A stretch of DNA of 45,467 bases from the NCBI GenBank assembly GCA_016842085.1, contig JAEVEX010000038.1, positions 1-45,467 on the forward strand, written 5' to 3'. The stretch is from Candidatus Thermoflexus tengchongensis. Its GTDB lineage: Bacteria; Chloroflexota; Anaerolineae; Thermoflexales; Thermoflexaceae. The position numbers were made by a program, and so were the translations under genes. This document shows, piece after piece, positions 1-45,467 of the stretch (position 1 is its first letter; each line of letters starts with the position of its first letter). Under the pieces are notes generated by a model. It was not told where the DNA came from. It made no database searches and saw only the letters and a program-made list of their open reading frames with translations.

Positions 1-27
1 ATGTCCAGCTGGTGGATGACGATCTCC

Positions 28-51
28 GGGAGGCCCACCAGCGGGCCTCCC
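28..51. other. Perfect 9-bp hairpin at left edge
   Basis: GGGAGGCCC (28-36) and GGGCCTCCC (43-51) form a perfect stem with a 6-nt loop. No T-tract follows, so it is not a standard intrinsic terminator. It lies in the 85 bases left of the tRNA-Phe fragment, in which no gene is seen. If that fragment marks an integration scar, this hairpin belongs to the end of an inserted element. Confidence 0.4.
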
Positions 52-85
52 CAATCCGATCCGTTCTGGATGGGTCAGAATCTGA

Positions 86-127
86 CTGAAAACCGGGGGG
101 TCGGCGGTTCGATTCCGCCTCTCGGCA
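86..127 (+). pseudogene. 3' half of tRNA-Phe(GAA)
   Basis: The sequence from the anticodon loop onward matches a tRNA-Phe: loop CTGAAAA (86-92, anticodon GAA), 3' anticodon strand CCGGG, five-base variable loop, T arm GGCGG/TTCGATT/CCGCC (103-119), acceptor strand TCTCGGC and discriminator A127. The upstream bases TCTGA cannot pair with CCGGG, and no GCCGAGA acceptor partner occurs at 1-85, so the 5' half is missing. It sits 8 nt before tRNA-Gly, as expected for a member of a tRNA cluster. Most likely this is the displaced 3' half left where an integrative element entered the tRNA at the anticodon loop. A tRNA intron is a weaker alternative. Confidence 0.7.
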
Positions 128-135
128 TGGACCGC

Positions 136-208
136 GCGGGCGTAGCTCAGCAGGTAGAGCGCCTCCTTGCCATGGAGGAAGTCGCGGGTTCGAGTCCCGT
201 CGCCCGCT
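136..208 (+). tRNA. tRNA-Gly(GCC)
   Basis: Complete 73-nt cloverleaf: acceptor GCGGGCG/CGCCCGC with all seven pairs, D stem GCTC/GAGC, anticodon stem CCTCC/GGAGG around loop TTGCCAT (anticodon GCC), T arm GCGGG/TTCGAGT/CCCGT, discriminator T. CCA is not encoded. It lies 4 nt before tRNA-Cys, so the two are probably cotranscribed. Confidence 0.97.
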
Positions 209-212
209 CTGC

Positions 213-284
213 GGCGGCGTAGCCGAGTGGTCCAGGCGGGGGTCTGCAAAACCCCAGACGTGGGTTCGATTCCCACCGCCGCCT
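213..284 (+). tRNA. tRNA-Cys(GCA)
   Basis: Complete 72-nt cloverleaf: acceptor GGCGGCG/CGCCGCC, anticodon stem GGGGT/ACCCC around loop CTGCAAA (anticodon GCA), T arm GTGGG/TTCGATT/CCCAC, discriminator T. CCA is not encoded. An intrinsic terminator follows 16 nt later. Confidence 0.97.
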
Positions 285-299
285 TTCCTTAAAATCCAG

Positions 300-329
300 C
301 GCCCCGGGGAAAGCACCCCGGGGCGTTTT
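300..329 (+). terminator. Intrinsic terminator of the tRNA cluster
   Basis: A perfect 10-bp GC stem (300-309 with 316-325) and 6-nt loop are followed by TTTT. It ends the tRNA-Gly/tRNA-Cys unit. It lies between convergent units, so it may also help end the leftward PPIase gene, though the T-run on that strand is weak. Confidence 0.85.
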
Positions 330-360
330 CATTTAAGGCCCTGGTCGATCTCCCGAATGC

Positions 361-1554
361 TTAACGCTGCGCGGAGCGGGCCAGGGCTGTGCGCGGAAGC
401 CGGTTCTGCCAGTCGAAATAGCGCACCCGATTCGGGTCGGTGCGCTGTTTCTGGAGCCAGTCCTCGAAGGCCTGCTGCTGACGCGCCTGCAGATAGTAAG
501 ACGACAGCTCCCGATCCTCACGGCCCGCCACGAAGACGATGTGATAGCCCACCGGCGAGGTGATCACGGAGGTCGTCGACAGAACCGGTGTGGCGAAAAC
601 GATCTTCTCCAGTTCCGTTCCATATAACGACCCCAGCCCACCCACCGGCGTCCAGCCCATGTTCAGGGCGGTGGCGCTGACCACCCTGCCGGCCTGCACC
701 TCCTCGAAAACCTTCTCAAAGCCCTCCGTCTGAACCCGGCGGTAAAGCTCGCTCGCCAGGTCCGGTGTCTCCGCGGTGATCATACGGACATCCACCTGCT
801 CTTCGTGGGTGGGCACCTCCCGGGCGAAGGCCTCCCGCAACTGTTGTTCCAGTAGCTCCGCCTCGATCATGGCCCGGTAATCCGTCTCCGTGAATCCGAG
901 CTCCCCTTCCCACCGTTTGAGCTGGGCCGCATAAAGGGCCCGGAAACTGGCCTCCGACATCGGTGCGGGTGTGGGGAAGGGGGTGGGCACGGGGGTCCCA
1001 GGGCCCGGAGTCGCCGTCGGCGTGGGGGACCCGGCCGGGGTCGGCGTTTCCCGAATGAAGCCAAAGCGGCGCTCGATTTCCCGATCGATGGCTTCCGCCG
1101 GGATCCGGATCCCGCGCCGTTCGGCCTCCGCTCGGATCAGCCGCTCATCGATCAGCTGCTGGAGGACCGCCCGCCCCAGGAGGATGGGATCATCCAGCTG
1201 CAGGTTGATCTGATTGATCTGTTGCCGATAGAGAGAAGCGATGGTGGCCTGGGCAGGATCCTTCGGGTCGAGGGCGGCGATTTCCTGCTCCAGGATAGCC
1301 GCCTGCCGTCGCAGCGAATCCTCCACAAACCGGAACCGTTTCTGGAACTCCCGGGTTCGGATCGGCTGGCCATCCACCTCAGCCACTGGCTGATCCGGCC
1401 AGATCACTCGCTCATAGAAAAACCCGCCGGCGAGGATCAGGATCACCAGAGCCACCACCCCCCCTGTGGCCAGCAGAATCCAGCGCTGGATCCGGGCTTC
1501 TCGTTCGGCCCGGGAGAGCGCCCTGCGGTTGATGCTGGTCGGTTTTCGAGCCAT
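361..1554 (-). CDS. Membrane-anchored SurA/PrsA-type peptidyl-prolyl isomerase
   Basis: The 397-aa product should assist folding of exported proteins outside the membrane. A basic N-terminus is followed by one membrane span (about residues 25-47), a SurA-type N-terminal chaperone region (about 55-165), a Thr/Pro-rich linker (about 169-198), a second helical part and a parvulin-type PPIC domain near residues 245-345, where the GYHIV motif typical of parvulins is visible. The start MARKP is chosen because GAGGG lies upstream; an ATG six codons earlier lacks a ribosome site. The linker inside the chaperone part is unusual for the family and resembles the Thr/Pro spacers of other exported proteins in this window. 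Catalytic activity cannot be judged by eye. Confidence 0.8.
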   Translation of the reverse strand: MARKPTSINRRALSRAEREARIQRWILLATGGVVALVILILAGGFFYERVIWPDQPVAEVDGQPIRTREFQKRFRFVEDSLRRQAAILEQEIAALDPKDPAQATIASLYRQQINQINLQLDDPILLGRAVLQQLIDERLIRAEAERRGIRIPAEAIDREIERRFGFIRETPTPAGSPTPTATPGPGTPVPTPFPTPAPMSEASFRALYAAQLKRWEGELGFTETDYRAMIEAELLEQQLREAFAREVPTHEEQVDVRMITAETPDLASELYRRVQTEGFEKVFEEVQAGRVVSATALNMGWTPVGGLGSLYGTELEKIVFATPVLSTTSVITSPVGYHIVFVAGREDRELSSYYLQARQQQAFEDWLQKQRTDPNRVRYFDWQNRLPRTALARSAQR

Positions 1555-1650
1555 GCCGGAATCATCCCTCATGGTTTCTGAAGGCAAGGTTGAGAGGGGC
1601 CATCCCCCCTCCCGGAATGGAAGCCCACCAGCGGACGACCTGACCCTGCA

Positions 1651-1684
1651 GATAAACAAACGGGGCGCACCCTTCGCGCCCCGT
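1651..1684 (-). terminator. Intrinsic terminator of rpsF-ssb-rpsR
   Basis: Read on the minus strand, a 9-bp stem (1676-1684 with 1660-1668) is followed by TTTGTTTATC. It lies 79 nt beyond the rpsR stop and just before the next leftward gene, so it separates the ribosomal operon from the PPIase. Confidence 0.8.
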
Positions 1685-1762
1685 TCCATGGATCTCCCCC
1701 GGGGTGAGATACCGCCCAACCCAACCAGGCAAAGCGACGGCGCCGGGAGCCACCGGGCGGAC

Positions 1763-2125
1763 TCAGACCCCTCCCCAGCCGTATTTGCGCACGTGCTCGG
1801 CCGTGAACGGCAGAAGCCCCAGATGGCGCGCCCGCTTGATCGCCACCGAGAGGCGCCGCTGGTGTTTGGCGCATGTACCGGTCTGGCGACGCGGCTTGAT
1901 GCGCGCCCGCTCGTTCACGAAACGGCGCAACAAATCCACGTTCTTATAGTCGATCGCCACGCGCTCCACGCAGAAGTAACACAGACGCGGCGGCTGCACA
2001 TAACGGCGCACCGGAGCGGCTTTCGCGGGGGCCGCCGGAGCCGCCGCAGCCGGAGCCGCGCCCTCCACCGCGGCCTCCACCGCCTCCGACGCAGGGATTT
2101 CGATCTCATTCCGCTCTTCCGCCAA
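1763..2125 (-). CDS. rpsR: 30S ribosomal protein S18
   Basis: S18 binds S6 and 16S rRNA in the platform of the small subunit. The C-terminal half is clearly S18: a CYFC motif, then NVDLLRRFV and the [10 protein letters not shown]-type C-terminus. The N-terminus carries an Ala/Pro-rich extension of about 30 residues, longer than the usual S18. The start is a TTG at 2125-2123: GAAAGGAGGT lies 5 nt upstream, whereas the ATG 12 codons earlier has no such site. It is the last gene of the rpsF-ssb-rpsR unit and is followed by an intrinsic terminator. Confidence 0.95.
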
Positions 2126-2266
2126 GGCAAACCTCCTTTCAGACGAAAAGATCGTCATCAAGACTCAAGCCTGGGAGATAAGACCCCTGGATCCTGGAAA
2201 GGGGGCCATCCCGCCTCCCCGAATGGGAGCCCCGCCGTGCACGTCCTGATATCAGCGGACGAAGCA

Positions 2267-2671
2267 TTAGAAAGGAAACTCTTCCGCAGCCTCTTCTTCC
2301 GTTTCCGTCTCCTCCTCTCCGAAGGCCGGGATCGCGGCGCGCCCTTCTCCCAGCAGGATCATCTCATTCGCCACCAGCTCGGTCCGATAATGCCGGCGGC
2401 CCTCGGCGTCTTCCCAGCCCCGGGTCTGCAGCCGGCCCTCCACATAGACATACATTCCCTTCCGGAGGCGCTGCTTGCAGATCTCCGCCAGCCCGCCCCA
2501 GGCGACGACATTGAACCACTCCGTCTCCTCCCGCCGCTCCCCATTGCTGGCGATCCATGTCCGCGGGGTAGCCACCGGGAACGTCGTCACCGGGCGTCCG
2601 TTCGGAGTGAAGCGCATCTCGGGATCCCGTCCGACCTGACCGATGATCATGACCTTGTTCAACCCACGCAT
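2267..2671 (-). CDS. ssb: Single-stranded DNA-binding protein
   Basis: A 134-aa SSB that coats single-stranded DNA during replication and repair. The OB fold fills residues 1-112 (starting MRGLNKVMIIGQVGRDPE, with the KGMYVYVEGRL strand pair). An acidic tail follows and ends in EEFPF, the tip that recruits partner proteins in this family (compare DDIPF). The tail linker is short. Position between rpsF and rpsR is the classic arrangement, giving coupled expression with S6 and S18. Confidence 0.96.
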   Translation of the reverse strand: MRGLNKVMIIGQVGRDPEMRFTPNGRPVTTFPVATPRTWIASNGERREETEWFNVVAWGGLAEICKQRLRKGMYVYVEGRLQTRGWEDAEGRRHYRTELVANEMILLGEGRAAIPAFGEEETETEEEAAEEFPF

Positions 2672-2704
2672 CGCCGGACTCCACCCTCCATATTCCGTGC
2701 GCGC

Positions 2705-3019
2705 TCAATCTTCATCCAGGCGAACCAGAAGATGGCGAAGGATCTCCTCGGTGATCCGCAGGGTGCGTTCCAGCGGGGCGGTCGCCTGGGCCGGCATCTC
2801 GGCCCGCATGAGGACGTAGTGGCCTTCCATCTTCTTCCGGATCGGATAACAGAAACGGCGGCGGCCCCAGGGGATCACTTCCTGGATCTGCCCACCGTTT
2901 GAGGTGATAATGCTTTTGAGACGTTCAATGACCTGATCCTGCTGCTCCGGAGTCAGCTCCGGATCCAGCACCACCATTAACTCATAGGGTCGAATGCGAG
3001 GCGCCGGTGAAACCAGCAC
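2705..3019 (-). CDS. rpsF: 30S ribosomal protein S6
   Basis: S6 of 104 aa, partner of S18 on the small-subunit platform. Family signatures are RPYELMVVLDPEL at the N-terminus, GRRRFCYPIRKKMEGHYVL in the middle and the ITEEILRHLLVR end. A GTG start at 3019 is chosen: GAAGGAGG lies 8 nt upstream, and the residues before it are not S6-like. First gene of the rpsF-ssb-rpsR operon; a well-formed promoter lies 70 nt upstream. Confidence 0.95.
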   Translation of the reverse strand: MLVSPAPRIRPYELMVVLDPELTPEQQDQVIERLKSIITSNGGQIQEVIPWGRRRFCYPIRKKMEGHYVLMRAEMPAQATAPLERTLRITEEILRHLLVRLDED

Positions 3020-3088
3020 GAGAACGTCCTCCTTCCCATGGGATTGCCCCCGCTCAGGGCGGGAGCGGAAAGGCACAAAGCCGGTGGT

Positions 3089-3117
3089 ATCCTACCACAG
3101 ATTCGGGGATTATGCAA
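3089..3117 (-). promoter_or_regulatory. Sigma70-type promoter of rpsF-ssb-rpsR
   Basis: On the minus strand TTGCAT (3117-3112) and TAGGAT (3094-3089) are separated by exactly 17 bp. This leaves a leader of about 60 nt before the rpsF GTG start. The rest of the divergent 314-bp gap up to 3333 shows only a possible rightward -10, TACAAT at 3252-3257, without a convincing -35. Confidence 0.7.
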
Positions 3118-3333
3118 TGAGAGCATGCGAAAAACGGCCCAACGGGTTACCACCGAGGATGGGATCTTCCGGGTTATCCCCTTTTGGGGGCTGTCCCGCC
3201 CCAGAGGCCCTCCCCGAGAAAACCCGCTGCTCCATCTGGGGCGTTATCCATTACAATGGGGAGAGCGCATGCTACGGAAGTCCCCTCCCCCTTCTGGGGG
3301 CCCTGAACGAGAAACTTCGGGAGGTCGATTTCC

Positions 3334-3966
3334 ATGCCATTGGTCCGCCTCAGCGATCCGGGATATTTGCTGGCCCTGGCGGTGATCTTCCTGTTCGCCC
3401 TGCCGCTTCATGAGCTGGCCCATGCCTGGGTGGCCGAACGCCTCGGGGATCCCACGCCGCGCCGCTACGGGCGGGTGACCCTGAACCCGATGGCCCATCT
3501 GGATCCCATTGGCGCCCTGATGCTGGTGCTGGCCGGGTTCGGATGGGCCCGTCCGGTCCCGGTGAACCCCCTTTACCTTCGGTATGGTCCCCGGGTGGGG
3601 ATGGCGCTGGTCGGGGGGGCGGGGCCGCTGATGAACCTGCTCCTGGCCGGCCTGGGGATCCTGGTCTACCGGATGGGCCTGGAAATATGGTTCCTGCCCC
3701 CCCGGCTGGTCCTCCAGTTCCTGAGCGCATGGATCTTCATCAACATCGGCCTGGCCGTGTTCAACATGCTCCCGCTGCCCCCGCTGGACGGCTATCGAGT
3801 GCTGCATGGGCTGCTCCCGCCGGATCTGGCGTATGCCTATGCCCGGCTGGAGGCCTATGGGCCGATGCTGCTGCTGCTCTTTCTGGTGCTGGATCGGCAG
3901 CTGGGCCTTCTCGGGAGCGTGCTGCAGCCCTTTTACGCGCTGGCGTTTCGGCTCATGCATCTATGA
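3334..3966 (+). CDS. Site-2 protease family (M50) zinc metalloprotease
   Basis: A 210-aa integral membrane protein of the compact M50 group that cleaves substrates within the membrane. The zinc site HELAH is at about residues 27-31 within the first membrane helix, and the second conserved motif, [10 protein letters not shown], is at about 147-156. Four to five hydrophobic helices are visible and no PDZ domain is present, as in small SpoIVFB/FtsH-like relatives. The gene stands alone and its substrate cannot be inferred from the neighbours. It is convergent with the PIG-L deacetylase gene. Confidence 0.88.
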
Positions 3967-4007
3967 GGGCAGGAGAGCTCCAGACTCCCTGGCGGGCGAT
4001 GCTTTCT

Positions 4008-4048
4008 GGAGGCCGGGCGGTGTGTCTTCAGCGCCCCGTCCGGCCTCC
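4008..4048. other. Hairpin between convergent genes
   Basis: GGAGGCCGG (4008-4016) and CCGGCCTCC (4040-4048) form a perfect 9-bp stem with a 23-nt loop that itself has partial pairing. It lies between the convergent M50 and PIG-L genes. It may act as a bidirectional terminator, but no T-run follows on either strand. Confidence 0.4.
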
Positions 4049-4084
4049 AGGCTCTCCGGGAAAACTCGCGGAGGGAGCGCTGGG

Positions 4085-4783
4085 TCATCCCCCGATGACC
4101 ATCCGACGGAACGCTTCCGCATAACGCAGACCCACCGCCCGTCCTTCCTCCGCGGCCCATGCCCGCAGGGTAGGGCCCGGATCCCAGTCCCCGATCTGGC
4201 TGCGGTGACAGCGCAGGGCCTCGATCTTGATCTCCAGGGTCTCCTCGATGTCGATCCACACATTGGGTTGCGCGGCGCCGTAGATATACACCTCCCGCAC
4301 CCGATGAGGGGGAAGGCCCAGCTCGGGGAAGAGGAGCGGCATCCCCGCGGCGGGGAACACGGCTTCCAGCGCGGCCTGGGCCGCCGCCCGATGATCGGGA
4401 TGATTGATGTAGTCATCCCCGTAGAAATAAACAGAGGGATCGCCGCAAACCAGGGCCTGAGGCCGGAAGCGGCGGATCTCCCGCACCAGCTCCCGTCGCA
4501 GCTCCAGGGTGGGTTGCAACAGGCCGTCCGGATGGCGCAGGAAGATCACCTCGGCGATGCCCAGGACCCGGGCGGCCGCTTCCTGTTCCGCCTCCCGGAT
4601 CTGCGCGATCTCCTCCCGCGATCGATTCGTCTCCTCCGTTCCCGCGTCCCCACTGGTGCAGAGCACCATGGCGATGACGCTGCCCCGCCGGGCCCACTTG
4701 GCCAGCGTGCCCGCGCAGGTGAACTCCACATCGTCGGGATGGGCCGCTACGACCAGCACGCGTTCCGGCGCTGTCGGCTCCAT
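4085..4783 (-). CDS. PIG-L/LmbE-family deacetylase
   Basis: A 232-aa zinc-dependent deacetylase-like protein. The family motif AHPDD occurs near residue 14 (VLVVAAHPDDVEF), and the second metal-ligand region HPDHRAAAQAALEAVF is present near residue 130. Members remove acetyl groups from GlcNAc-type substrates or make bacillithiol and mycothiol precursors; the substrate here is unknown. The second of two adjacent ATG codons is used because GGAGG then lies 7 nt upstream. It appears monocistronic; the gap from its start to kamA (4784-5284) holds an inverted repeat and an AT-rich patch. Confidence 0.85.
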   Translation of the reverse strand: MEPTAPERVLVVAAHPDDVEFTCAGTLAKWARRGSVIAMVLCTSGDAGTEETNRSREEIAQIREAEQEAAARVLGIAEVIFLRHPDGLLQPTLELRRELVREIRRFRPQALVCGDPSVYFYGDDYINHPDHRAAAQAALEAVFPAAGMPLLFPELGLPPHRVREVYIYGAAQPNVWIDIEETLEIKIEALRCHRSQIGDWDPGPTLRAWAAEEGRAVGLRYAEAFRRMVIGG

Positions 4784-5025
4784 CATAGCTCCTCCATCGA
4801 TCGGGCGGATTGGGCATCGTGGTTCAAACGCAGAGCTTGCGCCGCCGGGCTCGAATCTGGATGCCCTCGAAAGCGGGAACCGGCTCTCTTCAATGCCCTG
4901 ACTATATCGCGGCCCATGAAATCCGGCGAAAGATGCAAGGCGCACGCGCTCGCTCCTTTTTACTGCAGCCGCACCGGGCCTTCCAGTGGGGCCACCACCC
5001 CACCTGGAGGCTCATTCAGAAGTAG

Positions 5026-5057
5026 GCGTAGGGCAACTGCAAGCAGTTGCCCTACGC
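5026..5057. repeat. Perfect 15-bp inverted repeat (REP/MITE-like)
   Basis: GCGTAGGGCAACTGC (5026-5040) and its exact complement (5043-5057) are separated by AA. The core GTAGGGCAA/TTGCCCTAC resembles short dispersed palindromes seen in many genomes. No T-run follows on the plus strand. Only one copy was noticed in this window. Confidence 0.7.
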
Positions 5058-5284
5058 TGAAAAGCGAAGATCGCTCCCGCCAATTCATTTATGAGTTTCG
5101 ATTTATCTAAAATCTTCGATAATAGGCTTAACCGAAATCTCACGGAACTTACACGCTTTCTTAACGCATACCATGAGGAAGTTGATGTAAAATCCCGCTC
5201 GTGGAAGAGAGGTTCAGGTTGTGGCGATCGTGGAGAAGATCCCTGGGCTCTCCGATGTGATCTCGCTGGGGAGGATATGAAGCG
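5058..5284. other. AT-rich leader region before kamA
   Basis: This gene-free stretch is clearly more AT-rich than its surroundings, with TTTATGAGTTTCGATTTATC near 5088 and TAAAAT at 5188-5193. The latter is a possible -10 for the rightward kamA cluster, but no -35 at 16-18 bp spacing is convincing. No coding frame looks real here. Confidence 0.35.
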
Positions 5285-6652
5285 ATGGAAGAGCGGAAGC
5301 GGCTGGAGGAGGAGCCCCCTGGTGCGAAACGGCGCAGCCGGCGGGCACCGATCTGGCAGGATGTGCCGGATGAGCTGTGGGATGACTGGCGCTGGCAGCT
5401 CACCCATCGTCTGAACTCAGTGGAACAGTTGAAACAGATCATCCGACTGACCCCGGAGGAGGAGGCCGGTGCGGCAGCCACCCACCGGTTCCGCATGGAC
5501 ATCACTCCTTATTTCGCCTCGCTGATCGATCCGGAGGATCCGAATTGCCCCATCCGGCGTCAGGTGATCCCCACCGCGAAGGAACTGGAGCCAACGCCGG
5601 GGCTGATGGAGGATTCCCTTTCCGAGGACAAACACTCCCCGGTCCCGGGGCTGGTCCATCGATATCCGGATCGGGTGCTGATGCTGGTGACAACCCAGTG
5701 TGCCAGTTACTGCCGGTTCTGCACCCGCAGCCGGATTGTGGGGGATCCCCACGCCAATTTCGGGCGGCGGGATTACGATCGACAGATCGAATACATCGCC
5801 CGCACGCCCCAGATCCGGGATGTGCTGCTCTCGGGGGGCGATCCGCTGATCCTTCCCCAGCCGATCCTGGAGGATCTGCTGCGACGGCTGCGGGAGATCC
5901 CCCATGTGGAGATTATCCGCATCGGGACCCGTGTGCCGATCTTCCTGCCGCAGCGGATCACGGATGATCTGGTGGCGATGTTGCGCAAATACCATCCCCT
6001 GTGGATGAACATCCACGTGAACCACCCGAAGGAGCTGACGCCGGAGGTCACGGAGGCCCTGGCGAAGCTGGCGGATGCGGGCATCCCCCTGGGCAGCCAG
6101 ACGGTGCTGCTGGCGGGGGTCAACGACTGCCCGCACATCATCCGCGCCCTGGTCCACGAGCTGGTCAAGCGCCGGGTGCGACCCTATTACCTCTATCAGT
6201 GTGATCTGGTGGAGGGCGCGGGCCACTTCCGCACGCCGGTCTCCAAGGGGATCGAGATCATGGAGGCGTTGCGGGGGCACACCAGCGGCTACGCCATCCC
6301 GACTTATGTGATCGACCTGCCCGGCGGCGGGGGGAAGGTGCCGGTGATGCCCAACTACCTGCTGGCGATGAACGAGCGGCGGGTGGTGTTGCGGAATTTC
6401 GAGGGCTTCATCAGCACCTACGAACAGCCCACCGACTATACACCGCATGATCCGAGCCGCTGCGAATACTGCCGGAACCAGCGCCCGGAGCCCGGCCAGC
6501 GCGGGATCTTCGGGCTGCTGCAGGGCGACGCGATGACCATCGAGCCGGAGGGCTTCGAGGCGGTGCATCGGCGGCTCCAGACGGGGGGCACCGAGACGAT
6601 GCCCCTGATCATCGGGGAGCCCCTGCCGATCGTCAACGGGGAGGTGCTGTGA
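5285..6652 (+). CDS. kamA: Lysine 2,3-aminomutase (radical SAM, PLP)
   Basis: A 455-aa enzyme expected to convert L-lysine to L-beta-lysine with S-adenosylmethionine, a 4Fe-4S cluster and PLP. The cluster motif is C139-x3-C143-x2-C146. The PLP lysine is K351 in the PGGGGK motif. The two aspartates that bind the lysine side chain in the clostridial enzyme are retained as D307 (YQCD) and D344 (VID), with identical spacing to each other and to the PLP lysine, which argues for lysine rather than glutamate as substrate. GVNDC and a C-terminal CEYC pair match the zinc-ligand region, though one Cys of the usual CxCxxC is absent. GGGGAGG lies upstream. The next gene overlaps its stop as TGATG, so this is the first gene of a translationally coupled cluster. 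Confidence 0.9.
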   Translation: MEERKRLEEEPPGAKRRSRRAPIWQDVPDELWDDWRWQLTHRLNSVEQLKQIIRLTPEEEAGAAATHRFRMDITPYFASLIDPEDPNCPIRRQVIPTAKELEPTPGLMEDSLSEDKHSPVPGLVHRYPDRVLMLVTTQCASYCRFCTRSRIVGDPHANFGRRDYDRQIEYIARTPQIRDVLLSGGDPLILPQPILEDLLRRLREIPHVEIIRIGTRVPIFLPQRITDDLVAMLRKYHPLWMNIHVNHPKELTPEVTEALAKLADAGIPLGSQTVLLAGVNDCPHIIRALVHELVKRRVRPYYLYQCDLVEGAGHFRTPVSKGIEIMEALRGHTSGYAIPTYVIDLPGGGGKVPVMPNYLLAMNERRVVLRNFEGFISTYEQPTDYTPHDPSRCEYCRNQRPEPGQRGIFGLLQGDAMTIEPEGFEAVHRRLQTGGTETMPLIIGEPLPIVNGEVL

Positions 6653-7759
6653 TGCGGGTGGCGGTCCTGGCGAATCTGAAGCGGAACGCGCCCCATCAGC
6701 CGGACGAGCCGCCGGATGCCTGGGCGGAGCTGGATTCGGAGGAGACGGTGGAGGGGATCGCCCGGGCCCTGGAGGCCTGGGGGCATACCCCGGCGATCTT
6801 CGAGGGGAACCTGGATCTCCCGGAGGCGTTGCGCCGCTTCCGACCGGACATCTGCTTCAACATCTGCGAGGGCTACTGGGGGGATTCCCGGGAGGCCCAT
6901 GTGCCGGCGATGCTGGAGATGATGCGGATCCCCTACACGGGCTCCCGGGTCCTCGCCCTGGCGATCTCCCTGGACAAGGCGATGACCAAGCGGGTGTGGG
7001 TGGCGGAGGGGCTGCCGACGCCACCCTTCCAGGTCTTCCGGCGTCCCGATGAGCCGCTGGATCCCCGCCTTTCCTTCCCCCTCTTCGTCAAGCCGAACCG
7101 GGAGGGGAGCGGGATGGGGATCTCGGCGAAGTCGGTGGTGACCAGCGAGGCGGAGCTCCGGGAGCAGGTGGCCTACATCCCGGACCTATCGTCAGGAGGC
7201 CCTGGTGGAAACCTTCATCGACGGCCCGGAGCTCACGGTGGGTCTGATCGGAAACGTCGATGGGGATGCCGGATGGCTCCGGCCGCCGGGCGGATGGGCC
7301 ACTGAGGAGGGCCTGGATATCGGAGGCGTGCACGTCTTCCCGCCGATGATGGTGGACCTCAGCCCCTGCCCGCCGGATCAGCGGGGGCTTTACACATCTT
7401 ACATTAAGTCGGAGATGCCGTTGGGCCCGCGCTATCTCTGCCCGGCCCCGCTGGATCCTGCGCTGCGACGAGAGGCGCAGCGGCTGGCCTTCGAGGCCTT
7501 CCGGGCGATCGGGGCGTGTGATCTGAGCCGGGTGGATATGCGGATCGACGCTGCCACCGGCCGGATCTACCTGCTGGAGATCAACACCCTGCCCGGGCTG
7601 AATCCGAAGTATAGCGATATGGTGCTGAACGCCCGGGCGGATGGGATGGCCTATGACGTGCTGATCGCGCGGATCCTGGAGGCCGCCTGTCGTCGCTATG
7701 GCCTCCCGATGGATTGGGCGGCGGAGCCGGCCGGGATCCCTCTGGGGACGACGGGGTGA
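6652..7759 (+). pseudogene. ATP-grasp ligase, D-Ala-D-Ala ligase-like, frameshifted
   Basis: Two frames together encode a Ddl-like ATP-grasp protein of about 369 aa. The first frame (from ATG 6652) runs from MRVAVLANLKRNAP through FVKPNREGSGMGI to VAYI near 7179. The second continues at 7181 with RTYRQEALVETFIDG and ends with a metal-binding LEINTLPGL segment. Alignment with the two intact paralogues downstream (VAYVLEVYRQ, VEFVLETLRQ) indicates that two bases are missing after 7180. No slippery site is evident, so this is either a true disabling mutation or a sequence error. Its C-terminal half is closer to classic Ddl than the paralogues are. It overlaps kamA by one base. Confidence 0.8.
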
Positions 7760-7958
7760 GAACGGTTCCCTGGAACGCGGAGGGAGATGGGGAGAGCGGT
7801 CACCGGAGAGGGGCTTTCCCGCCCGGATGACGGGAGGTGTCCCCAGCGGGCTCCCTTCTCGGGGCTTTGGGGACCATCCTGCCTTCATCGATGGGGGACC
7901 AGCGGCCCCGGGTTCTGCCCATAACCGGATGAAGCGGGATCCATTTCGAGGAGCACTT

Positions 7959-9056
7959 ATGCGCCGCCGCTCCATTGCGCCGAACCGGGTTCTGATCCTT
8001 TACAGTGTGGTGGAGCATCTCCCGCGCGGGGAGCCTCGCGATTGGATTGCCGAGGAGGAGGTCGCCCTCACGGCGCAGGCCATGGCTTCGGCGCTCCAGG
8101 AGCGGGGATGGGCCGTGGCCATCCGGCCGGTCTGGAATCTGGAATCCCTGCGCGGGGCGCTGGACGCCTTCGATCCGCAGGATACGGTGGTGATCAATCT
8201 CTGCGAAACCCTCGAGGGGCGACCCCAGGGGGAAGCGCTGGTGCCGGTCCTCCTGGAGGCGCGAAGGTTTGTCTACACCGGATCCTCCAGCTCCACGCTG
8301 GCCCTCTGTCTGGATAAGGGGCGGGCCAAAGCCCGGCTGCGGGCCGCCGGCCTGCCGACCCCTCCATCCCAGGTGTTCCATCACCCCCAGGAGCGCATCC
8401 GGATTCCTCTGCCGGCGATTGTGAAGCCCCTGGCGGAGGATGCCAGCCACGGCATCGACCGGGAATCCGTGGTCGTCGACGAGGCCGCTCTCCGGGCGCG
8501 GGTGGCCTATGTGCTGGAGGTCTATCGCCAGCCGGCCCTGGTGGAAGCCTTCATCGAGGGGCGCGAGTTCAACGTCGCCCTGTGGGGCGGTCGGGATCTG
8601 GAGGTTCTCCCCCTGGCGGAGGTGGATTACTCCCGGATCCCGAATCCCCTGTGGCGGGTGTGCACGTTCGCGGCCAAGTGGCTGACGGAATCGGAGGAGT
8701 ATGCGCTGACGCCGGTGCGATGCCCGGCGGAGCTCGATGAGGCCCTTGCCGCTCGTGTTCGCGAGGTGGCCATCCGGGCTTTCCGGGCGGTCCGGGGCCG
8801 GGATTACGGGCGGGTGGACATCCGGCTTCATGGGGAGACCCCCTATGTGCTGGAGGTCAACCCGAACCCGAGCCTGGCGCCGAACAGCGGGTTTGTCAAT
8901 GCTGCCCGGGCGGCCGGCTACTCCTATGCGGCGATCGCGGAGCGGTTGATCCATCTGGCATGGGAGCGGCGGGGGCGGTGGAAGGCGATCCCTCAACCTC
9001 AACCGATGCGCACGGTGGAAGCCGATGTCGCTTATTCGATGGCCTCGAGCGGATGA
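7959..9056 (+). CDS. ATP-grasp peptide ligase, D-Ala-D-Ala ligase-like (second copy)
   Basis: An intact 365-aa ATP-grasp protein expected to join a carboxylate to an amine through an acyl phosphate. Visible landmarks: an N-terminal ATP-grasp subdomain (VLILYSVVEHLP), the Ddl-like YTGSSSSTLALCLDKGRAK, the ATP-binding AIVKPLAEDASHGI, LVEAFIEGREFNVALWG, and the metal site RVDIRLHGETPYVLEVNPNP. GAGGAG lies 5 nt before the ATG. A 199-nt gap with no recognised feature separates it from the frameshifted copy, and its 3' end overlaps the GNAT gene by 32 nt. Substrates are unknown; adjacency to kamA suggests that beta-lysine is one. Confidence 0.82.
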   Translation: MRRRSIAPNRVLILYSVVEHLPRGEPRDWIAEEEVALTAQAMASALQERGWAVAIRPVWNLESLRGALDAFDPQDTVVINLCETLEGRPQGEALVPVLLEARRFVYTGSSSSTLALCLDKGRAKARLRAAGLPTPPSQVFHHPQERIRIPLPAIVKPLAEDASHGIDRESVVVDEAALRARVAYVLEVYRQPALVEAFIEGREFNVALWGGRDLEVLPLAEVDYSRIPNPLWRVCTFAAKWLTESEEYALTPVRCPAELDEALAARVREVAIRAFRAVRGRDYGRVDIRLHGETPYVLEVNPNPSLAPNSGFVNAARAAGYSYAAIAERLIHLAWERRGRWKAIPQPQPMRTVEADVAYSMASSG

Positions 9057-9564
9057 GGAGGCGGCGATCCGGGCGATGGCGGAACGCTGTGGCGTGTTCC
9101 GGCCGGAGGAGATTGAGACCCTTCTGGAGATCTTCCGGGAAGCCTGTGAGAAAGGATTCGAGCGGAGCGGTTATTATTTCCGCGTATGGGTGGACGGCGC
9201 AGAGGAGGAACCATCCGGTCTGATCTGCTATGGGCGGAGGCCGCTGACCCGGTGGTCGTGGGATCTCTACTGGTTGCTGGTGGATCCCCGGATGCAGCGG
9301 AGGGGGATCGGCACTGCCCTCCTCCAGGCGATGATGGAGCATATCCGGCAGGAGGGCGGGCGCTGGATCCTGGTGGAGACCGCGACGGCGCCGGCTTACA
9401 CGCCAGCCCGCCGGTTCTATGAACGCCACGGGTTCCGATTGCTGGCCCAGGTGGAGGATTTCTACGACGAAGGCGAGGGGCTGGCGATTTACCTCAGGGG
9501 CCTCGATCCGCCACCGGGCCATCCTCTGCCGGCGGTTGAGGCCCACGCCCAGGAGGTGGGATGA
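9025..9564 (+). CDS. GNAT-family N-acetyltransferase
   Basis: A 179-aa GNAT enzyme that should transfer an acetyl group from acetyl-CoA to an amine. The acetyl-CoA motif is RRGIGTALLQAM (about residues 93-104), preceded by the WLLVDPRMQ strand and followed by the RRFYERHGF motif. It is much shorter than the archaeal beta-lysine acetyltransferase AblB, but the kamA context makes beta-lysine or a peptide of it a plausible substrate. The start lies within the preceding ATP-grasp gene, and its stop overlaps the next start (ATGA). Confidence 0.85.
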   Translation: MSLIRWPRADEEAAIRAMAERCGVFRPEEIETLLEIFREACEKGFERSGYYFRVWVDGAEEEPSGLICYGRRPLTRWSWDLYWLLVDPRMQRRGIGTALLQAMMEHIRQEGGRWILVETATAPAYTPARRFYERHGFRLLAQVEDFYDEGEGLAIYLRGLDPPPGHPLPAVEAHAQEVG

Positions 9565-10613
9565 TGCGACGGCATCCGTCGAACCCGAGGACCCTGCGCC
9601 GGGTGCTCCTGCTTTACAACATGGATGGCGCATGGCCTCCCGAGGACCAGACGTATGCCCTGGAGTGTGTGCGCAGAATGCAGGAGGGCCTTCAAGCCCA
9701 CGGCCTGGTGGTCCATCCGGTGGAGATCCGTCGGGATGTCCGGGGCCCGCTGACGGGCTACGATCCCCAGGAGTGGGTCGTCTTCAACTGGTGTGAGGCG
9801 CTGGAGGGGGATCCCTATGCCGAGCCCCGGGTGGCCCGGGCGCTGGAGTCGGCCGGCTTTCTTTACACGGGCTCCGGCCCATGGGCTCTGACGGTGGCCG
9901 GCAACAAGGCGCTGATGAAGGCCTTCCTCACCCTGAATGGCATCCCTACGCCCCCATGGCGGGTGTGCCATCGGTTGCAGGATCTGGAAGGCTGGACCGA
10001 TTTCCCGGCGATTGTGAAGCCGGTCCGGGAGCATGGCAGCCTGGGGATCACCCCAGAGTCGGTGGTGACTTCCCCGCTGGCGCTGCGGGAGCGGGTGGAG
10101 TTCGTGCTGGAGACGCTTCGTCAGCCGGCGCTGGTGGAGTCCTTCATCCCGGGCCGGGAGCTCAACGTCAGCCTGTGGGGGAATGGGGATCCGGAGCCGC
10201 TGCCCATTTCCGAGATCCTCTTCGACGGCATCCCGGAAGAGGAGCGGATCGTCGATCAATCGGCGAAGTGGGATCGGCAGAGCGAGCGGTATCGGCGGAC
10301 CATCCCGCTGGTGCCGGCACCGCTGGACGAGTGGACAGAGGCAGAGGTGGTGCATGTGGCCCTGATGGCCTACCGGGCCCTGCGGGTGCGGGATTACGGG
10401 CGCATCGATATCCGGCTGGCCCCGGATGGGACACCCTATGTGATCGATGTGAACCCGAACCCGGACCTCTCGCCGGATGCGGGGTTTGTGCGCTCGGCGG
10501 CGGCGGCCGGCTACGATTACGGCAGAATGGCCGCGCACATCCTCCGGATCGCTTTCGCCCGACGCGCTCGACGGGTTCCCGCGCTGGTCCCCATCTTTCA
10601 AATGTCGGCGTAA
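9561..10613 (+). CDS. ATP-grasp peptide ligase, D-Ala-D-Ala ligase-like (third copy)
   Basis: An intact 350-aa paralogue of the gene at 7959. It shares LLLYNMDG at the N-terminus, FLYTGSGPWALTVAGNKALM, AIVKPVREHGSLGI, LVESFIPGRELNVSLWG and a metal site RIDIRLAPDGTPYVIDVNPNP. Two adjacent ATG codons (9561 and 9564) are possible; the first overlaps the GNAT stop. Three related ligases in one cluster suggest stepwise or alternative peptide-bond formation. It is last in the cluster and convergent with guaA. Confidence 0.82.
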   Translation: MMRRHPSNPRTLRRVLLLYNMDGAWPPEDQTYALECVRRMQEGLQAHGLVVHPVEIRRDVRGPLTGYDPQEWVVFNWCEALEGDPYAEPRVARALESAGFLYTGSGPWALTVAGNKALMKAFLTLNGIPTPPWRVCHRLQDLEGWTDFPAIVKPVREHGSLGITPESVVTSPLALRERVEFVLETLRQPALVESFIPGRELNVSLWGNGDPEPLPISEILFDGIPEEERIVDQSAKWDRQSERYRRTIPLVPAPLDEWTEAEVVHVALMAYRALRVRDYGRIDIRLAPDGTPYVIDVNPNPDLSPDAGFVRSAAAAGYDYGRMAAHILRIAFARRARRVPALVPIFQMSA

Positions 10614-10641
10614 ACGATCCCGGTCGTGGCACCATAGCGGA

Positions 10642-10656
10642 CCCGGGGGGCCCGGG
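10642..10656. terminator. Short GC hairpin between convergent genes
   Basis: CCCGGG (10642-10647) and CCCGGG (10651-10656) can pair around GGG. It lies in the 54-nt gap between the last ATP-grasp gene and guaA. No T-tract is seen, so terminator function is only suggested by position. Confidence 0.25.
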
Positions 10657-10667
10657 CATGGGGAACA

Positions 10668-12257
10668 TCACTCCCACTCGATCGTGGCCGGGGGTTTGTG
10701 GGTGATGTCGTAGAGCACCCGGTTGACCCCGGGGACCTCGTTGACGATCCGGGTGGCGATGCGATCCAGCACCTCGGGGGGCAGGGGAACCCAGGCCGCG
10801 GTCATGAAGTCCTCGGTCGCCACCGCCCGCACCACCACCACCTCTTCGTAGGTCCGGGCGTCCCCCATCACGCCCACGCTGCGCACCGGCAGCAGGACGG
10901 CGAAGGCCTGGGCGACCCGATCGGCCCAGCCGGAGCGGACCAGCTCCTCCTGAACGATGGCATCCGCCGCCCGCAGCCGCTCCAGCCGCTCCGCGGTGAC
11001 CTCCCCCACGCAGCGCACGGCCAGCCCGGGGCCCGGGAAGGGCTGCCGCCGCAGGAGCGCCTCCGGGATCCCCAGATGGGCCCCCAGGGCCCGGACCTCG
11101 TCCTTGAAGAGATACCGCAGGGGCTCGATGAGCTCGAAGGCGAGATCCGGGGGAAGCCCGCCGACGTTGTGGTGGGTCTTGATCCGGGCGGCGGCCCGTC
11201 GCTCAGGTCCCCGGCTCTCGATAACGTCGGGGTAAAGGGTCCCCTGGGCCAGAAAGCGGAAGGGGCCCAGCCGGCGGGCGTGCTCGGCGAAGACGGCGAT
11301 GAAGGTGTGACCTACCCGCACCCGCTTCTCCTCGGGATCCGTGACCCCCTGCAGGGCCTCCAGGAAGGCCTCGGCGGCGTTGACAGCGACCACCGGGAGC
11401 CCCAGGGCCCTCAGGGCAGCCACCACCTCTTCCCCTTCCCCCCTGCGCAGCAACCCGGTGTCCACAAAGAGGCACTGGAGCTGCTCCCCCACCGCCCGGT
11501 GGACCAGCACGGCCGTGACGGTGGAGTCCACGCCTCCGGAGACCGCGCAGAGCACCCGGTCTGCCCCCACCCGCTCCCGGATCCGGGCGATCTGCTCCTC
11601 CGCGATCGCCCGGGGGGTCCAGGTGGGGCGACAGCCGCACCGCTCGACGGCGAAGCGCCGCAGGAGCTCGCGGCCCAGAGGGGTGTGAGCGACCTCCGGG
11701 TGGAACTGCACCCCGTAGAGGCCGCGGACGGGATCACCGATGGCAGCGAAGGGCGCATTGGGGGAACGGGCCATGGCCTGGAAGCCTGGCGGGAGCGCTT
11801 CCACCCGATCCCCATGGGACATCCAGACGGTCATCGGGGAGGGAAGGCCGCGCCACAGGGGATCCTCCGGCGTGAGGATCTCGATCTCGGCCCGGCCGTA
11901 TTCCCGGGCCGGGGCGGGGGCGACCCGTCCACCCAGGGCGTGGGCCAGCAGCTGCATCCCGTAGCAGATCCCCAGCACCGGTCGGCCGCTCTGCAGGACA
12001 TACAGCGGAAGGGAAGGGGCGCCGGGCTCATAGACGCTGGCCGGGCCTCCGGAGAGGATGAAGCCTTTCGGCCGCAGGGCGAGGACCTCAGCGGGATCCG
12101 CATCCCAGGGGAACAATTCGGCGTAGACGCCGATCTCCCGGATGCGGCGGACGATCAGCTGCGCATACTGGGAGCCGAAGTCCAGCACCACGATGGCGTC
12201 GTGAGCGGGATGATCGGACATCGCCGGGATCCCGGTCTTCGGGCTCAAGATCTCCAT
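10668..12257 (-). CDS. guaA: GMP synthase (glutamine-hydrolysing)
   Basis: A 529-aa enzyme converting XMP to GMP with glutamine and ATP. The N-terminal class I amidotransferase has the nucleophile in GICYG (near residue 98) and the catalytic His in HPEVAHT. The central ATP pyrophosphatase has the P-loop AVSGGVDST (near residue 245), and the C-terminal dimerisation domain ends in PPATIEWE. The first ATG has GGAAGG just upstream; an ATG 12 codons later (MSDHP) is an alternative start. Monocistronic, final step of guanine nucleotide synthesis. Confidence 0.95.
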
Positions 12258-12452
12258 GGTCCTTCCGGGTCAGAGGCTGGAGACCGCGTTTTGGGCCGTT
12301 GCTGAACATGATACCACCGGCAGGGTCCGCCGGGGTCCAAAGGCGGCGTATTCGGATCCCTCTGATAGCGCGGGATCTCTATCATCCATGGTGGATCTTT
12401 GATGTCCAGCATAGAATACCATTCAGCGATCGTTGATAAGGGGAGGGAATCT

Positions 12453-12803
12453 ATGGGTCGCGTGATCAGCGCGACAGAGGCCCGTATCCGCTTTGGGGAG
12501 TTGATCCGCAAGGTCGTGGAGGATCAGGAGCCGGTGATTGTGGAGCGAGGAGGGAAACCCTATGTGGTGGTGATTTCCTTTGAAGAATATAACAAGCTCA
12601 GGGCTGGGAAGCTCCAGCCCGCCTGGCGGGATACCCTGGAGGAAATGGTGCACCTGGGGGCTGAGATCAAAGCCCGTCGGGGAGAGCAGCCTCTCATCCC
12701 ACCACCTGAGGAAATCATCCATGAGCTGCGGGAGGAGCGAGATGCCGGGCTCACCGGTTTGTATGGATGCCAGCTTTCTCATCCGCCTTCTGGAAAGCTC
12801 TGA
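12453..12803 (+). CDS. Phd/YefM-family antitoxin
   Basis: A 116-aa antitoxin. The N-terminal 60 residues show the Phd/YefM DNA-binding fold (RVISATEARIRFGELIRKV, then VIVERGGKPYVVVISFEEY). The acidic C-terminal part should wrap the toxin. GGGGAGGG precedes the ATG. It overlaps the PIN toxin gene by 62 nt, a larger overlap than usual. The pair should regulate its own promoter; ATCC/GGAT half-sites flank CATGGTG upstream, near 12383-12395. Confidence 0.85.
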   Translation: MGRVISATEARIRFGELIRKVVEDQEPVIVERGGKPYVVVISFEEYNKLRAGKLQPAWRDTLEEMVHLGAEIKARRGEQPLIPPPEEIIHELREERDAGLTGLYGCQLSHPPSGKL

Positions 12804-13182
12804 ACATCACGATATCCCTGTTCAACTTTGGGCAACGTGGCATGAGGCTGGGCGTCTGGTGGCTGCGCCTGCCCTCCTTTATTACGAGGTCACTAATGCC
12901 CTGCGCCGATATGTCATCCATGGGGTGCTTTTGCCTCAAGAAGCGGTCAGGCTTCTGGATATCGCCTTGAGATTTGAAATCGCCATTTATGAAGATGCTG
13001 ATCTACACCGTCGTGCCCTGAAACTGGCTGAGGCCCTCTCTCTCCCGGCAACCTGCGATGCGCATTACCTCGCTTTGGCAGAGCGCCTGAATGCTGAATT
13101 CTGGACCGCCGACAGGCGTCTGGCGCAAGCAGCACAGAAGGCGTTGCCCTGGGTTCGATGGCTTGGGGAACGGGGCGCGTGA
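12742..13182 (+). CDS. vapC: PIN-domain toxin (VapC-like)
   Basis: A 146-aa PIN-domain ribonuclease toxin, partner of the overlapping Phd-type antitoxin. Acidic active-site residues are recognisable: D9 in MDASFLIRLLE, E in YYEVTNALRR, D in TCDAHYLALAE and D in FWTADRRLA. The ATG has GGAGGAG upstream. A Phd-type antitoxin with a PIN toxin is a known but less common pairing than VapB-VapC. Confidence 0.87.
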   Translation: MPGSPVCMDASFLIRLLESSEHHDIPVQLWATWHEAGRLVAAPALLYYEVTNALRRYVIHGVLLPQEAVRLLDIALRFEIAIYEDADLHRRALKLAEALSLPATCDAHYLALAERLNAEFWTADRRLAQAAQKALPWVRWLGERGA

Positions 13183-13393
13183 GCTCATCGGTGTTGCTGC
13201 AATTGCGATGGAATGGTTGATCGGATAGCCCCTCATCGCTCCTGCATTCCTTCCGCATAGGATCCCCATCGGCCTTCGGTTCGTCAGCCCCCGCATCCCG
13301 GTTTCGCCATCCTCTCGCCAGGCCGGAAGATCAGGCCGATCCCTGCGAGCTGCGACAGGAGGGCGGCGCGCCAGCGGTTGGTGAAATGGAGAA

Positions 13394-13894
13394 TTGGGGT
13401 TGGCAAAATGGGGATTGAGGAAGGGCAGCTGCGGATCAATGTGGCGATCCCATCGGGTGGAGGGGACGATGGCGGGACAGAGGAGATGCTGGGGGAAAGA
13501 AGGCTGCACCCGGCTGAGCGCCTCCTGGGTGAGGCGGGCGCAGGCGGTGCTGAAGAAACGGAAGCGAAGGCCAGCCCGGCGTTGGGCGGAGATTCGCTGG
13601 TGGTTGCGATGGATGCCCCGGTTTGTGGGGAAGACGGGGAGGCGGGAAGCGGAGGCGCTGTTGGTGAAGGCGAGGCCAGGGTTGGAGAGTTGGATGGAAA
13701 GCGAAGGGAGATGGCGGTTCAGCCGGGAATGGATGAGGCGGGCGGAGGCGCTATTGGGGGCAATAGCGGAGAAAGGGAGCCCGTCCTTGAAGGCGGAGTT
13801 GACGCCGTGGCAGGAGAGAGTGTTGAAGTGGGAAGGTCGGACACTGCAGGGAGTATGGGAAGAGTTGTTGCAGAGGGAGAGAGAGGAAAGATGA
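13394..13894 (+). pseudogene. Unrecognised purine-rich open frame, possible gene remnant
   Basis: Between the first toxin and the second TA pair lies about 770 bases of purine-rich sequence. The best-looking frame encodes a 166-aa Trp/Arg/Glu-rich polypeptide ending ERVLKWEGRTLQGVWEELL. Its composition suits a protein, but no family is recognised, there is no clear ribosome site, and a stop lies just upstream in frame. Long frames on other strands look like shadows. It may be the decayed tail of a mobile-element protein. Confidence 0.25.
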
Positions 13895-13916
13895 AGACCC
13901 ACGCTGCGGATAGAGT

Positions 13917-13950
<34 letters not shown>

Positions 13951-14054
13951 TCCGTTAGACCGCCAAGCTGAATCGCTTCATGCCTGTTTGCCTAAACGTT
14001 GACTCCAATGTATCATTAACTAAGGGTAAGGACATAGAAGAGACGGAGGTGCTA

Positions 14055-14333
14055 ATGAGCGAAGTGTTTCAAGTCACACTCGATGAGTTGGGAAATATTC
14101 TTCTTCCCGCCTCTTTGCGCGAGCGATTGCGGCTCGCTCCAGGGATGACTTTGGTGGTGGAAAGGGGCGAGAATGGAGGACTTCGGTTGCGTGTTCAACG
14201 GAAACCAACCGTCCTTGTCGAGAAAGAGGGTGTCCTGGTAGCCAGGGTGACGGCTTTCAGTGATTTGTCCCATCTCTTGCGCCATGAGCGTGACCGACGT
14301 CTCTTTACCCTCCTACAGCGAGTCGGTCTATGA
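14055..14333 (+). CDS. vapB: AbrB/MazE-like antitoxin
   Basis: A 92-aa protein with a swapped-hairpin AbrB-type N-terminus: VTLDELGNILLPASLRERL, then GMTLVVERGENGGLRLRVQ. It should bind DNA and neutralise the PIN toxin whose start overlaps its stop by 4 nt (ATGA). GGAGGT lies 5 nt before the ATG. The pair sits inside a putative integron cassette. Confidence 0.85.
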   Translation: MSEVFQVTLDELGNILLPASLRERLRLAPGMTLVVERGENGGLRLRVQRKPTVLVEKEGVLVARVTAFSDLSHLLRHERDRRLFTLLQRVGL

Positions 14334-14764
14334 GGATCTTGTTGGACACCTCCGTCTTAGTTGCCGCGATGGTCGAAGCCCACCCTGCTCATGGACAGGG
14401 TTTTGCCTGGCTTAAACGCGTGATCGATGGGCCAGATCAGGGGTTGGTTGCCGCTCATTCTCTGGCCGAGCTCTATGCCGTTCTCACGACCCTGCCGGTT
14501 CATCCCCCTATCTCGCCTTTGGATGCCGAACAACTCATCAAGCGTAACATCACCGAGAGGCTCGAAATCGTGTTCTTGTCCGATCGAGACTACATCCAGG
14601 TCATAGAGCACTTGGCCGCCCTTGGCATTGTTGGCGGAGCGACGTACGATGCACTGATTTTGCGTGCCGCCGACAATGCTCAGGTTGACCTGGTGGTCAC
14701 CTTGAACGAAAAGGACTTCCGAAGGGTGTACCCCCATCTTGCTGATAAGATTGTCGCACCGTAG
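14330..14764 (+). CDS. vapC: PIN-domain toxin VapC
   Basis: A 144-aa PIN ribonuclease toxin. Active-site acids are D6 in LLDTSVLVA, E48 in SLAELYAVL, D in TYDALILRAA and the final acidic patch in TLNEKDFRRV. Translationally coupled to its antitoxin. The stop lies 16 nt before an attC-like repeat, the typical spacing of a cassette gene. Confidence 0.9.
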   Translation: MRILLDTSVLVAAMVEAHPAHGQGFAWLKRVIDGPDQGLVAAHSLAELYAVLTTLPVHPPISPLDAEQLIKRNITERLEIVFLSDRDYIQVIEHLAALGIVGGATYDALILRAADNAQVDLVVTLNEKDFRRVYPHLADKIVAP

Positions 14765-14779
14765 CTGTCTCAAGTGGCC

Positions 14780-14940
14780 GGCGGCCTAACCCGCGCTTGC
14801 ACCTGACCTCGCTCCTGGTCAATCAACGGCAATTTTGTGGGTCTCTACGTCCCCCATGTCGGCCCTTCGGACCCCTAAATATAAACTGGACGGACCACTC
14901 CGCTTCGCTCGGCAAGTGAAGCACATCTCGTTAGGCCGCC
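14780..14940 (+). other. attC-like integron recombination site
   Basis: GGCGGCCTAAC (14780-14790) and GTTAGGCCGCC (14930-14940) are a perfect 11-bp inverted repeat. Their ends match the integron inverse core RYYYAAC (GCCTAAC) and core GTTRRRY (GTTAGGC). Inside, the L-box-like GCTTGCACCTGACC (14795-14808) pairs with GGCAAGTGAAGC (14911-14922) leaving unpaired G and A bases, the asymmetry typical of attC. At about 153 nt core to core it is somewhat long for the class. Sequence in the central loop is unrecognised. Confidence 0.6.
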
Positions 14941-14995
14941 GAAGCGATGTACGAGGCGAGAAAACGCATAAACCTCAGGTTATGATGGTCTAAAG

Positions 14996-15160
14996 GTGCC
15001 TTCCTGCCGCGAGATACGGAATGCTCTCTTCTATGTCCTGCGCACCGGCAGCGCGTGGCGCTGCTCGTCCACGACTGTCCCCCTGTCATTGTGCGGTGCC
15101 TGGGCACCGCACTCCAACAATGACGCCCTGCATCGTCCGGTTCGGATGGCATCGGGCCGC
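14996..15160 (+). pseudogene. IS5-family transposase N-terminal remnant
   Basis: The frame from GTG 14996 encodes CREIRNALFYVLRTGSAWR, a hallmark of the N-terminal domain of IS5-group transposases (DUF4096). A degraded continuation NNDALHRPVRMASGRQ recalls the following DALRRRVR segment. The catalytic core is absent and the reading drifts out of frame, so this is a relic. It lies just after the attC-like site, in what would be the next cassette position. Confidence 0.65.
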
Positions 15161-15390
15161 CAGGAAGCTTTTACACCCTCAACTCCTTCCTGGACCGCGA
15201 CGCCCCATACGCATACGACGAAGGCACCCTCACCCGCTTTGACAGCCGGGTGTTGCAGGGAGATAGAATTGAGCCCTTTGGATGGTGGGGGGAGTCTTCT
15301 GATCCACTGGAGACATACATGCCCGACGGGTGGAGTGGCAGCTGGTGGCTGTGGCCGGGAGTTGAGGCCAGAGAGCGAAAAATCATATAG
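15151..15390 (+). pseudogene. C-terminal fragment of an unknown protein
   Basis: An open frame without its own start encodes a protein-like tail containing FYTLNSFLDRDAPYAYDEGT, then DSRVLQGDRIEPFGWWG and SGSWWLWPG, ending at TAG 15388-15390. Balanced composition and aromatic-rich motifs suggest a genuine coding remnant. No family is recognised. It begins where the IS5 relic ends, so an element may have removed the 5' part. From 15391 to 15563 no gene is seen. Confidence 0.4.
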
Positions 15391-15563
15391 GGAACGTAGC
15401 CCGCACGGCACCCACCAACCGGGACCTGATCCGCGAGAGATCCGGGCCCTCAGGGCCAGGGAGGGGTCCAGATGCCAACCGGAGCTGGCCAAATGGAGAT
15501 GGACCGGAGACAATCAGGGCCTTAACCTCGAGATGGAGTTCGCATCCGGTGAGGGAGGCGAGG

Positions 15564-16325
15564 ATGGGACGGGGGTTCTTCCGAAGGGTGAAGAGGGGGA
15601 TGGGGTTTCTGTTTGTGGGAGTCCTGCTGGGCCTGGGGGTCCTGGGGTTGCGGGAGGGGGTGCCGGCGGCGCTGACGCCCTCCCCGGCCCACGCGGCGGC
15701 GCTGCCGCGGGAGCCTTTCATCGCTTTTGTGGGCCCGTTTCCCTTCGCCCGGGGGCTGCTCACGACGGAGACGCTTCGAGCCGAAGGGGTGGCGCAGTTT
15801 TCGGGCTGGGTGCCGCTGCGGCTGGCGGCGATGGGACGGCCGCTGGATGGGGTGATCGTGGATGGGGAGGCGCTGGGGTGGATGCGCCCGGAGGATCAGA
15901 AGTGGCTGCAGGCCCGGTTCCGGGAGGGGGTGGTGATCGTGGTGCTGGGGGTGGATCAGGACGAGGTGGCGCCGGTGCTGGGGTTGAAGCGGCTGCGGGA
16001 TCCGCAGGAGGGGGTGGTGCGGATGGGGCCGCTGGAATATGTGCTGGTTTACGCGCAGGTGCTGGGGGAGGAGGCGGATCGGGCGCAACTGGGGGACTGG
16101 CTGGGGCGGCTGATCGAGCGGGGGGACAGCTACACGCCCGGCATCCGGCGTCCGCTGTTCGCATCCTTCGGGAAGGCCATTGGGCGCCTGGATTCGGAGC
16201 GGGAGGTTCATCTGCTTTTCCGCCAGCTGCGGGCGACGATCCAGGCCGCATATGATTTGCGGGCGCAGTTTGAGGAGGCGCGGCGGCAGTTTGAGCGATC
16301 CCCAGGGAGGGGAGGGGAGCCATGA
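15564..16325 (+). CDS. Hypothetical exported protein
   Basis: A 253-aa protein with a basic N-terminus and one hydrophobic stretch (about residues 14-33, GFLFVGVLLGLGVLGL) followed by an AHAA-type site, so it is probably exported or anchored. The rest is mixed alpha/beta, with VIVDGEALGWM and VVIVVLGVDQDEV strands and a C-terminal helical segment rich in Arg and Glu. No known family is recognised. ATG 15564 is preferred because GGGAGGCGAGG precedes it. The stop overlaps the next start (ATGA), so it is coexpressed with the lipoprotein that follows. Confidence 0.65.
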   Translation: MGRGFFRRVKRGMGFLFVGVLLGLGVLGLREGVPAALTPSPAHAAALPREPFIAFVGPFPFARGLLTTETLRAEGVAQFSGWVPLRLAAMGRPLDGVIVDGEALGWMRPEDQKWLQARFREGVVIVVLGVDQDEVAPVLGLKRLRDPQEGVVRMGPLEYVLVYAQVLGEEADRAQLGDWLGRLIERGDSYTPGIRRPLFASFGKAIGRLDSEREVHLLFRQLRATIQAAYDLRAQFEEARRQFERSPGRGGEP

Positions 16326-17098
16326 GGAAGGCGGTGAGGCGGATCATCGCGATCCTCCAGGAGTGGATATTCCTCCTGCTGGCCTTACTGGTGGCCGCCT
16401 GCACCGCCCAACCGGTGCCGCCCACCGCCACGCCGACCCATCGGCCCACCGCCACGCCCGTGGCCACCCGGACGCCCACGCCGGTGCCCACGGCCACCCC
16501 TACGGCCCCGCCGACCCTCACCCCCTCGCCTGCGCCGCTGCCCACCTGCACCCCCGTGCCGGAAGGGGTCGTCTACGTCATTGACGATGCGGTTTACGGC
16601 GACCTGGAGCCCGGGATTGAGCTGGGGGTGTGGGAAGCGACCGAGGTGTTGCAGCAGGCCCTGGAGCGGCGCGCCCCAGCCTGGGCGCAGTACCGGGTGA
16701 AAGCGGTGGAAAACCCCGTGCATCCGCTCCACGGTTCGCTGGCCGATGAGATCTGGGGGGTGGCCCACGCCCCGCTCACGCTGGTCAACCCCCGGGTGCT
16801 GCTGGTCACCGCCGGGGTGGCCCTGGACTGGCAGGTTCCCCAGGATCGCCCCCTCCCCGACGCCATCAGCGAGATCGGGGGCCAACTATGGGAGCATTAT
16901 TTGGCTTTTAGCTTTAACCCCAAGGTGCGCGCGCAGCACCCGGAGGTGGCCAACGCCGCCTCCTACGCCCTCTACGCCTTCTTCGGCTACGACCGGGAGA
17001 AACTCCAGGTCTGGGCGGCGGAATACGATGCCCTGTTCGGTCACCTGCAACCCCGCATCACCCCCCGCGGATGTCGTATAAGCAGCCAGACACCATAA
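16322..17098 (+). CDS. Hypothetical lipoprotein with Thr/Pro-rich spacer
   Basis: A 258-aa predicted lipoprotein. The signal peptide ends in LVAAC, with the lipidated Cys near residue 22. A spacer of about 50 residues of repeating Pro-Thr-Ala follows, with [15 protein letters not shown] as an example. A globular domain of about 170 residues follows, with no recognised family ([20 protein letters not shown] near its start). The spacer should hold the domain away from the membrane, a style common in Chloroflexota. It overlaps the preceding gene by 4 nt and lies 26 nt before trpB. Confidence 0.65.
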
Positions 17099-17124
17099 GG
17101 GAAACCCGAGATAGGAGATCACCC

Positions 17125-18498
17125 ATGCGCGATCGAACTCGATTCCTGCTTTCCGAGGAGGACATCCCGAAGGCCTATTACAACATCCTGGCGGATCTCC
17201 CTTTTGAACTGCCGCCGGTGCTTCATCCGGCCACCGGCCGGCCGATCGGGCCGGAGGATCTGGCCCCCCTTTTCCCGATGGCCCTGATCCAGCAGGAGGT
17301 CAGCCGGGAGCGGGAGATCGAAATCCCGGAGCCGGTCCGGGAGATCTACCGGCTTTACCGGCCCACCCCTCTGATCCGGGCGCGCCGGCTGGAGAGAATG
17401 CTGGATACCCCCGCTCATATCTATTACAAGTATGAGGGGGTGAGCCCGGCCGGAAGCCACAAGCTCAACACCGCCCTGGCCCAGGCGTTCTATAACAAAC
17501 AGGAGGGCGTGCGGGGCCTGACCACGGAGACCGGCGCCGGTCAGTGGGGCAGCGCCCTGGCGATGGCCTGCCGGTTTTTCGACCTGGAATGCACCGTGTT
17601 CATGGTCAAGGTGAGCTACCATCAGAAGCCCTACCGCCGCATCCTGATGGAGACCTTCGGCGCCCGGGTGATCCCCAGCCCCAGCCCGGAGACCGCTGCC
17701 GGCCGCAAGGTGCTGGCCGAAAACCCGGATTCCCCCGGCTCTCTGGGGATCGCCATCAGCGAGGCGGTGGAGGCCGCGGCCACCAGCGGCGGACGTTTGA
17801 AGTATAGCCTGGGCAGCGTCCTCAACCACGTCCTGCTCCACCAGACCGTGATCGGCCTCGAAGCGAAGAAACAAATGGAGCTGGCCGGGGAGTATCCGGA
17901 TCTGGTGATCGGCTGCGTGGGCGGGGGAAGCAACTTCGCCGGGCTGGCGCTGCCGTTCATGCGGGACCGGCTCGTGGAAGGGCGACCCACGCGCTTCATC
18001 GCGGTCGAGCCCACAGCGGCCCCCAGCCTGACCAAAGGCGTTTACGCCTACGATTACGGCGATACGGTGCGCACCACGCCCCTGCTCAAGATGTATACCC
18101 TGGGCCATACCTTCACGCCGGCCCCGATCCACGCCGGAGGACTCCGTTACCACGGCATGGCGCCCATCCTCTGCGCCCTGTATGAGAAAGGCCATCTGGA
18201 AGCCGTGGCGTATCCTCAGACGAAGGTCTTCGAGGCCGCCGTGCTCTTCGCCCGGGCAGAGGGGATCATCCCCGCCCCCGAGTCCGCCCACGCCATCCGT
18301 GCGGTCGTCGACGAGGCGCTGCGGGCGAAAGAGGAAGGCGTGGCCCGCGTGATCCTGTTTAACCTGAGCGGACACGGGCACTTCGACTTGGCGGCTTACG
18401 ATCAGTATCTGCGGGGGGAGCTCGCGGATTACGAATATCCAGCCGAGGAGGTTGCCCGCGCGCTGGCCTCTCTTCCATCCGTCGGTGCTGCGGCCTGA
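17125..18498 (+). CDS. trpB: Tryptophan synthase beta chain, TrpB2 type
   Basis: A 457-aa PLP enzyme that joins indole and serine to make tryptophan. The PLP lysine is in [15 protein letters not shown], the substrate loop in [11 protein letters not shown], and the phosphate-binding glycines in CVGGGSNF. Length and the long N-terminal part are typical of TrpB2, which usually works without a tight TrpA partner; no trpA is nearby. AGGAG lies 7 nt before the ATG. A strong hairpin follows the stop. Confidence 0.93.
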
Positions 18499-18538
18499 TC
18501 CGCACCCGCGGAGGGGATCCCGGACAGGGCTTCAAATC

Positions 18539-18571
18539 GCCGGGCGGGCCGCTGAAAGTGGCCCGCCCGGC
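18539..18571 (+). terminator. 12-bp GC hairpin after trpB
   Basis: GCCGGGCGGGCC (18539-18550) pairs perfectly with GGCCCGCCCGGC (18560-18571) around a 9-nt loop. It starts 40 nt past the trpB stop. There is no T-run, so this is a likely but non-canonical terminator. Confidence 0.55.
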
Positions 18572-18682
18572 TACCTATCCCCCAGGGGAAAATCCCGCGG
18601 TGGAACGCCCGGGAAGCAGGCTGACCATGCGCTTCTTCGACAGAACCCGGAGGATCAGCCCGCGTGAAACCGGATCCCCCGG

Positions 18683-18990
18683 ATTTCCACGGCCTGTGGA
18701 AAACCCGAGAGATCCCCCCAGATATGGGAGGAGAGGTGGCCATAGCCCCAGGATATCGGCCCCTCCCGACGGAATTCCCCGCTACAGAGCTGGGGAAAAC
18801 CAGCGTGAAACCTGTGGAAAAGAAGGTCAGATTGGGGATAACTTGTCCCCAGGAGAGATCCCCTTTCCCCACTTTCCACAGCCTTCTATACCGGTAACCG
18901 GTCCAATCCGCCAGATATAGGGGCGGCAGAGTTTTCCACAGTTTCCATGAGTTTTCCACATCCTCTCCTATTAAACAGATTTTCCACAGT
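18683..18990. other. DnaA-box cluster, candidate replication origin (oriC)
   Basis: This gene-free region holds at least five exact TTTTCCACA 9-mers, close to the DnaA box TTATNCACA. They are at 18695-18703 and 18813-18821 on the minus strand, and at 18932-18940, 18952-18960 and 18980-18988 on the plus strand. Near matches are CTTTCCACA at 18872-18880 and TTATCCCCA (minus) at 18833-18841. The boxes point inward from both sides toward AT-richer sequence around 18880-18920. The whole gap 18499-19232 lacks a gene. The candidate is not beside dnaA or dnaN, which are not in the window. DnaA titration is an alternative role. Confidence 0.55.
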
Positions 18991-19043
18991 CCGTCTTCCG
19001 GAACGATCCGGGGATCCCTGGGGGCCTTCCCCAAAATCTGGCG

Positions 19044-19092
19044 TATAATCCCCTACGCTTCCGCACATCTGGAGCCTGTGCAGGAGATGTGC
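19044..19092 (+). promoter_or_regulatory. Consensus -10 and leader hairpin upstream of dehydrogenase
   Basis: TATAAT at 19044-19049 is a perfect -10 but has no good -35 at the normal distance. About 14 nt downstream GCACATCT (19063-19070) pairs with AGATGTGC (19085-19092), giving an 8-bp stem in the putative leader. The remaining leader to 19232 shows no known riboswitch. Confidence 0.35.
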
Positions 19093-19232
19093 CCCCGGGA
19101 TCTCCACAATCCACAGAACCTGCGACGGCTGCGATATTTCTCATGCTGGCGATAAAATCAGGATCTGAGCGGCTGAGCCTCATGCTCGGTGCCCCGCTCA
19201 ACCCCAGAAGCCCTTACAAAGAGGAGCGCACT

Positions 19233-20255
19233 ATGGAAGGGGAACCGCGTCGGGTTCTGATCACGGCCCGTTTTGATTCGGAGTGGGTCGCCCGCTGGCA
19301 GGCCCGCTGGCCGATGTTGCGGTTTGAGGTTTATCCGACCCGGCATCCGGAGAAGATCCCTCTGGAGATCTGGCGGGAAGTTGAGATCCTCTACACGTTC
19401 AGCACGCTCCCTCCGCCGGAATGGGTGCCCCGTCTGCGATGGGTGCAGCTGCATTCCGCCGGTGCGGATCATGTGCTGGAGCACCCCCTCTTTCGAAGCG
19501 AGGTGCTGTTCACCACAGCCAGCGGGGTGCACGCCATCAATATGGCGGAGTATGTGTTCGCCATGGTGCTGGCATGGTTCCACCGGGTCCCTCGCATGCT
19601 GGAATGGCAGGCCCGCGCCGAGTGGCCTCCCGATCGGGAACGCTGGCCCCTGTTCGTTCCCGAGGAGCTCTGGGGAAAGACCATTGGCATCGTGGGCTAC
19701 GGCAGCATCGGACGTCAGGTTGCACGCCTGGCGAAGGCGTTTGGCATGCGGGTGCTGGCCATGCAACGGGGGGAAGACCGACGGGATCGGGGATTCGTCT
19801 TCCCCGGGACCGGGGATCCGGAAGGGGTCCTGCCGGATCGCTATTACCCGCCCGCCGAGCTCCACGCGTTGCTGGCCGAGAGCGATGTGGTAGTGATCGC
19901 TGTCCCTCTGACGCCGGAGACCCGGGGGATGTTCGATGAAGCGGCCTTCCGGGCCATGAAACGAACTGCTTTCCTGGTCAACATCGCCCGCGGCCCGATC
20001 TGCCAGGAGGCGGCGCTGGTGCGGGCGCTCCAGGAGGGCTGGATTGCCGGAGCCGCGCTGGATGTCTTCGAGCAGGAGCCCCTTCCTCCTCATCATCCGC
20101 TCTGGCGATTGCCCAACGTGCTGATCAGCCCGCATGTGGCCGGGTTTACCCCTCATTACGATGCCCGGGCTGCACAGATCTTTGAGGAAAACCTGGACCG
20201 TTATATGCGGGGCGAATCGCTATGGAATGTCGTGGATAAGACACGGGGATATTGA
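19233..20255 (+). CDS. D-isomer-specific 2-hydroxyacid dehydrogenase family protein
   Basis: A 340-aa NAD(P)-dependent dehydrogenase that should interconvert 2-hydroxy and 2-oxo acids. The nucleotide fold begins at TIGIVGYGSIGRQVARLAKA (about residue 150). The catalytic Arg lies in VNIARGPICQE, the Glu in DVFEQEPLP, and the His in SPHVAGFTPHY. The variable substrate domain starts with RVLITARFDSEW. GAGGAG precedes the ATG. It is the first gene after the DnaA-box region. Substrate is not predictable; close relatives include phosphoglycerate- and glyoxylate-reductase-like enzymes. Confidence 0.88.
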   Translation: MEGEPRRVLITARFDSEWVARWQARWPMLRFEVYPTRHPEKIPLEIWREVEILYTFSTLPPPEWVPRLRWVQLHSAGADHVLEHPLFRSEVLFTTASGVHAINMAEYVFAMVLAWFHRVPRMLEWQARAEWPPDRERWPLFVPEELWGKTIGIVGYGSIGRQVARLAKAFGMRVLAMQRGEDRRDRGFVFPGTGDPEGVLPDRYYPPAELHALLAESDVVVIAVPLTPETRGMFDEAAFRAMKRTAFLVNIARGPICQEAALVRALQEGWIAGAALDVFEQEPLPPHHPLWRLPNVLISPHVAGFTPHYDARAAQIFEENLDRYMRGESLWNVVDKTRGY

Positions 20256-20589
20256 TGCTTTCAGATGCCATGCCCTTCTCCAGAGCCTGGTTCGGGTAAC
20301 GGCAGGGAACTTCCAGGGGTGGGTGGGACTACCCTTCAGCGGCCCCGCTCACCTTTACGGGCCCTTGCCGCCGAACCCCTACATGTGGCGGATTATGGTC
20401 CTCGAACCGCTATATTTGGGGGAAACAGCGGGGAAACCGTTCACGAAAGCCTCACGGGACCTTCACCAAACGGCCACGGAGGAGAGCCTGGAGCGGCGTT
20501 AACATGCTATTGCCTGTGATGGGAGGCAGCAGGTCTGGCAACAGCGGTCTGCTTCCCTGCGGGCACATGGCGAAACCGGGAGGTTCGGC
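20256..20589 (+). other. Intergenic region without a recognised gene
   Basis: This stretch of 334 bases shows no convincing coding frame or RNA gene. Near its end GGGAGGCAG pairs with CTGCTTCCC (about 20520-20556) with one G-T pair, upstream of the PRC-barrel gene. A short leader element is possible. The rest is unexplained. Confidence 0.3.
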
Positions 20590-20841
20590 ATGACGGAAGC
20601 CGCTCATGAGCTCGCCGGGAAATCGCTGATCTGCCCGGATGGCGTGCTGGGCACTGTGGCCGAGGTGCTGGTGGATCCAGAAACCGGGCGTCCCACCCAT
20701 CTGATCTGGCGGGAGCCGGTGATCCTTTATCAGGAGATCAGCATTCCTATCTCCTATATTGAGGGCGTGGATGGCGAGGGGATCCGCCTGCGGGTTCGCC
20801 GCGAAGAGATCGAACGCCTGCCTCGCTTTGTCTGGCGTTGA
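20590..20841 (+). CDS. Small PRC-barrel-like protein
   Basis: An 83-aa protein resembling the PRC-barrel or DUF2171 type of small beta-barrel: LAGKSLICPDGVLGTVAEVL, then a PETGRPTHLIWRE strand and an EEIERLPRFVW ending. Such proteins bind RNA or partner proteins, but the function here is unknown. GGGAGG lies 8 nt upstream of the ATG. It is followed closely by a small membrane protein gene. Confidence 0.65.
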   Translation: MTEAAHELAGKSLICPDGVLGTVAEVLVDPETGRPTHLIWREPVILYQEISIPISYIEGVDGEGIRLRVRREEIERLPRFVWR

Positions 20842-20862
20842 TTTCCCCGGGGAGAATGCATC

Positions 20863-21117
20863 GTGTCGCTCGACGATCTGATCTTCTGGATGGTCAGCGG
20901 ATTGGAGGCGATGTCAACGCCTCCTCCCACCCCGGCTCCTTCCCCCTATCAGGTGTTCATTCCGGCAGTGGGCGCGCCTTCCCCGGCATCCCCCGGGGTA
21001 GCAGCACCCCGGCTTCCCTTTTTAGAAAGCCCGTGGTTTTATCTGGCCTTAGGGGTGCTGGTGGGCGCGTGGCTGGCGCTGCGCGCTCTGGAGCGCCGGG
21101 GGAAGCCGGGCCGATGA
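20863..21117 (+). CDS. Small single-span membrane protein
   Basis: An 84-aa protein starting at GTG with GGGGAG upstream. Residues 1-20 are hydrophobic, a Pro/Ser-rich middle (STPPPTPAPSPYQ) follows, and one clear membrane helix (WFYLALGVLVGAWLALRAL) sits near the C-terminus with a basic end. No family is recognised. It lies 21 nt after the PRC-barrel gene, so the two are likely cotranscribed. Confidence 0.5.
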   Translation: MSLDDLIFWMVSGLEAMSTPPPTPAPSPYQVFIPAVGAPSPASPGVAAPRLPFLESPWFYLALGVLVGAWLALRALERRGKPGR

Positions 21118-21190
21118 ATGCAAGAAGAAGAGGGATCCAGAAGGGGGAGAGGCCGGCTTGTCTTCCCCGAACCCAGCGGCGTAAGCCCTG

Positions 21191-21231
21191 AAAACAAAAG
21201 CCGGCGGAAGGAGCCCTTGCCTTCCGCCGGC
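21191..21231 (-). terminator. Intrinsic terminator of tRNA-Pro
   Basis: On the minus strand a perfect 12-bp stem (21220-21231 with 21200-21211) is followed by TTTTGTTTT. It begins 5 nt after the tRNA-Pro 3' end. Confidence 0.88.
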
Positions 21232-21235
21232 GCTG

Positions 21236-21310
21236 TCGGGGCGGGCGGATTTGAACCGCCGACCTCGTGGTCCCGATCCACGCGCGCTAACCTGGCTGCG
21301 CCACGCCCCG
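21236..21310 (-). tRNA. tRNA-Pro(CGG)
   Basis: Complete 75-nt cloverleaf on the minus strand: acceptor CGGGGCG/CGCCCCG, D stem GCGC/GCGC, anticodon stem CGTGG/CCACG around loop ATCGGGA (anticodon CGG), T arm GGCGG/TTCAAAT/CCGCC, discriminator A. The C1-G72 pair is typical of tRNA-Pro. CCA is not encoded. It has its own promoter and terminator. Confidence 0.97.
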
Positions 21311-21321
21311 TCTCGGTGCAG

Positions 21322-21350
21322 ATTATATCCCCACCCGATGTTCCTGGCAA
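21322..21350 (-). promoter_or_regulatory. Promoter of tRNA-Pro
   Basis: On the minus strand TTGCCA (21350-21345) and a perfect TATAAT (21327-21322) are 17 bp apart. The -10 lies 11 nt before the mature tRNA end, so the transcript starts almost at the tRNA. Confidence 0.85.
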
Positions 21351-21444
21351 GGATCCCTGCCCGCATGGGGCCTGTCCCCGGGTTGCTCTACCAGGCTCGT
21401 CATTGCAGGAAGATAATGGAGTGAGAATGTGCAGGAGGTCTTCC

Positions 21445-22746
21445 ATGGGCTGGACCGGACCGCTGGTGGAGGTGCGCAACGTTTCAAAGATCTATGGGCG
21501 GCCGCCGCGTCAGGTCGTGGCGGTGGAGCGGGTTTCGTTTGAGATCCGTCCGGGCGAGTTTGTGGCCTTGCTGGGCCCCTCCGGCTGCGGGAAATCCACC
21601 CTGCTGCGGATGATCACCGGCCTGGCCCAGCCCAGCGAGGGGGAGATCCGTTACCGGGGTCAGCCGCTGCGGGGGGTCAATCCCTATGCGACCATTGTGT
21701 TCCAGACCTTCGCCCTCTATCCATGGTTGACGGTTCTGGGCAACGTGGAGCTGGCTCTGAAAGCCCGTGGGGTGCCCCCATCGCAGCGTCGGGAACGGGC
21801 CCTTCAGCTGATCGACCTGGTGGGCCTGGATGGTTTCGAGCATGCCTATCCCCGGGAGCTCTCCGGCGGGATGCGCCAGAAGGTGGGTTTCGCCCGGGCC
21901 CTGGCGGCCGAGCCCGAGCTGCTGTGCATGGACGAGCCGTTCTCCGCCCTGGATGTGCTGTCGGCAGAAGCCCTGCGGGGCGAGCTCATGGAACTCTGGC
22001 TCTCCAAACGTCTGCCGATCCAGGCCATCCTCCTGGTCACCCACAACATTGAGGAAGCGGTCTGGATGGCCGACCGCCTCATCCTGATGGATAAGGATCC
22101 GGGTCGGGTGATCGCCGAACTGGAGGTTCGGCTGCCGCATCCGCGCCGGCGCAAGGATGCCTACTTTCAGACGATGGTGGATCGGGTGTATGCGACGATC
22201 GCAGGGCAGACGGAGGAGCAGGTGCCCGGGAAGCGGCCGGGGGAGCCGGGCCGGGCATATCGGATGCCGGAGGCCCGCATCAATGCGGTGGCCGGGTTGA
22301 CAGAGAAGCTCCTGGAGGAAGGCGGGTGGGCGGATCTCTATCGCCTGGCGGAAGAGCTGCGTTATGAGCTGGACGATCTGTTGACGATTGTGGAGGCAGC
22401 TGAGCTGCTGGGGTTTGTGAAGGTGGCGGAGGGTGACATCACCCTTACGCCCCTGGGGGAAGCCTTCGCCGAGGCCAGCATCCTGGCCCGCAAGGAGATC
22501 GTGGCCGGGCGTATCCTTCGCCTTCCGATCATCCGCTGGATCTACGAAACCCTCCATGCGGATGATGATGGCCGGGTGAGCGCGGATTACTTCCGCGAAC
22601 AGCTCCAGCTGGATTTCACCCCGGAGGAGGCGGAGCGGCAGCTGGATATCGCCATTCACTGGGGCCGTTATGCGGAGCTCTTCGCATACGATGAGGATTC
22701 CGATGAGCTGTTCCTGGAGGAAATCCCTGCGCCGGCGATGGAATGA
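21445..22746 (+). CDS. ABC transporter ATPase with C-terminal AAA-associated domain
   Basis: A 433-aa ATPase of the nitrate/sulfonate/taurine importer group (SsuB/TauB-like). Walker A is GPSGCGKST (near residue 44), the signature LSGGM, Walker B ELLCMDEPFSALD, and the switch His lies in VTHNIEEAVW. After about residue 265 it carries an extra domain of some 150 residues rich in Glu and Leu (LRYELDDLLTIVEAAELLGF), matching the AAA-associated C-terminal domain (PF09821). No permease or binding protein is adjacent, so it is an orphan. AGGAGGT lies 5 nt before the ATG. Confidence 0.87.
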   Translation: MGWTGPLVEVRNVSKIYGRPPRQVVAVERVSFEIRPGEFVALLGPSGCGKSTLLRMITGLAQPSEGEIRYRGQPLRGVNPYATIVFQTFALYPWLTVLGNVELALKARGVPPSQRRERALQLIDLVGLDGFEHAYPRELSGGMRQKVGFARALAAEPELLCMDEPFSALDVLSAEALRGELMELWLSKRLPIQAILLVTHNIEEAVWMADRLILMDKDPGRVIAELEVRLPHPRRRKDAYFQTMVDRVYATIAGQTEEQVPGKRPGEPGRAYRMPEARINAVAGLTEKLLEEGGWADLYRLAEELRYELDDLLTIVEAAELLGFVKVAEGDITLTPLGEAFAEASILARKEIVAGRILRLPIIRWIYETLHADDDGRVSADYFREQLQLDFTPEEAERQLDIAIHWGRYAELFAYDEDSDELFLEEIPAPAME

Positions 22747-22775
22747 GCCACGGTCATGCCGGGGTCTGGGTGGCT

Positions 22776-22808
22776 GCGGGGGGCGCTAAAGGCGCCCCCC
22801 GCTTTTTT
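22776..22808 (+). terminator. Intrinsic terminator after ABC ATPase
   Basis: A perfect 11-bp stem (22776-22786 with 22792-22802) with a 5-nt loop is followed by six T residues. It lies between the ATPase gene and the convergent transketolase gene. Confidence 0.92.
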
Positions 22809-22855
22809 CTCCCTCCTCAACGTTGGGAGGCCGGGCGTGGCGCAGGGGGATTTTC

Positions 22856-24883
22856 CTATCGCCCGATCAACCGTCGGGCCTCTTCGACGACCCGTTCCAC
22901 GGTGAAACCGAGGCGCCGGTAGACCTCGGGGTAGGGGGCGGAGGCGCCGAAGCGCTCCAGCCCGATCACCGCGTCCGCATAACGATACCACCCCCACGGG
23001 ATCCCCGCCTCGATGGCCAGCCGGGGGACTCCTGGGGGAAGCACGGCACGCCGATAGTCTTCGGGCTGGGCCTCGAAAAGTTCCCACGATGGCATGCTGA
23101 CCACGCGGGTCCGAATCCCCTGAGCTTCCAGCTGCTCCCGCGCCGTGAGGGCCAGGGCCACCTCGGAACCGGTGGCGATCAGGATCAGATCGGGTTTCCC
23201 ATCCCGGGCCTCGGCCAGCACGTAAGCGCCTCGCGCCAGCCCGGAAGCCGGGGCCAGCTCGCGCCGGTCGAAGATCGGCACCTTCTGTCGGGTCAGGATC
23301 AGGGCAACGGGCCCGTCGCGCCGGCGCAGGGCGACCTTCCACGCCTCGGCCACCTCATTGGCATCGGCCGGTCGGATCACCCAGAGGTTCGGGATCGCCC
23401 GCAGGGCGGTCAGATGTTCCACCGGCTGATGGGTAGGCCCGTCTTCTCCCAGAGCGATGCTGTCGTGGGTGAAGACATAGATCACCGGCCGGCGCATGAT
23501 CGCCGCCAGGCGGATGCTCGGCCGCATGTAGTCGCTGAACACCAGGAAGGTGCCGCCGTAAACCCGGAAGGGCCCATACAGGCTCATCCCGTTGAGGATG
23601 CCGCCCATCGCATGCTCCCGCACGCCGAAATGGATGTTCCGCCCCTCGAAGCGGCGGCGGCCGATGGCCGGGAACCCATGCAGGTAAGTCTGGGTGGATT
23701 CCATGAGATCCGCGCTGCCCCCCACCAGGTTCGGGATCACCTTCGCCAGGGCGTTGAGCACTTTCCCCGAGGCCGCCCGGGTCGCCATCCCATCGGGGGA
23801 AGGCGGGAAGGTGGGGATCGCCTCCTCCCAGCCATCGGGCAGCTCCCCCCGCCACCAGCGTTCCCATTCCGCCGCAAGCTCCGGGTAGGCGGCGGCGTAT
23901 CCCTCCCATCGGGCCCGCCACTCGGCCTCCCAGCGCGCCCCTTCCTCGATCAGCCCCCGCATATGGGCGTAAACGGCCTCCGGGACATAGAACGGGGGCT
24001 CCACGGGCCATCCCAGGCGTTCTTTGGTGCGGCGCACCTCGTCGGCTCCCAGGGGCGCGCCGTGCGCTTCGGCCCGATCCTGCTTGTTCGGGCTTCCATA
24101 AGCGATATGGGTGTGGCAGATCAGCAGGGAAGGCCGATCCTCCACCTGCTGGGCCTCCGCCAGGGCCTGGGCCACCGCCACGCGGTCATGGCCATCGAGG
24201 TCCAGCACGTGCCAGCCGTAGGCCCGAAAGCGGCCGGCCACATCCTCCGTAAAGGCGAGGTCCGTGGGGCCATCGATGGAGACATCGTTGTCGTCGTAGA
24301 GGACGATCAGCCGTCCCAACCCCCAGTGGCCCGCCAGGGAGGCCGCCTCGTGGGAGATCCCCTCCATCAGATCGCCGTCGGAGGCGATCGCATAAACGAA
24401 GTGATCCACAATGGGGAATCCCGGGCGGTTGAAGCGTTCCGCCAGGAGGTGGGCCGCCAGGGCCATCCCTACGGCGTTGGCGAATCCCTGGCCCAGCGGT
24501 CCGGTGGTGGTCTCAACCCCCCGGTGGGGATCGTATTCGGGGTGCCCGGGCGTGGCGCTGCCCCACTGGCGGAACCGCTGGATCTCTTCCATCGGCATGT
24601 CATAGCCGGAAAGGTGGAGGAGGGCATAGAGCAGCATCGAGCCATGCCCGGCGGAGAGAACCAGGCGATCCCGGTTGGGCCAGAGGGGATTGCGAGGGTT
24701 ATGGCGCATGAAGTATCGCCATAACACATAGGCCGCGTCGGCCATCCCCATGGGCATCCCGGGATGTCCCGATCGGGCCTGCTCCACCGCGTCCATCGTC
24801 AGGGCGCGGATGGCGTTCACACAAAGCTGATCCAGCTCGGGGTTCAGGGTGGGAAGTTTCAACACTCGCTGGGCCATGGTCAT
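22856..24883 (-). CDS. tkt: Transketolase
   Basis: A 675-aa thiamine-diphosphate enzyme that moves two-carbon units between sugar phosphates in the pentose phosphate and Calvin pathways. Seen in order: [20 protein letters not shown], the substrate loop [19 protein letters not shown], the TPP/metal motif GDGDLMEG-like [14 protein letters not shown], the pyrimidine domain [20 protein letters not shown] and [19 protein letters not shown], and the C-terminal domain. Length is normal. GAGG lies upstream of the ATG. A hairpin separates it from a short gene upstream. Confidence 0.95.
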
Positions 24884-24918
24884 CGTGGGCCTCGCTTTGT
24901 GAAGTTTTTATATAAACG

Positions 24919-24951
24919 GCCGGGCGGGGCACCCGGGGGACCCCGCCCGGC
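24919..24951 (-). terminator. Hairpin upstream of tkt (terminator or attenuator)
   Basis: GCCGGGCGGGG (24919-24929) pairs with CCCCGCCCGGC (24941-24951), an 11-bp stem. On the minus strand it is followed by CGTTTATATAAAAAC. It lies between a 51-codon open frame and tkt, where it may end the short transcript or attenuate tkt. Confidence 0.5.
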
Positions 24952-25005
24952 TCTCCAAACTCCCTTATGGGAGCGATGGGGTTTTTTAAAGAATGCATAG
25001 CAGGT

Positions 25006-25161
25006 TCAGGTTGAGGTCGGGAGAGGCGGGGCGCGGATCACCTCCCCCCACCGGGCCAGGAGGTCGAGCGGGCGCGCGACGAGCTGGAGCCCCTCCGGGC
25101 CCGCGAGGAGATGCGGGATCCGCACCTCCGCCCGCGTGAGCCAGAGATCCAGCCGCCGCAT
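25006..25161 (-). CDS. Short protein of 51 aa, unknown
   Basis: An ATG preceded by GGGAGGTGAGCGCG opens a 51-codon frame starting MRRLDLWLTRAEVRIPHLL and ending LPTST. The strong ribosome site and the terminator-like hairpin downstream support translation. Leu- and Arg-rich; no family recognised. It could also be a leader peptide for tkt. Confidence 0.4.
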   Translation of the reverse strand: MRRLDLWLTRAEVRIPHLLAGPEGLQLVARPLDLLARWGEVIRAPPLPTST

Positions 25162-25318
25162 CGCGCTCACCTCCCTGGCCAGCCCAGGATTCGCGGGCGG
25201 GCGTGGCCACTTTTATAGTTTAACGGGGCTGTGTGAACATTTCGTTAGCAGCGATCTACCTCCTGCTTCGCCCTTCCTCCCCGCGAGGGGGAGGGGGGCT
25301 GGGGGGGGGACCTGCCGA

Positions 25319-25582
25319 TCACCCGGAGCCGGATTCATCCCGGAGCAGATCTTCCAGGTTCAGCGTCCGGAACAGGCGCTCCCGGGCTTCCCCGGGCATC
25401 GAGACCCGGCCATACTGGCGGTAGAGCTCGATGGTTCGCCGGGTTGTGTTGAACACCACATGGCAATCCGGGCATTCCTCCAGGTGTCGCTCCAGCTCCC
25501 GGCAAAGATGCTCGGCGAGCTCCCCATCCAGATAGAGAGAGATCTGGCCCAGCCATTCCTCACAACGTTTTGACAGGGGCAT
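25319..25582 (-). CDS. Anti-sigma factor, zinc-finger (zf-HC2) type
   Basis: An 87-aa cytoplasmic protein with the anti-sigma zinc motif H-x3-C-x2-C in RHLEECPDCHVVF (near residues 33-45), after a Cys at the N-terminus (SKRCEEWL). There is no membrane span, so it is a soluble regulator. The start has GGGAGGT upstream that overlaps the end of the sigma gene, 6 nt away, which ensures coupled synthesis. It should hold the adjacent ECF sigma factor inactive until a signal, often redox, releases it. Confidence 0.85.
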   Translation of the reverse strand: MPLSKRCEEWLGQISLYLDGELAEHLCRELERHLEECPDCHVVFNTTRRTIELYRQYGRVSMPGEARERLFRTLNLEDLLRDESGSG

Positions 25583-25588
25583 CCCGGG

Positions 25589-26203
25589 TTACCTCCCCCT
25601 TAGCTCTTCGGCAAAATATCGCGAGAGTCGTTCGCGCAGCTGCAAGCGGGCGCGATGCAGGCGGGTCTTCACCGCATCGGTGGAAATCCCCAGGATCTGA
25701 GCCACTTCTTCGGTCGAGAGGCCCTCCATATCTCGCAGCAGAAACACAACCCGCAGGCTCATCGGTAGACTGCGGATGGCTTCATCCAGCACCGATCGAA
25801 GCTCCGCGCGGAGCAGCTCCTCCTCGGGCAGGCAGCACCAGTCGAAGAGCTCCCGGGGAACCTCCTCATCGTTCTCCAGGAGGATGGGCTGATCGATGGA
25901 GATCGTCTCGGGCTCCTTCCGACGCAGCCGCATCAGGGCCAGGTTGTAAGCGATCCGGTAAAGCCAGGTGCACAGCCGGGCTTCCCCGCGGAAGTCCTTG
26001 AGATGTTGAAAAGCCTGGAGGAACGTCTCCTGAAGGATATCCTCCGCTTCTTCCCGGTTGCCCAGCAGCCGGTATGCGACATGATAGATCGTGTCTCCGC
26101 ACCGATCGATCGCCACGGCGAACGCCTGACGATCTCCCCGCCGCAACGCGTCGAGCAGATCCGCTTCCGAGAGCTCTCCCTTCACCCGCCGGGCCATCGG
26201 CAT
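25589..26203 (-). CDS. RNA polymerase ECF sigma factor
   Basis: A 204-aa sigma70-family ECF factor. Region 2 spans AYRLLGNREEAEDILQETFLQAFQ and FRGEARLCTWLYRIAYNLAL; region 4 is the C-terminal helix-turn-helix (LSTEEVAQILGISTDAVKTRLHRAR is the core). A linker of about 40 residues is acidic and contains WCC. Located between the LCP gene and its anti-sigma gene in one leftward unit, it may respond to envelope or redox stress. Confidence 0.92.
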   Translation of the reverse strand: MPMARRVKGELSEADLLDALRRGDRQAFAVAIDRCGDTIYHVAYRLLGNREEAEDILQETFLQAFQHLKDFRGEARLCTWLYRIAYNLALMRLRRKEPETISIDQPILLENDEEVPRELFDWCCLPEEELLRAELRSVLDEAIRSLPMSLRVVFLLRDMEGLSTEEVAQILGISTDAVKTRLHRARLQLRERLSRYFAEELRGR

Positions 26204-26248
26204 GGTTCAGACCTCTTCCGGGTTCGAACAGTCGCCGGTCCGGTTGCG

Positions 26249-27319
26249 TTATCGCTCCCAGTTAAACGCCTCGATCAGCATCGCCAGAGCCTGCCGGTTG
26301 GGGATCAGAACGGCGGCCCCATTCGGGGTCTGCCAGGAGCGGACCATGGAGGGCTCCACGGTCAGCAGGCGGATGCGTTCCTCCGGCACCCCCCGGGCGA
26401 ACTGGGCGATGGCCAGCATCTCCTGGAGGGTGAGATCCGTTTGCACCGAGTCCCCCAGGGTCCGGAGGATCTCCGGGATCTGGGGCAGGGCCTGAAGGGA
26501 GAGGACCTTCGCCCGCAATGCCATCAGCACCTGTTGCTGGCGTTTGAGCCGCCCGAAATCGCTGTCCGCGTGCCGGGTCCGCACATACTTCAGCGCCAGA
26601 TCCCCATCCATGTGGATACGCCCGGCCGGGATCACCAGGCGCTCCGTGCGATAGTCATCGGTGGGATAGGCGTTGTCCACAATGGTGCGGGGGACGTCCA
26701 CATCGACCCCGCCCACCAGGTCGATGATCCGCTTGAAGCCGTTGAAATCCAGGAGGATATAGCGGTGCACCGGGACGCCGAAATTATAGGCCACCGTTCG
26801 TTTGGCCAGCTCCCCGCATCCACCCAGCTGGTAGTAATCCCCGTAGAAGCACGCCGTGTTGATCCGGCTCTGCGAGATCCCGCGCTCCTCCAGCCCCGGG
26901 ATGGGGACGTAGAGATCCCGGGGGATGGAGAGCACCGAGATCGTGTTGCTGATGGGATCCAGACCGATGAGCATGATCCCGTCGGAGCGGACCGGGATCT
27001 CCTTCTCTTCGGGCCGACGGTCCACCCCCAGGACCAGAAGGTTCAGCCGGCCGGGGACGGGCCAGGCGGGCGCCGGGTTGAGCCACTCGATGGGATTGAG
27101 CATCCGTCCGACTTCCGAGATAGGGGGCAGGCCCAGGGGACCGCCTCCGGATCCTCCCCCGCCGGCCATCGCCCGCCAGCGCTGGGCGCGAGCCGCCATC
27201 ACCACGGCGATCCCCAGCCAGGTGGAAAGCAGCGTGGAAGCGAGCAGGACGGCTACGAAGAGTCGATAATACCGCCCGCTGGAGGCCGGGCGGGGAGAGG
27301 TCGATGCGATGGACCTCAC
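26249..27319 (-). CDS. LytR-CpsA-Psr (LCP) family protein
   Basis: A 356-aa membrane protein that in other bacteria transfers glycopolymers from lipid carriers to peptidoglycan or protein. An N-terminal membrane span (LFVAVLLASTLLSTWLGIAVVM) precedes a Gly/Pro linker and the LCP domain: LLVLGVDRRP, RSDGIMLIGLD, SVLSIPRDLYV with the catalytic-site Arg, and KYVRTRHADSDFGRLKRQQQ. GTG 27319 is the best start because GGGGAGG lies 5 nt upstream. It heads a unit with the sigma and anti-sigma genes and is divergent from the molybdate operon. Confidence 0.9.
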   Translation of the reverse strand: MRSIASTSPRPASSGRYYRLFVAVLLASTLLSTWLGIAVVMAARAQRWRAMAGGGGSGGGPLGLPPISEVGRMLNPIEWLNPAPAWPVPGRLNLLVLGVDRRPEEKEIPVRSDGIMLIGLDPISNTISVLSIPRDLYVPIPGLEERGISQSRINTACFYGDYYQLGGCGELAKRTVAYNFGVPVHRYILLDFNGFKRIIDLVGGVDVDVPRTIVDNAYPTDDYRTERLVIPAGRIHMDGDLALKYVRTRHADSDFGRLKRQQQVLMALRAKVLSLQALPQIPEILRTLGDSVQTDLTLQEMLAIAQFARGVPEERIRLLTVEPSMVRSWQTPNGAAVLIPNRQALAMLIEAFNWER

Positions 27320-27528
27320 AGCATCCTCCCCTTTCAGATTCGAATTCACCACCGGAAGACCTTCCCATCGTTCCCTCAGGCCTTCCGGGGCCAGTCCTCA
27401 TTGTAACCCATCTTCCAGCAGCCGGTCAGAATTCCCTCCGGTGTGCTCCCGACCATGCATGGGTTCTGGAAAGGCCGGGCGGAGACGGTGGGGCGCCCCG
27501 GGTGCGATGGGGGGGTTGTCCATAATAT

Positions 27529-27557
27529 TTGACGTTATGTCATAAATCGAATAGAAT
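27529..27557 (+). promoter_or_regulatory. Promoter of the molybdate operon with overlapping palindrome
   Basis: TTGACG (27529-27534) and TAGAAT (27552-27557) are 17 bp apart, 46 nt before the regulator start. An imperfect palindrome, TGACGTTATGTCA (27530-27542), overlaps the -35 and is a candidate operator for the downstream XRE-type regulator. Confidence 0.75.
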
Positions 27558-27602
27558 CGGAGAAGATGTCCGGATCTGGGAGTCTCCCTGTAAGGAGGGC
27601 GA

Positions 27603-28775
27603 ATGGGACGGCGGGTGGAGCTGGAGGGCTGGGGGAGCCGGGTGCGGGAGATCCGGCAGCAGCGGGGGTTGAGCCAGGCCGAGCTGGCCCGCCGATCCGG
27701 GTTGAGCCGGCAGGCCCTCAGCGCCATCGAAGCTGGCCGGTATCTTCCCAACGTGGCGGTAGCCCTTCGCCTGGCTCAGGTTCTCTCCTGTCGTGTAGAG
27801 GATCTGTTCCCCGTTCAGCCCCCTGCTCCGTTGCTGGAGGCGGAATGGCCCCTTCGGGCTGGTCTGATCCGGTCGGGAGGGCTTCGGGTGTGCCTCGGCC
27901 GGGTCGGCGGACGCCTGATCGCCTGGCCGTTGCAGGAGATGTGGGGTTTCCACGTCCCGGCGGATGGCCGGGTGGTGGACGGCGGGCATCCCGGTCGGGT
28001 TCGGGTCGCCCTGCAGATCCCTCCCCCGGCGCTGGAGCGGACGCTGCTCATCGGGGGATGCAATCCGGCCCTGGCCCTGCTGGCCGCGCACCTGGAAGCG
28101 CGTTTCCCGGATTATCGTCTGCGCTGGATCCCGATGAACAGCCGCTCTGCCCTGCAGGCCCTGGCCCGGGGGGAGCTCCACATCGCTGGCACCCATCTCT
28201 GGGATCCAGTGCGGGGGGAGGATAATCTTCCGGCGGTCCGCCGGGCGCTGGCCGGGCGTTCAGTGGCGATCTTCACGCTGGCTCGCTGGGTGGAGGGGGT
28301 GATGTTACCTCCCGACAATCCCCAGCGGATCCGGCGTCTGCATGACCTGACCCGGCCGGGTCTACGGATCATTAGGCGGGAAGAGGGCGCGGGCAGCCAG
28401 CGGGTGCTGGCGTGGCAGCTTCGCCGGGAGGGCATCCCGGCCTCCGCCCTGCCCGGGCTGCGCTGGCAGGCCCGGGATCATCTAACGGTGGCCGCAGCCC
28501 TGGCGGCCCGTCTGGCCGACGCCGGGCCCGGGGTGCTTCCGGTGGCCCGCGCCTTCGGCCTGGCGTTCCTTCCCCTCGCGGAATCCCGTTATGATCTGGT
28601 CATCCCGGAGGAGCTGCTGGGGACCCCCGGGGTGGAGGCCCTTCTGGAGGTGCTGAACAGCCGCCGCTTCCGGGAGGAGCTGGAGGCCATCGGCGGCTTC
28701 GATCCGCGCCCTGCCGGCACCCTGGTGGCCCATCTGGGGAGCTTCCCTTCCCACGCGCGTTTAGAGAGGAGGTAA
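27603..28775 (+). CDS. One-component regulator: XRE helix-turn-helix plus periplasmic-binding-like domain
   Basis: A 390-aa transcription factor. An XRE DNA-binding domain (residues 8-65, REIRQQRGLSQAELARRSGL) is fused to a substrate-binding-protein-like domain (about 85-375) of the PF12727 type, containing LLIGGCNPALALLAAHLEAR and ELHIAGTHLWDP. Such fusions sense molybdate or tungstate directly instead of ModE. It is the first gene of a unit with modA and modB, so it probably autoregulates the promoter. AAGGAGGG lies upstream of the ATG. Confidence 0.85.
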   Translation: MGRRVELEGWGSRVREIRQQRGLSQAELARRSGLSRQALSAIEAGRYLPNVAVALRLAQVLSCRVEDLFPVQPPAPLLEAEWPLRAGLIRSGGLRVCLGRVGGRLIAWPLQEMWGFHVPADGRVVDGGHPGRVRVALQIPPPALERTLLIGGCNPALALLAAHLEARFPDYRLRWIPMNSRSALQALARGELHIAGTHLWDPVRGEDNLPAVRRALAGRSVAIFTLARWVEGVMLPPDNPQRIRRLHDLTRPGLRIIRREEGAGSQRVLAWQLRREGIPASALPGLRWQARDHLTVAAALAARLADAGPGVLPVARAFGLAFLPLAESRYDLVIPEELLGTPGVEALLEVLNSRRFREELEAIGGFDPRPAGTLVAHLGSFPSHARLERR

Positions 28776-28778
28776 GTC

Positions 28779-29591
28779 GTGCGTCGTGTCTGGGTTACCT
28801 GGCTTGGCGTGTGGATTCTGGGGGCGTGCGCAGGGAGAGGAACCTTCCCTTCTCCGACGGCCGGTGCCTCATCCCCGGAGGGGGAATTGATCGTGTTCGC
28901 GGCTGCCTCCCTGACGGATCCCTTCCAGGAGCTCGCGGCGCTGTTCCAGCAGGAGCACCCCGGGACGAAGGTCACCTTCAACTTCGGCGCCTCCTCCGCG
29001 CTGAGAACGCAGATCCTACAGGGCGCTCCGGCGGATCTCTTCGCCTCAGCCGATGAAAAAAACATGGACGAGATCGTGCGGGCCGGCCGGGTGGCAGAGG
29101 GCCCGTGGATCTTCGCCACCAACCGTCTGGTGATCGTGACACCGGCCTCGAATCCTGGCCGTGTCACCACGCTCATGGACCTGGCGCGCCCCGGCCTCCG
29201 TCTGGCCCTGCCGGGCCCGGAGGTCCCCATCGGGGCCTATGCTCGGGAGGTGCTGGCCCGCGCCTCCAAGGATCCGGCCTACGGGGCGGATTTCGCCGAG
29301 CGGGTGCTTCGGAACGTGGCCTCCGCGGAACCCAATGTCAAAGCCGCCCTCTCCCGCGTGGCCCTGGGGGAGGCGGACGCGGCCTTCGTTTACCGCACGG
29401 ATGTCACGCCCGCCTATCGGGGGAAGGTGCAGGTGGTGGAGATCCCGGATGCGCTGAACGTGATCGCCCGCTATCCGATCGCTCTCCTGAAGGAGGCGCC
29501 TCATCCTGTGGCTGGACATCTCTTCGTGGAGTTGCTGCGCTCCCCGCGAGGCCAGGAGATCATCCGGCGCTGGGGCTTTGGCTCCCCGTAA
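28779..29591 (+). CDS. modA: Molybdate ABC transporter substrate-binding lipoprotein
   Basis: A 270-aa binding protein. The signal ends at the lipobox LGAC (Cys at about residue 16), then LIVFAAASLTDPFQELAALF, the ModA hallmark where the Ser ligand binds the oxyanion. Further family motifs are NFGASSALRTQILQGAPADLF and EADAAFVYRTDV. GTG start with GAGGAGGT upstream, 3 nt after the regulator. It should capture molybdate or tungstate outside the membrane and pass it to ModB. Confidence 0.93.
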   Translation: MRRVWVTWLGVWILGACAGRGTFPSPTAGASSPEGELIVFAAASLTDPFQELAALFQQEHPGTKVTFNFGASSALRTQILQGAPADLFASADEKNMDEIVRAGRVAEGPWIFATNRLVIVTPASNPGRVTTLMDLARPGLRLALPGPEVPIGAYAREVLARASKDPAYGADFAERVLRNVASAEPNVKAALSRVALGEADAAFVYRTDVTPAYRGKVQVVEIPDALNVIARYPIALLKEAPHPVAGHLFVELLRSPRGQEIIRRWGFGSP

Positions 29592-29615
29592 CGAATCCGA
29601 CCCGGAGGGTCTTCT

Positions 29616-30467
29616 ATGGCATGGCCTCATCGCATCCCGTTTGCGCGCCCCGGTGTGGGGAGGATGGGGTTCCCCCCGGCCTCCGCTTTCTGGTGGTGGG
29701 TGGGAAGCCTTCCTCTGGCGCTGTTCCTGAGCAGCCCCCTGCTGATCCTGGCTCTCTATCTCCTGCGGGAGTCTCCCTGGCACGCCGCTGCCTCCGATCT
29801 GGTCCGCCAGGCCCTTGTTCTCACGGTGAAGACCAGCGCGGGGAGCACGCTGCTTGCCATCGGGGCGGGGACCCCGCTGGCGTATCTGCTGGCTCGACGG
29901 CGATTCCGGGGCAAAGCCTTCCTGGAGGGGCTGGTGGAGCTGCCGGTGGTCATCCCGCCGACGGCGGCCGGGGTGTTGCTGCTGTTGACCTTCGGGCGGA
30001 GGGGGACGCTGGGCCCGCTCCTGGAGGGGATGGGGATCACGCTTCCCTTCACCCCGGCCGGGGTGGTGGTCGCCCAGCTGTTCATCTCAGCCCCTTTCTA
30101 CATCCGGGGGGCACGGCTGGGGTTCATGATGGTGCCGCGGGAGCTGGAGGAGGCCGCTGCCGTAGATGGGGCCTCTGCCTTGCAGATCCTGCGGCATGTG
30201 ACCCTGCCCCTGGCCTTTCCGGGCCTGTTCTCCGGGTTGCTGCTCTGCTGGGCCCGAGCGGTGGGCGAGTTCGGAGCCACCTACCTGTTCGCCGGGAACA
30301 TGCCCGGGCGCACCCAGACCATGCCCCTCGCTATCCTGACGGCGATGGAGAGCGACCTGGGGGCCGCTCTTCTGCTGACCGGGATCCTCACGTTGTTCGC
30401 CTTCGCCATCCTCCTTGGCGCCTGGCTGTTGCTGGGGAGCCGGGAGGACATCCCACCAGCCCTGTAG
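29616..30467 (+). CDS. modB: Molybdate ABC transporter permease
   Basis: A 283-aa permease with five to six membrane helices. The EAA loop that contacts the ATPase is ELEEAAAVDGASALQILRHV. The conserved VELPVVIPPTAAGVLLLL and GRAVGEFGATYLFAGN segments are typical of ModB. No modC ATPase gene follows; the next gene is on the opposite strand. It must therefore use an ATPase encoded elsewhere. Confidence 0.93.
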   Translation: MAWPHRIPFARPGVGRMGFPPASAFWWWVGSLPLALFLSSPLLILALYLLRESPWHAAASDLVRQALVLTVKTSAGSTLLAIGAGTPLAYLLARRRFRGKAFLEGLVELPVVIPPTAAGVLLLLTFGRRGTLGPLLEGMGITLPFTPAGVVVAQLFISAPFYIRGARLGFMMVPRELEEAAAVDGASALQILRHVTLPLAFPGLFSGLLLCWARAVGEFGATYLFAGNMPGRTQTMPLAILTAMESDLGAALLLTGILTLFAFAILLGAWLLLGSREDIPPAL

Positions 30468-30500
30468 TGGAAACGCCTGGGGAGCTGTCCGGCGTTTCCA
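30468..30500. terminator. Bidirectional hairpin between convergent genes
   Basis: TGGAAACGCC (30468-30477) and GGCGTTTCCA (30491-30500) form a perfect 10-bp stem filling the gap between modB and the leftward eRF1-like gene. The stop codons of both genes abut it. T-runs are absent. Confidence 0.5.
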
Positions 30501-31586
30501 TCAATACCGCAACAGGGCGGCTGTCCCCAATTCCTGGAGCCGGGGGTGGCCTTCGATGATCTCCACCTGGCCGCCGTTCTCCAGCACGGCCGCGATCATC
30601 CAGTCCACGGCGTCGGGCAGAGTTTCAAAGGCCGCGCCGCAGAAGGGGCAGGTCGTGCGGGGGACCGTGGTCAGAAAACCGCAGCTGGCGCACCGGTAGG
30701 CGGGGGCGTGGAAGCCGTCCGCCACCAGCAGCACCTGCACCCGCCCTTCCGCCGCGGCCCGCAGGGTATCCTCCAGGTTGATCACGCCGTTGCCCCCCTT
30801 GGCCGCAGCGGTGATCGCCGCATCCACCAGGGCGAACTCCCGACGGCGCTCGACCTGCTGGAGGATCCGCAGGGCCGCCTCCAGGATCTCCCCCTCATCC
30901 GACATGCGATCCCCGGGGATCGTCCCTGCGATCCGATCGCTCCAGGGGCGAGGGAGGAGTTCCTGAAACTCGACGACCGTGGGATCGGCTCCGCCGAGGA
31001 GCAGATAACGGGGCTGATGGCGCTCGCAGAAGCTCACGGTCAGCTCGGCGGCCTCTTTCAGGTTGCGGTAGGCGACCTCATCTTCGTGGCGCTGAAGTTT
31101 CTCGGCGCCCCATCCTCCCTGTTTGTGGCGCTTGATCGGCTCCCCACGCAGCTCCAGTGTCTCCTGCAGCTCTCCCATCTGGTAAAACAGCAGGCGGACG
31201 TGGGTCTTATCGACCAGGGCCACCAGAAAGCGTCCGTAAGCATCCCACAACTTGGCCAGCGGGAATACATATGGCTTTCGGCCAGCGAAGGCGAGGTTCG
31301 GTGTGGGCACGGCCAGTGAGAACACCCGCCAGAGCCCCAGGCCATGGGAGGAGAAGATGGCCAGCCCCCGCCCGGATCCGTCATATTCCAGCTCCACGAA
31401 ACGCTGGACCGCCTCTCGATCCGCCCGGGGGATCTGATCTTCCACCCGCTCCAGCAGATGGCGCAGGTTCAACCGGTAATGATCCTTGGTTTGACGACGG
31501 GGATCTACATCGAGGTAAAGGCTGAGGATTGGAGCCTGGGGGCTTTCCAGCGCGGCCAGCTCTCGCAGATCCCGTTCGCTCAGCAT
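30501..31586 (-). CDS. Bacterial eRF1-like (baeRF/Vms1-type) protein
   Basis: A 361-aa protein resembling bacterial and archaeal eRF1-type factors (the baeRF group), which share the middle and C-terminal folds of peptide-chain release factors. Segments include LSLYLDVDPRRQTKDHYRLN at the N-terminus, VALVDKTHVRLLFYQMGEL in the middle, and a C-terminal L7Ae-like part ending in a zinc ribbon C-x2-C...C-x2-C (YRCASCGF and TTCPFCGAAF). The ATG with GGGAGGTGG upstream is used. A role in ribosome rescue is plausible but unproved. Confidence 0.75.
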   Translation of the reverse strand: MLSERDLRELAALESPQAPILSLYLDVDPRRQTKDHYRLNLRHLLERVEDQIPRADREAVQRFVELEYDGSGRGLAIFSSHGLGLWRVFSLAVPTPNLAFAGRKPYVFPLAKLWDAYGRFLVALVDKTHVRLLFYQMGELQETLELRGEPIKRHKQGGWGAEKLQRHEDEVAYRNLKEAAELTVSFCERHQPRYLLLGGADPTVVEFQELLPRPWSDRIAGTIPGDRMSDEGEILEAALRILQQVERRREFALVDAAITAAAKGGNGVINLEDTLRAAAEGRVQVLLVADGFHAPAYRCASCGFLTTVPRTTCPFCGAAFETLPDAVDWMIAAVLENGGQVEIIEGHPRLQELGTAALLRY

Positions 31587-31740
31587 AACCACCTCCCGAA
31601 CCGTTTTCCTTCCTCACCGGTGATCCAACAGGCCACGAGGAAAGCGGGGCGCGATCTCATCCCATCCGCGAAACCCCTTGATCTCATCCGGGAAGCGAGA
31701 TGGCCCCCGAAGTCCCCACAGAGGGGCAACCGCCCCCTCA

Positions 31741-32460
31741 TCATGATTTTAACCCCTCCACCAGTTGTTGGAACCGCAGCGCATCCTCCCACATGGACGC
31801 GTTATTGAACAGCACGAAGACCTCCCGGAACCCCTGACAGCGGCTCCAGAGCTCCTCCAGATCCGCATCCGTGTAGCGATAGGCATATCCGGTTCGCCCG
31901 TGGAGGCGGAAATAAGCGATCTCGCCGGTGACGGGAGGACGCGCGAAGGGATCCACCGCGTGGATCAGGCCGTAGCGCTCGCAGATCCGCTGGATCACCG
32001 GATCCGGCCAATCCCCCCGGGGTTCCCAGGCCACCCGGAAGGGGACCGCCCCGATGCGTTCCAGGAAGGCCTCGAGGTTTCGAAGATGCTCCGGGGTAGG
32101 CGTGAAGGAGGCCGGGCACTGGAGCACCACCACCGCCGCGGCCAGCGCCGCGGCGGCTTCGACGGTGGCAGCCCATCCCCGCTCCACCACCGGGGTGGCC
32201 TGGAACAGGCCGGCCATCGGGCGCTCTTCAGGAGCCAGGGGGCGTCGGAGCCGACGATAGGTCGGGCTGCTGGCCGGATGGGTGATCAGCTGCCACGCCT
32301 TCATCGTGAAGATGAAATCGCGGCCCGCCTCCTCCCGCCAGCGCCGGAGGGTCTTCGGTTGCGGCGGATCGTAAAAGGTCTGCTGGACCTCCACCACTGG
32401 AAAGGTCCGGAAGTAGATGGACCGTGATTTCGGGAATCCACAGCAGCCGATGTGCCACAT
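31741..32460 (-). CDS. DUF72 domain protein
   Basis: A 239-aa TIM-barrel-like protein of the DUF72/YecE family, whose function is unknown. Motifs are IGCCGFPKSRSIYFRTFPVV at the N-terminus, FIFTMKAWQLITHPASSPTY, VAWEPRGDW, and AYFRLHGRTGYAYRYTDADL near the C-terminus. Cotranscribed with the upstream threonylcarbamoyl-AMP synthase gene, 53 nt away. Confidence 0.85.
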   Translation of the reverse strand: MWHIGCCGFPKSRSIYFRTFPVVEVQQTFYDPPQPKTLRRWREEAGRDFIFTMKAWQLITHPASSPTYRRLRRPLAPEERPMAGLFQATPVVERGWAATVEAAAALAAAVVVLQCPASFTPTPEHLRNLEAFLERIGAVPFRVAWEPRGDWPDPVIQRICERYGLIHAVDPFARPPVTGEIAYFRLHGRTGYAYRYTDADLEELWSRCQGFREVFVLFNNASMWEDALRFQQLVEGLKS

Positions 32461-32513
32461 CCCAGTGCCCCTTTCATCCAGGGGGAAAAAGGGGAAGCCA
32501 GCGGCGACCGGCA

Positions 32514-33566
32514 TTACGGCGAATCCTCCGCTCGCATCACCCGGCCCCCGGCGGCGCGGACCAGCCGATCCCGGATGGCCAGGCCCAGCCCCCGAGTTCC
32601 GAAATCCCGCGCGAGGATCAGATCCAGCCCCCGGGCGTCCAGATCCCGCATGGCGGGATACAGCCGCCGGGCGATCCCTTCCAGATCCCCCTCCGATCCC
32701 AGCACCGCGATCTCCGCCGGCAGGTCCCCCACCGCCGGTTGATCCTCCTCCGCGATCAGCAGGCCCACCCGGTGGCCCTCCTGGAGATACCGGATGGCCA
32801 GCTCCCGGAGACGCCGGCGAATCCAGTTCCCCGGCCCGATCAGAACCACCATCTCCGCCCGGGGCGCATAATGTTTGGGCAGCATCCCGGGGGCCGGCGC
32901 AGGGCCGGTCAGGGAGCGATCGAACACCGCCACCGGCCCGAGGGTTTCCTCCAGGGCCTCCCGGGGAAGTCCCCCCGGCCGCAGGATGGTGGGAACCGGG
33001 CGGGTGAGATCGACGACCGTGGATTCCACCCCGATGGGAGTGGGCCCGGCATCCAGGATCATGTCGATCCGCCCTTCCAGATCCTCCAGCACATGCTGGG
33101 CGGTGGTTGGGCTGGTATGGCCGAACCGGTTGGCGCTGGGCGCTGCGATGGGCACGCCCGCGGCGCGGATCAGGGCCAGGGCGACCGGATGGGCCGGCAT
33201 CCGGATCGCCACCGTGGGCAGGCCCGCAGTGGCGAGATCGGGGACCGATGGCTGCTTCGGCAGGACCATGGTCAGCGGTCCGGGCCAGAAGCGCCGGGCC
33301 AGGGTCCATGCCGCCGGGGGGATCTCCCGCGCCAGCTGGGACAACGGGTCCAGATCGGCGATGTGCAGGATCACCGGGTCTGTGGCCGGCCGTCCTTTCG
33401 CCTCAAACAGGCGCGCAAGGGCGGCTGGGTCCAGGCCGTTCGCACCCAGCCCATAAACGGTCTCCGTGGGAAAGGCCACCAGCCCGCCCCGCCGCAGGAT
33501 CTCGGCTGCCCGGGCGATGACCTCCGGATCGGGATGCTGGGGATCCACAGGAATGACCCGGGTCAT
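32514..33566 (-). CDS. L-threonylcarbamoyladenylate synthase (Sua5/YrdC)
   Basis: A 350-aa enzyme that makes threonylcarbamoyl-AMP for the t6A modification of tRNAs reading ANN codons. The YrdC domain (residues 1-205) has the binding motifs GGLVAFPTETVYGLG, KGRPATDPVILH, and APSANRFGHTSPTTAQHV. The additional C-terminal Sua5 domain (about 235-345) marks it as the long Sua5 form. GGAGG lies 5 nt before the ATG. Divergent from the DUF711 gene. Confidence 0.93.
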   Translation of the reverse strand: MTRVIPVDPQHPDPEVIARAAEILRRGGLVAFPTETVYGLGANGLDPAALARLFEAKGRPATDPVILHIADLDPLSQLAREIPPAAWTLARRFWPGPLTMVLPKQPSVPDLATAGLPTVAIRMPAHPVALALIRAAGVPIAAPSANRFGHTSPTTAQHVLEDLEGRIDMILDAGPTPIGVESTVVDLTRPVPTILRPGGLPREALEETLGPVAVFDRSLTGPAPAPGMLPKHYAPRAEMVVLIGPGNWIRRRLRELAIRYLQEGHRVGLLIAEEDQPAVGDLPAEIAVLGSEGDLEGIARRLYPAMRDLDARGLDLILARDFGTRGLGLAIRDRLVRAAGGRVMRAEDSP

Positions 33567-33720
33567 GAAAGCCTCCAGCGCCTGCGTCGCTGGGCGGCGC
33601 AGGGAGCTCCCTGTCGGGTTTCGTCCCCGGGGGAAATCGGGCTGCCGCCCATCTGCTGATGATCATACAGGGGGGAAAGCTCCCTATGCCGCGCGGCGCT
33701 CCTCCGGTCCAGAATCCAGT

Positions 33721-33749
33721 TTGAAGGAGATGGGAAAGAAGAGCAAAAT
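33721..33749 (+). promoter_or_regulatory. Possible promoter of DUF711/DUF512 unit
   Basis: TTGAAG (33721-33726) and CAAAAT (33744-33749) are 17 bp apart, 39 nt upstream of the DUF711 start, within an A-rich patch of otherwise GC-rich sequence. Confidence 0.5.
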
Positions 33750-33788
33750 AAAGCGCAGCGTGCATGCTGCCCTGGAGCAGAAGGATCC

Positions 33789-34901
33789 ATGCGCATCCGT
33801 GCGGTGACCGTTTCCGTCTCGTGGGATCCTCAGGAGCTGGCGCGAGCGGGGGGCCTGGCTCAGGCCGCACGCGAGGCGCTCACCCGCACCGGTTACGAAG
33901 TCCAGACGATGCGCCTGGCGTTGCCGCCCCTGGAGGATTCCATGGAAGCGGCGGATTTTCTCCGCCAGGCCCGGGAGTGGGAGGCGATGGCGCGGGAGAC
34001 CGGGTTCGATTACCTGAGCCTGGGCCCCCTGGGGTCGCTGGCTCCGGAGATCCCTCGCCTGTTTGCGGAGACGGAGCGGACCTTCGCCGCCATCCAGCTG
34101 GTGGATCGCGATGCCGTATGGGTGGCGGCGCGGATCATTCGGGAGAACGCCACGGTGGCTCCCGATGGGTTCGCCAACCTCCGGTTCGCCGCGCTGGCGG
34201 GCGTCCCTCCCATGTGCCCGTTCTTTCCGGCGGCTTATCACGATGGCGGGCCGTTGGCCATTGCCCTGGCGACCGAGGCGGCGGATCTGGCCGTGGAAAC
34301 CGCCCGCGCCGCCCGGGATCCGGGGGCGGCCCAGGCCATGCTGCAGGCTCAGGTGGAAGCGACCGGCCGCCATCTGGCCCATCTCCTCCGCCCCGTTGCC
34401 TCCGCTTTCTCCGCCCGCTTCGCGGGGATCGATTTCTCCCTGGCCCCTTTTCCGGAGCCGGAGCGCAGCATCGGGGCCGCTATTGAGCTCCTCAGCGGGG
34501 TTCCTTTCGGCGAGAGCGGGACCCTGACGGCCGTGGCCGGGTTAGCGGCAGCGGTGCAGGGGGCGGATTTCCCCCGGACCGGTTTCTGTGGGATCATGCT
34601 ACCGGTTCTGGAGGATGCGATCCTGGCCCGGCGGGCGGCGGAGCAGCGTTTCCGGCTGAAGGATCTGCTGCTTTATTCCGCGGTGTGCGGGACCGGGCTG
34701 GATACCCTTCCCTTACCCGGATCCGTTCCGGAGGAGAAGCTGGCGCGGGTGCTGGAGGACCTGCGCGCGCTCAGTGTTCGTCTGGGGAAGCCCCTGACCG
34801 CCCGGCTGATGCCCATCCCGGGCCGGGAGCCGGGGGATCCCATCCGGTTCGATTTCGCCTATCTCGCGCCATCGGCGGTGATGCCGATTGAATCTACGTG
34901 A
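33789..34901 (+). CDS. DUF711 family protein
   Basis: A 370-aa protein of the DUF711 family (PF05167), of unknown function. Recognisable parts are the start MRIRAVTVSVSWDP, a CPFFPAAYHDGGPLAIAL segment, FAGIDFSLAPFP, and FCGIMLPVLEDAILARRA near the end of the conserved core. It probably belongs to one rightward unit with the DUF512 gene, 14 nt downstream. Confidence 0.8.
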   Translation: MRIRAVTVSVSWDPQELARAGGLAQAAREALTRTGYEVQTMRLALPPLEDSMEAADFLRQAREWEAMARETGFDYLSLGPLGSLAPEIPRLFAETERTFAAIQLVDRDAVWVAARIIRENATVAPDGFANLRFAALAGVPPMCPFFPAAYHDGGPLAIALATEAADLAVETARAARDPGAAQAMLQAQVEATGRHLAHLLRPVASAFSARFAGIDFSLAPFPEPERSIGAAIELLSGVPFGESGTLTAVAGLAAAVQGADFPRTGFCGIMLPVLEDAILARRAAEQRFRLKDLLLYSAVCGTGLDTLPLPGSVPEEKLARVLEDLRALSVRLGKPLTARLMPIPGREPGDPIRFDFAYLAPSAVMPIEST

Positions 34902-34915
34902 GGAAAGGCCGCCGC

Positions 34916-36382
34916 ATGTCTTCCGCCCTGTTCGTCCCGCCGGAGTTCTGCATCCCGGACCGGCCGCGGGCGCAGGAGCCGGCCGGTCGGATCGTTCATG
35001 TGGACCCCGACAGCTGGGGCGCTCGCGTCGGGATCCAGGCGGGGGATCTTTTGCTGCGCGTGAACGGGCGCTCCGTGGAGGATGTGATCGATGTGCACTT
35101 CTACGCTGCGGAAGACTTCGTCACCGTGGAAGTTCTGCGGGATGGGACGCGGCATATCCTCGGCGGGCCCCGGGCGGAGGGGGAGCCTCTGGGGTTGACG
35201 TTCGCGCATCCGACCTTCGACATCGATATCCGCCGGTGCAACAACCTCTGCACCTTCTGTTTCGTGCTCCAGACGCCGAAGGGCATGCGCCGCACCCTTT
35301 ACATCAAAGACGATGATTACCGCTACTCGTTCCTGTATGGACACTTCGTCACCCTGACCAATCTCACCGCCCGCGACTGGCGGCGCATCGTGGAGCAACG
35401 CCTGTCCCCCCTTTACATCTCGGTCCACGCCACGGATCCGGAGGTTCGTCGACGGGTGTTGCGGAACCCCCGCGCTCCCGACATCATGGCCCAGCTGCGC
35501 TGGCTGGCAGAACACGGGATCGAGATGCACACCCAGATCGTGGTCACCCCGGGCCTGAACGATGGGGAACATCTGGAGCGCAGCGTCTTCGATCTGGCGA
35601 CCCTCTGGCCCCATGTGCGCTCCGTCAGCGTGGTGCCGGTGGGGGTCACCCGTTTCCAGCGTTACGGCGTGCGCCCTAATACCGTAGAGGAAGCTCGTCG
35701 GGTGCTGCGAGCGGTTCACGCCTGGCAGCAGATCTTCCGCCGTCGCCTGGGGGTTCGTTTCGTCTACGCCACCGACGAATGGTATCTCCTCACCGGGCGG
35801 CCGGTCCCCTCGAAGGCGGCTTACGATGGACTCCGGCTTCAGGAGAACGGCCTGGGGATGGTGCGGGATTTCCTGGAGGACTACCGGCGGGTGAAACGGA
35901 TCCTGCGCCGGCGGAAGATCGAGGGCCTTGCCGGATGTCGGGCGACCCTGGCGACCGGCACCCTGTTTGCGCCGGTTCTGGCCCGGACCGCCAGGGATTT
36001 CAGCGCCCGCACCGGGGTGGCCCTGGAAGTGATCCCGATTGTGAACACGCGGTTGGGGGAAACGATCACGGTGGCGGGCCTGCTGATGGCGGAGGATGTC
36101 GTCACCCAGCTCGCCGCCCGGCCGCTCGGAGATCTGGTGATCCTCCCTCGCATCATGTTCGATCATCCAGCGGGGATCTCCCTCGATGACCGCACGCCCC
36201 TGGACATCGCCCGCGCCCTGGGCCGCCCGATCGCCCTGGCGGACACCATGGGCGACGTCCTGGATGCCCTGGAAGGGCGCGCCTGCCTCGTCTTCTACCC
36301 CGATCAGGACCGTATTCCCGCCGAGGTAATGAAAGCGGGCGGCTGGTCCCTCGAGAAGACCCTCCTGCCAGCTGCCGGGTGA
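34916..36382 (+). CDS. DUF512 protein: PDZ plus radical SAM
   Basis: A 488-aa protein with an N-terminal PDZ-like region (about 25-80, VGIQAGDLLLRVNGRSV), then a radical SAM cluster motif C108-x3-C112-x2-C115 (RCNNLCTFCF) and the C-terminal DUF512 domain (about 285-470). The reaction is unknown. GAGGAAAGG precedes ATG 34916, and a GTG overlapping the previous stop is a weaker start. Convergent with the membrane protein gene; the 88-nt gap shows only a loose GAGGCCGG/CCGGCCTC inverted repeat. Confidence 0.88.
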   Translation: MSSALFVPPEFCIPDRPRAQEPAGRIVHVDPDSWGARVGIQAGDLLLRVNGRSVEDVIDVHFYAAEDFVTVEVLRDGTRHILGGPRAEGEPLGLTFAHPTFDIDIRRCNNLCTFCFVLQTPKGMRRTLYIKDDDYRYSFLYGHFVTLTNLTARDWRRIVEQRLSPLYISVHATDPEVRRRVLRNPRAPDIMAQLRWLAEHGIEMHTQIVVTPGLNDGEHLERSVFDLATLWPHVRSVSVVPVGVTRFQRYGVRPNTVEEARRVLRAVHAWQQIFRRRLGVRFVYATDEWYLLTGRPVPSKAAYDGLRLQENGLGMVRDFLEDYRRVKRILRRRKIEGLAGCRATLATGTLFAPVLARTARDFSARTGVALEVIPIVNTRLGETITVAGLLMAEDVVTQLAARPLGDLVILPRIMFDHPAGISLDDRTPLDIARALGRPIALADTMGDVLDALEGRACLVFYPDQDRIPAEVMKAGGWSLEKTLLPAAG

Positions 36383-36470
36383 GGCCGGCCTTCCGCTCAA
36401 GCTGGATTTTCCCCGGATGGGCCTGGGGCGTCCGGCCTCCAGACTTCTTTCCCGCGACCCCGTCGAGGGG

Positions 36471-38612
36471 CTACCGGATGATCCAGATCCGGCGGAAACC
36501 CACCGCCAGCGCCCGCAGGTCCCCGGTGGGCGGGGGTGCCGCGTAGGCGAATCGGAACCGCACCTCGTTGACGCCCCGCCGGATCGCCTCCGCCGGGATC
36601 TCCCAGCGGATCCGCCGTTCGCCGCAGTCCGGGAAGCCTTCCTCCCCCAGCCGCCGTCCGTTGAAGAACCCTTCGATCCGCTGGACGGCTCCCGCCCGGC
36701 ATAGCGGGAACGCCTCCAGCTCCAGCGTGGCCGGCCCTCCCCCTTCTTCCGCCAGATACAGCGCCTCCGCTTCCGTTCCCTCGGCCCAGATCCCCCACGC
36801 CTCCGGCCCTGACCATCCGTTGAGCAGCAGGAGGTTGGTGATCTCCGGCTCCCCGCGATCCGGAATGCGGAAGATGCAGATCGGATAGTCCCAGGGCGAT
36901 GGGACCGGCGGCGGATCGAAGCATCGGACCAGCGGGAAGGGCCAGCCCCACTTCCGCCAGTCCGGTGGGGGATGATGAACCACCAGGAAGCGGAAGCCGT
37001 GCCGGCCCAGCCAGTCCGGTCGGTGCCGGAACAGCAACCCGCGCCCCCGCTGCAGCGCTTCGATCCAGCGGGGATGGAACGGGGGAAAGCCCGACATCGT
37101 TGGACGCCGGTGATATTCTGTGGCCATAACGGCCACCCGCGAGAGATGGAGCCCCGGTGTATGGTCGGCGAAGGCATCGATCACCGCCCCGGGCTCCGGG
37201 TTCTGCCGCAGCCACTCGAAGGCGGGATGGATGGCATAGGGCCAGGGAAGCGTGGGGATCGGGCGCATCAGCGCCTCCAGGAGCCAGAGGGCTGCCAGCC
37301 CGCGCCGTAGCCCCCGGGGGGCGACCCACGACCAGGCTTCCGCGCCCCCTGCGAACAGTCCCAGGGCGGTGAGGGCGATGAACCGCCACACCGTCCCCGC
37401 GGCCTCGTAGAACGGCACCACGGCCCATAGCAGCAGCAAGGGGGTGAGGGCCTGATGGGCCCATTCCTCCGGAAGGGAAGGCTCCCGGAAGAGCTCCGGC
37501 TTCCGAACGTGGCCGATCCGCCAGATCCCTTCGTAAACGCTTCTCACCGCAGGGATCTGGGGGATCGGAAGGGGCGCGTCGGCCCGGAGAGCGATCCCGG
37601 CCGCCAGCAGCGCTCCCATGGCCGCCCCCCGCAGCAACCCGCGGCTCCGCAGCCGCCGGCGGGCGAGTCGGCTCCACCCGAGGCCGATCAGGCTGGTGCC
37701 GGCCGGCAGGAGGCCCAGGGTGAGAATCGGGCGATCGGCCCGGGGCGGGCGCCCGGGCCACCATAGATGGTCAGGGTTCCAGGTCAGCGCATCCGCCCAT
37801 GGATACCCGTTGCCCCGCGCCGTCTCCAGCGTCTGGCCCAGCATCTGATCCTGCCGGATGGCATGAACCCAGAGGCCCAGCCATGGGCCGCCGATGGCCA
37901 CCGCTGTTCCGAGCCCATAGACCAGGAAGCGCCGGAGCGATCCATGCCGCCAGGCTCTCCAGCCATAGATCAGGGCCAGCACCCCACCCAGGAGCACGAG
38001 GTAGGGATTGCCGGCGATCCCCAGCCCCCAGAAGATCCCGGCCCGCCCCAGGAAGCGGGGCTTCCATCCAACCTCCCGGGCTCGCTCCAGAGCCCAGGCC
38101 ATCAGGGCCAGACCGGCCGCCCCCCACGCCACTGGCAGGTAATCCCCATAGATCCGCAAGGCTGCGTAGCTGCCGTGGAACATGGCGTAGGCGATCCCGG
38201 CCGCCGTGGCCAGCCAGCGATCCCGGGCGAACCGGTGGGCGAGGCGGAAAGCGCCGAGGAAAGCCAGGGAATAAGCCAGCCATCCGAACACGTGGACCGC
38301 AAAGGCATCCCCGCCCAGCAGCGCCCAGGGGAGCATCAGGCCGATCAGGAAGGGGCCGTGGTGCAGCTTGGCCACATGCCAGCCCTGCGGGGCGAAGGCC
38401 AGCGGATGGAAAAGCGGGGACGTGTGCTGCTCAAAGAGCGCCCGCCGATACCAGGCGAGGGCCCACATGACCTCCAGGGTGTCCTCTCCCGCCGGTGCGC
38501 TCCGGAAGAACCCGTGGGCGGGCCAGGCCTGGTGGAGCCACAGGAACCAGACCCCCAGCGGGATCAGCCAGCCGGCGATGCGCCGGGTCACACCTCGCAA
38601 CCGGGGATCCAT
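36471..38612 (-). CDS. Large multi-pass membrane protein, glycosyltransferase-like
   Basis: A protein of about 713 aa. The first two thirds hold roughly ten membrane helices (for example LIPLGVWFLWLHQAWPAHGF and FLIGLMLPWALLGGDAFAV). The last 200 residues are soluble and beta-rich (FLVVHHPPPDWRKWGWPFPL). The layout, an early acidic loop with APAGEDTLEVMWAL and a C-terminal soluble part, recalls GT-C-fold glycosyltransferases, but no catalytic motif is certain. The start is unclear: ATG 38612 leaves a basic N-terminus before the first helix, and ATG 38684 would add 24 residues. Divergent from the mercury operon. Confidence 0.6.
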   Translation of the reverse strand: MDPRLRGVTRRIAGWLIPLGVWFLWLHQAWPAHGFFRSAPAGEDTLEVMWALAWYRRALFEQHTSPLFHPLAFAPQGWHVAKLHHGPFLIGLMLPWALLGGDAFAVHVFGWLAYSLAFLGAFRLAHRFARDRWLATAAGIAYAMFHGSYAALRIYGDYLPVAWGAAGLALMAWALERAREVGWKPRFLGRAGIFWGLGIAGNPYLVLLGGVLALIYGWRAWRHGSLRRFLVYGLGTAVAIGGPWLGLWVHAIRQDQMLGQTLETARGNGYPWADALTWNPDHLWWPGRPPRADRPILTLGLLPAGTSLIGLGWSRLARRRLRSRGLLRGAAMGALLAAGIALRADAPLPIPQIPAVRSVYEGIWRIGHVRKPELFREPSLPEEWAHQALTPLLLLWAVVPFYEAAGTVWRFIALTALGLFAGGAEAWSWVAPRGLRRGLAALWLLEALMRPIPTLPWPYAIHPAFEWLRQNPEPGAVIDAFADHTPGLHLSRVAVMATEYHRRPTMSGFPPFHPRWIEALQRGRGLLFRHRPDWLGRHGFRFLVVHHPPPDWRKWGWPFPLVRCFDPPPVPSPWDYPICIFRIPDRGEPEITNLLLLNGWSGPEAWGIWAEGTEAEALYLAEEGGGPATLELEAFPLCRAGAVQRIEGFFNGRRLGEEGFPDCGERRIRWEIPAEAIRRGVNEVRFRFAYAAPPPTGDLRALAVGFRRIWIIR

Positions 38613-38695
38613 ACGGGCGCGCGCTTTGCAGAGCTGAAGTCCGACGCCCCATGGTAGCACGCCGCGCGGCAGTCCCAGGAACATCCATCCTCGAT

Positions 38696-38724
38696 TTGAC
38701 TCCTGTGCCCTCCGGGGTTACAAT
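38696..38724 (+). promoter_or_regulatory. Promoter of the mercury-resistance operon
   Basis: TTGACT (38696-38701) and TACAAT (38719-38724) have a 17-bp spacer, 50 nt before the merA start. MerR-controlled promoters normally have a 19-bp spacer, so this one is probably not of that type. No merR gene is in the window. Confidence 0.82.
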
Positions 38725-38732
38725 GAGAGCGT

Positions 38733-38755
38733 ATCCCCATCCCGGGGATGGGGAT
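38733..38755. promoter_or_regulatory. Inverted repeat at the mer transcription start, candidate operator
   Basis: ATCCCCATCC (38733-38742) and GGATGGGGAT (38746-38755) are a perfect 10-bp inverted repeat around CGG. It begins about 8 nt after the -10, near the expected start site, and lies well placed for a repressor. It could instead be a 5' RNA hairpin just before the merA ribosome site. Confidence 0.6.
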
Positions 38756-38774
38756 TATAAACCAGGAGGCGTGT

Positions 38775-40427
38775 ATGCCGCTTCGTCTGAAGCTGGAGGT
38801 GCAGGGGATGACCTGTGACGATTGCGCCCGGCACGTGGAGCGGGCGCTGCGATCCGTGCCCGGGGTGCTCTCCGCCCATGTCCCCCACTGGTCCTCCGGG
38901 GAAGCGGAGGCCATCGCGGAGGGAGAGGTTCCCGCTTCCGCCATGGAGGAGGCGGTGGCCCGGGCGGGCTATCGGGCTCGGGTGCTGCGTTCGGAGCCCA
39001 TCGATCTCCCTCCGCCGCCGGCCGGCGATCATCGCTTCGATCTGATGATCATCGGCGGGGGCTCGGCGGCCTTCGCCGCCGCCATCCGGGCGGCCGAGCT
39101 GGGGGCCCGTGTGGCGGTCATCGAGGCGGAAACCCTGGGCGGGACCTGTGTGAACGTCGGGTGCGTCCCCTCCAAGATGCTCATCCGGGCGCTGGAGGTT
39201 TATCATCGGGCGGGCACCCATCGCTTCCGGGGGGTGGCCACCGCCCGGGGAGCTCTGCGCTGGGCGGAGCTGATCGCCCAGAAGGAAGCCCTCATTGCGG
39301 ATCTTCGCCGGGAGAAATATGAAGAGGTCCTGGCCGCCTATCCCCAGATCACCCTGATCCGGGGCCGGGCCCGCCTGACCGAAGGCGGGGCGGTGGCGGT
39401 AAACGGCACGACCTACGCGTCGGGATGGGTGATCCTGGCCACCGGCGCCCGGCCGTGGGTCCCGCCGATCCCCGGCCTGGCGGAGGCCGGATACCTCACC
39501 AGTATGGAAGCCCTCTCGCTGCAGGAGCTGCCCCGCTCTCTGATCGTGGTGGGCGCCAACGCGGTAGGGCTGGAGCTGGCCCAGGTCTTCGCCCGGGCCG
39601 GTGTGGCGGTTACGGTCCTGGAGGCCCTGCCCCGCATCGTCCCCTTCGAGGAGCCGGAGATCAGCGCCGCCCTGCAGCGCGCTCTGGAGGAGGAAGGCAT
39701 GGCCTTCCACACCGGGGTGCGGATCACCGGGGTGACCCGATTGGATGGCCGTGTGGTCCTCCGCTTCGAACAGGACGGCCAGGCCCGGGAGATCTCCGCG
39801 GAGCGGATCCTGATGGCCACCGGACGCCGGCCGAACACGGAGGGCCTGGGCCTGGAGGCGGTGGGCATCCTCCCGGGCCCCAGGGGCGAGATCCCGGTTA
39901 CGCCCTATATGCAGACGGCTCACCCGAGGATCTACGCCGCCGGCGATTGCACGAACCTGCCCATGTTCGTCTACGTGGCCGCGGCCAGCGGCACGGTGGC
40001 GGCGGAGAACGCCCTGCTGGGCAACCATCGGATGCTGGATCTGACCGCCGTCCCCCGGGTGACGTTCACGGATCCGGAGGTCGCCTCCGTCGGGTGGACG
40101 GAGGCGCAGGCGCGGGAGCGCGGGGAGACCCCGAAGACGATCCTGCTCCCGCTGGAGGCCGTGCCGCGAGCGCGCATCGCCTTTGAGACCCGTGGGGTGA
40201 TCAAGCTGGTGGCCGATGCGGCTACCGACCGGCTGCTGGGCATCCATCTAACGATGCCCCAGGCGGGGGAGGCCATCGCCGCCGGCCTGATCGCTCTCCA
40301 GGCCGGATACACCGCTCAGGATCTCGGTCGCACCCTCTTCCCCTATCTCACCTGGGCGGAAGGCCTGCGGCTGGCGGCCCAATCCTTCACGCGGGATGTG
40401 GCCCGGCTGAGCTGCTGTGCGGGATAG
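38775..40427 (+). CDS. merA: Mercury(II) reductase with N-terminal metal-binding domain
   Basis: A 550-aa flavoprotein that reduces Hg(II) to volatile Hg(0) with NADPH. An N-terminal HMA domain (residues 1-68) has the metal pair C14/C17 in GMTCDDCARHV. The FAD fold starts at LMIIGGGSAAF, the redox-active pair is C125/C130 in GGTCVNVGCVPSK, and the C-terminal Hg-delivery pair C547/C548 is in LSCCAG. The NAD domain has LIVVGANAVGLELAQ. AGGAGG lies 5 nt before the ATG. First gene of a ten-gene rightward unit. Confidence 0.96.
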   Translation: MPLRLKLEVQGMTCDDCARHVERALRSVPGVLSAHVPHWSSGEAEAIAEGEVPASAMEEAVARAGYRARVLRSEPIDLPPPPAGDHRFDLMIIGGGSAAFAAAIRAAELGARVAVIEAETLGGTCVNVGCVPSKMLIRALEVYHRAGTHRFRGVATARGALRWAELIAQKEALIADLRREKYEEVLAAYPQITLIRGRARLTEGGAVAVNGTTYASGWVILATGARPWVPPIPGLAEAGYLTSMEALSLQELPRSLIVVGANAVGLELAQVFARAGVAVTVLEALPRIVPFEEPEISAALQRALEEEGMAFHTGVRITGVTRLDGRVVLRFEQDGQAREISAERILMATGRRPNTEGLGLEAVGILPGPRGEIPVTPYMQTAHPRIYAAGDCTNLPMFVYVAAASGTVAAENALLGNHRMLDLTAVPRVTFTDPEVASVGWTEAQARERGETPKTILLPLEAVPRARIAFETRGVIKLVADAATDRLLGIHLTMPQAGEAIAAGLIALQAGYTAQDLGRTLFPYLTWAEGLRLAAQSFTRDVARLSCCAG

Positions 40428-40436
40428 GAGGAGGCG

Positions 40437-41108
40437 ATGGCGGAAACCCCCGATCCGGAGCTCCTGGCCCATCGGTTGATGATGGAGCTGAGCGGCCGCG
40501 GATGGGCGCTGGACCGCGGGCCGCTGTTTGAGACGGCGTTGCGCCTGCTCGCCCGAGGGGAGCCAGTCCCGCCGGAGCGCCTGGCGGAGGCGGTCGGATG
40601 GCCGGTGAAGACCGTCCGCGCGGCCCTGGAGGAAGACCCGGCGGTCGAGTGGGATGAGGCCGGGCGGCTGATCGGCTGGGGTCTCACCCTCCGCCCTACG
40701 CCGTTCCGCCTGGAGTGGGAGGGGCGATCCCTCTGGACCTGGTGTGCGCTGGACACATTGCTTTTTCCGCTCTGTCTGGAGCAGGAAGCCCGTGTGGAGG
40801 CCTCGTGCGCGCGAACCGGACAGCCCATCGGTTTCACCATTTCCCCTGCGGGGATTCGGGAAATCGAGCCTGCGGAATCCGTCCTGGTTCTGGCGGCTCC
40901 CGGACCCGGCGCTGGTATCCGGGCGGCGTTCTGCCAGCGAACGGTTTTTCTCGCCTCGCCGGCCCTGTTCCAGCCAGATCTCTGGGATCCGGTCCTGGCG
41001 TTGCTCTCGCTTCCAGAGGCCTTCCGGCTGGCGCAGCGGATCATGCCCTATCTGCGATGGGAAGGAGGGATCGGTTGCTGCGTCGCCATCCCCGGACCCG
41101 ATCTCTGA
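40437..41108 (+). CDS. merB: Organomercurial lyase
   Basis: A 223-aa enzyme that cleaves carbon-mercury bonds and hands Hg(II) to MerA. All three catalytic residues of the family are present with exact spacing: C103 and D106 in WCALDTLLFP and C166 in AAFCQRTVFLAS, corresponding to C96, D99 and C159 of the plasmid enzyme. The N-terminal winged-helix-like part (LAEAVGWPVKTVRAAL) is also typical. It begins 9 nt after merA, so the operon gives broad-spectrum resistance. Confidence 0.93.
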   Translation: MAETPDPELLAHRLMMELSGRGWALDRGPLFETALRLLARGEPVPPERLAEAVGWPVKTVRAALEEDPAVEWDEAGRLIGWGLTLRPTPFRLEWEGRSLWTWCALDTLLFPLCLEQEARVEASCARTGQPIGFTISPAGIREIEPAESVLVLAAPGPGAGIRAAFCQRTVFLASPALFQPDLWDPVLALLSLPEAFRLAQRIMPYLRWEGGIGCCVAIPGPDL

Positions 41109-42151
41109 TCACTATCCCCGTCCTCACGCTGGTGCTGGCCATCCCTTCCCGAAGCCCGCTTTCATCCTTCTGGCTGGCACCGGAGCCGGACGGGTGGACC
41201 CTGATTTTTCGCCCGGCGCTGGCCTCGGCTGTCGTAGCCCCCCAGGGGAAGTGGATCTGGCTGGCGTTTCAGCGGGATGGAGTCATCGATGCCCTGGCGG
41301 TGGAGGGCCGTTCCGGGCGAGTGCGGGCTCACATCCGGATGGGGACTTCTGGATGTTGCCTGCCTCCTCCGCTGGCGATGACACCGGATGGCCGCTGGGC
41401 GCTGGTGGGGGGCGATGCCGTGTGGGTCTATTCTCCGGAGCTGGGGAAGCGGCACCTGCTCCGCATCGAACCTTCGGACGCGGTCATCGCACTGGCGATC
41501 GCGCCGGATGGGCAGATTGCCGCGGGCGTCACGCTTAAAGGCCGGGTCCTCCTGTTCGATCCCGCTCACGGGGTGATCCTCCGGCGTTGGGATCCGGCAC
41601 CGGGCAGGCGGGAGGTTCCCGGGATCGCGTTCGCCCCAGACGGCCGGGAGCTCTGGATCGCCTGGAACCGAAGGCTGGAGGCCTGGTCTCTCCCTGCCCT
41701 CACGGCCCGGGCCATCCGGCCGCTGCCGTTTGATGGAACGCTGGTCCTCACGGCGATCGCTCCCGAGGGAACGTGGGGCCTGACTCTCGGCTATCGGGGG
41801 GAGGTCCTGGAGGGATGGATCCTCCGGCGGGAGGACCTGGCGCTCCAGCAGATCGTCCCCCTGGGCTCGCTGACGCTTCCCCGGCTTCGGCCGATCCGGG
41901 GGGGCTTCCAGATCGACAGCCTGTGGGAGCCATTCTCCTTCCAGATCCAGCGGGATCGGTGGATCCGCCAGGGGATCCGACAACAGGGCCCCGGGCCGCT
42001 GGCGGAGCGGATCCTCGAAGCGCTCTGCCTGGAATCCGAAGCGAGGATCCCTTCCTGCGGCGAGCTGATGGGCTCCAGCCCTCCGCTGGCCGATCGATTC
42101 CGCTGGAGGATCGGCGTGAAATCCAGCGGACAATCTGTTCGGTGCGGATGA
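41075..42151 (+). CDS. Secreted WD40/beta-propeller-like protein in mer operon
   Basis: A 358-aa protein of repeated blade-like segments: PPLAMTPDGRWALVGGDAVW, ALAIAPDGQIAAGVTLKGRV, GIAFAPDGRELWIAWNRRLE and LTAIAPEGTWGLTLGYRGEV. The N-terminus is basic, then hydrophobic (IPVLTLVLAIP), so export is likely. Start TTG 41075 is chosen for the upstream GGAAGGAGG; ATG 41057 is an alternative. It overlaps merB by 34 nt, so it is part of the operon, yet no mercury role is known for such a protein. Two adjacent Cys occur in GCCLPPP. Confidence 0.65.
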   Translation: MLRRHPRTRSLITIPVLTLVLAIPSRSPLSSFWLAPEPDGWTLIFRPALASAVVAPQGKWIWLAFQRDGVIDALAVEGRSGRVRAHIRMGTSGCCLPPPLAMTPDGRWALVGGDAVWVYSPELGKRHLLRIEPSDAVIALAIAPDGQIAAGVTLKGRVLLFDPAHGVILRRWDPAPGRREVPGIAFAPDGRELWIAWNRRLEAWSLPALTARAIRPLPFDGTLVLTAIAPEGTWGLTLGYRGEVLEGWILRREDLALQQIVPLGSLTLPRLRPIRGGFQIDSLWEPFSFQIQRDRWIRQGIRQQGPGPLAERILEALCLESEARIPSCGELMGSSPPLADRFRWRIGVKSSGQSVRCG

Positions 42152-42194
42152 GGTCGCCGCGGGCTTTCCTCTGACTCAGGAAAAGGGGGTGAGG

Positions 42195-42416
42195 ATGGAG
42201 CAAGAGATCGGGACCGATCGGAAAGCCGGGAAAACGGCGCTTCGCTGCGCGGAGTGCGGGGCCCTGATCGAGGGGACCCCTGTCTTCGCCCATGGGAAGG
42301 CGTTCTGTCATCCATGGCATGCAGAACGCTATCCTCGCACGCATCCCGGGTTCTGGCAACGGCTGTGGCGGGCCCTGAAGGGCCCGGGGGAATCCGGGGG
42401 AGGGGGTTGCTGTTGA
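42195..42416 (+). CDS. Small Cys-rich putative metal-binding protein
   Basis: A 73-aa protein with a zinc-ribbon-like core, CAEC...FCHPWH (C-x2-C, then C-H-x2-H about 18 residues later), and a flexible tail ending GGGGCC. The core faintly resembles DUF3330 proteins found near some mer genes. The terminal Cys pair could take up Hg(II). AGGGGGTGAGG precedes the ATG. Located between the propeller gene and the MerE-like gene. Confidence 0.7.
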   Translation: MEQEIGTDRKAGKTALRCAECGALIEGTPVFAHGKAFCHPWHAERYPRTHPGFWQRLWRALKGPGESGGGGCC

Positions 42417-42438
42417 GAATGAGAAAGAGGAGGCTCCT

Positions 42439-42711
42439 ATGCTGGAGAGCATTCGCAGGGCCATCGGGCTGGCGCTGGCGCTGGTGACCTGCCCGTGCCA
42501 TCTGCCGGTGACGGCTCCCCTGCTTCTAAGTCTGCTGGCCGGGACGGCCCTGGGCACGTATTTGTCCAGCCATCTGGAGGTCCTGGCGGCCGCCTTCACC
42601 CTTCTTTTCCTGGGCGGTCTGGCCATGGCGCTCATGGGGTCTGGGGATCCGGGGAGGGCTCCGGGCGCGGCATGCCCGCCGGCGCGGACTTCCCCCCATC
42701 GGAGGCGATGA
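42439..42711 (+). CDS. MerE-like mercury transporter
   Basis: A 90-aa protein with two membrane helices. The first contains LVTCPCHLPVTAPLLLSLLA, matching the TCPCHLP motif of MerE, and the second follows SHLEVL. MerE moves Hg(II) and methylmercury across the membrane using the paired Cys. A Pro-rich tail of about 20 residues is extra. No MerT or MerC is seen, so this may be the only uptake protein of the operon. Confidence 0.85.
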   Translation: MLESIRRAIGLALALVTCPCHLPVTAPLLLSLLAGTALGTYLSSHLEVLAAAFTLLFLGGLAMALMGSGDPGRAPGAACPPARTSPHRRR

Positions 42712-42714
42712 GCG

Positions 42715-43158
42715 ATGATCCGAAAAGGGCAAACCCTTTCGCTGGCCGCTGTCCTTCTGCTCGCCGTTGCCTGCACGACGCCCCCCTCCCCAGCGGGCCT
42801 GCCGGAGGGGGCTCCAGAGGCTTTTTCGCAGGGGGAGTCGTCTCCCCCGCCATCGCCGATCCCAGCGACGGAACGATGGTCGGATGTCCTCCCCCTCCCT
42901 CCCACGGCCGCGCCTGCTGGGGTCGCCGCCCCTGGAAAGGGGGCGCGCCAGATTTACACCGCCTTTCGAACGGTCCCATCCCCCTGTTGCCCGCCCCGTC
43001 CGCTTCCCGAGATCCTGGAGCGATTGAGGCAATTCCCGGGGATCCTGGATGTTCGGCTCGAGGGCGGGCGCATGGTCGTGGACTATGATCCTCAGGTCCT
43101 GTCGGCGGAGGACCTCCCGGTGCTCTTCGCTCTGCACGGCTTGGAGGTGAACCCATGA
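42715..43158 (+). CDS. Lipoprotein with HMA/MerP-like domain
   Basis: A 147-aa predicted lipoprotein: signal ending LLAVAC (Cys near residue 20), a Pro/Ser-rich spacer of about 55 residues, then a domain of about 65 residues with the HMA order of strands and helices: IYTAFRTVPSPCC, PEILERLRQFPGILDVRLEG, GRMVVDYDPQVLSAEDLPVL. In place of the usual CxxC of MerP there is an adjacent Cys pair in PSPCCPP. It probably binds mercury outside the membrane next to the MerE-like transporter. It overlaps the next gene by 4 nt. Confidence 0.7.
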   Translation: MIRKGQTLSLAAVLLLAVACTTPPSPAGLPEGAPEAFSQGESSPPPSPIPATERWSDVLPLPPTAAPAGVAAPGKGARQIYTAFRTVPSPCCPPRPLPEILERLRQFPGILDVRLEGGRMVVDYDPQVLSAEDLPVLFALHGLEVNP

Positions 43159-43664
43159 GGCACCATCCGGCAAGCCGCGGCCTCCTGCTGGCCCTTGTGA
43201 TCCTCGCCGTCGCCTGTCAGCGCTCGTCCCCGCCGGCGGCTCCCGATTTCACCGTTCCCACGCTGGATGGGGGAACCTTCACGCTTTCGCAGGCCCTGCG
43301 CCAGGGCCGGCCAGTGGTCCTGTTCTTCATGGCCTACTGGTGCGGGACGTGCCTTCCGGAAGCCCGGGCCCTGGCCCGTCTGCATCAGGAGCTGGGGGAC
43401 CGGGTGGCGATCCTCGCCCTGGATGTGGACCCTACCAGCACGCCGGAGGCCCTGGCGGCCTTCCGGGAAGCCGCGGGGAACCCGGATTACTTTTGGGGCT
43501 TCGATCGGGACAACCAGGTGGTGCTGGCCTATCGGGTGACCCGTCTGGACACCACGGTGATCATCGGGCCGGATGGCCGGGTGGTCTATCGGGATGAGGT
43601 GCCGACGTCGTATAAAACCCTCGCGGCGCAGATCGCCCGGGTGCTCCCGCGGATCTCCCGCTGA
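43155..43664 (+). CDS. TlpA-like thioredoxin-fold lipoprotein
   Basis: A 169-aa lipoprotein (lipobox Cys21 in AVACQ) with a thioredoxin fold of the TlpA/AhpC type: APDFTVPTLDGGTFTLSQAL, active site W62-C63-G-T-C66, and the cis-Pro region RLDTTVIIGPDGRVVYR. It should act as a thiol-disulfide reductant outside the membrane. Followed 18 nt later by a CcdA-like gene that can supply electrons. In this operon it may keep mercury-ligand thiols reduced. Confidence 0.9.
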   Translation: MRHHPASRGLLLALVILAVACQRSSPPAAPDFTVPTLDGGTFTLSQALRQGRPVVLFFMAYWCGTCLPEARALARLHQELGDRVAILALDVDPTSTPEALAAFREAAGNPDYFWGFDRDNQVVLAYRVTRLDTTVIIGPDGRVVYRDEVPTSYKTLAAQIARVLPRISR

Positions 43665-43682
43665 GCTCCAGGAGGCTTCCCT

Positions 43683-44351
43683 ATGGATCTTCCCCTCACC
43701 CTTTATGCGCTGGTGACCGGGATGATGGCGACCGTGAATCCGTGCGGCCTGGCCATGCTGCCGGCCTATCTGGGGTATGCGATGGCTCGCACGCGGGGAC
43801 GGATTCCCCTGGGGGAGGCGTTCTCGATGGGGCTGGGCATGGCGGCGGGCTGCACCGGCCTGTTCGTGGTGGCCGGGATCGCCCTGGCCCTGGGGCTGAG
43901 AGCCCTTACCCGCTGGTTCCCCCTTTTCGGTTTGGGGATTGGCGGGCTCCTGGTCCTCCTGGCCCTTTCCCGATGGCGGGGGCGTCCCTGGCCGATCCCC
44001 CGGCTTCCCATAGACTGGCGTCCTGAGGAACGCCCATCCCGATGGGCATGGGTGGGCTTCGGGCTCGCCTATGGGACGGCCTCCCTGGGGTGCACCCTTC
44101 CGCTCTTCCTGGCCCTGGTGGGATTCTCCCTCTCCCGTCGGAGCGGGGCGGAGGCACTGCTCCTCATCCTTTTCTATGGGCTGGGGATGGGCGGGGTGCT
44201 GGTCGCTCTGGCTCTGGCCATGGCCCTTGTGGGGAGCGCACTGACGCGCCGTCTCCGGGCGATGGCGGCCGCCCTGGAAACGGGGGGGAACCTGCTGCTA
44301 CTGGGAGCGGGCCTGTATTTGATTTACTATTGGAGTCAAGCCTTATTTTGA
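43683..44351 (+). CDS. CcdA/DsbD-family membrane electron carrier
   Basis: A 222-aa protein with six membrane helices. The conserved Cys pair is seen as NPCG (N19-P20-C21-G22) in the first helix and SLGCTLP in the fourth. CcdA carries reducing equivalents from cytoplasmic thioredoxin to outer-face thioredoxin-like proteins. Position right after the TlpA-like gene fits a dedicated pair. GGAGG lies upstream of the ATG. Confidence 0.88.
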   Translation: MDLPLTLYALVTGMMATVNPCGLAMLPAYLGYAMARTRGRIPLGEAFSMGLGMAAGCTGLFVVAGIALALGLRALTRWFPLFGLGIGGLLVLLALSRWRGRPWPIPRLPIDWRPEERPSRWAWVGFGLAYGTASLGCTLPLFLALVGFSLSRRSGAEALLLILFYGLGMGGVLVALALAMALVGSALTRRLRAMAAALETGGNLLLLGAGLYLIYYWSQALF

Positions 44352-44363
44352 ACGGAGGTCATC

Positions 44364-44843
44364 ATGGGCGAGGCTGTGGTATATCGTTCCTATGTGCGGG
44401 TCGAGCGGGTGAAAGGTCCGCTCCGGCGGGCTTTCCTTCCGGTGGAGCCCCAGCCCATCCTGTTTGGGGTCCATTCTGAAGTTGCCCAGCATTATGGGGT
44501 GGACCCTCACGTCTACGAGCCCCATGCCACCACTCTGGACTACCTGGTGGCGGCGGCAGCGGGCTGACTCACCGGGACCTTTGGGGGCGCGCTGGAAGCG
44601 CGCGGGATCCCGGCAGGGGAGGGTCGGCTGATCGCCGAAGCGGTGGGGGAAATCGAAAAGGAAGACAATGTCCTGGTCCTGCGGCGGATCCATGTCGCCT
44701 ATCGCCTGCGTATCGCTCCCTCTCAGATGGAGACTGCCCGTCGTGTCCATAGCTTCCATGCCAATTACTGTCCGGTCGCACGAACCATTCGAGATTGTGT
44801 GGCCATCACCACCGAGCTGGAGCTGATCCCGGAGGAATCCTGA
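44364..44843 (+). CDS. OsmC-family protein with in-frame TGA (candidate selenoprotein)
   Basis: One frame runs from ATG 44364 to TGA 44841-44843 (159 residues) but is broken by a single TGA at 44565-44567. The protein is OsmC/Ohr-like: the segment before the TGA is TTLDYLVAAAAG and after it LTGTFGGALEARGI, exactly where the family has its first catalytic Cys. The second catalytic Cys is C136 in HANYCPVARTI. A TGA at the one position where selenocysteine would replace Cys, the TGAC context and a hairpin downstream suggest selenocysteine-68. Nonsense mutation or sequence error remains possible. OsmC proteins reduce organic peroxides or handle thiols; here it follows CcdA in the mer operon. Confidence 0.7.
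44572..44613 (+). promoter_or_regulatory. SECIS-like hairpin after in-frame TGA
   Basis: CCGGGA (44572-44577) pairs with TCCCGG (44608-44613), and inside it GCGCGC (44587-44592) pairs with GCGCGC (44598-44603) around loop TGGAA. The apical loop begins 25 nt after the TGA and has G at its second position. This fits the general bacterial SECIS pattern, but GC-rich DNA forms hairpins easily. Confidence 0.5.
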
Positions 44844-44931
44844 GTCAAAGGGATATCGCATTGAAGGAAGAGGGACGGCCAGGCACCGAAGGGACATGCT
44901 TCTCTCCCGATCGTAAAAAGCGGAGGTCCGC

Positions 44932-45342
44932 ATGGCGTATCTCACCACGGTTTCCGGACGGCTGTTGCCGGTGGACCCGGCCTATACAACCCTGGCGGCT
45001 CAGGATCCCACGCAGGCAGAGACCATGTGTCCGGTCTGTGGCGGGCGGTTTCCCTTCCGGATCCGGCGCTGGACCCTGGAGCGGATGATCCGGGGATGGC
45101 ATTTCGACAAGATCCGGGATACGGGCTTCCATTTCTGCGAGACCCCGATCTGCCCTATCGTCTATTTCCACAACGGGGAAGGCCTCTACTTCGCCCTGGA
45201 GGATCTCCAGGTTCCAGTGGGGATCAAGCGTCTGGAGGCTCCGATCCCGGTCTGTTACTGCAAGGGGGTGGATGAGCAGACCATCCTTTATGAGATCGTG
45301 GTCAAACGTTGCTGCGATTCCATCAAGGACATCCAGGCTTAG
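44932..45342 (+). CDS. CopZ-type metallochaperone (Cys-rich N-terminal domain), probably truncated
   Basis: A 136-aa protein with the zinc/2Fe-2S domain of CopZ-like metallochaperones: C33-P-V-C36, FHFCETPICPIVYFHN, VGIKRLEAPIPVCYCKG, and a C-terminal KRCCDSIKDIQA. Related proteins usually continue from this CCDS..DIQ segment with another Cys-containing stretch or an HMA domain. Here the stop arises at the edge of an IS5-family element, so the gene is probably interrupted. The gap 44844-44931 shows only a possible ribosome site (CGGAGG). It is the last visible mer-operon gene. Confidence 0.75.
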   Translation: MAYLTTVSGRLLPVDPAYTTLAAQDPTQAETMCPVCGGRFPFRIRRWTLERMIRGWHFDKIRDTGFHFCETPICPIVYFHNGEGLYFALEDLQVPVGIKRLEAPIPVCYCKGVDEQTILYEIVVKRCCDSIKDIQA

Positions 45343-45467
45343 TGCCTATCCGAAAAGTCCAGCAGCACGGAAGGCAATCCAGGCACAAGCGAAATGGAGC
45401 ATAGCCAAGTAGTTCTCGATCTTCTTTTCCCAGCGGATCAACAGCCGCCGGAAGCGGTTCAGCCACG
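45341..45467 (-). mobile_element. IS5-family insertion sequence, 3' end of transposase
   Basis: The minus strand encodes the last 40 residues of a transposase, WLNRFRRLLIRWEKKIENY then LAMLHFACAWIAFRAAGLFG and TAG at 45348-45346. This is the typical C-terminus of IS5-group DDE transposases. The rest lies beyond the window. AGTGCCTATCCGAAAAGTCC at 45341-45360 is a likely terminal inverted repeat. The element sits against the metallochaperone gene. Confidence 0.85.

Follow-up and report, generated by a model that had tools for sequence, protein, structure and literature searches.

Single in-frame stop codons in draft genomes are frequently the mark of a pseudogene or a sequencing error, and this is the first question raised by an OsmC-family gene in the window (the whole stretch of 45,467 nucleotides analysed here): is its internal TGA an ordinary stop followed by dead sequence, or a codon for selenocysteine (Sec)? 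A second question is what such a protein might do among mercury-resistance genes. The gene and its signals are arranged as follows.

44364..44843, + strand, OsmC-fold selenoprotein gene, 159 codons across one internal TGA, ending at the stop TGA 44841-44843
44354..44358, + strand, ribosome-binding site GGAGG, assigned from the sequence, with the ATG 5 nt downstream
44565..44567, + strand, Sec codon U68, the in-frame TGA, where OsmC has its peroxidatic Cys
44573..44612, + strand, predicted bacterial SECIS element, stem 44587-44593 / 44597-44603, loop GGA 44594-44596
44769..44771, + strand, codon of the second redox Cys, C136, which does not vary across the family

If the TGA is decoded as Sec, positions 44364-44840 form a frame of 159 residues in which U68 corresponds to 44565-44567 and exactly 91 sense codons lie 3' of it before the stop. 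An open frame of 91 codons is expected by chance ~6% of the time at the base composition here, and is weak evidence alone. The match to the Pfam profile of the OsmC/Ohr superfamily (PF02566) extends across the TGA (residues 58-151, 2.4e-12), its 47.6 bits exceeding the curated cut-off of 27.5, and alignment with ordinary OsmC proteins (the genome's own Cys-type paralogue and three others) places U68 at their catalytic Cys and C136 at their second Cys. Both statements of the earlier note on the frame, that a single TGA occupies the first catalytic Cys of an OsmC-family gene and that 91 sense codons and the second Cys follow, are confirmed by the Pfam match, the frame as read and the alignment. 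No NCBIfam model names the gene, and the plasmid collection searched yielded 0 matches.

The predicted structure agrees with this assignment. An AlphaFold2 model built from 37 homologues reached a pLDDT of 91.8 and a pTM of 0.85, and the structures that it matches best in Foldseek belong to the OsmC/Ohr group (probability 1.00, TM ~0.7), with U68 and C136 aligned with both redox Cys residues. Searching the PDB with phmmer gave no match for the single sequence, and 2onf only (0.0011) with the alignment. The protein thus shares its fold and redox-residue positions with the Cys hydroperoxide reductases of the OsmC/Ohr group (2onf, 1nye, 1ukk, 6ebc), but differs from them in having Sec in place of the first Cys and in being ~10-18% identical to the solved structures.

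Whether the TGA is a lesion can be judged from its conservation. Homologues were fetched in one contig scan with six peptide patterns, none of which covers the TGA, so that the scan carries no bias for it. The 80 loci recovered are 56-89% identical to the gene and come from Chloroflexota, Acidobacteriota, Thermodesulfobacteriota, Nitrospirota, Gemmatimonadota, Actinomycetota, Myxococcota, Poribacteria and others; in all 80, from independent assemblies, a TGA aligns with codon 68. For instance, two other Thermoflexus genomes carry a gene 89% identical with the identical TGA. Searches of 400 Chloroflexota genomes found one TGA in nearly every strong match, and among 396 genomes of a second phylum (Acidobacteriota, that of locus L082) all 33 matches carry a TGA, including those with as little as 29% identity. 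For the three Thermoflexus genes, dN/dS 3' of the TGA is 0.09-0.16, indicating purifying selection on the part that a stop would leave dead. On the sequences compared, the presence of the TGA in 80/80 homologues is the decisive evidence, and the subfamily that they outline is almost exclusively Sec-containing and broad, taking in Chloroflexota, Acidobacteriota and other phyla.

The exchange of TGA for a Cys codon, which the earlier note proposed to look for among homologues, also exists: the position is Cys in ordinary OsmC proteins, and one relative in Chloroflexota (L116, 6699-7163, + strand) has TGC in place of TGA, together with altered hairpin codons. Another Chloroflexota relative (L117, 6844-7218, - strand) has TGG.

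Incorporation of Sec requires dedicated machinery, and the four components that the earlier note named, selA, selB, selD and tRNA-Sec, are all present in the Thermoflexus genome. SelA scores 564 bits, SelB is above its profile cut-off, tRNA-Sec scores 80.8 bits with the anticodon TCA (tRNA-Sec(UCA)), and SelD (L017, 1441-2511) is itself of the Sec type, its canonical CAGUASK site being encoded with an in-frame TGA. The genome thus encodes both the machinery and at least one further selenoprotein. Among 50 genomes with a homologue, SelA is above the cut-off in 41 and present as fragments in two more; it was not seen in seven, most of which are draft assemblies.

The remaining component is the RNA signal. 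The hairpin downstream of the TGA has a 7-bp stem, the loop GGA, a UGA-to-loop spacing of 26 nt and an energy of -21.8 kcal/mol, and the published criteria for a bacterial SECIS are a loop of 3-9 nt with a G in the first two loop positions, a spacing of 16-37 nt and an MFE <= -7.5 kcal/mol (PMC13188914). The hairpin of the earlier note therefore stands, but not its spacing, which had been given as 25 nt. The published model is satisfied by 77 of 81 sites, the window's own included, and in 68 of these 77 the loop lies at exactly 26 nt. Random synonymous versions of the genes pass the same model 69% of the time, because the family is G+C-rich, so that a pass is not strong evidence alone and the constraint on codons is the stronger argument; taken singly, the hairpin of this gene has a fold z-score of -2.1, which is weak evidence as well. 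The stem codons G75, A76, L77, A79 and R80 show the strongest departure from family codon usage among ~60 conserved codons (position 159, to which a single sequence contributes a letter, is excluded from the ranking). The two Ala codons of the hairpin are GCG in 74/80 and about 77/79 homologues, versus 34% elsewhere, and CGG is never used for the Arg codon in the stem. At the end pairs, pairing is kept through G-C/G-U and U-A/U-G changes. No compensatory double changes occur across the homologues, since the coding sequence fixes both arms, and the evidence at the RNA level therefore rests on synonymous codon choice; an Rfam search around the TGA site returned nothing meaningful. The likeness to a bacterial SECIS was thus upheld on scoring, with a conservation beyond the needs of the protein. 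Just 3' of the hairpin, the I82 codon (44607-44609) is ATC, ATT or ATA in 24 homologues each, an equal use of Ile codons that is unusual for such G+C-rich genes.

A reading of the TGA as Trp, or as a site of leaky read-through, could appeal to the TGG of the one relative noted above. Yet the same gene ends with a TGA, the genome encodes tRNA-Sec(UCA), the site is Cys in ordinary OsmC proteins, and a SECIS-type hairpin with frozen synonymous codons lies 3' of it, which makes decoding by anything other than Sec very improbable. For a pseudogene or sequencing error the chances are close to nil, given a TGA shared by 80/80 homologues of independent assemblies, a dN/dS well under 1 beyond it and the presence of the Sec machinery. 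These explanations were accordingly rejected, and the conservation of the TGA, the machinery, the Cys form and the SECIS hairpin with its codon constraint together identify a selenoprotein, whose active site almost certainly carries Sec.

OsmC-like selenoproteins are not without precedent, and their occurrence in marine metagenomes, as stated in the earlier note, is documented for the Sargasso Sea in 2005 (PMC1088965) and the GOS collection in 2008 (PMC2398784). Reviews catalogue them with the motif UxxT, from 3-5 marine sequences (PMC9312934, PMC13188914). The catalogued protein (PF02566 / COG1765) likewise has Sec for the catalytic Cys and a bacterial SECIS after the UGA. The present family, in contrast, has the motif U-x-x-G-T, is spread over many phyla, is nearly always of the Sec form and includes members in a mer operon. 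In the window the motif reads U68-L-T-G-T, the +3 residue G71 being an invariant Gly in the alignment rather than the Thr of the list. On comparison with the listed motif, the protein is therefore filed as an OsmC-fold selenoprotein rather than as a member of the catalogued subfamily.

The second question concerns the surroundings of the gene, which is the ninth of ten co-directional genes starting with merA and merB, and begins 12 nt 3' of a CcdA/DsbD-like gene.

38696..38724, + strand, sigma-70-like promoter TTGACT-17-TACAAT preceding merA; supported by the consensus match only, with 0.5 such sites expected and 1 found
38748..40427, + strand, merA, mercuric reductase with N-terminal HMA domain (TIGR02053 552 bits, cut-off 454)
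40437..41108, + strand, merB, organomercurial lyase (PF03243 1.4e-24)
41105..42151, + strand, beta-propeller-like protein (weak WD40 matches only; synteny)
42189..42416, + strand, small protein with the C-terminal residues GGGGCC, conserved across the three Thermoflexus genomes
42439..42711, + strand, merE-like mercury transporter (PF05052 4.1e-8)
42715..43158, + strand, predicted lipoprotein with a CCPP motif (from translation; no Pfam match; synteny conserved)
43155..43664, + strand, TlpA/ResA-like thiol-disulfide protein, YWCGTC (PF00578 5.3e-18)
43683..44351, + strand, CcdA/DsbD-like membrane protein (DsbD_TM 0.0019, below cut-off; synteny)
44932..45342, + strand, CopZ N-terminal-type protein (PF18423 5.3e-10), shortened by an insertion-sequence-like end

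The MerA, MerB, MerE, TlpA-like and CcdA-like genes bear out the earlier placement of the gene inside a mercury operon, where it is co-directional with merA/merB in the window and in both other Thermoflexus contigs, L021 and L113. As in a canonical mer operon, merA, merB and a merE-like gene stand together; unlike it, no merR, merT or merP is recognised among the genes annotated here, and TlpA/CcdA-type thiol genes, the Sec-containing OsmC and a CopZ-type protein are added. The order common to the three Thermoflexus genomes is merA-merB-small CC protein-merE-lipoprotein-tlpA-ccdA-osmC(U)-copZN (the L021 contig begins within merB), and the beta-propeller-like gene is present in L021 and was not found in L113. 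The GGGGCC-ending protein and the SPCCPP lipoprotein are small uncharacterised Cys-pair proteins kept in all three operons. The CopZ-type gene is 40 or more residues longer in L021 and L113, with further Cys, and at the contig end (45337-45467) the - strand of the window reads like the end of an insertion-sequence transposase.

How far this linkage reflects function is less obvious. In a complete chromosome of the same genus (L134, 3064-7003), MerA adjoins the same divergent gene as in the window, without the merB-to-copZ block. Thus osmC(U) travels with the block, which, to judge from these gene orders, is an accessory one, gained or lost. The selenoprotein could then be a chance passenger of an accessory mer block, unrelated to mercury: in the complete genome this site holds MerA but no block, a single insertion may account for the three Thermoflexus copies, and outside Thermoflexus neither a conserved gene neighbourhood nor a constant neighbour was found. 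Against a mere passenger, the gene lies 12 nt behind the CcdA-like gene and has kept 89% identity where its neighbour has dropped to 71%, and in two other lineages the gene is again linked to MerA. In Haloechinothrix halophila, 5.2 kb separate MerA from osmC(U), an interval that contains a MerR gene and, judged by its sequence, an HMA-type ATPase; in the hot-spring bacteria HR08 and HR10 the distance is about 21-26 kb, with MerTP and CopZ-type genes nearer. Thermoflexus, Haloechinothrix and HR08/HR10 fall on separate branches of a gene tree of uneven support, and three MerA links among ~eleven MerA-bearing lineages exceed a rough binomial expectation (p ~5e-4, post hoc and from a small sample). 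A passenger unrelated to mercury is on balance rather unlikely.

The clusters of HR08 and HR10 (L140/L141 and L138/L139) contain MerTP fusions, a CopZ-type protein and MerA at 5-26 kb from osmC(U), with a MerR-like gene in the HR10 cluster and a MerB-like match in that of HR08. MerA-like matches beside the osmC gene in L023/L105 and L093 were left out of the MerA links, since they are only 36-38% identical to the MerA of the window and the MerA above the cut-off in the L023 genome is on another contig.

Selenols bind Hg(II) very strongly, and the linkage also raises the possibility that the protein handles mercury itself, whereby U68 and C136 would capture cytosolic Hg(II)/RHg+ and pass it to MerB or MerA. 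Such a role is suggested by the merA-merB-merE operons of three Thermoflexus genomes and by the MerA linkage on separate branches of the tree (Haloechinothrix, HR08/HR10). However, association with mer genes is not constant across the family: of the 79 other genomes that carry the gene, only 10 have a MerA above the cut-off and 69 have none above it. With >85% of bearers lacking MerA the protein is not mercury-specific, and the hint in the earlier note that the selenol serves Hg(II) binding is unsupported as a main function for this reason. In addition, the active-site pair is identical in mer-linked and other copies, and tight bonding of Hg to Se would be expected to inactivate the protein instead. 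Capture and transfer of mercury is therefore an unlikely role, and it is similarly doubtful that the selenol acts directly in detoxification in the wider sense, either as an acceptor of cytosolic Hg(II)/RHg+ or as a reductant freeing mercury-poisoned thiols for MerA. Direct binding or handling of Hg by the selenol is possible, and is not needed to explain the data.

The account that we favour, and consider reasonably probable as a whole, is that of an OsmC/Ohr-fold selenol peroxidase protecting the cell under mercury stress. The invariant Sec-Cys pair, as aligned, and the modelled fold point to a thiol/selenol peroxidase; from the computed Sec coding, fold, active-site pair and operon position we infer the peroxidase activity and its reductant, and from the position of the gene its role in mercury stress. 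SelB would bind the hairpin 3' of the UGA and bring Sec-tRNA-Sec, and translation would proceed with Sec at position 68. In the folded protein, U68 would attack a hydroperoxide, C136 would close a selenyl-sulfide bond with U68, and a cellular thiol, possibly a dithiol or thioredoxin-like reductant, would reset the enzyme. In Thermoflexus the gene would be co-made with MerA, MerB and the TlpA/CcdA thiol relay, and the product would limit the oxidative damage caused by mercury. In Thermus thermophilus, ROS increase under Hg(II) and the osmC and tlpA transcripts are induced (PMC6445937), which is consistent with protection by a member of a mer operon that includes TlpA- and CcdA-like genes. Since most relatives are found in bacteria without a mer operon, the protein probably acts as a general antioxidant enzyme based on selenium, one that has joined the operon.

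Sec proteins tied to mercury or organometal genes are known in the form of MerP, MerT, a MerA-like protein and the MerB-like SaoL (PMC2398784, PMC9312934, PMC13188914). In these, Sec is in the mercury proteins themselves, whereas here MerA and MerB are of the Cys type and the Sec lies in an OsmC-type redox protein next to them. The earlier remark on mercury thus needs correction in that links to mercury are known for selenoproteins in general; for the OsmC selenoprotein, no paper joining it with a mer operon was found in a literature search that did not take in two of the most relevant papers. What is new is that the gene lies inside a mer operon (in three Thermoflexus genomes, and is more loosely linked in two unrelated lineages) and that an OsmC subfamily nearly always of the Sec form extends beyond a few marine sequences.

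Automatic annotation would divide such genes at the TGA and overlook the selenoprotein. If the selenol did act directly on mercury, the protein would be a mer component that works with selenium and was recruited on separate occasions by Thermoflexus, by an actinobacterium and by the HR08/HR10 lineage. On the reading favoured here, a selenoenzyme is encoded within a mercury operon, in a setting where mercury threatens selenium more than any other atom, and the arrangement raises the question of whether selenium serves these bacteria as a protection against mercury or presents it with a target.
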